DNA of 64,000 nucleotides. Origin: Allomyces macrogynus ATCC 38327. Lineage: Eukaryota > Blastocladiomycota > Blastocladiomycetes > Blastocladiales > Blastocladiaceae. Below are positions 1 to 64,000 of this stretch, piece by piece. The position numbers were made by a program, and so were the translations under genes. Position 1 is the stretch's first letter, and every line of letters starts with the position of its first letter. A model generated the notes under the pieces. It worked only from the letters and a program-made list of their open reading frames with translations. It was not told the DNA's origin and searched no databases. The stretch is taken from NCBI GenBank assembly GCA_000151295.1, contig GG745329.1, positions 2,147,880 through 2,211,879 of the forward strand. The letters are read 5' to 3'.

Positions 1-588
1 CAAGGTTACGCGACGCTGCACGTTGCGCACGGTGACGACGACGATGAAGACAACGTCTCGGACCACGCGCTTATGGGCGGCGCCGTCCCCGCGACGGCCT
101 CGTCGTCGAACCACGTCGCGCCCTCTCCCGCCGCCGCGCCGGGCGCGCCTGCAGCCATGGTCATGTCCCCCGTCTCCGACGCCGGCGGGCACGGCCACGG
201 GCACGACGGCGAGCCGTGGGACTTTGGTGCGCTCGTGATTGACCAAGTGATTCACACGATCGAGTACTGCCTCGGGTGCATTTCCAACACGGCCAGTTAC
301 CTGCGGCTGTGGGCGTTGTCGCTCGCGCACGCGCAGCTGTCAGAAGTGCTATGGGACATGACGCTGTCCGGCCGGTTCGAGGCGGCGACGGGGTCGTGGG
401 GGCAGGCCATCGCGCTGGTCCTGATTTTCCCCATGTGGTTTGGCTCGACCGTGTTTATTTTGCTGCTCATGGAGGGGCTCTCGGCGTTCCTGCACGCGCT
501 GCGTCTGCATTGGGTCGAGTTCGACTCCAAGTTTTACGAAGGGTCCGGGTACAAGTTTGAGCCGTTTTCGTTTGCCGAGATTGAGTGA
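1..588 (+). CDS. VPH1: V-type H+-ATPase subunit a, C-terminal part (5' end outside window)
   Basis: Open from base 1 in frame to a stop at 586-588, so this is the C-terminal ~195 residues of a longer gene. Subunit a is the membrane subunit of the V-ATPase Vo sector that forms the proton half-channels. After an acidic and Ala/Pro/His-rich loop, the sequence has the conserved block [20 protein letters not shown] followed by LSLAHAQLS; the Arg in YLRLW is the family's essential proton-path arginine. Two more hydrophobic helices follow, then the usual C-terminus ([20 protein letters not shown], then EPFSF). The family is about 800-850 residues, so most of the gene lies upstream. Vacuolar versus Golgi isoform cannot be told. 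Confidence 0.95.
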
Positions 589-1115
589 GCGAGCGGCGCG
601 GGCGCGGTCGAGTGCGCGGGCGCGCGAGGTTGGCCGTGCCGCGTCGTGTCGCATCGCACGTCCGCACTCGTCGTGCTCGGCCGCGTCACGTTGCATGTCC
701 GTGCTCCGGGCGGCATGAGATGGGTTGCTGGTGCCGTTCGTACGTCGTGTCATTCATTTACCCGCTTTGTTTCAACGATACTTGTTGGATTGGTTGGCTT
801 TCGATCTTGGGCTGGTTGGGACAGGAGACATGTGTTACTGGTTCCAAACGAAGCAGCGACGCTCACAGACACAAGGAATTCACCGTCGGGACACGTGAAA
901 GAACAGAGTGCAAGGAGGGGTGGAGAAGCAACAGACACAAATCAAGAACCGAAACCAATGCAGAAATGACAGCGACAATCGATGGGTACACAGGAGAAGG
1001 GACAACAAAAACGAATTCCAAAGGGCGGGAAATGTACAAGATGGGTTCAACGACACGCGACAAAAAGAAACCCGATCAACAGGAACAAGCGAGCAAATGC
1101 CAACGAGCGCGTCGA
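589..1115. other. intergenic, convergent 3' ends
   Basis: Spacer between the V-ATPase gene (plus) and the 3' end of the Kch1-like gene (minus). I see no coding signal; open frames here lack family resemblance. Confidence 0.5.
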
Positions 1116-3287
1116 CTACGTCTCGTCGTCGTCACCCGTCGAATACAAGTGCCGCGCCGGCTCGGCGTCCGTGAACCGCACGCGATTCACCGTCCGCTGG
1201 CCGCCAGTCGACATCGTCGACGGCGGAGTCGGTGGGTAGTGCGCNNNNNNNNNNNNNNNNNNNNNNNNNNNNNNNNNNNNNNNNNNNNNNNNNNNNNNNN
1301 NNNNNNNNNNNNNNNNNNNNNNNNNNNNNNNNNNNNNNNNNNNNNNNNNNNNNNNNNNNNNNNNNNNNNNNNNNNNNNNNNNNNNNNNNNNNNNNNNNNN
1401 NNNNNNNNNNNNNNNNNNNNNNNNNNNNNNNNNNNNNNNNNNNNNNNNNNNNNNNNNNNNNNNNNNNNNNNNNNNNNNNNNNNNNNNNNNNNNNNNNNNN
1501 NNNNNNNNNNNNNNNNNNNNNNNNNNNNNNNNNNNNNNNNNNNNNNNNNNNNNNNNNNNNNNNNNNNNNNNNNNNNNNNNNNNNNNNNNNNNNNNNNNNN
1601 NNNNNNNNNNNNNNNNNNNNNNNNNNNNNNNNNNNNNNNNNNNNNNNNNNNNNNNNNNNNNNNNNNNNNNNNNNNNNNNNNNNNNNNNNNNNNNNNNNNN
1701 NNNNNNNNNNNNNNNNNNNNNNNNNNNNNNNNNNNNNNNNNNNNNNNNNNNNNNNNNNNNNNNNNNNNNNNNNNNNNNNNNNNNNNNNNNNNNNNNNNNN
1801 NNNNNNNNNNNNNNNNNNNNNNNNNNNNCAGGCCAAATCGGGCGGTGCAAGCTAATCTGCGATACGTTGTACCCCGGTGGGGCTGCTGCGCGAGACTGAT
1901 GACCGACGACGACACGTGCGCGCCGAGCTGACGCTGCAGCGTATTTTGTCGGCATTTGACGACGTCCGGCTGCTTGCGACCGACGCGGATGGGATCCGGC
2001 AGCTTGCCCGTCACCCTGCGGCGTCAGGGTTCCCGAGCCCCACGCGGGGTTCGGCTTGGTGCCGAGCAGCGGCGCGACCGCGGCACCGTTCCCGTGCCGC
2101 CCCGTCGGCGTTGGCGGCACGTACGACGAAAAATCGATGCTCGGGAGCGCAGCGACAGGTCGACCGGGATCAGCGGGACCGACACTCGCGGTTTTCCCGC
2201 CGCCCGCGTGGCCGTGATGCGCGCCTTGCCGGAACGTGGTCGCCACACCGCCCTGCGGACCGCGCCCGCCGCTACCGTAGTGACCAGTCGCAGCCCCGTC
2301 GGCGTACGCTTGCTGGAGCGCGTACTGCTCCTCTTCGACGCGCATCTGCCGCTTGGTGGCCATGAGCGCCGTGATGCGCTTGTCGACCATGTGGCACACG
2401 TACTCCTTCAAGTTGCCGCGAATGCGGTAGAGGAGCGGAATGTACATGACCGCGGCGGCAAGTGTCGAGAGTGCGTTGATCACAAACATGGTGAAGACAA
2501 ACGCCATGGTCACGACACCAAACTGCTTGGTGAGCTGCTGCACGCCCGAGAAATACGATATGAACCGGTAAATGTCGAAGGCGGCCAAGAACTGGGCCTC
2601 TTGCCGGACCGACGCGGTCGGGTTCAGTTCGCGGAATTTCTTGAGATCGTCGCTAGTGGGCTTGCCCATTTGCGTGATCTGGTACCAGAGTAGCAGTGCG
2701 GTGACGGCGTGACGCGGTGCCTCGGCAAAGAGCAGTCGCTTCCACCCCTTGAGCTGGAAAAACACAAACTGCGCAATCTGGTCGGACGTCTTGTGATGCA
2801 TGCGAATTTCTTGGAAAAAGCACCAGTGCGCAAACGATCGCAGGCAGTAGTACCGGTAGGCGATCACGTCGGTGAACGCAAACGAAATGTCGTGCGACTT
2901 GATGATGCGGCGCGACTTGCGCATGTCGTTGGCGAGCAGCAAGAAGGAGACAATAATCGACCCGACATAGACCCACCGCAAATTGTCGGCCAAGTTGTGG
3001 TAGGTTGACGGCGACACGCCGAGCTCCTTGGCCAGGTTCGCGTTTTTCACGATTTCATCTGGCGACTTGGTCGACCATTGGTTGAAGAGAATGATGAGCA
3101 TGGCCGTCGACACGTCGGCCTGGTAGACGATAAACGACCGGAACACGTCGAGAAACAGAAATGTGTACCCCATGTACGACCAGCAGTCGTTCATTTGGTA
3201 CTCTTCGACGCCGACAAAGTCCCACTTGTGGTCGAGCACCTCCTCGCGCTTCCAGTTGGACTTTTTCGCAAACCTGAAGCAACTCAT
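1116..3287 (-). CDS. KCH1: Kch1/Prm6-family low-affinity potassium transporter (contains assembly gap)
   Basis: The start chosen is ATG at 3287 (MSCFRF), where similarity to the fungal Kch family begins. That family is known from yeast as plasma-membrane proteins for low-affinity K+ influx coupled to Ca2+ signalling. Seen: N-terminal Cys, then DHKWDF, helices around FLFLDVFRSFIVYQADVSTA and VYVGSIIVSFLLL, the motif AYRYYCLRSFAHWCFF, FFQLKGWKRLLFAEAPRHAV, and further helices (FGVVTMAFVFTMFVINALS). A basic, Gln/Gly-rich cytosolic tail follows and runs into 584 N's; beyond the gap the same frame resumes for ~40 residues to a stop at 1116. Frame continuity through the N's, and any intron near the gap, cannot be verified. 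It is divergent from the 7-helix gene at 4833. Confidence 0.7.
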   Translation of the reverse strand: MSCFRFAKKSNWKREEVLDHKWDFVGVEEYQMNDCWSYMGYTFLFLDVFRSFIVYQADVSTAMLIILFNQWSTKSPDEIVKNANLAKELGVSPSTYHNLADNLRWVYVGSIIVSFLLLANDMRKSRRIIKSHDISFAFTDVIAYRYYCLRSFAHWCFFQEIRMHHKTSDQIAQFVFFQLKGWKRLLFAEAPRHAVTALLLWYQITQMGKPTSDDLKKFRELNPTASVRQEAQFLAAFDIYRFISYFSGVQQLTKQFGVVTMAFVFTMFVINALSTLAAAVMYIPLLYRIRGNLKEYVCHMVDKRITALMATKRQMRVEEEQYALQQAYADGAATGHYGSGGRGPQGGVATTFRQGAHHGHAGGGKTASVGPADPGRPVAALPSIDFSSYVPPTPTGRHGNGAAVAPLLGTKPNPAWGSGTLTPQGDGQAAGSHPRRSQAAGRRQMPTKYAAASARRARVVVGHQSRAAAPPGYNVSQISLHRPIWPXXXXXXXXXXXXXXXXXXXXXXXXXXXXXXXXXXXXXXXXXXXXXXXXXXXXXXXXXXXXXXXXXXXXXXXXXXXXXXXXXXXXXXXXXXXXXXXXXXXXXXXXXXXXXXXXXXXXXXXXXXXXXXXXXXXXXXXXXXXXXXXXXXXXXXXXXXXXXXXXXXXXXXXXXXXXXXXXXXXXXXXXXXXXXXXXXXXAHYPPTPPSTMSTGGQRTVNRVRFTDAEPARHLYSTGDDDET
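1245..1828. other. assembly gap (N run)
   Basis: 584 consecutive N's inside the C-terminal coding region of the Kch1-like gene. The true length is unknown. Confidence 0.99.
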
Positions 3288-4832
3288 GGCGGTGGACAAT
3301 GTCGCGGTCGCAGCAATAAGGCAGTCGATGCAAAAATGACAGCGTGGGTGCGTCCGGCGCGGCCACGGGGTCGAATCAAAAGCGATCGGCGGGCAGGCCA
3401 CGAGCAACGCGATCGCAACGAGCGTGCACGCCGGAAGATCGGAGGTGCGGTCGCAAACGTCGCCGCAAAAGCAACGTCGGAGGTCCCTGGAATGGCGTCG
3501 TGCAGCGTCGATGCGGCAGGCAACAGCAGTCCTAGCCGTGATCGTGGTCGTCGCACGGGGAATCGCAGCCGTGGCCAATGGGATCGCTTGCGCCGAGCAG
3601 ATGGTAGAATGCTTTTGCAGCAGTATCAGCGCAATGGGGCCGAGCAATCATGGAGTGGCGACGGCGCGCCAAGGAGAGGGTGGTGCTTGTGGGCTCCGCT
3701 GAAGCCGCCAGACCAGGAGGTTGTCGCGCGTGCAGAGACTGTTGGCAGAGCGTGGCAGCAACCCAAGAAAGGTGGGAGAAGAATGGGACCAAGGTCAGCC
3801 AAGACCGAACGATGCTCCATGCTTGCTCGCCCAACTCTCGCTCTGTCGATGACATGGGTATGGCGTGACGTACCGACAGCACAATGACCAAACTTCGGCA
3901 GTCCGTCGGCCGCCCGCGGCCACGCTGATCGTTGGACTGGTCGTCGTCAGTCACGACGGCACCAACCACCCTGGTCGCTGGCCAGGCTTGTGCTCAACGT
4001 CACGGCGCGCCAAGGACAATAACGGTCGGGACTGCGAGCGCTGTTCGGGCTTCAAAATTTCCGCACGTGCTGGCGGTGATGGCTGCTGCGGAAGTCCTAG
4101 CGATGGATGACTGCGGTAAAGATACTGCAGCTCGTTTGTTGCTGGCCAAGTGCACTCGGGGAGCGGATTCGTGTTCCGCGCGGTGCGTGCCGCCGGCTTG
4201 CCAGATTTGCAGCGGGTGGAGGTTGGTCAAGAGGCGATTCTCGGTCGAAAGGGCTCAACCGCGGTCTATTCGGGGTCGAGCGTCCAGTTGGTGAGTGGCC
4301 GTGAGCGGCAAGCCTGCGGCCGCTCTCCTTCCTGTTCAGCGGAAACTGCGGGGGAGCGGTTGGTCGGCGGAGTCTCACCAACAACTCTGTGATCGCGGCT
4401 CAGCGCGCGGGACAGCGTGACTTGCACGCCGTTACCGCGACGCGTCTCCCAGCCAGGCCGGCTTGCAGAATCCCGCGCGTCAGAGCGTGTCAGAACGTCG
4501 CCTTTGATCACGGCCCGGTGCGGCCCGCTTTTCCCTTGCGGCCCCCGGCTTGGCCTGTGCAAAGCACGTCCACGGCCCGGCTCGTTCCATGTCTGCGCCT
4601 GCCTTGCGTTGCTGTCATCCGCATCGTCTGGAATGCGCGCGAGAAGACTCTTCTCGGCGCTCAAGAACACGATTATCCTCCTCACTCTCCGCTCTCCGCA
4701 CGACCCAAACCACCCTTGCGTTGTCCCGCTCTCTTCTCCTTAACCCCTCTGCTCTCTCGGGCTCCTGACCCCCTCTCAGTCTGGCAACCAGCCCCTCAAC
4801 CCCGCCTCGACCACCCCCGATCACGCACAACC
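3288..4832. promoter_or_regulatory. 1.5 kb divergent intergenic region
   Basis: Separates the divergent Kch1-like (minus) and 7-helix (plus) genes. Open frames in it show no recognisable domain. The stretch just before 4833 is C/T-rich (4690-4790), as expected for a 5' leader. No clear TATA box was seen. Confidence 0.4.
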
Positions 4833-6191
4833 ATGGCGCTCGACGAGTTTGTCGACGGCATCACTTTCTGCCTCATTTCGATCCTGGCGCTCTTCCGCGT
4901 GCACTTTAAGCTGTGGTCGCGGTACCCGATCACGTCGTGGATCTGTTTTGCCGGCATCTGCCTCAACACGTTCCACCAGGAGGTCGTCGCGCCGCTCTCC
5001 GCGCCCGACACGTCGCAGACCGCCATCTATAGCGCCAACATTGTACAGCTCGTCGGCACCTACACGGTGGTCACGACCGCGTTTGCCGCCGTGCTCGCGT
5101 TTTCGTTTGAGCGGCTTTTCAACGTGGTCCCGTGGGCGCGGTCGCTCGGGCACAAATGGCCGGCACTGCGCAAGTACTTCCCGCGCGTCGCGGCTGGTCT
5201 CATGCTAGCGACGCTCTACGCGATGCTCGTCGTGCTCGACATCGACGCGTTTGGCAACAACCGTCACTACATCAAGTCGCCGGTCCTGCGCATCTGGTTG
5301 CTGACACGACTACCGTTCGAGGTGCTCACCGACGTTGTCATGCTGACCTCCGACGCGACGATCATGGCCGTTGTGCTCGATAACGTCCACCGCATGGAGG
5401 CCGCCTCGGGCAAGCAGCCGGGCACCACGAAGATCCTTCCCATCAAGCCCATCTCGCACCACGCGCCGGCGCCCGGCTCGACGACGCCTTCGCCCGTGCC
5501 ACCCTGCTCGACGACGCCCTCGCCCGTGCCGCCCGGTGCCAACGGCACCGGCGCGAGACACGCTTCGACTATTTCGAGCCACGACTCGCTGCACGGCGGC
5601 ACGCTCGACCACGGCACGACGGTGCCCGCACCCAAGCCCGTGGGCGGCGCGCGTGGCAGCTCGACTATCCCGCTCAACCAGACTCCCGGCCCGTCGGCGA
5701 CGCGTCGCCCAAGTTCTGGCGGCGGCGTGCACTCGGCGACCAACGCGGCGTCGATGGTCTTCGAGTCGACCAAGCTGTTTGTGCTCATCATGTCGGCGCT
5801 TTGCACGGTCGCCAACATTGCCGTGCGCATCGCGTGGACGCTCGACCTGGTCCCGCTCAAGCTCGCGACCGCCTTTTCGCGGCTCTCTCTGATCGTCATT
5901 TTCGGCAACTTGCTGTATGTCGGCGTGCGCCGGCCCGACGCGCCCAACACAACGTCGGGCGGGACTATGTCCGGGTCGGCGGCGCGCGCGTCAGTGGGTG
6001 CGGGCCACGCGCTCGGCGGGTCGGCGCCCGTGCTCAACACGCGCGACAGTGCCGCGCATCACAGCCACCCGATGACGCTCGACGAGAAGCCCGTAGCGGG
6101 CCGCCGCCAGTCGGTGGACAAGCTGTCGAACGAGAATTTCCGGCCCAAGGTCACGGTGGCGATTCGTGGGACCTCGGCGCTGACCGATTGA
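4833..6191 (+). CDS. orphan seven-helix membrane protein
   Basis: Intronless 452-residue frame starting at ATG 4833 (context CAACCATGG). I do not recognise the family. Hydrophobic segments can be counted: near GITFCLISILALF, SWICFAGICLNTF, VQLVGTYTVVTTAFAAVLAF, VAAGLMLATLYAMLVVLDI, FEVLTDVVMLTSDATIMAVV, then after a long Pro/Ser/Thr/Gly-rich loop (about residues 190-300), KLFVLIMSALCTVANIAVRI and LSRLSLIVIFGNLLYVGV in outline, i.e. seven segments. The tail is Ser/Gly-rich and basic. The topology resembles a receptor or a fungal 7-helix integral protein, but no GPCR signature motif is visible. The initiator lies at the first hydrophobic segment, so there is no cleaved signal peptide. Confidence 0.6.
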   Translation: MALDEFVDGITFCLISILALFRVHFKLWSRYPITSWICFAGICLNTFHQEVVAPLSAPDTSQTAIYSANIVQLVGTYTVVTTAFAAVLAFSFERLFNVVPWARSLGHKWPALRKYFPRVAAGLMLATLYAMLVVLDIDAFGNNRHYIKSPVLRIWLLTRLPFEVLTDVVMLTSDATIMAVVLDNVHRMEAASGKQPGTTKILPIKPISHHAPAPGSTTPSPVPPCSTTPSPVPPGANGTGARHASTISSHDSLHGGTLDHGTTVPAPKPVGGARGSSTIPLNQTPGPSATRRPSSGGGVHSATNAASMVFESTKLFVLIMSALCTVANIAVRIAWTLDLVPLKLATAFSRLSLIVIFGNLLYVGVRRPDAPNTTSGGTMSGSAARASVGAGHALGGSAPVLNTRDSAAHHSHPMTLDEKPVAGRRQSVDKLSNENFRPKVTVAIRGTSALTD

Positions 6192-6311
6192 TCGTGGCCG
6201 CGTGTCGGTGGGCGCGCGTGCGCCCGTGGTGATTTTAGGCCACATAGCGACTCAGTGATTACACATTCCTATTTCCTACGTTCTTCCAGTCAAACCATCT
6301 CCACCCAAAAA

Positions 6312-9300
6312 TCAAGTCGGCGCCCGGCTCGTCGACTCGCTCGACCCACCTCTCCGCTCACCGCCGACGATCGTCAAAGCGTTGTCTCCCGTGAGGCCAC
6401 CCGCCGCCGTCAGGCTTGGTCGCTCGGCATGGCTCACCGTCGCGCGGCGTCGTTTCGTTGATCGTCCCGTCTCGACGTCAATCTGCAGCACGGGAGCGGC
6501 AAAAGTTGTGGTGATCGCGTGCACCCACCGCCGAGCCTCGGCAGCGTCGCGGGACTGAACGACTGACGCGCGCGGCTTGGATGACGACGAATCCGTCATC
6601 AGGATGAATCGGTCCTGGCCCGTGGGTGGACTTGGTTGACCAGGCCCTGGCAGTGCTGGCTGCACAGCGCGGGCTTCGACGCCGCACCGGATTGCGAGGT
6701 TGTGCGGGCGCATGGTCTACGTCGAGGGGGAGCCGCCGGTCAGGTCGTCATCCACGGAACAAGAGGAAAGTTTTCAACGTGTTGCGCACCCACGGGTCCC
6801 GATCGAGCACCAGCAGCGTCCGCAACGGAGGGATCAGCACGAGCGTGACGGCCTGCCACGGCGTCCACCACCACGCGTGTGCGGGGCGCAAGCCAAAGTG
6901 AGTGCCGACAAGTATGGGGAGCCGGCACGCTACCGAGTGCGAAATAGTCGCCTCGCTTCCATGCCATTCGGTGACGACGGTCCGGACGGCGGCGGCCATG
7001 GTCTCGTCCGAGACGTGGGGACTATTGGCCATCATGGCCCCGTCGAGCGCAATGCCGCTCGACAGGTTGCGAGTTTCAATCCCGACGTCCTCGAGGCTCG
7101 CGTTGACGAGTTTGGTCAGGGCACCGACAGCGTCCACCCCGCCACCGCGTCTGCCAGAACAGGTCGACGCTGCCATGGGCGTGCGCGTGCCAGAACGTCG
7201 TGCACGCGACACCAACCCGAGCAGAAATTGGCTCGCGGCGCCCGCTGCAAGGCCAAGCGGACGCAGCGATATGGCGGCGGAGCCGACGAGCAAGCTGAGC
7301 AGCGCGATAATTGTGCTGGAAAACACGACCAACAACGGGTCAGCGACCGTGGCTTGAATTGCGGCCACGAATACGGTGGGGAGCGTAACGCTCGCGACAG
7401 CAATCATGGTCACGGTCGACTCGTTGTTGAGCATGATAAGCGACCGGATCCGGTACGCGAGGTACAGGACGACGCCGGCGAGCACCCAATGGTAGAGCAG
7501 AGCGAGGCCCGTGAGCGCGACTTGCGCGGCCGCCACTTGTCCCAAGTCCGTCAAAAACCCGCACCGATACGTGAATTTGGACGCACTGGCCGGTTGCTGC
7601 ACGGGCTGCGGCAACGTGGCCGAAAGCCAGACCGAGATGAGAAGAGCGTCGAGTGCGAGTATCAAAGCGCCGAGCAGCGCGAGGTGCTTGTTGCTCACGT
7701 TGAGCCGAAACAGCCGCCCAGCGACGACGAGCGAGAGCCGCAAGTTCGAGAAAATGTAGAAGACGCGCCACGTCTTGGCAAGGAGCGCAATGAGCACGAC
7801 ACCGAGTCCCAACGCCGACACGGCCGTCTTGGCCGTGCAGACGGGTGCGCTCAGCGCATTGGCAAACATGAGGTCCAGCGCAGTGCCAATCCCGCCCGCA
7901 AGCGCTCCGAGATTGACGGCCGCGACCACGGCCGGCGACTGGATACGAATCAACGGATCGCTGCGGAAGCACACGAGGCTGACGAGCGAAATGCAGTTCG
8001 TGACGACGAGCATGGCTAGCAGAGCGAGCGAAAAGGCAAGCCACGAGGTCTTGGCCGAGGTCAACTGCAATGTCTTGACTGGAGGAAAGAGTGAAAGAGT
8101 GTCAGAACATTGTGGCCAACGCGATCAAATGCAATCCATGGAAAACGTCGCGCCATAGTCGCTTGGCGGGAGCGGAATCCATGATCCCCAAATGTACTCA
8201 TGCTCTCGAGTCCATTCGCACGCAGTTCCGGCTATTGTGCCAGCGTCAGGGAGAGCCGACAGCATCTCCACAATATCCGTGTCGCGGAGGAAAAAATTGA
8301 GCAAGAGCGAGTGCACGGGCGGAACACGCTGCTTGATGGATGCCGAGGCCGCCTTTTGGAGCACGTCCGTCTCCCAATCGCAATTCCACGAAGTCGAATT
8401 AGACGGCGCAACCGACTGATTGAATGCGGCCATGCAAGGGAACGTAGCCGGCGGGAAATGGACCGGTTGGAGCAAAAAGCGGCTCGGCAGCGTTTCTGGT
8501 ACCCAGTAGAAGAAGAGACATGTCGAGTTGCTCGACTGGTGCTCGATGCACGCCGAGACGGTCGGAATGAATGCCGGGCCGAGGTATACGACAACAAGCG
8601 GCAAATTAAAGTCGAGGATCCGCTGCTCGTTCATGCCTGGGCTGTAGTCGGGCATGACGTGCCAGAGCTCACGACACGACGAGTATGCGGCACCTTGGCA
8701 CTGCGGTGGAACGTACTCGCCGTTCTGGCAGTACCACAGGCTGCACAAGTACGATCCGTCCAATTTGCGCTGCGGTAGTGTCGAGCCGGCGCGCGGCAAG
8801 AGTTGGAGCAAATTCGGGTCGCGCATCGATCCCCACGACGAGAAAATGATGTTCGGATGCAGGTCGGCAATGTAGGCCGGGAAATACCACGAGATGCGGC
8901 CCACGTAGCCGAGGGCGCCGGTCATGGCAATGAGCTGCTGCTTGATAACGAGCTGCAGGAGCCGGAATGGTCAAACATATTCTCAACGATCACCTTATCC
9001 CAGCAGCCACGCACGACGGCGCTAAAAGAAATGTGTGCACACCTCGCGAATCGCAGCGGCCTTGTTATTTGGCCAAATTTCGAGAGAAGCATCGACCTTG
9101 CCGGCAGCGAGCCGAGAAAAAGTCGCAAACTGGCCCGGGTACTCGACAACCGTCACGTCAATGGCCAACACCTCCCGGATCAGGAACGTTGCCACATAGG
9201 TGGAGAGGATCGAGCTTGATGCGCCGGCAACTTGGTTGAGCTCCTGGCGCTCCTGGCGACGAACGCGAGCGAATATGACTATACCCACCTCGACCAGCCC

Positions 9301-9566
9301 GACGCCTCGATGACGACGCCAGGATACTTGCGCCGGACCGTTGTTGCAGACTCTGGGACGGCCCAGCCGTACTTGGCCGTCACGGCCGCGTCGAGGCACG
9401 ACGGCACGGCTCGAATGGTTTGCGCTGTTGCGGACGAAATGATCCTGGTGTTGCTGCCAATCGCGACCGCAACGGCAAGGACAAATAGAGCAAAAATCGT
9501 TTGGATAGGTCGCTTTTGGCGCCGTCGAGAGCGACGCGATAAGCTTGGCGCCTCGCCGATCATCAT
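6312..9566 (-). CDS. OpuAC-type solute-binding domain fused to class C (GABA-B-like) 7TM receptor with PH-like tail
   Basis: Start ATG 9566 (MMIGEAP), then a basic stretch and signal anchor (ALFVLAVAVAIG). Exons solved: 9566-9289, 9214-9043, 8952 to about 8130, about 8092-6790, 6716-6312; introns 9288-9215, 9042-8953 and 6789-6717 are GT-AG and the first and last are also visible in the duplicate copy. The exon 3/4 junction near 8090-8130 is unresolved (phase mismatch with the obvious GT). The N-terminal ~380 residues match bacterial OpuAC ligand-binding proteins for glycine betaine/choline/proline: STYVATFLIREVL, YPGQFATFSRLAAGKVDASL, GYVGRISWYFPAYIADLHPN, CLFFYWVPETLPSRFL. Exon 4 has seven helices with class C landmarks: RSDPLIRIQSP, Cys before TM3, LAKTWRVFYIFSN, SNKHLALLGALILALD, LNNESTVT. 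The tail ends like a PH domain (DAAEARRWVHAITTTF). Role inferred: plasma-membrane sensor for a betaine-like osmolyte, signalling through a G protein. Overall about 990 residues. Confidence 0.75.
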
Positions 9567-10109
9567 CGACGACTCGCTGATATGTTGGAATTGAATGCCG
9601 TGTATTTCAATGTGCTGGCACCGCTTGGATGTTGATACTCATGATACCCGGCGCCTGGTCAAAATGGATTGCCGAAAGTCGCTGTTGGAAACTTGGCATC
9701 TCCGACCAGACCTGGTGCACCACAAGAGCGGCAGGCAACGCCTCTTCAACACGCGATGAAATGGATTGCTCAGCCCCAGCAAAGGCACATCACGATCGCT
9801 CAAGGTCAACCTACGTCGGGATGCTGCCAACTGGTGGGCAAGTCAGCGACGAGCTTGGTTCGAGGTCACCTTCGTGGATGGACCCGCCGACCACATGTTC
9901 AAGCCTCGTCATCCAAGTGTCAGAAAGCATCACATTCCTAGCACGCTTCCAATCCTCCAAACTTATATTACCTGGCTAGCCGTGTCTGCTGAGCTCTCTC
10001 ATCAACAGTCCACCCAACCCCACCCAGGAATCAAGTCGGTGCCGTGCTCCTCGCGCTGTTCAGCGTATCATCGCCGCGCCCCACCTTGCTGACCCGCTCA
10101 CCGCTCACC
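9567..10109. other. spacer between receptor and its decayed copy
   Basis: About 540 bases upstream of the intact receptor, presumably its promoter. No coding signal or clear promoter box recognised. Confidence 0.35.
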
Positions 10110-13100
10110 TCAGCCACCCGCCGTAACAGCTGATGCGCGACGCCTTGTCGTTGGTCGTGCCGTCTCCACCCCAGGTTGCGGCAACGCGGGAGAGCCAAAG
10201 GTGGCGGTGATGGCCTGCACCCACCGCCGCGCCTCTGCGGTGTCACGGCACTGAATGACCGACGAGTGCGGCTTGGACGACGGTGGGTCGGCAATGAGAA
10301 GGAAGCGGCTCTGATCCGACGGTAGGCGTGCTTGGCCGGGCCCTGGTGGTGCCGAAAGTACAGCGCGGGCTTCGACGGCGCGGCAGTACGAGGTTGCGCG
10401 TGTACGTGCTCTCTCATCATTTGAAATTGGGTCAGACCGTGACCCGCACAAGCAAGATAAAAAAGAGACAACAGCTCAAAGCACTCAAAGCGATACACAC
10501 CCACGGGTCACGGTCAAGGACCAAGAGCGTCTGCAACGGGGGAATCAGCACGAGCGTCACGGCCTGCCACGGTATCCACCACCACGCGCGTGCGTCGCGC
10601 CGGCCCATGTTCGTGCAGACGAGCACGGGCAGCCTGCACGCAACCAATTGCCGGACGACTTTGCCGGTCCCGTTCCACGCGGTCGCAAAGGCCAGGACAG
10701 CCGCAGCCATGTTCTCGTCCGAAGCACCAGCGACGGCGGCAAAAATGGCGTGGTCCCCGGCCTTGCTGCCATATTTGTCACGCGTCTCATGCCCCACGTC
10801 CTCGAGAGACTCATTAACGAGCTTCGTGAGCGCGCCGAATGCGTCTCCGCCGCGCCGGCTGGTCCCAGCGGCCGAGCTCACCGTCAACTATGTCCCGCGC
10901 ATCTGCGCCGCCGCGCGTGCCACCGGCCCAAACAGCACCCGACTTCCGCTGTTCTCGGCAAGAATGAGCGGGCACAGCGACATGACGACGAACCCGACGA
11001 GTTGGCTGAGCAAAGCAACAATCCCGCTATCAAACACGAACACAAACGGGTCGGTAGCCAAGACTTGAATTGCAGCAACGAGAACGGTGGACAACATGAT
11101 GCTCGCCATGGTGACCAAGGTCACGGTCGATTCGTTGTTGAGCATGGCGAGCGATCAGATCCGGTGCGCGAGAAAGAGACCGACGCCGGCGAGCATCCAG
11201 TGGTAGAGCATCGCAAGGCGAGCGTGATTTGCGCAGTCCTGGCCCGGCCCAGGTTCATGCACGACCGCACCGGTACGTTAACGCCGTTGTGCCGGTCGTC
11301 TCCTGGACGGGGCGCGGCGACACTGACGAGACCCAGAGTGAGACAAGCAGCGCATCGAACGAGAGGATCAGAGCGCCGAGCAGCGCGAGGTGCTTGTTGG
11401 TGACGTTGAGCCGGAAAACCCGTCCAGACATCACGAGCGAAAGCCGCAAGTTCGCGAGAACGTAGAACACGCGCCAGGTCTTGGCGAGAAGAGCGGCGAG
11501 CGCAATGCCGAACTCCAACGTCGACATGGCCATTTTGGCCGCGCAGACAGCTGGGGTCAGCACATTCGAGAGTATGAGCTCCAGCACGCTGCCAATGCCA
11601 CTCTTCATCGCCCCAAAGTTGATAGCCGCAACCAAACCCGGCGACTACAAACGGATCAGCGGATCGTCGCGGAAGCGCACCAGGCCGGTCAGTGAAAGAA
11701 GGTTGGCCACGACGAGCAGAGCAACTAAAACAAGCGAAATCGCAAACGACGAGGTCTTCGCAGAAATCGGCTGCCATGTCTTGACTCGATGCGACAGAAA
11801 ATAGTGTGAGCACGTACACTCACGGTGGAACAACAAGAAAGCAGTGCGCACCATAGTCACTTGGCGGCAGCGGAATTCACGACCCCAAAATGTCCTCGTT
11901 CGCGCGCATCAATGCACACACGCCGTCGCGGCCGTTTCGGCGGGATCCGGGAGCGCCGAGAGCATCGCGACAATGTCCGTGTCGCGGACGACAAGGTTGA
12001 GCAGATTCAAATACGCGAGCGGGACACGCCGCTAGATGGATGCCGTGGCCGCCTTTTGGAGCACTCCAGTCTCCCAATCGCATCTCCATGACGTCATATT
12101 AGACGGCGAAATCGACTGGTTGAAGGAGGCCATGCACGCGGACGTCGCCGGTGGGAAATGAAAAGCCTGGAGCGGGTACCGACTCGGCAGCGTTTCGGGA
12201 GCCTAGTAGAAGAACAGACACGTCGAGTTGCTCAACTGCCGCTCGATGCACGCCGAGACGGTCGGAATGAAACTGGGCCGAGATACACGACGACGAGCGG
12301 GAGGCCATAGTCGAGAATGCGCTGCTCGTTTCGTGCCCGGGCTGTATTCGGGCATGACGTGCCAGAGCTCACGACACGACGAGAATGCGGCACCTTGGCA
12401 CGGTGGCGGAACGTACTCGCCGTTCTGGCAATATCGCGAGCTGTGTAAGTATGAACCGTCAGGTCTGCTCTGCTGCGACGTCGTGCCAGCGCGCGGCAAG
12501 AGCTGAAGCAGGCCTGGGTCGTGCATCGACCCCCACGACGAGAAGATGATGTTCGGATACAGGTCGGCAATGTAGACCGGGATGCACCACGAGATGCGGC
12601 CCACGTAGCCGAGAGTGCCGTACATGCCGACCATCTGCTCCTTGAGAAGGAGCTACGGTTCCTTGGATTGGTCAGTTGCGTTCGAATGCTGAAACCATGC
12701 CTGCAGGCACGGCGGCACGGAAGCAACAATACCTCGCGGATCACGTTCCCTTTGTCATTTGGCCAGTTTTCAAGAGACACGTCAAAAACGCCGCTGGCAA
12801 GACGAGACAGAGTCGCAAACTGCCCCGGGTAATGGACGAGCGTCACTGGCGAGGACTTGCTGAACGAGTAACGCTAGCAAGTAGGTGGAGAGGTTGGAGC
12901 TGGAGGTTTGCAAACATTGTTCAGCCTTGCGCCGCGTACTGCTGGCCAAGATTGCGACTTGTTGTACCAACCTGGACCAACCTGCGCCTTCAAGGACGAC
13001 ACGATCGTACTTGCGCCGAATCGTCGACACAGATTCCGGTACGGCCCAACCGTACTTGCCCGTCAATGACGCGTCGAGGCATGGTGGTACGGCGCGAATG

Positions 13101-13240
13101 GTTTGCGCTGCAGTTGGCACGAAGCGACTCGTGTTGCAGACCAGCAGGATAACGAGCACGAGTGCAAGCAAAACGACTGTTGTTCGGGTACGTCGTCGTC
13201 CCCGGCGAGGACGCAACAATGGTTGGAGCATCCATGATGA
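10110..13240 (-). pseudogene. decayed tandem copy of the OpuAC-class C receptor
   Basis: Same domain order and strand as the gene at 6312-9566, and clearly homologous at DNA level, including intron positions (intron 1 near 12985-12910; last intron with donor after codon TGG near 10500). Lesions seen by comparison: TGG to TAG at 12203-12205 in the CLFFYW motif; AAG to TAG at 12032-12034; TGG to TGA at 11877-11879; CAG to TAG at 11645-11647 in the RDDPLIRLQSP equivalent; TAG at 10888-10890; a 1-bp insertion near 12330 compensated near 12270; and a frame break near 11255-11150. Class C marks remain (LLAKTWRVFYVLANLRLS, NVTNKHLALLGALILSFD, LNNESTVTLV), as does the PH-like tail (DTAEARRWVQAITATF). 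The lesions rule out a normal full-length product; truncated products are possible but unsupported. The exact 5' limit is uncertain. Confidence 0.8.
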
Positions 13241-13829
13241 TTGGTCGCTCCTTTTGCTGAGGGTTGACATGCCAGCGCTGGGATTTCGATCCGACACAGT
13301 CAAGCGAGTGCCTGGGGATCGGTTGCAAACTTGCAGGCACTGGTTTTGCTGTTGTACTGCCATCAACCGACGAGCAGCTGCTGCTGCCTTGTTGTGGCCT
13401 TGGACACAGTCACGAATCGTTTGCTGATAGCAAGTGCTCGGGGTGGTGGAGGGATTTCATCACCTTGTTTGACGTGTCCATGGATTAGACTTGAAAGAAC
13501 TGTTGCAACGGCGCTTGGCACATTGGTTGTTACAACTGTCAACACCACATCCACTGCCGCGCCCTGTCGCACGCACGGAAAATTCAGAGGATCGAATGAT
13601 CGGCCATCACGTCCGAGGGGCTCTCTTCAAGATGCGCTTGACCCCAAAAATCGATCAGGAGAACCAAAAAAGTGACAAACGATGAACTCAAGATGGGTGA
13701 GGAAACGACGCGTCACGTCTACGTCGAGCGAATCGGACTGGCAAAAGCGGCAAGAGCCAAGAAGAGCACCTAGATGATTTTCACGGAGCAAAGCGCGTGA
13801 GCCTCCTCCGTTCTGGACGACCAGCCCGA

Positions 13830-14383
13830 ATCAGTGATCCCTACGCACATCGAACCCAAGCAGCACGGGGACTGCAGCCCCGCTCCCGACTCGGATCAGC
13901 GACGTCGCGTACGCCAGGAGTGGCGCGGGCAGAGCGCTCACAAAGAAGATGCCCAAATAGCCGTGGAACAGGTCCTTGTCCGACTAGGTGCATGTGATCG
14001 AGTTGACGAGAAACGTGAGCTCCAGCGCTTTGCGAGCCGAATAACAGGGTGGAGAAGTACCTTGAGCGCCGTGCGAATGCAAAGCGTCGCCATCATGGCC
14101 GACAGGAGCGCGCAAATAACAAACAGGGTCGTCGCAGCCATGTAGGAAATTGATGCTAAGGTGATTGGAATCGCACGAGGGATGTGAGCCATGAGCAGCG
14201 GCAGAAAACCATTGATTCGCTCTCATCTCGACGCCTTCTGCGCGGGAACATGGCCACGCTCAATGTCAATGGCTTGAGCAGTACGCACTGGTGTACCACC
14301 GAAGGTTTGCAAAGTTCCAGGCGGTGATGCCCCACACGGCAATGCACAAGACGGCCAGGCCACCCAGCTTGAAATTGGCCATG
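13830..14383 (-). pseudogene. remnant of a small multi-helix membrane protein gene
   Basis: Reading down the minus strand from ATG 14383, MANFKLGGLAVLCIAVWGIT is a plausible membrane start. It is followed in other frames by MAATTLFVICALLSAMMATL and, past an in-frame TAG, SDKDLFHGYLGIFFVSALPA then PLLAYATSL. The helices are convincing but frames change and stops intervene, so either several very short introns were missed or the gene is broken. It might be an RTA1-like or similar fungal membrane family; I cannot assign it. 13241-13830 upstream of the receptor pseudogene shows nothing else. Confidence 0.35.
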
Positions 14384-14909
14384 ATTGAGTGGAGATTGAG
14401 CGTTTCACGAGCGACAGCTTGATTCAACTGGGTCCGACTTCGATGGTTGCCGATTGCCGTTGCTGCTGGCCCACACGTCGGTCTGACAAACACTGCAGCG
14501 AGTTGCAGCGGACGATGAAGCGAGCGCGCGCTTCTATTATCCTTGCTGCACGGGTCGGGTCGCTAGTCGGTACGAGCGAAAGAGGTTGAGCGAAAGAGGA
14601 GAACAATCTCGAGCCTGCTGGGTCCAGATTCGGCGAGTTCACACCGACGTGTGGCGCTGGTGGCGCCCAGGTTGCTGCCGGCCCGCCCGCGTTGAAATTT
14701 CGCAACATTTGTTTCGCTACTTGTTCCAACTTTAGGGCTGCAGCGGGTATCCGCGAGTTGCGCGATGTATTAAAGACATCATGCCAAACAAGAAGGAATA
14801 CATGAGGAGCAGCAAAGAGCGACCACAGAAAAAAACAAAATGCCACGCCAAGCAAGAGACAACATGAGATAAACGTCCAAATCGTGCACGACCGCACCGG
14901 CCTCCTCAA

Positions 14910-17420
14910 TCACGAGTTCGACGGCCGTACCATCGTGGCGGGCGGCAAATAGAACCACTCGCCCTGTTGGCTCGCCGGGTCGGAGCGCACGGGCAGGCCT
15001 GGCAGGTAGAGCACGTCCTCTTCCACAGGCTGCGCCACAGGCTTGTGCGGGAGCGTTGCGGCAGGCAGCTGCATCGACACGCCCGAGACGGGCCGCTGGT
15101 TCTCGTGGCCGATACTCGGCCGTACCGGCACCTGTTCCAGACCGTGCACGCCAGCCAGGCTCAGGTACGATTGCGCCGGCAAGAGCGTAATTTCCTCGTC
15201 GGGAATGAGCCACTCGGTGAGCCACTCGTAGCACTGGTCGAGGAACGCCTGCGGCCCACAGACAGCAACCATGACTGACCCGCGGCCCGCGCCGTCGGCA
15301 TACAGCGCCGGCCCCAAGACGCCCGCCGCCTCGAGCACGCTGCGCACGTAGGGCGCCGTCATGCGGCCTTGACTGAGGCCGACGTTGAGCGAGCCGACGT
15401 CGTCGGAACCCGGCGCGGGCATTTGCTTGACGCGGTACTGCACGCGCACTTGGTGCGGGTACGCGTCGGCGACGAGCCCAAGCGTCGACCGGTTCATAAT
15501 GGCGCCGACATCGGCCTCGGCCACAGCCACGGTCATGCGCGGGTGCTGCCCGATCCACGGTGCCAGGCACCGCAGCGGCAGGTACCCGTCCGTGTGCGTG
15601 CGCAAGTTGGTACCCCACACCCACCCACGCTCGAGCGCGTGCCGCACAAGCACCTTGTCGCGAGGCTGCACGGTCAGTTCGTGCGCCGAGGTGCCGGCAA
15701 ACGAGGACGTGGCCACGAGAGGGAAGTAAGTCGGCAGGTGCGTCCACTGCAGGAGCTGCAACGCCGGTGCGACACCCGACCCGGCACAGAGCATGACGAG
15801 CGTGTCCCAGCACCCGTTGCCGCGCGGCAGCGGGTGTTCCGGGTTCATGAACGGCGTACCAAACGGCCCACGGATCTGGAATTGGCGCGCGTCCTTGGGG
15901 TCGAGCCCGGCGAGAATCGTCGACATCAACCCGCCCTTGACGACCTTGAAACTGATATCAAACTTGGTCATGTTGCCCGCGAGCGGCGTGTAGTATCGCG
16001 AGATCCAGCCCGACGCGGGCACGTCGCGGTGGAAGTCGCCGGCGCGCCGCATCGTGCCGGTCCGCTCGCGCTCGCGCTTGGCCGCAGCCATGATGTTCTT
16101 GGGCACGCGAATCCGAATCTCAATGACGTGGCCCGGCAAAAAGAAGGATGGCTCCTCGGGGTAGGCCTCGTGCGGGAACAGCAAACAAAATGACATCTTG
16201 TACGAGACGACAGCCGACGATGGCGCCGTGATGCGCTCCTTGCCGACCATAGCATACCGGCGGTACTCGTTCTTGTCGAACCGCGAAACGTCGCGCGCGT
16301 CAAGCCGCGCGACAGCCATGGTCTTGAGCTTCTCAATGGCTACCTTGGAGTGCACGTTGGTGCGGCGACTCTGCACAATCAATTGCCAGTCCTGTTCCGT
16401 GAGCCGAGCGCGCGCCTCGACATCAGCGTCGCGCGCCATGCCTGCGGGCCCCATGGTCGTCGAGACCGACGACCGCATCGACATGTAACTCGGATTAACG
16501 CGCATGTCGCGGTCGGGCACATCGAGCGGCGCCGGGGCGAACGCATGGAACCGCGCTTGGTCAAAGAGCGCAACGTTGAAGTAGTCGATGATGACCGACG
16601 TGCCCATGGCATCAAACAGGACTTGCTGCCCGCCCGGGTGCGCCGTGATCCACTGCTTGACGTCGTAGACGACACCGCCGGGCCCAACGACCCACTGCCG
16701 CGCATTGGTTACGATTTCGTGGTCAAAGTCGGACCACGTGAGGAGCGGCAGGTTGGCCTTTTCGGCAGCCATGGCGGCATCGGCTGCGGCTTTTTCGGCG
16801 AGCGTCATGGACGACGAGGCCGTGGGCAAGAATGTCGCCATGGCCTCGTCGTTACCCCCGACGCGTTGCGCACCGCCACCGCCGCCGAGCTGCATCGCGC
16901 GCGCCTGGTGGTAGGCAAACAGCGACGTCCAGAGAATCAGGGACACGTAGTAAGCGAGCCAAAACGGGTGCCAAGTGTGCTCCGTAAACGTGTAGACGTG
17001 CGAAATTCCCTGCGGGATGTTGATGAACCCGAGCAGCATCAAGAGCACGCCCATGCTGCCGTGCACGCGGCGCGCAATGGGGCGCAGGCGGTGCAACTTA
17101 GGGTTCGACGAGAGCGACTGGAGCGAGAAAAAATGCGAGCCACCACCGAGCATTTGCAAGACGACGAGGGCGAGGATCGTATAACCCCAAAACCGGTGCT
17201 GCCGCTTGCAGTTCACTTCGTTGAAGAGCACAAATGCGCCGGCGAGAAGCACGACCATGGTCGAGAATACCTGAGAGCCGGCATGGACAGCGAGCCGGTT
17301 GGATGCGTCGCGGTAGTAGCGCGCGTAGAGCGCGGCCGCGGGCAGCAGGTAACCCCAGCACACGATCATCATGATCCCGTGCGCCAAAATGGGCGGGTAC
17401 GAAAAGTAGTCGGTCGCCAT
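14910..17420 (-). CDS. cytochrome b561-cytochrome b5-NADH b5 reductase fusion with internal SH3 domain
   Basis: Single 836-residue open frame from ATG 17420, no introns. Order: cytochrome b561 module (~1-175; paired helices with His in LAHGIMMIVCWGYL, VHAGSQ, CKRQHRFWGY, RRVHGSMGVL); a cytochrome b5 module (~215-300) with the heme-ligand motif AHPGGQQVLF near residue 259; an FAD-binding b5-reductase domain with RYYTP near 474 and KGGLMSTILAGL; an NAD-binding domain beginning LCAGSGVAPALQLLQW and ending VMVAVCGPQAFLD. Between these, about residues 568-621 read as an SH3 domain (SAHELTVQPRDKVLV, GWVWGTNLRT, GYLPLRCL). The predicted role is transmembrane electron transfer from cytosolic NAD(P)H through FAD and b5 heme to b561 hemes, e.g. 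ferric or ascorbate-radical reduction. Substrate and membrane are inferred. The SH3 would recruit it to a proline-rich partner. Confidence 0.88.
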   Translation of the reverse strand: MATDYFSYPPILAHGIMMIVCWGYLLPAAALYARYYRDASNRLAVHAGSQVFSTMVVLLAGAFVLFNEVNCKRQHRFWGYTILALVVLQMLGGGSHFFSLQSLSSNPKLHRLRPIARRVHGSMGVLLMLLGFINIPQGISHVYTFTEHTWHPFWLAYYVSLILWTSLFAYHQARAMQLGGGGGAQRVGGNDEAMATFLPTASSSMTLAEKAAADAAMAAEKANLPLLTWSDFDHEIVTNARQWVVGPGGVVYDVKQWITAHPGGQQVLFDAMGTSVIIDYFNVALFDQARFHAFAPAPLDVPDRDMRVNPSYMSMRSSVSTTMGPAGMARDADVEARARLTEQDWQLIVQSRRTNVHSKVAIEKLKTMAVARLDARDVSRFDKNEYRRYAMVGKERITAPSSAVVSYKMSFCLLFPHEAYPEEPSFFLPGHVIEIRIRVPKNIMAAAKRERERTGTMRRAGDFHRDVPASGWISRYYTPLAGNMTKFDISFKVVKGGLMSTILAGLDPKDARQFQIRGPFGTPFMNPEHPLPRGNGCWDTLVMLCAGSGVAPALQLLQWTHLPTYFPLVATSSFAGTSAHELTVQPRDKVLVRHALERGWVWGTNLRTHTDGYLPLRCLAPWIGQHPRMTVAVAEADVGAIMNRSTLGLVADAYPHQVRVQYRVKQMPAPGSDDVGSLNVGLSQGRMTAPYVRSVLEAAGVLGPALYADGAGRGSVMVAVCGPQAFLDQCYEWLTEWLIPDEEITLLPAQSYLSLAGVHGLEQVPVRPSIGHENQRPVSGVSMQLPAATLPHKPVAQPVEEDVLYLPGLPVRSDPASQQGEWFYLPPATMVRPSNS

Positions 17421-18028
17421 GTCGGACTCGGCGGCAGACGGATTGGGGTAGCACAGCGCGGCCTTTTGAGCTCTTGAGCAGCTCGACGCGGCTCTTGGTC
17501 TTGCTGGTGGCGTGGAGAGCGCAGAGCGCAGCGACCCGCGCGCTCAACGGTGGTGCAATGCTGCGGGTGGACTTGTTGGCGTCGTGCAGACTGCGAGAAG
17601 TGAGCGTCGAGGGAAAGGGCAGCGCCGTCCGTGTCGCCGTCGTGGAGCGGTCAGGGGGAACGGGTGGCCAAAGCGGCCAGCAAGCAGGGATCGCCGTCGG
17701 TTTTTAGCCGGGGCTCGACCAGGGTGGCGGCTAAGTCATCGTCGCGCGCCGCACCCAAGTCACTTACAACCCCTCACCATTTCCATCTTCAGTCCATGCG
17801 CCAGCGCACCCGCAACGGCCAGAAACGGTGCGTGGAGGCATACGACGCCTGCAGTTTCTACCCATGCAATTTGTTTATCGCCACGCGTCGCCGACCCTGC
17901 TGCTAGTCGCTGGAATCTCGGCCGACTGTCCAATGAGCGTGCACGCGAGGGGCTAAGAGTCAAATGAGACAACAAAAGATCAAACTAGCTATTGAAATAC
18001 ACGTCCCAATCTCAACCCACACATCTCT
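17421..18028. other. intergenic, upstream of the b561 fusion gene and 3' of DHTKD1
   Basis: About 600 bases; presumably the promoter of the b561 fusion and the 3' region of the DHTKD1-like gene. No coding signal recognised. Confidence 0.4.
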
Positions 18029-21000
18029 TTACAGCGCCACCGCCGCGGCCAGCACGGCCGCCTGCTCCTTGCGGTGGATCGCGCCCACGCCCGTCGCGGG
18101 TGCGGCCGCCGACACGCGGCCAATGTACCGCACCTTGTGGGGGACGAGCGCCTGCAGGCGCGGCTCCACAAACGTGTAGGCGCCTTGGTTCTGCGGCTCC
18201 TCCTGGACGTAGCACCAGTCCTTGACGTGCGCAAACTGCGCGACCTGCGCTTGCACTTCCTCGACCGGGAACGGGCACAGCTCCTCGAGACGCACGAGGG
18301 CAATCTGCTGCGTGAGGTTCTTGGCGTCGCGCTCCTTGGCCAGCTCGTAGTAGAACTTGCCCGAGCACACGACGACGCGCTGCACGGTCATGGGGTCGAC
18401 GATCGCCGGGTCGGCGAGGACGGGCTGGAAGGTAGTGCCGGGGCCCATCTCCTCGAGCGTGGAGACGGCCTGCGGCAGGCGCAGCAGCGTCTTGGGGCCA
18501 ACAACAATCAGGGGCTTGCGGAAGTTGCGCACCATCTGGCGACGCAGCGCGTGGAAGTGCTGTGCGGGCGTCGTCGGGAAGACAACGTGCATGTTCGGGT
18601 TACGCGGCAGCTCCGGCTGCGTCGGGTTGAACGGGTCGTTGCACAGCTGCAGGAACCGCTCCATGCGGCACGTTGAGTGCTCGGGGCCCGTGCCGTCGTA
18701 CCCGTGCGGGAGCAGCATGACGAGACCCGACTGGCGCAGCCACTTGGCCTCGGACGACGAGACAAACGTGTCGATGATGATCTGCGCGCCATTGAAGAAA
18801 TCGCCAAACTGGGCTTCCCAGATGGGCAGCGTCTTGGGAGACTCCCATGAGTAGCCAAACTCAAAGCCGAGCACGGCAAACTCGGACAGCGACGAGTTGG
18901 CAATCTCGAGCATACCCTGCTGGCCCGCGGGCGCCATGGCGTTGAGCGGCGTGTAGACGCGCTCCGTCTCCTGGTCGACGAGCATGCAGTGGCGCTGCGA
19001 GAAGGTACCGCGACCGACGTCCTGGCCGGAAATGCGCACGTTGTTGCCTTCGAGCATCAGCGAGCCAAACGCCATGGCCTCGGCCGTCGCCCAGTCAACG
19101 GGCTTGTTGGCCTCGATGCGCTGCGCGCGCGCCTGGATGTGGAACTTGTGCAGGCGCTGGTGCACGTGCATCGACTCGGGCACGGCCACCGACGCGAGCC
19201 CGACCTTCTTGAGCGTGTCGACAGGCACGCCCGTGACGGGCTTGGTCACGGCCTCCTTGGGCGAGACGTAGCCCTCCCACTTACCCTGCAGGTGCGTAGC
19301 TGGTGCCGAGTAAGTCGCGACGGCGTCGAGGTCGGCATCGAGCTTCTTGTACCACGAGTCGCGCAGCGCCTCGACCTCGGTGGGCGAAACAATGTTCTCG
19401 GCGACGAGCCGCTCCTCATAGAGCTTGGGCACCGACTTGCGCGCGCGAATGATCTTGTACATGTTGGGCTGCGTAAAACCGGGCTCGTCGAGCTCGTTGT
19501 GGCCCCAGCGACGGAACGCCGTGACGTCGAGCACAATGTCCTTGTGGAACTTGTTGCGGTACTCGACGGCGAGTGCCGTCGCGTAGGCCACGTCCTCAGG
19601 GTGGTCGCCGTTCACGTGAATGACGGGCGCGTTGATCATCTTGGCCACGTCCGACGAGTAGGCGGTCGACCGCGAGTTGGTCGCAGGAGTCGTGTACCCA
19701 ATCTGGTTGTTGACAATGATGTGCACCGACCCACCGCACGTGTAGTGCGGCAGGTTCGACAGACCGAGCGTCTCCATGACGACGCCCTGGCCGGCAAACG
19801 CCGCGTCGCCGTGCAGCTGCACGCACATGACACGGTCACCGAGGTAGCAGTCCGTCTCCTTGCCCGACTGGAACGCATCCATTTGCTTGGCGCGCGCCTT
19901 GCCCATGGCCACCGGGTTGATCGCCTCGAGGTGCGACGGGTTGTGCAGGAGCGACACGTGCATCGGCTGCTTGGCCTGCGGGTAAGTCAGGTCAAGCGAC
20001 TGCGCAATGTGCGAGAGCACGTCACCCGTGCACACGTCGGCCTCGTCGGCCGGGTACTCGGGCGTGCCCTTGACCTTGGCAAACAACGCCGTCGGGTTGT
20101 ACTCGAGCAGGTCCGTGAGCAGGTTCAGGCGACCACGGTGCGGCATGCACAGAATAATGTCCTTCAGCCCAGCAACGTTGGCCGTCGAGAACAGCGAGTC
20201 GAGCGCGACCATCATCGATTCGGCGCCCTCGAGACCGTACCGTTTGACCTGCGGGAACTTCTTGGTCATGAACAGGTCAAACACCTCTGACTTGGTCAGA
20301 AGCGCCTGGATGCGCTTCTTCTCGTCGGCCGAAAACTTCTTCTTCTCAAACGATTCGACCATGTGCGCAAACCACCGGCGCTCGCTGCTGTTCTGTTGAC
20401 GGTTTTGCAGAGGATCGCGCGTCAGCCATGAACCACATCCGAAGCAGCTTCAACAGTCAGCGAAAAGATAACGTACGGGAATGTGCGCAAACTCGTACGC
20501 GATGCGACCCGCGTACGTGTTGTCGAGGTGCTTGACAATCGTCTCGAGCGATGCCTGCTCGCGCGAAATCGAAGCGTCCGACGTCTTGCCGACATGCAAA
20601 ATACCGCTCAGGTTGAACGTCTGGCCCAGCTTGAGACCGTAGCGAGCGGGATCGAGCTCCGGAATCGTGCTACATCGAGATCAAGCACGTCGAACAATGA
20701 GAAATTTGCTCAACAGCGCCTCAGAGCAATTTTTTCGGACCAAATCGTACGTTTTCGGGCCGTTGATCCCGAGGGGGTCGAGCTTGGCGTACTGGTGGCC
20801 GTGCATGCGGTACGCTGCGACCAGTCGCAGCAAGTTGGCGTTATTGTTGCGGTTCGCGAGCTCCTCGGGTGTGTCTGTGATTTCGAGAATCGGTTCTGTT
20901 CAGTTTCCAGCCCTGATTTGCCCTTCCCATAAACCGATCATGGCCAAACAGTTGAACGTACAATCGGGCAGCTGGAACTCGCGCGCAAGACGGTACCCGT

Positions 21001-21166
21001 AGGCCTCTTGTGGCGTCTCGTTGTAGGCACGGCGTGCCATGACGGGCATCGTCGGTGCGCGCAGCGCCACTTTCGGGCGTGCAGCGGCCAGGACCGATGC
21101 GGCCGAGGACCGCACCGACACAGCAGCGGCAGCGCGCTGCACACAGGCACGGCGCAGAGCAAACAT
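18029..21166 (-). CDS. DHTKD1: 2-oxoadipate/2-oxoglutarate dehydrogenase E1, DHTKD1 type
   Basis: Exons 21166-20962, 20874-20751, 20669-20477 and 20392-18029; introns 87, 81 and 84 bp; all phases agree, giving 961 residues. The first exon encodes a mitochondrial presequence (MFALRRACVQRAAAAVSVRS) and then YGYR. Family landmarks: MHGHQYAKLDPLG, KRYGLEGAESMM, MPHRGRLNLL (thiamin diphosphate fold), LHGDAAFAGQGVV, FRRWGHNELDEP, ISGQDVGRGTFSQRH, PIWEAQFGDFFNGAQ, HVKDWCYVQEEPQN. The N-terminus lacks the extra ~100-residue segment of classical OGDH/KGD1 and resembles DHTKD1 (YGYR start; DEKKRIQALLTKSEVFD region). DHTKD1 decarboxylates 2-oxoadipate to glutaryl-CoA in lysine/tryptophan breakdown with shared E2/E3. 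A standard 2-oxoglutarate role cannot be excluded. Confidence 0.88.
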
Positions 21167-22796
21167 GGTGGTCGAAGTAGGTGGAAACGGACTCGACTCG
21201 CACGAGTCGCAAAACTGGAGTGCCGCTGGTGGTGGCGGTCGTGGGGTACTTGAAGATGAGAACGGGTTTGGTCGGTCCAAAGCGAGCTGGGGACAATCGA
21301 GGTGGGTGGAGCGACAGAGCCGACCGCGAGAGCGGGAATGAGGGAGAGAAAGCGCTGCGGCGGTGCGACTAGCTGCTCAAATAGTCCCTTCGAGCACGAC
21401 AGGGGCCGAGGGGTCCAACGCGGGTCAAACGTGGCCAAAAAAATTCGTTGGGCCGGTTCAGATTGACCATGGACATTTGGTCTGAAGTTGCGCCGCTGTT
21501 TTGTTGCGTCGTGGGGCGCTTGCGCCGCGCATTGGCTTGTCTGGTCGAAGCCACCGGAAACAGTCGTCTCCACCGTGCCTCTTAAGAACAAGATCGGAGC
21601 AGGACCGGAGGGAGAGAGGCCTGATTGGCTGCCGATCACGTTTTGAGCAGCCCTGCTCCGACCCTCTTACGTCTGGAAATCTCCGGTCAAAAAATCGTTC
21701 ACGACGCGACCCGGCGTGCCTGGTGGAAATGTTGAAAAGCGACGACGAGAGCAACGACGAGAGCGACGACGAGCGGCGACGATCACGACGAGATTGTTTG
21801 ATTGAAACATGCAAGGCGATAAACGCTGCGCAAGTGCGAGCGCGCCGGCGGCCAGAGAACAGAAACGAGTGGCGGATCGTTAGGAACAGTAAGATAAAAT
21901 AGCACCAGCGCACCGCCCATTTTATGCCGTTGGCAGCAACGGGAACGATCATAAACAGATGAGCGAATGGACGCAAATGGTCGCGCGTGGATGCCCCATA
22001 GATCTATCCCGTACAGGAGAGGAGCGAGCGGGCGCGATTGAGGTCGCGCTCGCGCACGTGTATACGACGCGGTGGGGCTCAGATGCTGGCAGCATCTCGA
22101 CTGGCTCATAGCTACGGTCATTGGGGGCGTGCGCGCTCAATTGGCTTGGATGCGAGCACAACTAGATGGCTGAACCACGGCGACGAAGTGACCATGGCAA
22201 GGCATGAGCGCAATAAGACCCCTTGCGTGCTCTAAAACGGCTCGGTGGGCCTGACCAACCAGGCGATGATGTTCGCGATGGGGATGTTGGAGCTCAGGAA
22301 TCTCGCGCGATGCGTCATCAAGTTGACAATCAAACGGCCGCCGCGCGACCACTCGGTCGTCGACACGAGCGCGGAGCGCGTCATTCTACAGCCTGACAGA
22401 CGGCGCACATTTTTCTAAGAGTGGCGGGGGTCGATTTAATTGGTCGTTGTCGAGCAAAAGGTTCGTCTGGACCAATCAGTCGCGATGATTCGGTGGTCAA
22501 GTACGAAATGGAGCCAGGCCGAACCAAGGCTGAGTGAAACCAGTAGGCCATGGCCCTTGACATGGACCGACATTCGAGACGCAGAGGGCGGTGGCGACGC
22601 CGATCTTGACAACGACGAACAGTATATAAGCGGTCGATTCACGGCTGAAAGGCGGAACTGGGCAAGAGAAATGTTGGCGCTCAGGACCTTTAGCTCCACT
22701 CAGCACTCAAATCTGGACAAGCCAGAGAAATGAAACGATCCTTTGCATTCCACCCAACCCAATCCCCTTCACCAAAACCGTCCATCCCACTGCGTC
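21167..22796. other. 1.6 kb intergenic region
   Basis: Lies between the DHTKD1-like start and the 3' end of SWI3. No coding signal. A perfect TATA-like string GTATATAAG stands at 22621-22629 on the plus strand, preceded by CCAATCAG near 22474, with no protein gene downstream. This could mark a non-coding transcript or be chance. Confidence 0.35.
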
Positions 22797-24860
22797 CTAC
22801 AAACTCACAAAAGTCCTTCCCGGCTGCTGCTGCGCGCTGGGCCCCTCGCCCGCCCCCACCTCATGCCGCACCGTGAGCGTTTCGGCGGGCGACGTTGGCG
22901 CATGCGGCGCGTGCGGGTGCTGCTGCTGGTAATGTAACTGGTGCCGCTTCCACGCGAGCTTTTCGAGGTAGAGCGCCTGCTTGGCGCGCTCGAGTTCGCG
23001 CCTCTCCAAGTCGAGCATCGCCTCGAGCTGCTCAAAATGCGCGACTTTGCGCTCCATCTTCTGTGACTGCAGATCGAGCACCTGCGCCATGACGCGCCGC
23101 ATCTCGGCCTCAGCGTCGTTGGCGAGCTCGGTCGCCCGAACGGCCGCGAGGCCCAGCGCGGTCCCGCCGGCGAGGTCGAGCGTGGCGCGGTTGACGGGGG
23201 AGGTCGGGTCGGTCGAGGTCGCGGCGGCGGGTACGTCAGATGACGCAGCCAGCGTTGCCGTTGTCGGAGACTTTAGTTGCGCGTCGCCTTGGCCCATGGC
23301 CGCGTCCTTGTCTCCTGCCGGCGCGGCGGGTGCGGGCGCCGCATCGGCCGCTGGTGCTGCCACATCCTCGTCCATTGCGGCCGCCGCGTTCTCTCCGCCG
23401 GCCGTCGCAGGTACCAGCACGTCCGTCGATGCCTGCCCACCACGCGTCGGCCCGGCACTCGCGCGCGCCGCCTCGGTCACGGCCTTGGCCACGTGCGGCG
23501 AGACGGCCGACGACAGGAACGCAACGAGCGACAAAATCGGGTTCTCCACGTCGTTGAACGCGTTCCGGTGAAACTGCAGCGGCCCGAGGTCCTTGGCGGG
23601 CACGCCCAAATACGGGTCCTCGATTGGCACTTTCAAAAACTGCAAAATGCACTGGTCGCGCGTCTTGGTCCCGACGTGCGCAGAGATCGCCGACCAGTCC
23701 TTGTCGTGCATTTCAATGCCTTCCAGCAAGAGCAGCAGTTCCTGGTCGGTCCACTGATCGCCCGTGACGCGCGGCGCCACGACCTGGTCGAGCTTGACAA
23801 AATCGCCGGCAAACATGGTCGATGGGAACCGGCCTTCAAAGTAGCACGGCTCGCACAGGTTCACGTCCGGGTGCTTGAGCGAGTGGTACCGGAACGGCGC
23901 ACAGACGACGCCGCACGTCAGGCACTGGTAGGTCTGGGTCGACGCCGTCGAGGTCTCGTGCAGGTCGAGCGTGTAAATGTCGCGCCGCGACGCCAGATTG
24001 GCCGGGTCGGTCGTGGTCGAAGCGGCGTCGCCGCTGCTGGAACCCGCGATCGTGGTGGTGGTGGTGGTCGTGACCGTGGCCGCGGTCGCGGTGGTCGTGG
24101 TCGCGGTCGTGCCGTTGGGACCAGCCGCCCCGGAACCGTCGCTCGGCGCGTTCATCGCGGGCAGGAACGGCTGCAGGCCGCGCGGCGTGTCGGCCGTGAC
24201 GCGGAAATGGCCGGTGAATGGCGGTGCGAGCGCAGCGGGCCGTGTTTCCGGATCGACCTGGAGCAAAGTCACGGAAAACAATCAGTGACCCGTCTCCCCA
24301 TCATCACGGTCGCATGCTAAATAACGCACATGGTAGTTGATCAACCCCCATTGCTCGAGGAACGCGTGCACGCGCAAGATCGCGCAGACGTCCCCAGCCA
24401 AGTTGCGGCGACACGCCGTGACCGTCAAGTACTCGGTCGGGTTGAGCCGGTAGGCGTTGACCATGAAATCGCGGTACTCCTTGTAGATGGCGGGCGATTT
24501 GGACTTGTTACGGCCGTTGAAGAATTCGGGCAGGGCACGGCGCTCCACGTCGTGGATCGCATTCATATCGAACCACGCCGCGTACGACGGGATAATGATC
24601 TCGTGCGTTTGCTCAACAAGATACTTGCGCGCATCCTCATCGAGTTTCGAAAAGGGCACGTCCATGGCCGCCTTGGGCGCCGGTGCAGCGGCCGCGGTCG
24701 TGGTCGGCGAGACGGGCACGTCGCTCGTGGCGCCGTTGGGCGCGCCCGACACGTCCATGTCGTCGGCGGCACCGGCGTCTTGCTGCGAGCCGGCGGCCGA
24801 CTGGACGTCATCGACGTCCATGTCGTGGTGGCCCTGCGTCGTTGGTGCGTCGTCGTCCAT
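22797..24860 (-). CDS. SWI3: SWI/SNF-RSC subunit SWI3/RSC8 (SWIRM-ZZ-SANT)
   Basis: Exons 24860-24330 and 24257-22797, intron 72 bp (donor GTGCGT, phase 0), 663 residues. An acidic/Ala-Pro N-terminus precedes a SWIRM domain ([72 protein letters not shown]; the last motif spans the splice). A ZZ-like zinc finger follows ([22 protein letters not shown]), then a SANT domain ([27 protein letters not shown]), a helical segment after [20 protein letters not shown], and a C-terminal leucine-zipper-like coiled coil ([20 protein letters not shown]). This is the full architecture of SWI3/RSC8/SMARCC, the dimerising core of SWI/SNF-type remodellers. A fungus may have one or two paralogues, so SWI/SNF versus RSC membership is open. 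Confidence 0.95.
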
Positions 24861-25353
24861 TCCGGCGGGGTGGTTGCGTCACGGGACTGGCACGACAGTC
24901 GTTACGGGTGCCGCTCAGTAAATTGCAGCGAGTGTGCGGGGATCAGGGCCGCTGGCGCCGCGGTGCGGTCGTTGCGCGAGTCGACGGCTGCAAGTGATCG
25001 CGATGTGCTGGGCGGACAGGCCGAGATGACCAGGCCGACGTTTCTGACGCTTTGGCCACGTGCTTGACCTTGTCCCTGCCAACACGATGGTCAGCCGCTG
25101 ATCGTCACATCGCGGCAGCACATGGGACTGGGGGAATATTTACAGAATCCCAAGAGTCTACTGATACCGACACGCATGTCCCTCCACCAAGTCGCCGTCT
25201 CCACCCCATTAGTCCACCTCAGGCCTCGACCCAGGCCCGGCCCTGACGGGCCTGCCAGCCACGCGACGCGCGACACGGCACGAATGCGCTCCAACGACCC
25301 CCCCCCCCCCCCCCCACTCTGCACCCAACGTGCCGGCTGCGCCGCGCCCGCGT
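24861..25353. other. intergenic between NIPA and SWI3, with an 18-base C run
   Basis: Holds the SWI3 promoter and the NIPA 3' region. C run at 25298-25315 (G run on the NIPA transcript, about 38 bases past its stop). Nothing else seen. Confidence 0.5.
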
Positions 25354-26718
25354 TTACGCGTCGTCGTCCGTGTCGTCGTCCGACTTGAGCGTAAACGGCC
25401 GGTTCTCCTCGTCGAACCGCGCCATCATATGCGCCTGCCCTCCCGGCGCGACCTGCCCGGTGCGCTGCAACGCCAGAATCGACTCGTGCTCGATGCGCTT
25501 ATCCATGCCCGACTTGGCATTGAGCATAAACACGCCAATGAAGATGGTCGTGAACCCGGCAAACACCGAGACGACTTCGACGGCCGAGCTGTTGTTGAAC
25601 CCTTGGAAGAGCACAATCGACGCTGTGATCGTGGCCGTTGTGAAAAACACGTAGTAGACGGGCGTCACGACATTGGTACTGAACACGTCGAGCGCCTTGT
25701 TGAAGTAGTTGACCTGCGTGATGGCGCAGGCGAGCACGACGATCCCGAAAAAGTAGGTTGACGCATGCGTCAGCTGGTTGTTGCCCTCGAACGTCAGCTT
25801 GAGCGCGATGCCAAAGCCCTTGACGGCCATAATCGAGATGGACCCGACCAGCGAGCAAATGGAAATGTAGACGAGCATGTGCTGCTTGCCGTAGATGGGC
25901 GCGATTTTGAAGATGAGGATCAGCGACACGGCCAGGACGATCAGCGAGTAGACGACAAAGCCTAACCATGGCGGGAGAAAAGTGGTCAGCGGGCAGTCGG
26001 ACGAGGGTGCTGGCAGCAGCGCAACGTACCTGGATGCGTCGCGTACTGCATCATTTCGTCGACGCTGTGGATGACCTGCTCCTCGGGCGCGTGCAACACC
26101 ACGACCAGTGACCCAATCACGCACAGCGCGCACCCAAGAATGCCTTCTCGTCCGAGCTTTTCCTTGAGGAATATCGACGCCAAGATGGCTCTACACATTG
26201 ATGCCGATGTGAGCGCACAGACGGATGTCTGATTCAAGAGCGCATCGCACGGACCCGATCAGGACGCTCATGGCGCCGAGCGGCGTGACGAGGATGGCGG
26301 GCGCAAACGAGTAGGCGGCAAAGTTGGCGGCCTCGCCGCACACCACTAGACATGAGCAACGACAGCGTCAGCATCACAACCTCGCTGTATTCCGAGCACG
26401 TAACGGCAACGCGTACTGGTCAGCATGCCTAGCCACCATTTGGCGTTTTTCAGGTAACTGTGGTTGGTGCCGGCGGCGCCTACGATCGGCAGAAAACGGC
26501 GCAATGAGGTGGAGAGCACGCGAGACAGAGCCGAGAAGCAAGAGCGGGGGGGTGGGGGGGGGGGGGGGGGAGCGCGCGCTCGGCTGCCTCAAAGTACTTT
26601 CGATTATTGCCGTAGCGTCCATGAGGCCGACCTTGGTGATGACAAACGACGACCCGATCAGGATCGACGAGAGCATGGCCAGCGTCAGGCCAATGTACTT
26701 TTCGCTTGCCGTGGCCAT
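25354..26718 (-). CDS. NIPA-family magnesium transporter
   Basis: Exons 26718-26598, 26479-26417, 26345-26255, 26190-26030 and 25961-25354; phases agree; 347 residues. Family landmarks in order: [144 protein letters not shown] proteins are multi-pass EamA/DMT-type carriers linked to Mg2+ transport at plasma membrane or endosomes; the substrate here is inferred. The tail is acidic (DDDTDDD). Intron 1 contains a long G run on the plus strand (C run in the transcript). It diverges from the ARID gene at 27288. Confidence 0.92.
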
Positions 26719-27287
26719 GGCGCCGGATGAGTCGAGGGCAAAGTCGAGTGGGCGGAGGCGAGGCGGGGGAGGAGTCGAGCGCGACGGGGGATCGGTCACG
26801 CGGAGAAGAAACAGGGTGCGGATGTGGTGCGGCAGAATCGCATGTGGGTCGGCGAGTCGGAGAGGGGCCAGCGGTGCGCGTGCAGGAGCGGTCGCAGGTT
26901 GGGCCGGGTCGGGCAAGGGCAGGCCTGGAGTCGGCCGAATCGCGACGCGAGAGGATGCGGCAAGCGTGCGCGAGTGGAGTGCGCCGAGTGGGAGGGCGCG
27001 GTGCGCGAAGTGAGTGGCAATACGAGCGGCAGCTGCAGGAGAGACAGGCAAGACAAGAGGGCCGGCGTCGTCGTGGAGACTAAAGAGCGAAGGCAACGAT
27101 GAAATGATGAGAAGCACACGGCAATGATTGTGGTCGTTTGGCGCGGTCACGTCAGAGGCACGTGTGGCTGGAGCCAGGCGTCAGACGGCTGCTGTGAAGA
27201 GAGGCCGACTGGCCGCCTCCACCGCCGCGCCGCTGTCGACCCGCACCGCACACTGGATCACATCGCGACGCGCGAGCCGCCGCCGCC
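26719..27287. promoter_or_regulatory. divergent promoter region, NIPA / ARID gene
   Basis: 569 bases between divergent start codons. The leader next to the ARID gene is CT/GC-rich. No TATA box recognised. Confidence 0.45.
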
Positions 27288-27430
27288 ATGCAGTTCCCGC
27301 AAGACTCGCAGGCATGGCTCATGAACGCGCTGCTGCGCGGCGACCTCTCGCCCCAGCAGCAGCACCAGCTCCAAGTGCAGCTCCAGCAGCAGCACCAGCA
27401 CCAGTTACAGCAGCAGCGTCGTTTGCACCA

Positions 27431-27470
<40 letters not shown>

Positions 27471-30400
27471 CAACAACAACAACAGCCGTTCCTGCCCGCG
27501 CCCGGCAATGCGCTTGCTGGCGGCTACCCGCCCGCATCCGCGCCGTCCGACCCGGGACCATGGCGGTCCTCGGCTGACCCGTCTCTGTTGCTCAATGACC
27601 CATCCATGGCCGCGGTCTCATCCGACCCGTACTCGACGTCGGCAACAGCGCCCGCACCATCCGCGTCAATGAGCCAGTACAGCCTCGATAACAACCCCTA
27701 CGCCGATCTGCTGCCACAGGGCATGGGCGCGCCCATCAACCCGTCGCAATTGCACCAGTCGCCGCAAGCGCTCCAGCAGCAGCAGTACGGCCAGCAGCAG
27801 TACGGCCAGCAGCAGCAACAACAAGCGCAGTCCGACCAGACCCCGGCTCCACAGCAGCAGCAACAGCAGCAACAGCAGCCGCAGTTCCAGTCACCTGCCA
27901 ATTTCATGACCGACGCGTCCGACACCATATCCGTCGATTTGTTCACCGTGGGCCCGCCAGGCCAATCCGTGCCCACGCCATCGGGCGGTGCAACCACGCC
28001 GCGGTCGCACGCATCGACGCCGCACCCGACCATGGCCTTGCGCGGCGCGCGCGCAACCGAGACCCCGACTCCGGCGCCGACCTCGGCATCCGCGACCCCC
28101 GCCGGCACCGCTACTCCCGCGCCACCCGCCAAAAAACCGCGTCCTCCGCGCGCGATGCGTGCGCCGAAACCCTTCACGGGTCTGACCGAGACGGAGCAGG
28201 AACTGGCCGACTCGGATCCGTTCTACCGCGACATGTTTGCGGCGCTCAAGGACCGCAACGTGCAGTTCCGGCAGCCGTCCATGTGCCAGATCCCGCTCGA
28301 TTTCAAGCGCATGTACGAGGTCGTGCAGGAAATGGGCGGGCTCGAGACGATGACGACGGCGCGGCAGTGGCGCGAGGTTGGGAATGCGTTGGGGTATCCG
28401 AAAGAAAACTCGAATATTCCGTCGTACCTGCGCCGCAATTACGCAGCGGTGCTCGTCCCGTTTGAGGAGTTGCGCCGCGAACGCGAAGGGATTGGGGGTG
28501 GGAGCAGTTTGGGGGGTAGTGGGGCCGGTGCACATGACGAAGATCGCAGGTCGACGCCGCCGGGCAACGTCATGGTGCATTCAAGAGGAGGCGATCCGAC
28601 TGGTCAACCCGTTGTCACGCATGGGCATGGTACGCCCGAGACCGGGTATGTGAAACCGGAGCGCAGCATGTCGGTCGCCGAGTCGGCCATGCACGCGCCC
28701 AATAGAGAACCATCGCGCAGTTCGCTGGTACGATGTCTCGAGTGACTGGTTTGCCGTCTCCTGTCATGCTAACCAGTCGTTTGTTCTGATGAAGCAGCGC
28801 GCGATGACCTTTCCCTTCGAAATCCCACCGCTCCCCGACGACGCGCCGACGCACGCCGGTCCGACCATTGACACGTCCGAGACCATCTACGAGTACAAAA
28901 AGTACATGCCGACGGTGCTCGTGCGTGACAGCGCCATGGCCGGTGGCCTCGACGTGACCGCGACCGAAAACTATTTGCGCGTGCTCAACGGCGGTCTCGA
29001 GCAGAGCATTGTCGAGCGGTGGAAGCAGGCATCGTATGCGCCCGACCGCGCCGTCGTCCTCGAGCACGACGTGCAGGTCCTTGACTTGGCCATGGTCCAG
29101 TGTCAGCTCGCGAGCGGGATCGACCCGGAAATGGCCTCGGCGCTGAACCTACTGCTCGTGCTGAGCGTCAACGAAGGGGTCAATTTGCCGCTCAAGCAGT
29201 GCATGAGCGTCGTGCGCACGTTGTGCGACGTGGTCATGGCTGACGGAGCTGCCGTTCGCGAGTGTTTGGCAGCTGACGCGGCAAGAGCGGTCGAAGATCG
29301 GGCGAGCGCTGTGCATTCGGACGATGATAGCGACGACGATTGGGCGGCACAAGTCTTCCCGGCGATGCCGTCGCGCGAAACGGAACGCGCTCGCGCGCTC
29401 ATGCAGCGCGTGCAAACGGCCGTGCTCATTCTGCGCAACTGGAGTTTTGTCGTAGAGAGCATTGCCATGCTCGCACCGCTCCCGAGGCTCTACCAGGCGC
29501 TTGGCCAGGCCGCGGCTCTGGCGCTCGCGGTGCTCGGGACCGTCGACCGCAACTTCCCGTTCCTGTCGGCGTCATGGATGCCGTCCTTTGCGCGATCTGT
29601 GCGTGACGCGGCACTGCTCGAGTCAGCTGTCGACGTCCTGCAGAGCACGCAAATCATCCTTGCCAATGTGTCGGTCATGATGACGGCACTTTCCGGGATC
29701 GAGCCGCGGCCGTTGCTCGCGGTGGTTGTTGACGTTGCGCTCGTGTTCTTGATGTGGGCCGACCACTGGCACGCGCGCGTGGAGTTGGCAGTGCCCGGGA
29801 TCCAGCTCGAGGCCGATATGCCGTACCAGGCCGTCATGACGCTGGCGAACTTGCTCGTCAGCGCCAACCTCGAGCCGTCGTGGGCCAGCGTGTTTGCGGG
29901 CGAGACTTCCACCTGCACCAACGATGTGCACTGGTTCCTGCTCCTGCACCACCTCGTCGCGTACCTCGACGAGTACGAGGCCGTGGCCGTCGCCTCGCAT
30001 CTCCACCACGCCGACTCGGTACGGACGGCGCTCGTTGCCATCGATATGGGCTTGCTGCTCGTCAAGCACCTTGCGCGATGGCCGGCGTTTTTGACAGCTG
30101 CCGTCGCAAGCTGGGCGCGCGCGTGGCACGCGTGGGGGCAAGCAAGCGATGCGTCTATCCCGACCGGTGCACCGCGACCACACACGGTCGCTCGATCGCC
30201 GCTGCACGCACTGACGGGGATGCTCCTGCGACACATCACCTCGCCCGAGGCGACGCCACTGACGCGACGCGCCGCTGAAGTGCTCAACGACCTGGCGCCA
30301 ACGCTCGCGACGCTTGGTGTACGACCACCCACCGCCGCGGCATCAACGGACGTGGATATGCCGTGGAACGTTCTGCCGCTTCCACCGCGACCGCGCGACA

Positions 30401-30618
30401 AGCAAGGGCGCGAGGTCGTGCTGGACGTGGTGCAGGTGAGTGCGGCGGCCGCGGCGCTTGGTGCGGTCGTGACAGGGGCTGCGGGCGTCGACGCTGTCGT
30501 GCGCGAGTACTGCTGGCGCGCGTGGATGGCGCTTGGCGAGCCGGGCGGCGCGGCAAGGAGCGACGCGCTTCAATCTGTCTGCGAGTGGGCCCGAGGAAAT
30601 ACACATGTAATTTATTGA
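27288..30618 (+). CDS. SWI1: ARID-domain chromatin remodelling subunit (SWI1/ARID1-like)
   Basis: Exons 27288-28727 and 28798-30618; intron 70 bp with donor GTACGA, branch-like CTAAC and CAG acceptor, phase 0; 1086 residues. N-terminal ~280 residues are Gln-, Pro- and Ala-rich, with a long CAG/CAA tract (27340-27485). An ARID DNA-binding domain follows (FYRDMFAALKDRNVQFRQPS, DFKRMYEVVQEMGG, ARQWREVGNALGYPKENSN, SYLRRNYAAVLVPFE). After a low-complexity linker, exon 2 begins AMTFPFEIPPLPDDAP and continues into a long helical repeat-like region compatible with the armadillo-like C-terminal half of SWI1/ARID1. In yeast SWI1 is the signature subunit of SWI/SNF. The assignment rests on domain order; exon 2 alone would not identify it. 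Confidence 0.78.
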
Positions 30619-31000
30619 TTGGTGCGGGGACAGGACCGGTGGGGTGGGAGCCTGTTGGCTGTCGTGTGTTCCGAGTTCGTGGGCGGTTTGGCAGGCGGGG
30701 ACGAGCCGGGGCGCGCGGACGGCAACCAGCGCGAAGTTGACAGCGCAAACGCGTGCGATGATTCTCTCTCCCGGATGCCGCTTGCACGGCAAGATGCTGG
30801 CCACGACCATCTCCGGCAAACCCGTCCTGCCGTACCCGCACCTGACCCCGGACGCCGGCAGCTCGTTCTACAAGACGTCGCCGTCGCCATCGCCGCCCGA
30901 GAGCCCGCTACCGCGCCCGACTCGCCGCGGCGCCCCGCAACTGAACCGCCTGCCGCCGCGCAATCCGCCCGCACCTGCTGTTCGCGCCGCGCCCGCCGCC
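30619..31000. promoter_or_regulatory. upstream region of the CHK2-like gene
   Basis: 382 bases, 3' of the ARID gene. No distinct box recognised; the last 100 bases are C-rich leader. Confidence 0.35.
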
Positions 31001-33623
31001 ATGGCCGACCGCTTCGCCTACCGCGACCCGGCCGACAACCGCTCGACCGACTGGGACTCGTCGCACGCTGACGAGCCCACCATGCGCCCCGCGACCACGA
31101 CCACCGCGGCCGCGCAAGGCCGCCCGCTCTCGCACCCGGTCCCGCTCTCGCAGCAAGTCGCCGAGCTCGGCGACGACCTGACCAACGCCGACCTCATCCG
31201 CACCGCGCCGTGGGGCCTGTTGCGCACCGACAATGGCGACGAGCACGGTACGCTTTCCTTTGTGCAGTCGGCGGTGAGAGTGGGAAACACGACGAATTTC
31301 GGCCAATGACTCGATGTCTTCCCCTTGCTTTCCGGCGCTTTGATGACCGGCCGGTCAAACAGAACTCCACGACGCGCTCTACCGCGTGGGCCGCAACGAA
31401 CACTGCGAGATCGTCATCGATACCCACATTACCGTGTCCAAGGTGCATTTCCGGCTCACGCGCGCGCCTGAGCCGGGCGCCGCTCTGCCGGCGACCGGCA
31501 CGGCGCTCCCGCCGCTCGTCGTGCTGATCGAGGACTTGTCCACGAACGGCACGCATGTGAACGGCACGCGGCTCGTACGTGGCGTACCGAAGCCGTTGCG
31601 ACACGCGGACGAGATTACGATCAAAGTCGAGAATGGTGCGTGTATACGGATTTTGTCTCGCCGGGTTCGAGTCGGACCAGTCGAATTGATCGTTGGTCGC
31701 GGGTTTCTCAAATTTAGGCGCGCTCAAGTTCACGTTCGAGGTCCCGCCAGCACCCGAATCTTCGGCATCGTCTGCAGCCTCGGCGTCGGCCGCTGCCGCC
31801 GCGCCGGCCAACGTCTACCACCACCAGGACCCGCAATTCGAGTCGGTCTTGCAGGGCATCGACTTTCATCGCATTCTCGGCTCGTGCGTTTCCGCTGCAC
31901 CGTGGCGATTGGTTGCGCAATTGCTCACGTTTCTCACCATTCCTCGCATCGCAGCGGCACCTACGCAACCGTCTACCTCGCCGTCGACCGCCACACCAAG
32001 GAAAAGTACGCGTGCAAGGCCCTCGACAAGTTCAAGGCGGGGTTGCGGTCGCGCGGCAGCCCGGCGAATAACGGTCACGAAGAGCTGGCTGAGATTCGCA
32101 TTCTTATGAACTTGAAGCACGTGCGTAGCCGTCTCGTTTGTGTAGGTGGACAGGCCGATTGCGCGCGACTGATTTCTCCGCGTGCGATTAGCCCAACATT
32201 GTCCAGGTGCACCAGGTGCTGCGCACCGAGCGCTACATTTACATGTTCTTGCAGCTGTAAGTCGATTCCCGTGCCCAGTCGCTAAGCCGGACGGTGGAGA
32301 AGCTAACGACTTGCGGTCGCTTTCTCAACAGGGTGGAGGGCGGCGAGCTGTTCGACTACCTCTCGGAGCACCTGTCGATCCCAGAGACCGAGTGCAAGTT
32401 CTGGATGTACCAGCTGTTCCAGGCCATCCAGGTGAGTTTTTGCTGCTCGGCCGCCAGCGCCTCGGTCGTGCACCAACTGACCACCTCCATTCATCATTAA
32501 GTACCTCCACGCGCAAAACATCAGCCACCGCGACATCAAGCCCGAGAACATCCTACTCGAAACCGGGCAAGCCGGATCCAAGCTCCTCCTCGCCGATTTC
32601 GGGCTCGCCAAAAAGACCTCGTCGCGCATGAAGACCATGTGCGGCACGCTCAACTACGTGGCGCCCGAAATCCTGACCAAGTCCGGCAGCAACGGCCCGG
32701 GTTACTCCAAGGCCGTTGACTGCTGGTCGTGCGGCGTCATGCTCTACTTTTTGCTCTGCGGGCGGCTCCCGTTCGATGATACCGACGAGGACGTGTTGCG
32801 GCAAATGATCAAGGAGGACGAGCTCGCGTTCTTGGAACCGGCACCGAATACGGATATTTGGGAGGGCATCTCGGGCTCGTGCAAGGATTTGATTCGTAGG
32901 TTGTTGGCCAAGGACCCGGCGCGGCGGTACGTCGTCGAATCCTCATTCCCGCTCCTTGCGACCCCAGCGCTCACACCGCACCCCCTCCCCTTCTTCAGAC
33001 TCACGATCGCACAAGCTCTCGCGCACCCCTGGATCGCGTCGGACCGCGCCCTGCTCGACGCCAAGTACCAAGCGCTGTTCCCGGCCAGCCAACAACCGGG
33101 CGAGTCCGCCGACGGCGGCACCCCCGAGAAATCGGCCATCTCGTCGACATCCACCGTCGCGATCCCCGGCGCGTGGTCCTCTACTGGAGGCGCCGACACG
33201 CCCGTGCCGCGGCCCGCTGCCGCCAGTACTGCAGCCGCATCCACATCCACCGTTCGCCGCAGCCCGTCGCCCGCCGCCGGCGGATCCTCATCTGACGACT
33301 CGGCGCGCGTCCCGCGCCCGCCGGTCGTTGCGCGGCGGCGGTCGTCGGCCGCGCTCGCGTCGCCGCAAGTCGGCGGGCGGCGGCAAGCCGCGGCAAGGGG
33401 GTCCACCCCAGCGCAGGCATCACCCGCGCGCCGGTCGGTCAAGCGGCGGCATGCCGGGGACGACGACGACGAGGATGGCACGAGACCGCGCGCTGCCGAT
33501 GCGGCGGTCGGGCGGCGTACGCGGAAACGGTCGGGGAGTAGTACTGACGAGGACGCGCGCGCCGTGTTTGCGGTGCCGGCCGTGCCGGGAGCGGCAGTGA
33601 CGGCTGGGCGGCGTGCGGCGTGA
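31001..33623 (+). CDS. FHA-domain checkpoint kinase, CHK2/Cds1/Rad53 family
   Basis: Eight exons: 31001-31247, 31363-31635, 31718-31883, 31955-32120, 32192-32256, 32332-32431, 32502-32926, 32999-33623; all phases agree; 688 residues. An N-terminal FHA domain (ALYRVGRNEHCEIVID, ITVSKVHFRL, IEDLSTNGTHVNG) binds phospho-Thr. The kinase domain has a Gly loop (GSGTYATVYLAV), catalytic Lys in YACKALDKF, HRDIKPENILL, DFGLAKK, an activation loop with KTMCGTLNYVAPEIL that matches the CHK2 T-loop, and a C-lobe ending LTIAQALAHPWI. The Ser/Pro-rich basic C-terminus includes SVKRRHAG, possibly a nuclear signal. Expected role: effector kinase downstream of ATM/ATR-type kinases in the DNA-damage response. 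It has one FHA domain (Cds1/CHK2-like), not two as in Rad53. Confidence 0.95.
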
Positions 33624-33957
33624 GGGGAGAGAGGTTGATGCGTTGGTTTTGGGGATTTTGGTTTTGCAAACTCGTCGTGTTGGTCGCTGGTAAGACTCAA
33701 GCATTAGCTGTGGACACTTTTGGAACGCGGCAGATCCTCTGCAGTTTTGTCTCTGGTTGCCTCGTCATGCACATAATCGCGCCAGCCGGCCCAACCGGGC
33801 CCAACCTGGCCCATCAAAGGATGGCCAGGTGCAGGTGAGCGGGACACCAGGGTCGAAAATAAAATTTTTTTCCATTATGCGCGCCCTCTCCACCGAATAG
33901 CAACAACCACAGCAACAAAGGGCTACAACTGTTGGAACCCACTTGGTGCCGAACCAC
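33624..33957. other. convergent 3' spacer, CHK2 / ARS2
   Basis: 334 bases; includes an A/T-rich stretch AAAATAAAATTTTTTT near 33857, a plausible poly(A)-signal zone. No gene seen. Confidence 0.4.
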
Positions 33958-35890
33958 CTAGTCGTAATCCAAGACGACATCGCCCTCGCCCGGGGCATCG
34001 AGGTCCATGTAACTCTTAAGCCCGCGCGGGTCCATGGCGGCGGACCGCGGCGCTCCCCGCGGCTCGTCGCGCCCACCGCCGAAATCCATGTACTCGCCAC
34101 GAGAATCGCGGCGTTCGCGCGCGTACGACGGCCCACCATTCCGCGGCGCCATCGAGCCGCGCGTGGCGGCCGCGGCCACGGCGGCGCGTGGCGGGCGGAA
34201 CGGTCCCGTAAACTGGGTCGGGTTCATCCCCGCCGGGTGCAGGTGGTGCGGGTCGCCGAGGAAATTGTTGAGTCGCGTGGCACGTTCTGTGATCGAGGAG
34301 ATCAGCGGCGCGACATCAGCCGCGTGCTTGTTCTTGATATGCTTGATCACAAACTGCGTGTCCTTAAACAGCTTGCCGCAGGCAGGGAACTCGCACCGGT
34401 ACCGGTGCTCCTGCTCTTTCGCGACGTACTGCCCAAGCGCCGCATCGACGAGCTCGTCAATCGCCTTGGCTGGGCGCAGCGACTCGTCAAACTTTTGCCG
34501 AACTTTGGTGTCAAACTTGGCGAGCAGCGCCGCGGCGCGGTCACCCGTCGGATCGCCCGCTCCGGGTTTCCGGAACACCTTGTCGCCGCACTTCCACGCA
34601 AGTTCCTCGGGCGATTCGGTCTCGCACCCGGCTGAGTAGTAGCAGTAGAGGTGCACGCGGCGCAGGTACGTGACAAGCACGTCCAGGTGCACCTTAGGCG
34701 CGTCGTCGGCGTACTTGTCGAGCAGCGTCTGCGCGCCGCTCAACCCGGCCTCGGTATCGAGCGTCGTCGCAATCCCCTTGACCGTCTCCAGGTCCGTCGC
34801 GAGCCGGTCTGGGTGCGAGAACATGTCCCATGCGGTCGTGCGGTACTTGGCGGGCATCGGCGACTGAATCGCAAACGCGAGCTGCGTGACCGTCTCATTG
34901 GCCTTGGTGTTGGCCTGTTCCTTGAGGTGCGCGATCGCGGCTTCCGCCGACGCCGTCGAATCAAACACGGCCCACCCGGTCCGTCCGCCGAGGCCCATGC
35001 CCGACGGCAAGTGCGGCTGCGCGCGGTCGCGGTCCTGCTGCGCCGGCAACCGCGGTTCCGAAAGCGTCACGTAAATCAACCCCGGCAATTCGCGGAACAG
35101 CGCATCGACGTCGGCGCGCGGCATCGTCAGCGGCACCGTCTTGATCGCGACCGTGCGCAGCGTCATCTCGTTGCGGTCGACCACGTCCGGGTCGGTTTCA
35201 GCACCCATGGGCTCGTCGACGGGCAGCGCATCGAGATCAATCCCGTCGTACTTGCCCGCCGCGACATCGGCCTCGAATTTCGTGTAGAGCAGCCGCTTCA
35301 TGGTCAGAATCGCCTGCTTGCGCACATCGGCCTGCCCGTCGGCGTACTTTTCCAGCACCCATGGGTCGTCGGCGTGCGCGTCAAAGAACCGCATCAGGTG
35401 CGCGTCGTGCCACTGCTGCTTGAACGTATCGAACCGCTCGAGAATCTCGGCATATTGCCGCTCGTCGTCCTCACGCGCCTGCGGACGTTCCCCGATAATG
35501 CCCTTTTCGCGCAGGTAGCCCGCATACGTTTTCCAGTCGATCAGGTAAGGGAGAGTCAGCGGGTCGGCCGTGATAAAGGGGCGGCGGTCGCCGCGGCCAT
35601 AGTCGCGGTCGCGATGATCGCGGTCGTCACGGCGCGGGCCGAGACGGCCGGCGAAACGCGAGTCGTCGGGGGAGCGCGACCGGCGGCGCGGTGGTCCGCG
35701 GTGGCCGAGACGGTCTGCAGCAGCGGGGAGTCAGCGGCTGGAGAGTGGGTGGAGGACGCGGGTACGCAATCGGAGGGAACGCACCGTCAAGACTCAGTTC
35801 CGAGTCCTTGCGGCGGCGCGGCGGCAGCGAATCTCGCATGTCGTCCTGCTGCAAAGGGCGGTGGCGGCCAAACTCGTCGACGTAGGACAT
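33958..35890 (-). CDS. ARS2: ARS2/SERRATE zinc-finger RNA-processing factor
   Basis: Exons 35890-35785 and 35714-33958; intron 71 bp (donor GTGCGT, CAG acceptor); 620 residues. The N-terminus is Arg/Asp/Ser-rich (RRRSRSPDDSRFAGR, DRDHRDRDYGRG). The SERRATE/ARS2 core follows (ADPLTLPYLIDWKTYAGYLR, AHLMRFFDAHADDPWVLEKY), then a central domain (RTVAIKTVPLTMPRADVDAL, TTAWDMFSHPDRLATDLETV, VTYLRRVHLYCYYSAG). The diagnostic C2H2 finger is YRCEFPACGKLFKDTQFVIK followed by HIKNKH. The Gly/Arg-rich tail is as in metazoan ARS2. ARS2 bridges the nuclear cap-binding complex to small-RNA, snRNA and exosome pathways. Shorter than animal ARS2 (~870), similar to fungal Pir2-type proteins (about 600). Confidence 0.93.
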
Positions 35891-36566
35891 GGCGGACGGT
35901 GCGATGGGCGACGTGCGGGCAATGGGACAATGACGCTCGTGCGTTCAGTCAGCGCGAGCGGCTCAGTGTGCGCTGATTCAACCGAACGCGCAATGGGCGT
36001 GCACGACGCGCGCGCTGCCCAAAGTCGAGTCGAGATTCGGCGCCGGTGCGGCGGATGTTGGGTCGAGCTCGGCGGCCTTGACACGAAGCGATACAGGCAA
36101 CAGGCGGCGGCTTGCAGCGGCACTTGGCATTAGTTTGCAACAAGTGCTGCGGCGTTGTCGTGGACTTGGTAGTCGTCGCGCTGGTCGCGCGGTCCTCGCG
36201 GTGGCCGCGATCACGGCAGTCGCGGTGCGCGGGCGTCTGGGCGTCGCGTGGCAGCACGTGAGCCGTTGGGACTGGCTCACCGCACGCTCCATTCGCCGTC
36301 ATATGCAGCCATGTGCTGCCATTTGCCGGTATTTGACTGCCAATGACAAGCGACCTCCTCCCCGCGCGCACCGCACTGACGCCGTACACCGACTGGCCGG
36401 GAGTGCCGGCGCCAACGACGCGGCCAGCTCTCGTTCCCCCACGCCAGACGCGACCACAACCGACTGCTCCCCGCTTCATTGCTCACGACGACGACGCGCT
36501 CACCCGCGCGCGCACCTGCTCCACGGCCACCGACACGACGACGGCGCCCCGGCGGCGCCCGCCTGC
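35891..36566. promoter_or_regulatory. divergent promoter region, ARS2 / voltage-sensor gene
   Basis: About 680 bases between divergent genes; no coding frame with recognisable content. No clear TATA box seen. Confidence 0.4.
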
Positions 36567-37916
36567 ATGTTCCAGCAACTGCCCGTTGCACCCGGTCTGA
36601 GCGCTGCCTTCCGCACGCTCGATCCGCACGCGCCCTCGTCGAACTCGACCTTGACTCGCACTGCTGCTGCCACGCCGCCACGCGGATCCGCCGCACTGCC
36701 CGCATCGTCAACAACAGCACCGGCACCACGCGCACCTGGGGTCGCCACAGCCTTTGCTTCCCCGGGCGCCGGCCACATCCGCTTCACCGACCACTTTGCG
36801 CCAGCCAGCAAGCGCACTTCTTACTCGAACCTCAAGCTTACCATGTCAACGCTCGTCTCCGGCATGATTGCCGACCCGGCCGGCGAGGCCTTGGGACCGC
36901 GCCATGCCGACCATGACGCCGACTACGCGCCACCCCCGCCACCGTGGTCCCCGCCCGGCTCCGACCACGCGTCGTTGACGCGTCCTGGATCGTCCATGTC
37001 GCACTCGTCGACATCCTACTTTTACCCGCCGCCCGCGGCGTATGCATCTTGGTCTCGTGCTTGCCGAAGCTGCGTCTTGGCCGCTCTTGCCCATGGCTGA
37101 CCGACAGAGCGCGATTACCGAACACCACCAGAGACGCACGCGTCCAGCGCGAGGAGATCCTGCGCATGCTCGCCAACCGCATCATGTTCTCGCGCTTCTA
37201 CAAGATTTTTTACTCGGTCATGACTCTCGCCGCGCTCTACAACATTTATCTGGTGCGTGCGTGGGTGGGACCTCCGACCTGCGGCCGTCATGTCATGGAT
37301 CAACCCCCCATGCTGACCGAACGCGCGTCTACTCCCTGGCTCCATTGTACCACCAGTCCTTTGTGGAGCAATGTCCATCCACCTTTTTCCTTACGCTCGA
37401 ATGCATCGTGAACATGGCGCTCATGGCCGAGGTCGGCATCCGGTTCCTCGCCACGCGCCGCCAGTTTTTCCAGTCCAAGGCCAATTTGCTCGACGTCTTC
37501 CTTGTCGCATTCTGCCTCGTCTTGCTCGTGATGCTCATGCACGACGCGAGCACGTGCGACGTCTCCGACGACCACCGGTCGCAGCGCCGCGAGGCCCTCG
37601 TCGACTCGATTCTCCTGATTGTGCGCAACGCGTTGCAAATGGCGCGGATCGTGCATATGGTGCGCAAGTACGTTGCGTCGACGACATGCGGGACGGCAAC
37701 TGGGGTGGAGAGGTTGGCCAGACACTAACGCAACACGATATTGGTTGCAGGAACCAAACGCAACTGACCAACCGCGTCGTCTCGATCGATTTCACGAGCT
37801 TGGAAGAGGGCCAGCATCAGCACCCGCTCCTCTTCGATGCCGAGGACCAGGAAAACGGACTCGGGTTTGCGTCCGACACGGCAATACCCCCGATCCAGCC
37901 GTTCAACCCGAAATAA
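36567..37916 (+). CDS. voltage-sensor-domain-like four-helix membrane protein
   Basis: Exons 36567-37039, 37132-37252, 37357-37667 and 37751-37916 (introns GTATGC, GTGCGT and GTACGT donors), 356 residues. The start is uncertain: ATG 36567 or 36843. After a low-complexity Ala/Pro/Ser N-terminus come four segments: S1 FYKIFYSVMTLAALYNIYL; S2 STFFLTLECIVNMALMAEVG then IRFL; S3 NLLDVFLVAFCLVLLVML; S4 ILLIVRNALQMARIVHMVRK with Arg/His spaced every third to fourth residue. No pore helix or selectivity filter follows; the C-terminus is a short soluble tail. This looks like an isolated ion-channel voltage sensor, related in layout to Hv1 or the sensor of voltage-dependent phosphatases. Whether it conducts protons is unknown. 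S3 has an Asp and S2 an acidic residue, as expected of a sensor. Confidence 0.6.
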
Positions 37917-37948
37917 TCGTGCCCAATCAACCCGTCTTCCATGTACAA

Positions 37949-37963
37949 TATATATATATATAT
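37949..37963. repeat. short (AT)n microsatellite
   Basis: Alternating TA run just 3' of the voltage-sensor-like gene, within its likely 3' untranslated region. Confidence 0.8.
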
Positions 37964-38123
37964 GACATTCCTCCACCTCGTTTTTGCGGCGAATAGGCAG
38001 CGGCAAAGGCCCCCGCCAGCTCGTCGGATCAGAGCATCGCCCCTCGCGCGCTCGGTTCTTGTGAGACGCATGTCACACAAAAGTCGGTCGACACCATCAA
38101 AAGACAGCGCGCAGCAACCGGGA

Positions 38124-40410
38124 TCACTCGACTCTGGGCCGCTTCACGCCAAGCGCCAGCGGACGACGCACTGATGAAGTCGACGAGCTGATACGGCTGC
38201 CTCTCGCGTTCCGTGGGCCGTCGCGGTGCTCCTCGTTGGTCGGCTTCAGAACCAGGATCAGCAACAAATTGGACCCGTCTGAGCGGCACTGTGCCGCGCA
38301 GAACCGCATAAAATGCCCGAGCAGGTCCTGCCGCGTCGGCGCGTCGTCAATTGTGACAAAGCCCGTGTACGACGCGAGACCCTGCGTAAGCAGGTCGCGC
38401 CCGCATGGGACCGCATCAGCCGCCGCCGCGATATCCTGGATGGCGTCGATGCCACATTGCTGCGCTAGGACCGCGCCGACAGGGAGCGGCAAGGAATACA
38501 TGGCGTCAAGGTGGCGGTGCTTGCCGAGCGCGTTCCAGTCGAGGTACCCAGGCCGGTCCGGCACGGCACCAATTCGTCGTGGGTATGGGAATTCCGGGTG
38601 GAAAATCTTTCCAAATGCGGTGCGGATCCGGGTGCGGCGTCGTTTGGTGCGAGGAGACCGGTCGCGTCTGTTGGACGTTGTGAGCAAGCAACCAAAGCAC
38701 ACGCCGGCGGTCCGTCCAGCATCGACATGCATGCCACCGTGCAACAAATCGACGAACAGGTCTAGAGATCGCACTAGGTGTGTTTGCCACACCAGAGTCG
38801 TGGCCTCGGCAAGAATAGGCTCGCGTGCGGTTGTTGCCTGCACAAACGACCCGTCCTCGCTGATCAACGAGCAAATCACCATGTGCTTGGCAACCAATTC
38901 TGCCGCCGTGTTCGGGTTCGCCCCGGAAACCGGCACACGTAGGCACATCAGCGCGAGCGCTGTCGTTGCGTCAAGCGACTCCTTGTCCAATGAGCAGTTT
39001 GGCGACGGCACGGCACATACACTCGTCCTCACGAGTCATGGCGAGACCCTAAAGCGGCCGGCCAAAGCGGAACCCCACGGCTGGAACGAACACGTCACGG
39101 ACGAGGATGCGGCTCGGCAGGTCTGATAAATCGACAAACAGACTGTCCATAAGCGCAACTTCGTAGATCGGCGGCAGAAACTTGCTAACACGCGCGCGGG
39201 TTGTCGGTCCAAATTGCGACCTCGGGAGACCAACGCTAGCAAGCGCACTGGCCGTGTCGCAGAACAGCGAAAACATGGACTTGGCCAACATCGTGTCATG
39301 AACCGCTTCCTAGAGCATGCGAAGGCACCGGCGCAACGTCAAAAAGTTAGCACCGTTCCTTGCAGCCAGGATCCCAGCGTCGTCAAATACAAAGAGGAAC
39401 TTGAGGAATTCTTGACACGAGACGTGCATGGGCAGAGCCGTTGGCGCGAGCGTTGGCAACCAGGGCGGCACGAGCGGAGCACCAAGCATCATGCGAAGGT
39501 ACACCTTGAGAGCAGCCGGCGCGCAGCGCACTACATGGCCCTCAGCCAGGTCCGGGAACCGTCGGAATAAAAACCAGGCGAGCGATGCCAGCTCTTAAAT
39601 CGCGCGATAAAACGCTGCGACCGGTGGGGTGACAGCCGACATGACCAGGAGCAGGTCCAGGAACACGATCGGCGTCAAGCCGTTCTTTTCGGCAATGACG
39701 GCAGCATGGAGCGGTGTGAGCAGCAACGCGGCCGGGCGGTTGATGTCGGTATTGTTGAGGAGGATGCGGCGGACCAGTAGAATACTGGGTCGTGAATACG
39801 TGCCAGCATCCGGGTCGCCCAAGTTGAGGTAAATCACATACGGTCCGTACTCGGCCATGGTCGTGACGAGTCGCGATTTGCCCATCCCTGAGTTCAGCAC
39901 GATTGCGGTGCGGGGTAATAGTGCTCGCCGACATGGAACTTGCGAGCGAGTCCATTGAGCGTCGTGGCAAAATGCTCGTAAAACGTGCGGTTGACCAGCG
40001 GGGCCTCAAATCGCTGCTGGTAAATCGATAAAATGACGAGAGATCTGATTCCAGAGGGCTTGAACACTGTAGACCGCAAGTCGGTATTTCTCCGGACCAA
40101 GCGAACTCTGTAAAGGATTGTCGTCAGTGAGCATGGTTCGCTTCAGCAAGGCTATCAAAAACGAGACGCACGGAATGACCTCGCCGCCCCGAAATGCATC
40201 ATCAACCTGAGCTCGGCAAGCAGCTCTCTGTCATGAAACTCGGCACCAAGGATGTTCTTGGCAGCATGGTCGTTGCCGGACTTTTGAATAGTACGGCGAA
40301 CGCTGCCGGCAATCTTTTCAAGGAGCTCTTCGTTCCTCTTCTCGCCGCGGATGCAAAACAGCTTCGGGCCCGTTCGTGAGTTGAGAGCCGCGTGGAGAGC
40401 GTCGAGCTGC
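38124..40410 (-). pseudogene. Crinkler (CRN)-like P-loop NTPase, frameshifted
   Basis: Minus-strand fragments in collinear order: CIRGEKRNEELLEKIAGSVR (about 40370); EKYRLAVYSVQALWNQISRH; YQQRFEAPLVNRTFYEHFAT; P-loop IVLNSGMGKSRLVTTMAEYG with YVIYLNLGD (39900); FVFDDAGILAARNGANF then LRRCLR (39350); MFSLFCDTASALAS with RVSKFLPPIYEVALMDSLF (39200-39120); AAELVAKHMVICSLISEDGS with REPILAEATTLVWQ (38880-38780); then a C-terminal part to a stop at 38124. These blocks are in the order seen in the NTPase region of CRN/RHS-type fungal and oomycete proteins. Between YQQRF/RHFI (40020) and between HYYP/RTAIVL (39905) the frame changes without GT-AG introns, so the gene is probably broken, or the draft has indel errors. 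The 5' end and N-terminal domain were not found. Confidence 0.6.
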
Positions 40411-40679
40411 GGTTATTGTAATGAAAAATGCGGTCACATTCATTTTGCTCACAAATCAGTTGAAGAGCACCGTCAACCCGAATATTGTTCAGAAATCCTC
40501 TAGCACCATCAATCCAAATTCACGTATACCGATAAGCAAAGTAGTCACAATCCAGGCCAGCCCGGCATCAGTCCACACCCTGTCAGCACGGCTACAATGT
40601 CTCCCTTGTCGACGCTTTCTGTGACTTTGCTTCAGTCCGCCGAAACGCCTCCTCTTCTTCCCCCTGCTCGCCGTGGCTC
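40411..40679. other. spacer between the CRN-like relic and the cyclase gene
   Basis: About 270 bases; may include more of the decayed CRN-like 5' end (GALQLICEQNECDRIFHYNN is readable near 40470). Otherwise nothing seen. Confidence 0.35.
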
Positions 40680-43649
40680 TCAATCGGCCATGCGCACCGT
40701 CTTGCCCGCGGCCTTGCGCGTCGGCGCCGTCCCCGCCGATGCGCCACGAGCGCGACGTCCGTGCGCGCCGCCCACGACCCCACCCTTGCTCGGCCCTGCG
40801 GCCGTCTTCTTGCCCACGAGCCAGTACGTCTGCATCGGGATGCCGCCCTCGAGCATGATCTGTTCGGCGCGCGGCTCGAGCACGTAGTCCTTCTTGAGCA
40901 GTTCGGCCGTGGCTGCCGACACGTGAATGCGGTTCGGCTGCGACTTCTGCTCCATTTGCGCCGAAATCGCCGGCGCCGACCCAAACAGGGCAAACCGTGG
41001 CATAACGAGCCCCGCGACCCCACCGACGGCTGTACCTGAGTGAATCCCGACGCGGATCTTGATCGATGACTCGACCTGGTCCGACATGTCGAGGTCCTCG
41101 ACGGCCTTGACGAACCGGAACGCGCACTCGGCCATTTCAATCGCGTGCAGCCGCGCCGACAGGTGCTCGCTGTCCTTGGCCACGTCCTCGGCGCCCTCGG
41201 CCTTTTGCGCCGCGTCGTTGGCCGCCGTGTTGAGCCCGCCGCACAGAATGTACGCGTCACCTGTCGGGTGGACAGGGAGTAGGTCAGAGTTTGGTCGGCA
41301 TGGAGCAAGGAATAGAGGCAAAAACGATACGCACCAACCGTTTCCATCTTGGTCACGTCCTTGTAGTCGTCCAAGATGGTGTCGAACGCCGTGTACATGC
41401 GGTTGAGCAGGTTGACGATTTGGTACGATGACGACTTGGACGTCAGCGCCGTGAACTGGACAATATCCGTGCACAGCACCGTGATGTTGTTCAAGTCGAC
41501 GGGCTTGACCTCCTTGCCGAGCTTGAGTGCCTCCGAGACTAGACAGGGGAAAGGGAACCGCCAAGTGAGCCATTACGGTCGAAGATGATGTGAAAATAGC
41601 AGCAAGCACGCACCGAACCGCGGCAGCATCGACCCGAGCAAATTGTTCGACACCTTGTTGTCCTCCTCCATGTCGTCGGCCGACTTTTGCAGCTGCATCA
41701 ACTGCTCCATTTCGATGGCCTGCTGGCGCTTGACGGCCTGGTACTCGGCCTCCTGCTCGGCGTGGAAGTCGGACATGGCTTGGCGGTGGTCCATTTTAAG
41801 CGCGTCGCGCTGCTCGCGGTGCTGCTGCAAGAGCGACTCGCGCAGCTCGCGCTGCCGCATCATGAGCTGCTCGATCTGCTGGCGGCCCTTCTGCGACTCC
41901 TCCTCCTCAGCGCGCTGCGCCTCGAGCATCAAGTCGGTCGTCGCGTTTGACAGCGCCTCGGACCCAGACGACGTCGTCGACGTGTCGACCGTGTAGGCCT
42001 CGGACGTCTGCTTCGAGATGCCGCCGTCGGACCGCGAGTCGGACGACCCACCGGACCCTTCGGAGTGCGCGTCGCCGTCGCCGCCCGTATTGCCGCCCTC
42101 GGCCGCGGCCTTTTCGTCGCCGAGCTCCATGGCCTTGAGCGCCTCCTCACGCTCAAAGAACGACTTTTTCCGGTACTTGGCCGAAAGCCGGTGCTGCTTG
42201 ATGAGCTGCTTGGCCTCGCCCTTCTGCTGGTGCGCGAGCTCCGACGCCTTGTGCTGCTGAATGCGCGTCGCGTTGTAGGCCTTGAGCGAGTTGAGCTGCT
42301 GCTGGATACGGAACTGCTCCGTCTCGATTTCCTTGACGTGGTCAGCCTCCATTTCCATGTCCTGCACTTTTTGCTCGGCGAGCAGCGTCTCCCACTCCTC
42401 GGTCTGGTCAATCTCGATCTCCGACAGCTTGTTGATGTGCTTGACGCGCAGCAGTTGTTCCTCGCGGAGTTGTTCCACCTCCTTTTGCTGCCGCACCTTG
42501 ACTTGCAGCATCTTAGCCTCGTGCAGCCGGTCGGCGTCGATCTTGAGCGTCGTCGACTCGGGCGCCGACGACGGCGCGCTCGTCGGGCTCGACCCGTTGG
42601 CGGCCTCTTCCGCGGACACGAGCCGTTTGAGCGACATGTCGTTATCAATGAGCACTGCCAGACACGACGCGAGGTCAGCTTAATGATGACGGGAAACACG
42701 GGCTGGCTCGAATCGAGGACAACGTACGGTTGCGGAAAATGGACATATTCTTGACCATGCGCACGTGCGAGTCGGCAAGGGCGCGACGCTCGCGCTCCTG
42801 GCGCGCTTCGAGGTACCTAGTCCCGGTTGCCGTCGCGTCAGTCTGTGATCACGACGTGGCGTGACGCGTGGGGGGGAGGGGGGGGGGGGTGCCGAACGTA
42901 CTTGATGCGCAGCGCAAACTCGTTGCGCTTCTCCTGCGCGCGGCGCTTTGCGCTCTTCACCTTCTCGGCGGCCTCCTCGCGCACGCGCACCTTGAGTTTG
43001 AGCGCGCGGAACTCGAGAATGAGCTTGTCGAGCATCGACTTGTCTGGAAATCAGGAGCGTGGTCAGTCAAGAATCCGGTCGCGGGCACGTGAACGGGCGA
43101 GAGGATTACGCACCCTCCTCCTCTTCTTTGAGGTCCATGGCCTCGATCTTCTGCCGTGAAATCAACAGGCCCTTTTCCTTGCCCTGCTCGTCGACGAGGA
43201 ACTGGGCCTCGGCAATGTTGGCCTCGCGCGTATGGGCCTCATCTACGTGTCGCAGGCGGCGCGCGTCAGTCTTTGGTCCGTTGGGCGCACGCGACGGCGA
43301 CGAGCAGCGGGTGACGCGCCGGAGCCGCGCTGGAGCCTCGCCGCCGCCGTCGTCGATATGTGATCCGTACCGATGAAAAAGTTGTTGACGCGCTGCGCGT
43401 TTAAAGTCCCCGGTGGAGGGTGTGATCAATCATCGCGGTCCTCCTCGACGCGGCGCGGCGCAAAACGCGTACCTCAATCGCCGACAAGCGCACTTCATTC
43501 TGCGTGCGCTCGCGCTCGAGCGCGAGCGACATGGCCTTGTCCTCAATCGACGTCAGCTGCAAGAACGCCTGCAGCTCCGCGTCGGTCTTGAGCTCGTCGA
43601 CCTGCGACCCGCCGAGCGACATCATCGTGCCGTTCATGGTCGCCGACAT
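40680..43649 (-). CDS. coiled-coil class III nucleotide cyclase homologue with altered active site
   Basis: Eight exons: 43649-43473, 43392-43371, 43242-43114, 43043-42902, 42816-42728, 42654-41614, 41538-41335, 41260-40680; all phases agree; 794 residues. The first ~520 residues are Glu/Gln/Lys/Arg-rich coiled coil (e.g. EIETEQFRIQQQLNSLKAYN) with a Ser/Gly/Asp linker and no transmembrane segment. The C-terminal ~260 residues are a class III cyclase domain: NNITVLCTDIVQFTALTSKS, TKMETVGDAYILCGG, IRVGIHSGTAVGGVAGLVMP, FALFGSAPAISAQMEQ. Both metal-binding Asp are present (CTDIV, GDAYI), as is the Glu typical of guanine recognition (METVGD). The usual FGDTVN-ASRM stretch is FGSAPAISAQM, so the transition-state Asn and Arg are replaced, and the base-contact Cys/Asp position is Ala. 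Likely inactive alone or half of a heterodimer. Soluble and cytoskeletal-like by appearance. Confidence 0.85.
42870..42889. repeat. G-rich homopolymer tract
   Basis: Near-pure G run with one A, inside the fourth intron of the cyclase gene (C run in the transcript). A comparable G tract is at 26546-26570 in NIPA intron 1. Confidence 0.9.
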
Positions 43650-44615
43650 GGCTGGAGGGTGGGTGCGTCGCGCGCGCGAGAGAGTGCGTGGTAGCGGGGG
43701 AGGACGGGGGGCTTCGCGGACGCGCGAGCAAGCTCGAGCGCGCGAAAGTGGGGGAAAAGTGGTCGAGGCGCCGGCGTCCGGCTGGTTCAGGCGCGTCTAG
43801 GGCGGAGGGTCTGGATCGTCGAGGGCGGGTGCGTCGGCGAGAGCGGGAGGAAGGTGCCGTGACGAGCCGCGGGGGGAGAGGAGCAGGATGGATGGGGGGA
43901 ACGGTCGAGAGTGGGGGTCGCGCGAGGGTCAATCACAGTGGCGCAGGAGAGGACAATCCGGAAGAATGGCGCCTGATCGAGGGCAGTGGCGGCGTTCGGG
44001 GTGGGTGGGGATAGAGATAGACGATGGACGCACGGGCACGGGCGGACGCGCCGAAGGAAGGGGCAAGGAATAGTCGAGCTGGAGAGCACGGAGAGAGAGA
44101 GAGAGAAGAGAGAGAGCGAGCGAGAGAATAAGAAGAGAGAGGAAGCGCGGACGAACGCGGCCCAACTAGGCCTGCAGATTGCCTGAACGAAAACTGACCC
44201 GCAACGCGAAAACATGACGCTCGCTCCAACTACTCTTCGTTTGGCCGGTGCTTCTTGAATCAATCATGGTCAACATTGCCTATCGTCGCGTCGTTTGATG
44301 AGCCGTCATGACCATCAAACGGCAGCACGACGGGAGACGGCCTGGGACTGCAACGAGCTGGCCGCTGGGCGACGCGGCGCACGCGCGGCTCATCGAAGTG
44401 GTTCGACACCAAGGCACCGCTTGCGCCGAGTTGGACAAACGGGAGGTGCTTTGCTTTGGTGTGATCTCAAATGCACGGCCACTGGTGAACCTGGAAAGGA
44501 GTCGCCTTTGGGAGACGTTGCAAATCGTCTCCAGCTTGACGCGTCAGACTTGTCTTATGCAAGTGTCATGTATATACTGCTTATGAAGGTCTATAAGCCG
44601 ACTACACGGTCAACT
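43650..44615. promoter_or_regulatory. upstream region of the cyclase gene, with (GA)n tract
   Basis: About 970 bases to the tRNA gene. Strongly purine-biased on the plus strand, with a GAGAGA repeat at 44090-44135, i.e. a CT-rich promoter/leader for the minus-strand cyclase. No protein gene seen. TATATACT at about 44571 precedes the tRNA by roughly 45 bases. Confidence 0.45.
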
Positions 44616-44687
44616 GGGGGTTTAGCTCAGTGGTAGAGCGTCCGCTTTGCATGCGGAAAGCCGCGGGTTCAAACCCCGCAACCTCCA
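44616..44687 (+). tRNA. tRNA-Ala (anticodon TGC)
   Basis: 72-nt cloverleaf. Acceptor stem GGGGGTT pairs with AACCTCC and includes the G3:U70 wobble pair that identifies alanine tRNAs. D arm GCTC...GAGC with A box TAGCTCAGTGG; anticodon stem TCCGC/GCGGA with loop TTTGCAT, anticodon TGC at 44648-44650; T arm GCGGG-TTCAAAC-CCCGC (B box). Discriminator A; no intron and no encoded CCA. A TTTT run follows at about 44692, the expected Pol III terminator; TATA-like TATATACT lies upstream. Confidence 0.98.
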
Positions 44688-44770
44688 GTGCATTTTCAAC
44701 AGTTCTTGACTGCTACCCTGATGTCCATTTTGCTTCCTTTCCCAATCCCAGTGTAACAACCTCGTTCTGA

Positions 44771-46671
44771 TCACGGCAGCATCCCTACCCCATGTTGCCC
44801 CGCACCCTCTGGAAACACACCGTTCTCAAGCGCATATCGACACTTCTCCAACACCGCACGTTTCCGCTCCTCAGCCTCGGGATCCGCCCACCCAACCAGC
44901 CGCGCGGTAACAGTACCTGCCATCATTGGCAAGAGGAACTGGTGCTGCATGGTCTGGACCAGCTGTGGCGGCGGCGGCGGTCGAGGTGATTTCGAGGATG
45001 CCGCGACCAAGATGGCTTGCTGTGTGTTGGGTGCAGACGCGCCAGTCGGTGGAGAAGCTTCGGAGGCCATGACCGGTCCGGTTGACGGAGCGAGTGGCGG
45101 AGGTGGTGGTGGTAGCAGTGCTGGATCGTTTGCGTGCTCGGCGCCTTTCGAGTACCCGAGAACACGCAGCAGCTTGATCAAGGCGGCCATCGACGAGTGG
45201 TTTGGCGCGAGCGGGCCCAACGCTGGAATCTACCGAGCAACAAGCACGACCAGACGTACAGTGCCAAATACGACAGAGCGCACCTCGTCCAACGGATCGG
45301 CCTCGAGTACCCGCTGCGACCGCACGTCGACCGGCAACCCCTCGACCCCCACCGGCGGCTTGCGGTACCCCATCTCAATCTCCGCCCTCAACTTGGCGTA
45401 CCGCAATCTGACCATACCGTCCGTCCGTCCCGGCATCTGCTCCGCGACCGCGCTCCACTTGGTCCCCACCTTCGCGACCAACGCCAACAGTTTCGCATCC
45501 TCGTCGGTCGTCCACTCGCCCGTCGGCGCCGGCCCCACCTCCATCCTCGCCTTGACGTTATTCTAGTATCGTTCGCGGCACTGCATGTCGGTGCGCCCGA
45601 GCACGAGCCGCGCGACGTCCGACCATTTCTCGCCGCACTGCGTGACGGCCGCGCGCAGCGCCGCGTCCTCGTCGCGCGTGAACCGGCCGCGGCGAATCGC
45701 CAGGTCTTGTGCCTTCCACCGCTGCAGGCACTGCTTGGCGTCACGCTTGCCCAATAGCTCGGCGACGGCCGTCCATTGGTCAGGGCCGTGGATGTGCACG
45801 GCTTGGTGCAGCAGGTCGTCTTCGGCGGGCGTGAACTTGCAGCTGGGAGGTCGGGGCAGACGATGCCAACGTCATCCATGAGGGAGGTGGACAACATGGA
45901 CATGTACCCGATGCGCTCGTTATATAACCCTTGCGCGCGCAGAAACTCGTGGTAGTACCGGAACGCCCACACCTCGGACCGCGCCGACTACACGCACCTT
46001 GGTCAGCATCATTTCTCCCAGCCAAGCCCATGCTTCCAATCACCTGTACCGTCAGCGCCTCGGCGACCTGGAACCAATCATCAAACTGCCCGCTCTCGGC
46101 CTTGTCGACCAGATCGAGCACCTCGTCTTCGGATACGGGCGTGCGGTTCAGCCTAGCGTCGTCCCAGGAACTCCACTGCACGCGACAGTCGCCCGCTGAC
46201 TTGGTCCCCTTGAAATACGCGGCGGAAATGTGGTGCCAGTCGATCGCGTCGTCGGGCACTTGGGCGGCGAAGCCGGCTGGGTCCGGGTCGGCAGCTTCGA
46301 CGAGGTCGATCAAGCCTTTACGGTCGAGCGGGTGGGCAGTCAGGGTCGCCGTGGCGAGCGAGGAGGATGGGATCGGGTGGACGCACTCACTCGCACAGGA
46401 GGTGATAGCTGCAGTAATTGGTCACGGCTTGCCGCAGCGTATCGCGCTCGTTGTCCTTCCCTGTTATCGTTTTGGTGTTGAGCGCGGCCGTGACTTTGTC
46501 GAGCGTCGAGAGCCCGGTCACGTCAAGTTGCAATGCGCCCATGGCGCGGTTGGGGTCCGGGTCGACCTCTCGTGCTGAATCCACGGCGAACGGGTGCGCC
46601 AGGGGTTGACCCTGGTCGCCACGATTTGCTGCTGGATCATTACTGGCATCGGTGCTGGAAAACGGATCCAT
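44771..46671 (-). CDS. multi-Myb-repeat DNA-binding protein (possibly SNAPC4/BAS1-like)
   Basis: Start ATG 46671 (MDPFSSTDASNDPAANRGDQ); stop at 44771. Multi-exon; the last intron is clear (donor GTACGT after VVFGT, acceptor before IPALGPLAPNHSS), while upstream junctions near 46390-46310, 46050-45970 and 45860-45840 are not all resolved and one phase does not fit. Tandem Myb/SANT repeats read: DWHHISAAYFKGTKSAGDCR with VQWSSWDD; KFTPAEDDLLHQAV, QWTAVAELLGKRDAKQCLQR; GRFTRDEDAALRAAVTQCGE with KWSDVARLVLGRTDMQCRER; GEWTTDEDAKLLALVAKVGT with KWSAVAEQMPGRTDGMVRLR. The tail is Pro/Ser-rich. At least four repeats with an N-terminal extension recall SNAPC4, a subunit of the snRNA promoter complex, but plant/animal-type Myb or BAS1 are alternatives. 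Confidence 0.7.
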
Positions 46672-47041
46672 GGCTGCATGCGGAGTGTGACAGGTTTGCG
46701 GCAAGTCGGCCGACGCTGTGGCTGGCGATTGCTTTGCGTGGACGATGGCCTGCAGCGAGGAAGGGGAGATGGAGAGAGCGCAGGACGGTTTGTGCGTGTG
46801 ATGAGGCTCAAGGCAACAACAGAAGGCAGCCATCAAAAGTTGAATCAAAACAGAAATCGTATTCCACAATGTCCCAGCCGACCCGAAGAGGGCCCGACCA
46901 GGCCGTCACGGTCCGCCCACACCTATCGAGCAAAAGACCGCCGACGATGCGCCGACGCCCGCGGGCCGCGGCAGGCGCGAGATGTCCCACGCGCGCGGTC
47001 ACGCGAGCCAAGCGGACAATGCGCGTCGCCACGAACTGCAA
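46672..47041. other. 370-base spacer, Myb promoter and eIF4A 3' region
   Basis: No coding content recognised. Confidence 0.4.
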
Positions 47042-48741
47042 TTAGAGCAGGTCAGCAATGTCGCGCGGCATCTCCTCGACTTGCGTGTTGTAGTGGCGCT
47101 CAATCTGGCGCAGGACGGCCGTGTCCTCGTTGGTGACGAAGTTGATGGCGACACCCTTGCGACCGAAACGACCACCACGACCGATGCGGTGCAGGTAGTT
47201 CTCGAGCGACGTCGGCAGGTCGTAGTTGATAACGAGCGACACCTGCTGCACGTCGATACCACGAGCGAGCAGATCGGTCGTGATCAGGACACGCGCCGCA
47301 CCGTAACGGAACTCGTCCATAATCTTGGAGCGCTCGGCCTGCTCCATGTCACCGTGCTATTGTGGTTGGTGGAAAGAGAAGGGACGGTGAGGATCTGGTC
47401 GTCGACAGCAGGTAGAGGTTCAATAACGCAAAAACGTACGATGGCGGCGACAACGTGGTCCTGAGCGCGCATGGCCTCGGTGAGCCAGTCGACCTTGCGG
47501 CGCGAGTTGCAGAAGATGACGGCCTGCGTGATGGCAACCGTGTCGTAGAGATCGCAGAGCGTCTCAAACTTCCACTCCTCCTTCTCAATGTGGATGTAGA
47601 ACTGGCGGATACCCTCGAGCGTGAGCTCGTCCTTCTTGACGAGAATGCGCACGGGCTCGCGCATGAACTTGTCGGTGACCTCGAGCACCTCGGGCGGCAT
47701 CGTGGCCGAAATCAGGACAACCTGGATCTCCGACGGCAGCAGCTGGAAGACGTCGTAGATCTGCTCGGTGAACCCGCGCGACAGCATTTCGTCGGCCTCG
47801 TCGAGCACAAACATCTTGATGGCGCGCGGGTCGAGCGCGCGGCGGTTGTAGATCATGTCGAAGACACGGCCGGGCGTGCCCACAACAATCTGGGCCGTCG
47901 CGAGCTGGCGCGCGTCGTCAGCAATGCGCGTGCCACCAATGCAGGCGTGGCACTTGACGCCCAGCACGTCGCCGAGGGCCAGCACGACCTTCTGGATCTG
48001 CTGAGCCAGCTCACGCGTCGGCGCGAGGACGAGCGCCTGCGGCTGCTTGACCTCCGGGTCGATCTTCTGCAGGATCGAAATGGCGAACGTGGCCGTCTTG
48101 CCGGTACCGGACTGCGCCTGGGCAATGACGTCGTGGCCCTTGATGACGGGCATAATCGCACGCTGCTGAATGGCCGACGGACGCTCGAAACTAGTTGCAA
48201 CAACGGTGGGACCGGTGAGCGTCATGCTCGTTGTGCTGCCCACTTGGCACAAGATGAAAAGACTGGATACACACCCGTAAGCGTAGATGCCGCGGAGCAG
48301 CTCCTGCTTCAGGTTCATGTCATCGAACGAGTCGACGACCTCGTCCCAGTTGGACTAGAAGAGGAAACACGTGAATAGAGTTGATTAGGTGAGTTGAGTG
48401 GGGGAGGTGACGAAAGGACATGAACGCCACCAAATCCGCACGCGCGCCCGTGTCGGCACCACGAGCGTGCGGTGGACGGCGACGCCGAGGACGAGAGAGC
48501 GCGTACCTCAATCTGCGTCTCCTCAATGTCGTTGTATTGGTCACTGGAGGCCAAAGGGGCGAGGTCGTGGCCCGCGGTCGGTCAGTTTCGCAGTTGTCGG
48601 GTCGGCGGTTCGGGCTTCGGGGACGCGACGACGGCCCGTCGCACAGGGCAGCGCGCCACGTGCGGGGCGTAGCGCGGTCGGGTGCGATGCATTGCGGCAA
48701 GTTGCAGAGCCCGTCGTTGGAGCAGGCAGCACGTACGCCAT
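47042..48741 (-). CDS. TIF1: translation initiation factor eIF4A (DEAD-box helicase)
   Basis: Exons 48741-48737 (only ATGGC), 48543-48507, 48354-48275, 48190-47440 and 47356-47042; phases agree; 395 residues, the family's normal length. The protein begins [24 protein letters not shown]-box motifs: F/Q motif ([13 protein letters not shown]), I AQSGTGKT, Ia [11 protein letters not shown] and [66 protein letters not shown] and the C-terminus [13 protein letters not shown] favour cytoplasmic eIF4A over the exon-junction paralogue FAL1/eIF4A-III. It unwinds 5' leaders as part of eIF4F. The first two introns are in the extreme 5' part; intron 1 is 193 bp, long for this window. Confidence 0.96.
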
Positions 48742-49327
48742 GGTGTCGATCGAGGAGGTTCAAGTCAGTCGGCGGCTGCGACTGTCTGGCCGGCCGCTGC
48801 CCAACGACGCGGGGCGGCGATTGACGTGGGCGCGTGTTTGTGCGGCATCACATGACCCGGTTGCCGCTGCCATGTCGTCCGACTCGCGAGCCTGCCACGC
48901 CTATCTCCCCAAACGTACAGCATCAGCTGCCGTCACTGGACTCGCGCCTTGTGGTCGAACGCGTCGCTCGCCGTCGCTCGACAAGGATTGCTGCGGGCAG
49001 CTCGGCCACGCTTGTGCGCGACGACGACGGCAAGAACGACGATAACGACAACCAAGGCGGCCGCTTTGTGCAGACTTTGCTCGTGGCCCTCTCGCTCAGC
49101 CCGCCGCGACGCATCGCTTCTGTTCCAGTACGAGGTCAGTCGATTGGATCCATTCACGTCCCGCACCCGGACCCAGACCCAGGACCTGGGCCCGCTGTGG
49201 CAAGCAACTTCTGACGACGCGCGTCGCCAACGCTCCAGTCCATTGCCGGCTCCAGTACTCTACCGCGTAGACCCATTCCCAAGCCCCCAAACCCGTCGTC
49301 CACTCCCGCCACTCGGCCACTCGCACC
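48742..49327. promoter_or_regulatory. divergent promoter, eIF4A / LSM14-SCD6
   Basis: 586 bases between start codons on opposite strands; the LSM14 side is CT-rich with ACCC/CCAC repeats. No coding frame with recognisable content. Confidence 0.5.
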
Positions 49328-50680
49328 ATGTCGCTCGACCAGTACCGCGGCGTGACGATCACGCTCATTTCGCACCTCGACATCCGTTACGAGGGCACGC
49401 TCGACGACATCAACCCCGAGACGCAGTCCATTTCCCTGAGCAATGGTGCGGCGGCTGCTTCTCTTTTGCCGCCACCAAACGCGTGCTGACATTTGGCCAA
49501 AAGTCCGCTCGTTTGGCACCGAAGGCCGCAAGGGCGGCAACCCCGTCGAGGAAATCCCGCCGCAGGAAATGGTCTTCCCCTACATTTGCTTCCGCGCGTC
49601 GGACGTCAAGGACCTGGCTGTCAAGGAGGAAATGACGGCGCCGCCGCAGCCCCAGCCCGCGCCCGTGCTCAACGATCCGGCCATCATTGAGGTCCGTTTG
49701 TCTGTGAGCATCATGGAAGTGGATTGTGCACTAACTCAGCGTCTCCTCGGCCGTCAGTACTCGACTGCGCCCGTGCAACCGCAACAGCAGCAGCAGTACC
49801 AGGCGCCCGCTGCCGGTTCCATCCGTTCCGCGAGCCCGAATCGCGACGAGCCCGCGCGCGCGCAGAGCCGGTCGCCGTCCCCCGCCGGCCGGCCGCAGCA
49901 CCACCACTACGGCGGGCACCACCAGTCGGGCCACCGCCACAGCGGGCGCGGCGGCGGCCACCGCACGGGTTCGGGCCGCGCACGGCAGCCGCGCGGTCCC
50001 GTGGAGATTCCCAAGGAGGCGTTTGATTTCGAGGGGGCCAACGCCAAGCTCAACAAGGACGACCTCGTCAAGGAGTTTGCCAAGCTCGGGTTCAACCAGC
50101 ATGGCGACGCGTCCAACAGTGACAGCGACAGCGACGACGACCATTTGGCCGACGAGGCGCAGCCGGCACCGCAAAAAGTGGTGATCCCGCCGCGGCAAGA
50201 GTTTTACGACAAGAAGACGTCGTTTTTCGACAATATTTCGTGCGAGGCGCGCGCCCGTCGGGAGGCGCTGGCGCGGGGCGGGTACGTTTTGACGTTCATG
50301 TGGTCGATTGGTTTGCGTGGGGGTGGTGGACTGACTTTGCTCGATGCATGTCTAGACTGGACCCGCAGCAGCGGCGCGCGCGCATGCACGAGGAGCGCAA
50401 GCTCAACGTGGAGACGTTTGGCACGGCGACGCCGGCGTCGCGCATGGGCCGCGGCGGGTCACGCGGGCGCGGTGGGTACCGCCGCACCGATGACGGCGGC
50501 GCCGATACGATAACGAGGGTGGACAGCCCCGCTGGGGCGGCGGCGGTGGCGGCGGTGGCCGGCGCACCGGCGGTAGTAGCGGGTACGGGATGGAACAGGC
50601 ACAATCTGGCGCGCGCGGGGATGGAGGGTACCGTCGTGGTGGGCGGGCGCGTGGTGAGGCCGATGCCGGCGACGTGTGAG
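49328..50680 (+). CDS. SCD6: LSM14/SCD6-family translational repressor (P-body protein)
   Basis: Exons 49328-49445, 49504-49691, 49758-50281 and 50356 onward. Lsm domain [28 protein letters not shown], with [11 protein letters not shown]; then the [10 protein letters not shown] spacer; a Gln/Pro/His-rich linker; FDF motif ([20 protein letters not shown]); FFD box ([12 protein letters not shown]); TFG box ([12 protein letters not shown]); RGG tail. This order is diagnostic for SCD6/LSM14/RAP55, which bind eIF4G and DDX6/Dhh1 to repress translation. Near 50510 the RGG tail continues best in another frame ([10 protein letters not shown]...), ending at a TGA near 50680; the direct frame instead runs to 50815 with no RGG character. 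So the 3' end is uncertain, possibly because of a small indel error. Confidence 0.92.
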
Positions 50681-51081
50681 AGAGCGGTGCCATTGCATCC
50701 GGCCCGGCTCCGCGCCCGGCACCAGGCCGCGATGCGCGAGCTCCGTGTGCGGATGCCGGTACGCTGGTTAACGAAGCAAAATAATTTGATTTTGGTTGGA
50801 TGGCATCGGTGGTGATTGGTGTGTCTCGCAGCGGTCTCCGCGGCGACCAGATGTGGCTCACGTGGGAGTGAAAAGCGGCCATCCCACCTTTGCAGTTTGC
50901 ACCATCGCAGCGCAACGTCGGCCTGGTGAAAGGGACGCCTGCCCGCTGCCACCGTCGCCGCGGACGACGCCCAACCCCGCACTGGCCAACCGCACGCCTC
51001 GCCACGAACCATACCAGAGCCGCTGCGCTCTACACTGCCCACCTCTGCTCGCCGAGCCCCGTCGCGGGCCACCACCACGCC

Positions 51082-53673
51082 ATGGTTCACACAATGTCGG
51101 CCACCTCCACGGGCAGCTCCAGTGCTGCTGCCGCGGCAACCGCCATCATGTCCCCCGAAAAGCACCTCGTGGCCATGCCCACGGACGGCATCTCTCCGGC
51201 GGGCGCCGCGCCCGTGAATGGCGGCGCCCTCGATACGGTGGCCTCGACGACGCTCGCCCAGGACGATGGCTCGAAAACAGCGCCAACGTCGCGCGCTTCC
51301 TCGACCAAGCGGCTGCAGCAAGTCTTGTCGGATTTGATCACGGTGCTGGCATGGTATGTCGGCGGTGGTGGGGTTGGTTGGGTCAAGTCGACTACATGGG
51401 TCAAGAATGACAGCGGACGCGAGGGGGTGTCGCGGCATGTGAAGCGAGAGAGAGAGCAGTCGAGGCCGGCGCGTGGCGGTCGTGATCCCTCAAAGTGATC
51501 TGCCCGCCCGCAGCCTGCGTGAGCGCTGCTCCTGCCCTGCCCTCCGCGCTCCAGCGCACCCACGACATGGACACGACCACGCTGGCCCGATCCGTTCTCA
51601 ACGCCATGTCACTCACGACCTCGACTCTGTGCCCTGTCACTTTGCCTCTAGGACACCCGACCTCCCCGTCCCGCAAATGGCACCTGAGTGGGCCGCCGTG
51701 CGCGCCCAAGTCGGCTCGTTTGTGACCCTGCAGCAGTTCCAGGTACATCAATTATTTATTTGCCCGTAATTCTCAATTGCCAACGAGATTCGACCTGAAC
51801 TGACCTGTTCCCCACCCCTCCGCGGCCGTAGAATACGTTTGATGCACTCTGCTCGCACTACTATACCCAGTCGCCGCCCGGATCGACGCACCGCGACGCG
51901 CTCGTCACGTACTGGCGCACCGGTACGCGGCTCGTCAACCGCGAGTACGCGAATCTCGACGCGGCCGTGCGCTTGCGCGATGAGGACCGGCTGGCGCCAG
52001 GTTTGTCGATATTCCACTGTGCAGTTCCCAACGTCCCCTCTTCTGACCACGACCCAATCTCGCTCACTAGTCATTGAGCGGCCATGGTTGACCAAGGTCG
52101 CGCTCATGTGGAAGCCCGCGCAGGAACCGGCACCGCCATCCTCGACGCTGTGCTTCTCCCGTAACGTGCCCGCCGCCGACATGCTCCCAGGTCTGTCTTC
52201 CTTGATCCCTCATATATCACCCGCGCTTGTCTGTCGGGCTCACCCTCTGCCGCACTTGGCTCCACCTCCCCGATCCAGAAATCGCCGACACGTTCCTGAT
52301 CAACGTGGTCCCGACGAGCACCTCCTCCACGGCGATCGAGCCGCTTGCCAACCTGACGCCCGTGCACGCCAAGGACGCGCCTGCCGTAGACCCGTTCGCC
52401 GAGCGTCCTGCACGGTGGACCGACTACGGGCCGTTCGCGTCATTTGCGCCCGCAGCCGACACGTCCGACGCGACCTTGTCCGAGGCGACGACGGCGCTCG
52501 CATGGGCGGTGGCGGCGGCAAGGCGACCTGCAGCCACCGAGGACGACAGAGACGCGGCCATGGACGTGGATGTCGACATTGCCGACTCGACGCGCGAAGT
52601 GCAGGCGATGCTGCTGCAATCCCCCGCTGCGGCGGGCGAGTTGTTGGAACTCGCGCATCTCGGGCGCGCGCTCACCGACGACTCTGTCGCCACGACCCCC
52701 ACCTCGTCCGATCCCGGCACCGCGTCCGCAATCATCCCCGACGACCCTCTCGCCGCGATCTCCCATGAAATGCAGCGTCTCGCGGACCTGCAGGATCACC
52801 GGCTCGCCTCTTCATCTCCCACCACCATCACTCCGGAAGAACGTGTCCAGGCGCACCTCGTCGCATCGATGCTCGCACGCGTGCTCGTCGCGCACAACCT
52901 GTCCCCGCGCGACGTGTCGTCCACGCACCGCACACTGATCGCACACCTCACCGCAACGCACCCGGCGCAATTCGCCGGCACCCTGCCCGTGCACCGGCCC
53001 TTCGCGTTCCCAAGTAACGCGGCCGTCCGTGCGGCGCCGCGCGGCGCCACACTGCAGGACCCGGCGTTCCGCATTCCCGCGTACGTGCCGGGCATGGTCG
53101 AGCGGCGCGCACTGACCGCGCTGGCCGAGTTGGCGGCTGCCGAGAATCACGCGGTGCAGGTGGCTGCTGCGGCGGGTGCTGCGGCTGCGCGTGGTTCCGT
53201 CGACGATCCGACCAAGTCAACGATCGCGGTCCTGCGCCCGCCGGTGACGGCGGCGGTGGCGGCAGCGGCGCCAAGTATGCAGCGGTCCGGGTCAGCAGTC
53301 ACGTTCCACGCGGCGTCGCCGGCGCCGCAGGGTCCGCCGGGAGTGGCTCGTACGCCGAGCCATTCGGCGGCGGCGCGGATGCATGCGGCGGTGGCGGCGA
53401 CGGGTGCGCGGCAGCGTCTTTTGCATACGCCGCAGCAGGTGCAGCAGCAGCAGTACCAGCAGCACAGCAGCAGCAGCAGAACGTGCACCCGGCAGCGATG
53501 GCACAGTACCAGGCAATGCTCGCGGCAGCGGCAGCGGCAGCGGCAGCGGCGGGCCAGCAGCCACCGCAAGCTCAACCTCAGCAGCAACGGTCGACGCGCT
53601 CGGGCGGTGTCGTTCAGCCCAGCACGCCCTACCCGGCCGCTGCGTACGCCGCGCACCACGCGCCGCCGCCTCC

Positions 53674-53705
<32 letters not shown>

Positions 53706-53983
53706 CAATGCACATGCACATGCTCAAGGCGGCAGCCGCGGCAGCCGCCGCGGGGTACCCGCAGGGCACGCCCACGCCAGGCAGTCCGTACCCGGGCACG
53801 CCGGGCACGCCGGGCACGCCGTCGTTCCAGGCGGCGGTGGGACCGGCGGCGGCAGCAGCGGCAATGGCGCGGATGACGCCGCAGCAACAGCAGCAGGTGT
53901 ACCTGGCGATGGCAGCCGCGGCACGGGGTGGGACGCCGGGGGCGCCGCCGCCTGGGTACGGGCATGCGCCGGGCGCGCGGTAG
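51082..53983 (+). CDS. unrecognised Gln/Ala-rich protein, multi-exon
   Basis: Not recognised. ATG 51082 gives MSATSTGSSSA... and a helical stretch (TKRLQQVLSDLITVLAW) ending at donor GTATGT. Later coding blocks: VGSFVTLQQFQ joined to NTFDALCSHYYTQSPPG (intron ends at 51830), then ALVTYWRTGTRLVNREYANL, VIERPWLTKVALMWKPAQEP, EIADTFLINVVPTST (about 52280), and a long helical Ala/Thr/Asp-rich region with EERVQAHLVASMLARVLVAH and FRIPAYVPGMVERRALTALA. The C-terminal part is poly-Gln/poly-Ala/Pro with PGTPGTPGTP, best read to a stop at 53983 in a frame different from the upstream one; the switch falls between 53280 and 53480. The N-terminal junctions near 51500-51680 are also unsolved. Low-complexity content suggests a transcriptional co-regulator, but that is a guess. 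Confidence 0.5.
53480..53760. repeat. CAG/GCN trinucleotide-rich tracts
   Basis: Imperfect CAG/GCA repeats coding poly-Gln and poly-Ala in the Q/A-rich gene (e.g. 53677-53704). Similar CAG/CAA tracts occur at 27340-27485 in the ARID gene. Confidence 0.8.
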
Positions 53984-54364
53984 GTGCAGTGGAGAAGGTG
54001 TGGAATGTGCTTGGAAGGGGGGATTTTTTTTTTTTTGCAATATGAAGGTTGAATGCGTTTGGGAAGGAACAGCCACAGTGTCGATGCTGCAGCGACGACG
54101 AGAAGCAGGACAAGAGACTCTGACGCTTCAACGCGGTCATGTGCAACGTTCAATCATAATCAAAGCAGGCTGCTCGCCGTCTGCGCCGGCCGCCGCGTCG
54201 TCGACCTCGTCGTCTAGACTCTGACGGGATTCGCGAGACTCCCTGCATTCCACCTCGACTGAACACTGCTGCCGTGAACGCGGCGCGACGACCCAAACCG
54301 ATTGCCTGAACCTCACCAGGCCAACGATCCGCACCTAAACAAGAAGCATTAAGGATTCGTCACG
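53984..54364. promoter_or_regulatory. spacer upstream of SFT2
   Basis: 381 bases; T11 run at 54026 shortly after the Q/A-rich gene. No distinct promoter box seen. Confidence 0.35.
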
Positions 54365-55215
54365 ATGCCGACGCCGTTCAAGAACATGGACGACAGCACG
54401 TCGGGCGGGATGATGGAGGATGTCCGTTGATGGACCCGGTTCGGCGCTCAGCCTTCGTCGATCCAGTTGATTGACGCTGCGCGGACCCGCTAGGCGTTTG
54501 GGGCGTTCAAGATGACGCGCAAGCAGCGGCTCATTGGTTTCGGCCTGTGCTTTGTCGTCGGGGCTGTCATCTCGGGCCTGGTACGGGCACTCAAATGGCG
54601 GCAGCACGGGCTGCAGGCGCACGTCCTCATCACGCGGTTGCCGGTATAGTCGTTCATTTGCCTGACGATGGGCAACATCCCGGGCTGGGCGATCATGTAC
54701 ACGGCCGGCAACATTACGTCGCTGATGAGGTTCGTTCCAAGTCTACACTTGCACTGCCACTGCGCTCTACGAGTTGCTTCTGACCCATTCGCCACCCGTC
54801 TTTGTAGCACGTCGTTTTGGACGGGCTTCTCGGCCCAATTCAAGAAAATGTTTGACCCAACGCGCCGGATCGCGTCGAGCATCTTTCTCGGGTCGATGGT
54901 CACGACGCTCATCATTGCGCTGAAAGTGTGTAACACCGTCGTGATGCCGCTCGACCTTCACAAAACGTGCTCACCGTCGCTCTCCACCCGCGCGACTAGA
55001 CCAGGGTGGTGCTCTGGTGTCTCATCTGTTGCGCAATTCAGTTCCTCGCGCTCTTCTGTACTTTCCCACTGCTGTATCCGCACCTGCCCGATGCGTCGCG
55101 ACTGACGGCAGCAATCTTCTCCACTATAGGGTACTCGGCCTCGTACATTCCATTTGCGCGCGAAATGATCATCAAGGTGCTCAGGAAGGTGCTCTCGATT
55201 GTCGGCCTGAGGTAG
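54365..55215 (+). CDS. SFT2: SFT2/GOT1-like Golgi vesicle-transport membrane protein
   Basis: At first sight this looks broken by stops, but five exons restore one frame: 54365-54421, 54494-54580, 54650-54729, 54808-54925, 55000-55215; phases agree; 185 residues. Introns 69-78 bp with donors GTCCGT, GTACGG, GTTCGT and GTGTGT. Four membrane segments: LIGFGLCFVVGAVISGL; SFICLTMGNIPGWAIMYTAG; ASSIFLGSMVTTLIIALK; VVLWCLICCAIQFLALFCTF. Diagnostic SFT2 features are FKKMFDPTRRIAS and the late YSASYIPFAREMIIKV. SFT2 assists SNARE-dependent fusion of endosome-derived vesicles with the Golgi. The soluble N-terminus is shorter than in yeast. A 19-base G run begins two bases after the stop. Confidence 0.85.
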
Positions 55216-55587
55216 AGGGGGGGGGGGGGGGGGCTCGTCCGCGTCGGTGCGATTGCCGTGACATCCGTGTGGAGGGAGTGGGTGGAGAAGGAGCCGGGAG
55301 AGAGCGGCCGAGGACTATGGGCGGCCGGGTCGCGACTTGCATTGGATGACTGTCGTACCACAAGATTAGTTCACCATTTGCCGCTCCTGCTTGTCCACGC
55401 GAGGACCGGGAAAAGGCGTCTATTCGTGGCAATCTGAGATGCAAAAGGGTGACAAACAGTGAAAAGGAATACACAAAAACGACGAGCGCGCGCGGGAATC
55501 CTCTGGGCCAAGCGAGCGAGCGCCGTCAACAAAACCAAACTCCAACACCATATTCTAGCGAGTCGCGCGCACGACTCTCCACCCACT
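55216..55587. other. convergent 3' spacer with G19 run
   Basis: G run 55217-55235 directly after the SFT2 stop codon, then purine-rich sequence; convergent with the SH3 membrane gene. No gene seen. Confidence 0.5.
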
Positions 55588-57582
55588 CTAATACGCGCCC
55601 GCACCGGCCCCACTCCCTCGCCCGCTACTTCCCGGCGCGCGCTGCAACGACCCCATCTGCACTGCCGAAATGACCCCCTTCACGACCATCGCCTGCTGCA
55701 TCTGCAGCAACTCGACGTCGGCAACCTGCGCATCAATACACGTCACGGGCACGAGCCCCTTGGCTGGCGGATCCATGGCCAAGTTCGAGCAGTACGCCCA
55801 CCCGTCCGAGTAGACGGCGTGTACGTGCAGGACGTCGCCCTGTTCGAGCGCGAGCTCGTCGGGCTGTGCCGGGACAAACGAAGTCGCAGCGAGTCGTGGG
55901 CCGCGGACGCGGATTGGCGTGACGGTAGGTGCCAGCGAGGGTTCGCCGGATTCGGGGATGCGCGCGAGCCACCCGCCGGCGCTGCTGGAGGAGGTGGGCG
56001 GTGGCGCGCGCGACGGGTTGAGCTCGATAGTGGAAGACGTCGTCTCGGACTCGCGCCGGTCCGTGGTTGATCCGGGCGGGGTCAGCGACATGCGGTTTGC
56101 CTGTCGCTGCTGGGACTGGGACTGCGGCGGCTGCGCAGGGCTGCGACTCAGTGATCCGTCGCGCGTCAGTGACAGGACCGTCCCCGGTTCAAAGAACTGC
56201 GCGGTCCTCGGGGACGTTGGCCCCACAACCGTCGATGGATGGGTCGATGCGCGATTTGACGGATGTGTCGACGCGTGCGTCGACCGCGTCGGACTACGGA
56301 TAACCGTCGGCGACCGCGGCGAGACCAGCGGCAGCGGGATATCCGGGACATGTGAACCGACAAGCGACAATGGCGGCGGGCGCGCGGTCCCCGCGGACGA
56401 CCGGCGCGCATCAATGATCGACTGCCGCGCCATGGGCATGGGCATCGACGATGGCGGCGGCAAGGGGACCGGCGGCGCGTTATTTGGGACGTACGCAGAC
56501 TGCGGCCTCGGTACCGTCCCGCCATCCATTTGCTGTCCGAGTGCGGCGGCAGCGACACCGACGCTCGTGACGGCCGGGTTGCCGTTGATGTAGACGACGG
56601 AGGTGGTCGCACCCGTGGCGCGCGCGACAAGAGCCTTGTGCTTGCGGCGCAGCTCGCGACGGCGGTTCAGGACCACCCCAGCGAGGGCCGCGATGGCGAC
56701 GACGGTCGTGAGCGAGATGGCGACGATGCCGCCGACCCATGCGGGGCTCGCGCCGCCAGAGGACGCGGCGGTGGACGTGTCGCGCGGTGCCGGTGCGGCA
56801 CCGGTGTTGGTGTTGGGCGTGTCGGTTGGGGCGGCGGCCACGAACGGGTTCTCGGACGGCGGGAGCAGGTTGGTGACGGTTACCGCGCAGACAAGGTAGA
56901 GCGCGAGCCCCTGGATGTATGGCTGGCCCGCGACGAGAGCGAAACCTGTGCAGTGGGGCAACGGCGGGTCAGCATAGGTGTTGGGGGTGGACGAGGGGGG
57001 AGCGCACGTTCGCATCCGCACCGGTCAAAGAACAATTGCTCTGCTTCACGGCGTAGTTGAACGACGTGTCTTGCGGGTCTATCCGCGCGGATATTCCAGT
57101 GCAGTCATCAGCACGAGATTCTTTTCAATGCAAAAAAACACGATAACGCGTCGGTTGCACATACCGAGCACAATCCGCCCGCCATTCGCGTCGCCGGCCG
57201 TCGTGTTGCCCACCGCCAGCGCCGTGATGTTGGCCGCGTCGGCGCGAACCATCAGCGTGCCAAACAGTCCCTGTTCCACCGTCGGCAACGACAACTTGAA
57301 CGTTGTTCCAGGCGTTGTCGCCGCCTGCGCAGCCTGGTTGTTGTAGACGGGCGAGTCCTTGCCATCAGCACAGCGCGCGCCCAACGACCGCACACCCGCC
57401 GCATCAGCGACACCGTTCAGCTGGATGAGGGCATTGTTGTCGGCGCAAAAAAACCGCGACGAGGTCGACCCGGCCGCAACTGACCGGCCGTACGGCCCAG
57501 CCATGTACAGCGTGCGGTTGCTGGCATCAGTTGCAGCGCGAGCACCAGGAACGGGAACGGCCCGCTTGAAAAGAGCGCGCAT
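55588..57582 (-). CDS. single-pass membrane protein with C-terminal SH3 domain (FUS1-like layout)
   Basis: Exons 57582-57165, 57078-57022 and 56945-55588; phases agree; 610 residues from ATG 57582 (an upstream in-frame ATG near 57636 is possible). The ~200-residue N-terminal part has Cys and N-glycosylation-type sites (NRTLY, NITAL, NCSLT) and is probably extracytoplasmic. Then a transmembrane helix (WVGGIVAISLTTVVAIAALA) with stop-transfer NRRRELRRKHK, a ~220-residue Ser/Thr/Pro-rich linker, and an SH3 domain (RLAATSFVPAQPDELALEQG, DVLHVHAVYSDGWAYC, GLVPVTCID). The layout matches fungal membrane SH3 proteins such as Fus1, which scaffold signalling or polarity factors. The ligand side is unlike known families. 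No cleaved signal peptide is obvious beyond a weak MRALFKRAVPVPGARA. Confidence 0.75.
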
Positions 57583-58033
57583 TGGTGCAGGTCGTGGTCG
57601 TGCAGGGGCCCGGGTCGGTGCAGAGGCGGTGATCATGGTTGTCGACGGTGGTTGGACACGGGCTCGGCCATGTCCCGCTGTGCGAGGTCGTCCTGTTCTA
57701 TCAGCGCGTGGTCCCCGGCACGCGCGCGAGCGACTGCAGCAAGTCGCGAGTAAAAGTCGAGAGTGTGGGTGGCAGGAATCGTCGAGAAACTTCCTGTTGG
57801 CAGCAAGTTGGTTTCGCCATGCGAGCATCTCCAACATCGTGCGACCTTTGGTAGAACAGTTCAAAATCCAAGAACCACAGACCCACACGCACACCATGCT
57901 GGCATCGCCACCGAAAGACAGGGCAGGACAGCGCGCCTCCCCAAGGACCGGCCCGGTCGCCACCGTTGTGCTCCGTGCTCACCGTGACGTCTGTTGCACG
58001 CGCGAAATCAATCAGGATGTTTATCACGGTATT
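57583..58033. other. intergenic, SH3 gene promoter
   Basis: About 450 bases upstream of the SH3 gene and 3' of the enoyl reductase gene. Nothing coding recognised. Confidence 0.4.
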
Positions 58034-59343
58034 TTACGCGCGCGACGGCGACGGCGCCGCAAACACGAGCATCTGCTTCTTGCCCAGGTACCCTGTCCCG
58101 GCCTCGGCGATTGCCTGCACGACCTTCTCCACCTCGCCATCCCCCACCCCCTCGGCCGTCGGCACCGCAATCTCGTTGAGGTGCGGCGTGACGAGCTCCC
58201 CGGTTGCAAACTTCTCCACCAAGTCACGCATCATCGCGTCCCGCTCATTTACACTCGCGCGCTTCTTCCACTCGGTCATCCAGAACCCGCGAATGCGCAC
58301 GTCCTTGAAAATCAGCAGCGACGCGGGCACCGCCATGGGCTCGCGCGCCATGGCGCCGTACGTGACGTGCGTCCCGCCCGGCGCGAGCGCGCGCAGCAGC
58401 TCGGTCGCGGACTTGCCGCCGACCGAATTGAACGCGACTTTCGCGTTTGTTGCGTGGTCGCGCATGTACGCGCGCAACTCGCCCGTGCCGTCGCGCAGGA
58501 CGGCTGTCGCGCCGAGCCGCGTCAAGTCGTCGGCGAGAGAATCAAAGTCCTTGCGGTCGCGGACGAGGTTGACGGTGCGCACACCCATGGACCGCGCGAG
58601 CTGGATCACGTACCGGCCGACGGCCGAGTTGCCGGCGTTCTGTACGACTGTGTCCCCCTCTTCCAGGTGGGCAAAGTCGCGCAACAGGCGGTACGCAGTG
58701 GTCGGGTTCACGCTGAGCGACGCGGCCGCGGCGACTTGCAGTTCTGAGTTGCTCTTGGCGCGGCGCACGACGGCCACGTCGGTCGCGGGCACGACGGCGT
58801 GCGCGCGCCACGTGCCAAACCCAGCGGTGTCAGGGATCACCCAGTCGCCAGGTTGCGGCGCATACGGGTCGGTGACGCAGTCGCCAACGGCCACGACTTG
58901 TGCGACACCCTCGAACCCGGGGACGGAGACGGGGGTGCTGTCGGTGACCCGTGCGGCGGGGACGAGCGGGACCGGGTAGACGCCCTGGATCGCGTTGATG
59001 TCAGACGGGTTGACGGGCGCTGCGAGCATGCGCACGAGGACGTGATCGGGCTGCAGGGGCGGCAGCGCGATGTGGCCGAGTCTGGTTGGGCATTGGTCAG
59101 CGACCTATCGCTGCAGCACTGACTGGATCGTGTTTTGCGACCATACCGCAGCACTTTTTCGGGCTGGCCATGGTTCTCGACGTAAAAGGCGGTCGTAGTC
59201 GTCGGAATGGCGTCGGAACGCGTCGCAAATGTGGAGCGCGACCCCCTCCAGGAGACCGATCGTGTGGAACGTGCTGCGGCCGCGCACGACGCGACGGGCA
59301 GCGACCGCACGCGACCAATACTTGACCAGACAGTTTGCATCAT
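58034..59343 (-). CDS. ETR1: mitochondrial enoyl-[ACP]/trans-2-enoyl-CoA reductase (MECR/ETR1)
   Basis: Exons 59343-59147 and 59081-58034; intron 65 bp (donor GTATGG, phase 2); 414 residues. A basic/Ser N-terminus (MMQTVWSSIGRVRSLPVASC) fits a mitochondrial presequence. MDR-family reductase: TTTAFYVENHGQPEKVL; VRMLAAPVNPSDINAIQGVY with the catalytic-type Tyr; GFEGVAQVVAVG; LSVNPTTAYRLLRDF; VVQNAGNSAVGRYVIQLARS (nucleotide-binding); VNLVRDRKDFDSL; FNSVGGKSATELLRAL; VRIRGFWMTEWKK. It performs the last, NADPH-dependent step of mitochondrial type II fatty acid synthesis, needed for lipoic acid and respiratory competence. The MECR-typical WMTxW motif separates it from quinone oxidoreductases. Confidence 0.93.
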
Positions 59344-59529
59344 GTTGCGTGTCGTATAGGGGGATGTGCAGCGAGCAGGCTCCTGTGCTCGATGGTGGAG
59401 GCGATCAACGCCAATCACAAATCGACCGTGTGGGCCGCACGACCCTGTGATCTGTGTCCGCTCACCATTTTGCATCGGCAACCCACGATCAACAAACCAC
59501 CAACTTCATTTTGGACCCCGCTCACGGTG

Positions 59530-60313
59530 TCATGCCCGCGACGGCGTCGGCACGAGTGGAAGCAGGCACGCGGCCACGTTGCGACCCTCGTCGGCGAGCA
59601 CATTGAACGTGGAGCACGCGTTGCGCTAGTTGGAGGGACAGGATCAGCATCTCCGCTCCAGGAAAAAAGTGAACAGCACACGCACGCACCGTGTTCTGCA
59701 CCTCGTACGAGATGCTGAGCTCTTTGAGAAGCGCCTGCAGCGGCGGCGGGAGCGCAAGCATCGTCTTGCCCGTGCCAAACAGAATGATTTCTGGAGGATC
59801 AATCAATACAGATCAGAATCCACTCCCGCGCCCATGATCGATCCAATAAGACACACCCGGCCGGTCGCGCACGGCCTTCAGCACCTCGAGGCACGCGGGC
59901 GTCCACGCGCCCATGCAGCCGTACATGGCGCTGTTGGCCACGCCCTCCGTCTCCTGCGGCACGTCCCAGAGCAGTGCCTGCCCGTTGAGCAGCACGACAG
60001 GCCCACGCAGCAGCACGGCCTCCGAATCGGCAGCCCCGCCCTGCACGACATAAAAGCCGCGATCGGAGAAGCGCTGCACGTAGACGCGTGGGCGCGGGCC
60101 GCGGTTGAAAATGTCGTAGTCTTCAAAGACGGCAATGTGCGGCGCGCGCGTCGCGTAGGTCCTCGCTGTGGTCGGGCATGGTGCTGGCGATGGTGTCGGG
60201 CAGGCGGCGAGGAGAGCGGGCACGGCGGTCGCGGCAGCGACGGCGCGCCGGAGCACGGGCAAGTGCAGCGAGTGCAGCCGCGGCGCGATTGTTGAGGAGA
60301 GCGTGCGGAGCAT
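59530..60313 (-). CDS. NDUFAF3: mitochondrial complex I assembly factor NDUFAF3 (Mth938 domain)
   Basis: Exons 60313-59857, 59790-59690 and 59625-59530; phases agree; 217 residues starting MLRTLSSTIAPRLHSLHLPV, a typical presequence. An upstream in-frame ATG at 60373 would overlap the neighbouring start codon and is less likely. Domain features: FEDYDIFNRGPRPRVYVQRF, DRGFYVVQGGAADSEAVLLR, GPVVLLNGQALLWDVP, then (exon 2) EIILFGTGKTMLALPPPLQA and LLKELSISYEVQNT, and (exon 3) RNACSTFNVLADEGRNVAAC followed by LLPLV. The order and the NAC-TFNVLxxEGR motif are characteristic of NDUFAF3/Mth938. Presence implies a rotenone-sensitive complex I, absent in Saccharomyces but normal in most fungi. Head to head with MED7, about 60 bases between likely starts. 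Confidence 0.9.
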
Positions 60314-60371
60314 CTTCAGTGCCGGCCAGATGCAAGGGACAAACGAGATCAACAAATGACGGAGAAGAGAC
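60314..60371. promoter_or_regulatory. very short divergent promoter, NDUFAF3 / MED7
   Basis: Start codons of the two genes are about 60 bases apart, or overlap within 2 bases if the upstream NDUFAF3 ATG (60373) is used. Any promoter must overlap one transcript's leader. Confidence 0.5.
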
Positions 60372-61463
60372 ATGTCGTTGGTCAAGACCAGTCAGTCCTC
60401 ATTGACGATTGACGTGGATCTGGTCAATCACGGCCTGCCGCCATGGCGTGTCGTGTCCACCTTGGCCGACTTGATCACGGACGACGACGACAACGACGAC
60501 GCGACTCGCGGCACAATCCTCATCACGAAGCCGTCGAGCATGCCCACGGCTCCACCACCACCAGCGGCGCTCGCGCCGGGGCCGCCACCGCCCGCAATGG
60601 CCGCACCCCCACCACCCCCGCCGCCGATGCCGCGGCACACCGTCTTCCCGCCGCCGCCACGCTACGCCGAGCGCTATACCGACGACAATCTACAGACCGA
60701 TGCCGAGCGCCGGCGTGTGCACGCCGACGGTCACTTTGTCCCGCCGCTCGACCCGCCGTTGCCGCCGCTCGCCCCACCACCAGTGCCAACAACGGGCACC
60801 TACCGATCATTCGGCCGCACGTTGGCCGTACACCTCGTCGACTTGACGCTCGAGGCGCACGGCCAACCACGGCTGTACCGGCAAGACGCGCCGTCTGAAC
60901 CCGATCCGACTCACGACTCTGCCGCGCCGCACGTCGACCAAGACCCGAACTGGGACCGACGCCCAGAAATGAAGCGTCTGATTGTGTCAGCGGCCATGCA
61001 GTACGCGCGCGTGCTCGCGACACTCGAACAGAACCCGACGCATGCCGTGCCTTACCATGGCGCGCCCACGCTGGCCGCCGTCGACCACCTCAAGACGATC
61101 CTGCTCAACTTGCAGCACCTGACGGGCCAGTTCCGCCCGCACCAGGCGCTTGAGACGCTCGCGCTCGCCATGGAGAAGCAGGTGCTGGACGCACGCGCAG
61201 CCGCGGCGCAGGTCCAGAACGCGGTAGACGGTACGCGACGCGTCGTCGGCACAGTCGCGGGACTGAAACCTGCGGCCGAGTCGGTGCTGCCGCCCGTCCC
61301 GTTACTGGCAGACACCATGGCCATGGCCATGGATGTGGTCGTAGAGTCCGCCGCCGTTGGGCCGACGGCGGGCGCACTGGATTCGGGTCCACGACGGCCG
61401 GGCGGCAGCGGCGTCAGCGTTGATCCCGACGTGTTGTTGTGGCAACGCGTCGCCGAAATGTAA
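60372..61463 (+). CDS. MED7: Mediator complex subunit 7
   Basis: Intronless 363-residue frame. MED7 signature: RHTVFPPPPRYAERYTDDNL near residue 90; FVPPLDPPLPPLAPP; TYRSFGRTLAVHLVDLTLEA; MKRLIVSAAMQYARVLATLE; VDHLKTILLNLQHLTGQFRP directly followed by HQALETLALAMEKQV, the MED7 RPHQA-ETL motif. The middle module of Mediator connects activators to RNA polymerase II. The first ~85 residues are extra compared with usual MED7, so translation may instead start at the internal Met near 60540 (MPTAPPPPAALAPG). The tail after residue 290 is also an extension. Confidence 0.9.
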   Translation: MSLVKTSQSSLTIDVDLVNHGLPPWRVVSTLADLITDDDDNDDATRGTILITKPSSMPTAPPPPAALAPGPPPPAMAAPPPPPPPMPRHTVFPPPPRYAERYTDDNLQTDAERRRVHADGHFVPPLDPPLPPLAPPPVPTTGTYRSFGRTLAVHLVDLTLEAHGQPRLYRQDAPSEPDPTHDSAAPHVDQDPNWDRRPEMKRLIVSAAMQYARVLATLEQNPTHAVPYHGAPTLAAVDHLKTILLNLQHLTGQFRPHQALETLALAMEKQVLDARAAAAQVQNAVDGTRRVVGTVAGLKPAAESVLPPVPLLADTMAMAMDVVVESAAVGPTAGALDSGPRRPGGSGVSVDPDVLLWQRVAEM

Positions 61464-62220
61464 TTTAAAGGTTGGATCGTCTCGTGGTTCGGTGCGTAGG
61501 CGAGAGGCGACGCCTCTGGGCATCTGCGGCACGCCATGACCCGGCTCAGGTCGAATCCGTCACATGCGATCTGGAAATCAACGCACGTGTGAGGGCCATC
61601 GGCGAATCTTCGGGGCAGATTGGCCGCTCGTGAATTCCACTGTTTGTTCAAGTTTGCTGAGGATTTTTGTTCTGCCGACAAGTGCAAAGGCCGCCTCGGA
61701 GCAGCATCGGTCCTTGTTGCAGTTCCGGGGCGGGTTGCGGGGCAGTGTCTTGCGTTTTGCCTTGGATTTGTGCGCCTCGTCGCAAACGTCGCAAGAACGC
61801 AGCATAAAACGTTGCCAAGCGGCGGCGCCCGGATGGCCACCCTGCCGCGCTTGGCTGCCGCCAGTCTGCACGACTTCACCTCCACGGCTTCTATCCTCGC
61901 GCCCACAGCGCCTGCCTGCCCGACGCCGGCCTCTTCTTCTCTCTCCGCTAACCCCGCTCCCTCCACAACACGTCGACTGTGACTGCCGCTGCTGCTCCCC
62001 CGCGCCTGTTGTTTTCCTGCCGTCTGCTGCCCGTTCGCCGCGCCCCCCGACGACGGCGACGACGACGACGTCGCCCGCCACCGCTCTGAATTTGTCCCGG
62101 ATCGACGGCCACTGCGACGTCGCCGACAACGACACGACGCGCGCCGACCTGCCACACCCGCCCGCATCGCGCGGACCCGACTCGACTCGCCGCCCATCCA
62201 CGCACTCGAATTGACCGACC
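61464..62220. promoter_or_regulatory. LCB2 promoter/leader region
   Basis: 757 bases. The last 250 are strongly C-rich with CGACGACGACGAC repeats near 62060, consistent with a 5' leader. No gene recognised. Confidence 0.4.
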
Positions 62221-63910
62221 ATGAGCGAAGCCGAGAACCTCGAGCAGGCGCCGCTGTTCACGCTCATCACGACGTACCTCGGGTACCTCATCCTGATTGT
62301 GTTTGGCCACGTGCGCGACTTTTTCGGCAAGCGGTTCCGCACCAGCGAGTACTCGTACCTGCTCTCCTACAACGTACGTTCGTGTGTGGACGGCGGCTGA
62401 ATGGTGTTGGACGAGATCGGCCGTGTCTTGCTCGCTTTCGCTGGTTGGCCGAAATGCGCCGCGTGTCTCCCACCCACTGCCGGACCGAGGGCTTACGCCC
62501 GAATCCTGCTCCATCTTCCAGGGGTACGCGCCGCTCGTCTCCGACTTTGAGTCCTTCTACTCGCGGCGCCTATACAAGCGCATTCGCGACTGCTTCAACC
62601 GGCCCATCACCAACGTGCCCGGCCGCCACATCACGGTCCTCGACCGGTACTCGACCGACGGCAACAAGACGTTCACTTTCACGGGCAAGACCAAGAAGTG
62701 CCTGAACCTGTCGTCCTACAACTATCTCGGATTCGCGCAGGCCGAGGGTCCCTGCGCCGACGCCGTCGAGCGCGCCGTGCGCCAGTACGGGATCGCGCAC
62801 GCGTCGCCGCGCAACGAGGCGGGCACCTGCGACCTGCACGTGCAGCTCGAGGCCCTGGTCGCGCGGTTTGTCGGATCCGAGGACGCCATGTGCATTTCCA
62901 TGGGGTTTGCCACCAACTCGACAACTCTGCCGGCGCTCGTTGGTAAAGGGTGCCTGATCCTCTCGGACGAACTGAACCACGCGTCGCTTGTCTTCGGCGC
63001 GCGGCTCTCGCAGGCGACGATTCGCGTTTTCAAGCACAACGACCCGGTCTCGCTCGAGGCGCAGCTGCGCGAAGCGATTGCGCAGGGTCAGCCGCGCACG
63101 CACCGGCCCTGGAAGAAGATTTTGGTCGTGGTCGAGGGTCTGTACTCGATGGAAGGATCGATTGTGAATTTGCCCGCAATCGTGGCGCTCAAGGATCGCT
63201 ACAAGTTTTACCTGTACGTTGACGAGGCGCACTCGATTGGCGCGCTCGGCAAGCAAGGCCGCGGCGTCTGCGACTACTATGGGATCGACCCGCGCAAGAT
63301 CGACGTGCTCATGGGCACGCTTACCAAGTCGTTTGGTGCGGCGGGCGGGTACCTTGCCGGGTCCCGCGCGATGGTCGCGCACATGAAGCGCCGGTGCCAC
63401 GCGCCGCTCTACGCCGAGACGATTCCGATTTGCGTGACGCAGCAGATCATCACGTCGTTGAAGATCATCATGGGCGAGGAGCCGACGGCCGACCCGATGG
63501 ACGGCGAGACGCGCATTGCGACTCTGTCGGCCAACTCGCGGTACTTTGCCCAGCAGCTGCGCAAGCGCGGGTTTATCGTCTACGGGAGCGAGGACTCGCC
63601 CGTGATTCCGTTGCTCTTGTTTAACCCGGCCAAGATCCCGGCGTTCTCGCGCGAGTGCCTGGCGCGTGGTGTCGCTGTCGTCGTGGTCGGTGCGCCCGCG
63701 ACGCCCATCATTTCTTCGCGTGTCCGGTTCTGTCTGTCGGCCGCACACAACAAGGCCGATCTCGACCACGCGCTCGCGGTCGTTGACGAGGTCGGCGACC
63801 GCCTGCTGCTCAAGGTCTCGCGCACCGACCCGAACGACGTCAAGTGCGCGCCCTACGGGTCGCACGTGCCGCTGTTCCAGCAGAACCCGCACCTGCTCGC
63901 CTCGGCATAA
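62221..63910 (+). CDS. LCB2: serine palmitoyltransferase subunit 2
   Basis: Exons 62221-62373 and 62522-63910; intron 148 bp (donor GTACGT, CAG acceptor); 513 residues. N-terminal membrane helix (LFTLITTYLGYLILIVFG) anchors it in the ER. PLP-dependent alpha-oxoamine synthase fold: GYAPLVSDFESFYSRRLYKR, NLSSYNYLGFA, LSDELNHASLVFG, VVVEGLYSMEGSIV, YVDEAHSIGALGKQGRGVCD, and the PLP Lys in MGTLTKSFGAAGGYLAGSRA. LCB2 carries the cofactor Lys, whereas LCB1 lacks it. It catalyses serine plus palmitoyl-CoA to 3-ketosphinganine, the first step of sphingolipid synthesis. Slightly shorter than yeast Lcb2 (561), mostly at the N-terminus. Confidence 0.96.
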
Positions 63911-64000
63911 GAAGTTGCACTGCGGCGGTGGTGGTGGGAGTGATGATGCCCGGGATTGTGTATTTCTCTCTTTGTGCCTTTTCTTTTTTTTTCTTCTTGC
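63911..64000. other. LCB2 3' region
   Basis: Immediate 3' flank, with T-rich sequence (TTTTCTTTTTTTTTC) at the window edge. Confidence 0.5.

Follow-up and report, generated by a model that had tools for sequence, protein, structure and literature searches.

Gene structure and domain content

The window, the whole 64,000-nucleotide stretch of Allomyces macrogynus ATCC 38327 DNA analysed here (contig GG745329.1, positions 2,147,880 to 2,211,879), harbors a five-exon gene on the minus strand (9566-6312) which encodes an open 980 amino acid protein. The gene ends agree with the region 6312..9566 delimited in the initial annotation, and the gene model retains its reading that collinear exons join an OpuAC-like domain to a seven-helix domain. 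The features of the gene, and of a second tandem copy, are as follows:

9289..9566, minus strand: exon 1, encoding a hydrophobic leader and the beginning of binding lobe 1; matched in the likely homeologue and the tandem copies
9294-9296, minus strand: codon of candidate cage tryptophan W91, in exon 1
9043..9214, minus strand: exon 2, lobe 1 of the OpuAC-type domain; matched in four of five other copies
9073-9075, minus strand: codon of candidate cage tryptophan W140, in exon 2
8154..8952, minus strand: exon 3, remainder of the OpuAC-type domain, including a Cys-bearing insert
8503-8505, minus strand: codon of candidate cage tryptophan W300, in exon 3, adjoining Phe298
8079..8153, minus strand: intron 3, between the binding domain and the seven-helix domain (7TM), with a GC donor
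6790..8078, minus strand: exon 4, class C seven-helix domain, followed by a cytoplasmic linker
7291..8043, minus strand: match to 7tm_3 (PF00003)
6312..6716, minus strand: exon 5, end of the weakly PH-like tail and C-terminus
10131..13207, minus strand: second receptor copy in tandem, interrupted by several stops and frame changes

Comparison of the spliced protein against Pfam identified OpuAC (PF04069) at residues 84-184 (E-value: 1.4e-8; 35.2 bits; curated cut-off: 21.2) and 7tm_3 at residues 429-679 (E-value: 1.8e-15; 57.7 bits; curated cut-off: 33.5). With both profiles significant, the HMM comparison bears out the earlier proposal that this zoosporic fungus possesses an OpuAC-bearing class C GPCR. 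The GABA-B hallmarks LAKTWRVFYIF and NNESTVT are both present, while the LIVBP/ANF-type outer domain (PF01094) gave no match in the protein at an E-value of up to 0.5. The Pfam OpuAC match covers lobe 1 only; both lobes are recovered in a profile-profile alignment with 24 bacterial relatives (23 of 58 fetched loci, plus P0017), which spans positions 27-365 of 365 (probability: 98.65; 15% identity). The OpuAC signal is hidden when a single exon is considered, the open reading frame containing exon 2 scoring 11.4 bits, and an exon-blind PF04069 search across the genome reported three other sites but not this locus; the control for this search gave matches in 7/14 named genomes. An earlier exon 1/2 splice was dropped in favor of one that removes an insertion relative to the related proteins and raises the OpuAC score from 31.7 to 35.2 bits.

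By protein search the gene corresponds to AMAG_01758 (P0002; 821 amino acids; 100% identity over 80% of the query). The deposited model begins within exon 3, without exons 1 and 2, and as such is missing most of the first binding lobe; no OpuAC domain was found in it by Pfam. Exon 1 is matched without stops in all five other copies compared, although only partially in L037; exon 2 is matched, likewise without stops, in four of the five, none having been obtained from L037. Three intron positions are common to the window copy and four others and, furthermore, the full-length protein P0012 of Blastocladiella emersonii has a stretch corresponding to exons 1 and 2. These comparisons support the assignment of both exons to the gene.

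The deposited P0002 protein reads across the exon 3/4 junction as DY|VK. The donor of the intervening intron is GC in this gene and GT in all four other copies compared. In the related locus L042, a single frame of 795 codons runs through most of lobe 2 and the 7TM, which argues against two separate genes. Single deposited proteins with this domain and 7tm_3 are, moreover, found in three Allomyces species, Blastocladiella and Catenaria (the last being partial, with the second lobe). The sequences thus indicate that the fusion of the OpuAC-type domain to 7tm_3 is real.

The PH-like tail described in the initial annotation is weakly supported, with PF00169 reaching 12.7 bits in this protein (E-value: 0.19; cut-off: 25.1). 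A weak PF00169 match recurs in all five tails scanned, with a best E-value of 6.6e-5. The low-confidence model of the P0007 tail consists of strands and then a final helix, and a search of the tail profile against the PDB gave no match.

The receptor family in A. macrogynus and its relatives

According to Krishnan et al. (2012), A. macrogynus has 78 class C receptors, six of which carry OpuAC (AMAG_01750, 04252, 14324, 14326, 15836 and 17562) (PMC3251606). The six share both the genome and the domain pairing of AMAG_01758. The pairing has therefore been known since 2012 and does not represent an undescribed system, as the initial annotation had supposed, and AMAG_01758 is rather an additional member of this known kind, for which a corrected model is given here. 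It is absent from the OpuAC list of that report, the main text of which returned no mention of it in a term search, and no discussion of an OpuAC cage or ligand was found in the accessible parts of the report (PMC3251606). The same source labels AMAG_01751 and 04246 as LysR_substrate. In our protein search both (P0009 and P0010) are members of this receptor family, and their deposited sequences gave no LysR_substrate match at an E-value of up to 1, so that the label was probably given to the same domain in error. Among the matches listed in our literature searches, PMC3251606 was the only report found to link OpuAC with these A. macrogynus receptors, and the cage reading was not found. Class C receptors of Dictyostelium with a BMP domain present another case of a binding-protein outer domain, BMP belonging to Pfam clan CL0144 and OpuAC to CL0177 (PMC3251606).

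The domain occurs at 19 loci in the A. macrogynus genome (50 matches, grouped by us), and eighteen of these adjoin a 7tm_3 match. The remaining locus, on contig C56, was considered as another fusion and rejected, because the locus is cut off by an assembly gap, a 7.3-kb run of N. At the exon level, at least 130 7tm_3 matches are present in the A. macrogynus genome, compared to none in the 14 control genomes. OpuAC scores above the Pfam cut-off in 8/17 proteins scanned (8/9 in one set and 0/8 in the other), and seven of the nine misses are deposited models without all or most of lobe 1. In P0012 the Pfam OpuAC match falls in two stretches, the best at profile positions 123-256. All four relatives compared against NCBIfam were without a match at an E-value of up to 0.01. 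The taxonomic survey suggested in the initial annotation thus places the fusion in Allomyces, Blastocladiella and Catenaria, all Blastocladiomycota.

AMAG_04252 (P0004), which is 80% identical to the protein over 80% of the query, is likely the homeologue of AMAG_01758. Contigs C74 and C70 each carry a matching receptor cluster of four loci, as would be expected of homeologous chromosomes. On the basis of its reading frame, the second tandem copy (10131-13207) is a pseudogene, and the second copy of the counterpart cluster on C70 is broken too. Two receptor loci on a further contig (C41:304412-305435 and C41:318119-319142) have identical match scores, which points either to very recent duplication or to an artefact of the assembly. 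The deposited models P0001 (A. javanicus) and P0003 (A. arbusculus) each contain two 7tm_3 stretches, and probably merge neighbouring genes.

Relative to the likely homeologue, dN/dS is below 1 throughout, with values of 0.68, 0.30 and 0.18 for exons 1, 2 and 3, and 0.32, 0.17 and 0.56 for the 7TM, the linker and the tail (75 codons), respectively; exons 1 and 5 are less constrained (0.68 and 0.56). Among four cluster copies, dN is 0.12-0.16 in exon 3, compared to 0.28-0.32 in the 7TM, at similar dS, and thus the part of the outer domain encoded by exon 3 is more constrained than the 7TM. The cluster copies may, by this measure, have a common ligand or dimer interface.

The outer domain and its candidate tryptophan cage

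Searched against the PDB, a profile built from six receptor domains gave six matches at an E-value of up to 1, five of which are betaine- or choline-type binding proteins by name and the sixth, 7ahc, an ABC transporter permease subunit. The best matches are 4xz6 (1.9e-14) and 7yle (1.5e-13), which are the trimethylamine N-oxide (TMAO)-binding protein TmoX and the dimethylsulfoniopropionate (DMSP)-binding protein DmpX, respectively (PMC8918994, PMC10030565). P0012 alone matched 15 PDB sequences at the same threshold, with OpuAC 2b4l at the top (3.4e-5), followed by GABA-B2 chains (0.0088-0.014); the remainder are likely chance matches.

Ligands are enclosed in these proteins by four cage tryptophans, namely W55, W102, W177 and W222 in TmoX and W35, W84, W152 and W202 in DmpX (PMC8918994, PMC10030565). 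Three of the four align with W91, W140 and W300 of the receptor, while the position of the fourth (TmoX W177; DmpX W152) falls within the receptor insert and is unaligned. When two plainly broken loci are left out, W300 is Trp in 17/17 loci and W140 in all 16 of the 17 loci in which it is aligned. Among the broken loci, each of these two positions has one stop; the other W300 is Trp, and the other W140 reading, from the broken copy in the window, reflects a misplaced alignment. W91 is Trp in 13 of the 15 aligned among all 19 loci, two of these 13 lying in broken copies and several in weak matches; four loci are unaligned, and the two exceptions are L037, with Arg, and L042, in which the Phe reading probably results from misalignment. 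The W300 position is Arg in A. javanicus P0007. Tryptophan is a common residue of the domain, with 13 among 364 positions, eight being invariant in six aligned rows, and its sharing alone is accordingly weaker evidence, a pointer rather than proof.

Two further positions differ from the bacterial proteins or vary among the loci. The ligand-contacting glutamate (TmoX E131; DmpX E113), which in TmoX binds the TMAO oxygen (PMC8918994, PMC10030565), is I170 in the receptor and Ser in 2/19 loci. Position 298 is Phe in seven, Tyr in eleven and Ile in one (L037) of the 19 loci. The Phe loci belong to the window cluster and its C70 counterpart, while Tyr is found in loci on C8, C33, C41, C53, C56, C57 and C75; in Blastocladiella, P0012 and P0015 have Tyr and P0013 and P0014 have Phe. 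The equivalent residue is Phe in TmoX and Tyr200 in DmpX, where replacement of Tyr200 by Phe abolishes DMSP binding (PMC8918994, PMC10030565).

The AlphaFold models of P0012 and P0007 (mean pLDDT: 36.7 and 50.7) are of low confidence in the binding domain. The 50 Foldseek and 50 VIA matches listed are all receptor entries, with GPR156 at the top in Foldseek, and no binding-protein entry is among the matches listed for either. The 7TM of a relative has its best fold matches in GABA-B, CaSR and mGlu structures, tied within 1 Z. These receptors likewise have a class C 7TM and a two-lobed outer domain, but the latter is of the LIVBP type, in contrast to the OpuAC type observed here.

Proposed function

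The alignment of three of the four cage tryptophans suggests that the receptor would likely sense betaine-like compounds. We consider it somewhat probable that AMAG_01758 is a class C GPCR whose two-lobed OpuAC-type outer domain closes on a betaine-like osmolyte and so switches the 7TM to a G protein. The outer domain, at the cell surface, would capture the osmolyte between its two lobes, lobe closure would switch the seven-helix domain by analogy with other class C receptors, and the switched domain would in turn activate a G protein, G-alpha genes being found in the A. macrogynus genome. The predicted role is the sensing of solutes by zoospores or hyphae. TmoX and DmpX, by comparison, serve ABC uptake (PMC8918994, PMC10030565), whereas the related domain is here fused to a GPCR, contains an insert and has Ile in place of the ligand-contacting Glu. 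Since this Glu is Ile, and the residue at Phe298 is Tyr in 11/19 loci, the ligand is not fixed by sequence, and a betaine-like osmolyte represents our best guess. TMAO itself is an unlikely ligand, given that the TmoX glutamate which binds its oxygen is replaced by isoleucine. More tentatively, it is possible that a family of Blastocladiomycota GPCRs senses extracellular betaine- or sulfonium-type osmolytes through an OpuAC-type Trp cage, with two ligand classes set by position 298 (Phe for the window clade, Tyr for the other group), where the DmpX replacement that abolishes DMSP binding also lies.

The same fusion receptor could instead recognise a different kind of ligand, for instance an amino acid or small peptide, in which case the tryptophans would have a structural role. 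Amino acids are among the known ligands of class C receptors, and the seven-helix domain of one relative resembles GABA-B, CaSR and mGlu structures; the exchange of the ligand-contacting Glu for Ile and the insert in place of the fourth-Trp loop also favor this explanation. We nevertheless regard it as rather unlikely, in that three cage tryptophans align, two of them being Trp in every aligned unbroken locus, and the PDB profile matches are osmolyte-binding proteins or transporters. It is less plausible still that ligand binding has been lost and that the domain persists as a dimer partner or surface domain, in the manner of GABA-B2, the non-ligand-binding partner of GABA-B1. The partial decay of the tandem copies would fit such a loss, as would the lower dN of their exon 3 (0.12-0.16, compared to 0.28-0.32 for the 7TM), as could be the case for a shared interface, but the W140 and W300 cage positions have remained Trp, with no drift. 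That the exons fall into two adjacent genes, one for the binding domain and one for the 7TM, is highly improbable, for while the GC donor of intron 3 and the failure of the exon-blind search to list OpuAC here are in its favor, P0002 splices exon 3 to the 7TM, in L042 the bulk of lobe 2 shares a frame with the 7TM, and the relatives deposited from Allomyces, Blastocladiella and Catenaria are single proteins.

For the preferred reading, a betaine-like osmolyte receptor, narrow literature searches returned no GPCR whose ligand is glycine betaine, DMSP or a related osmolyte among the matches listed. The present analysis adds the first-lobe exons missing from the deposited model, the 19 domain loci, the Blastocladiella and Catenaria relatives and the three candidate cage tryptophans. 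Provided that the cage is functional, these receptors would illustrate how a swimming fungus might sense the osmolytes that surround it, and that a different binding-protein fold is capable of driving a class C 7TM. This reading can be tested directly on the purified domain by way of the three tryptophans and the Phe/Tyr position.

Neighbouring genes

Additional genes on the minus strand of the window include a KCH fungal potassium channel (1116-3647; PF16944; E-value: 1.3e-52), a large open reading frame with a cytochrome b5-like domain (14910-17543; E-value: 1.3e-5) and a 2-oxoglutarate dehydrogenase E1-like gene (18029-20449).
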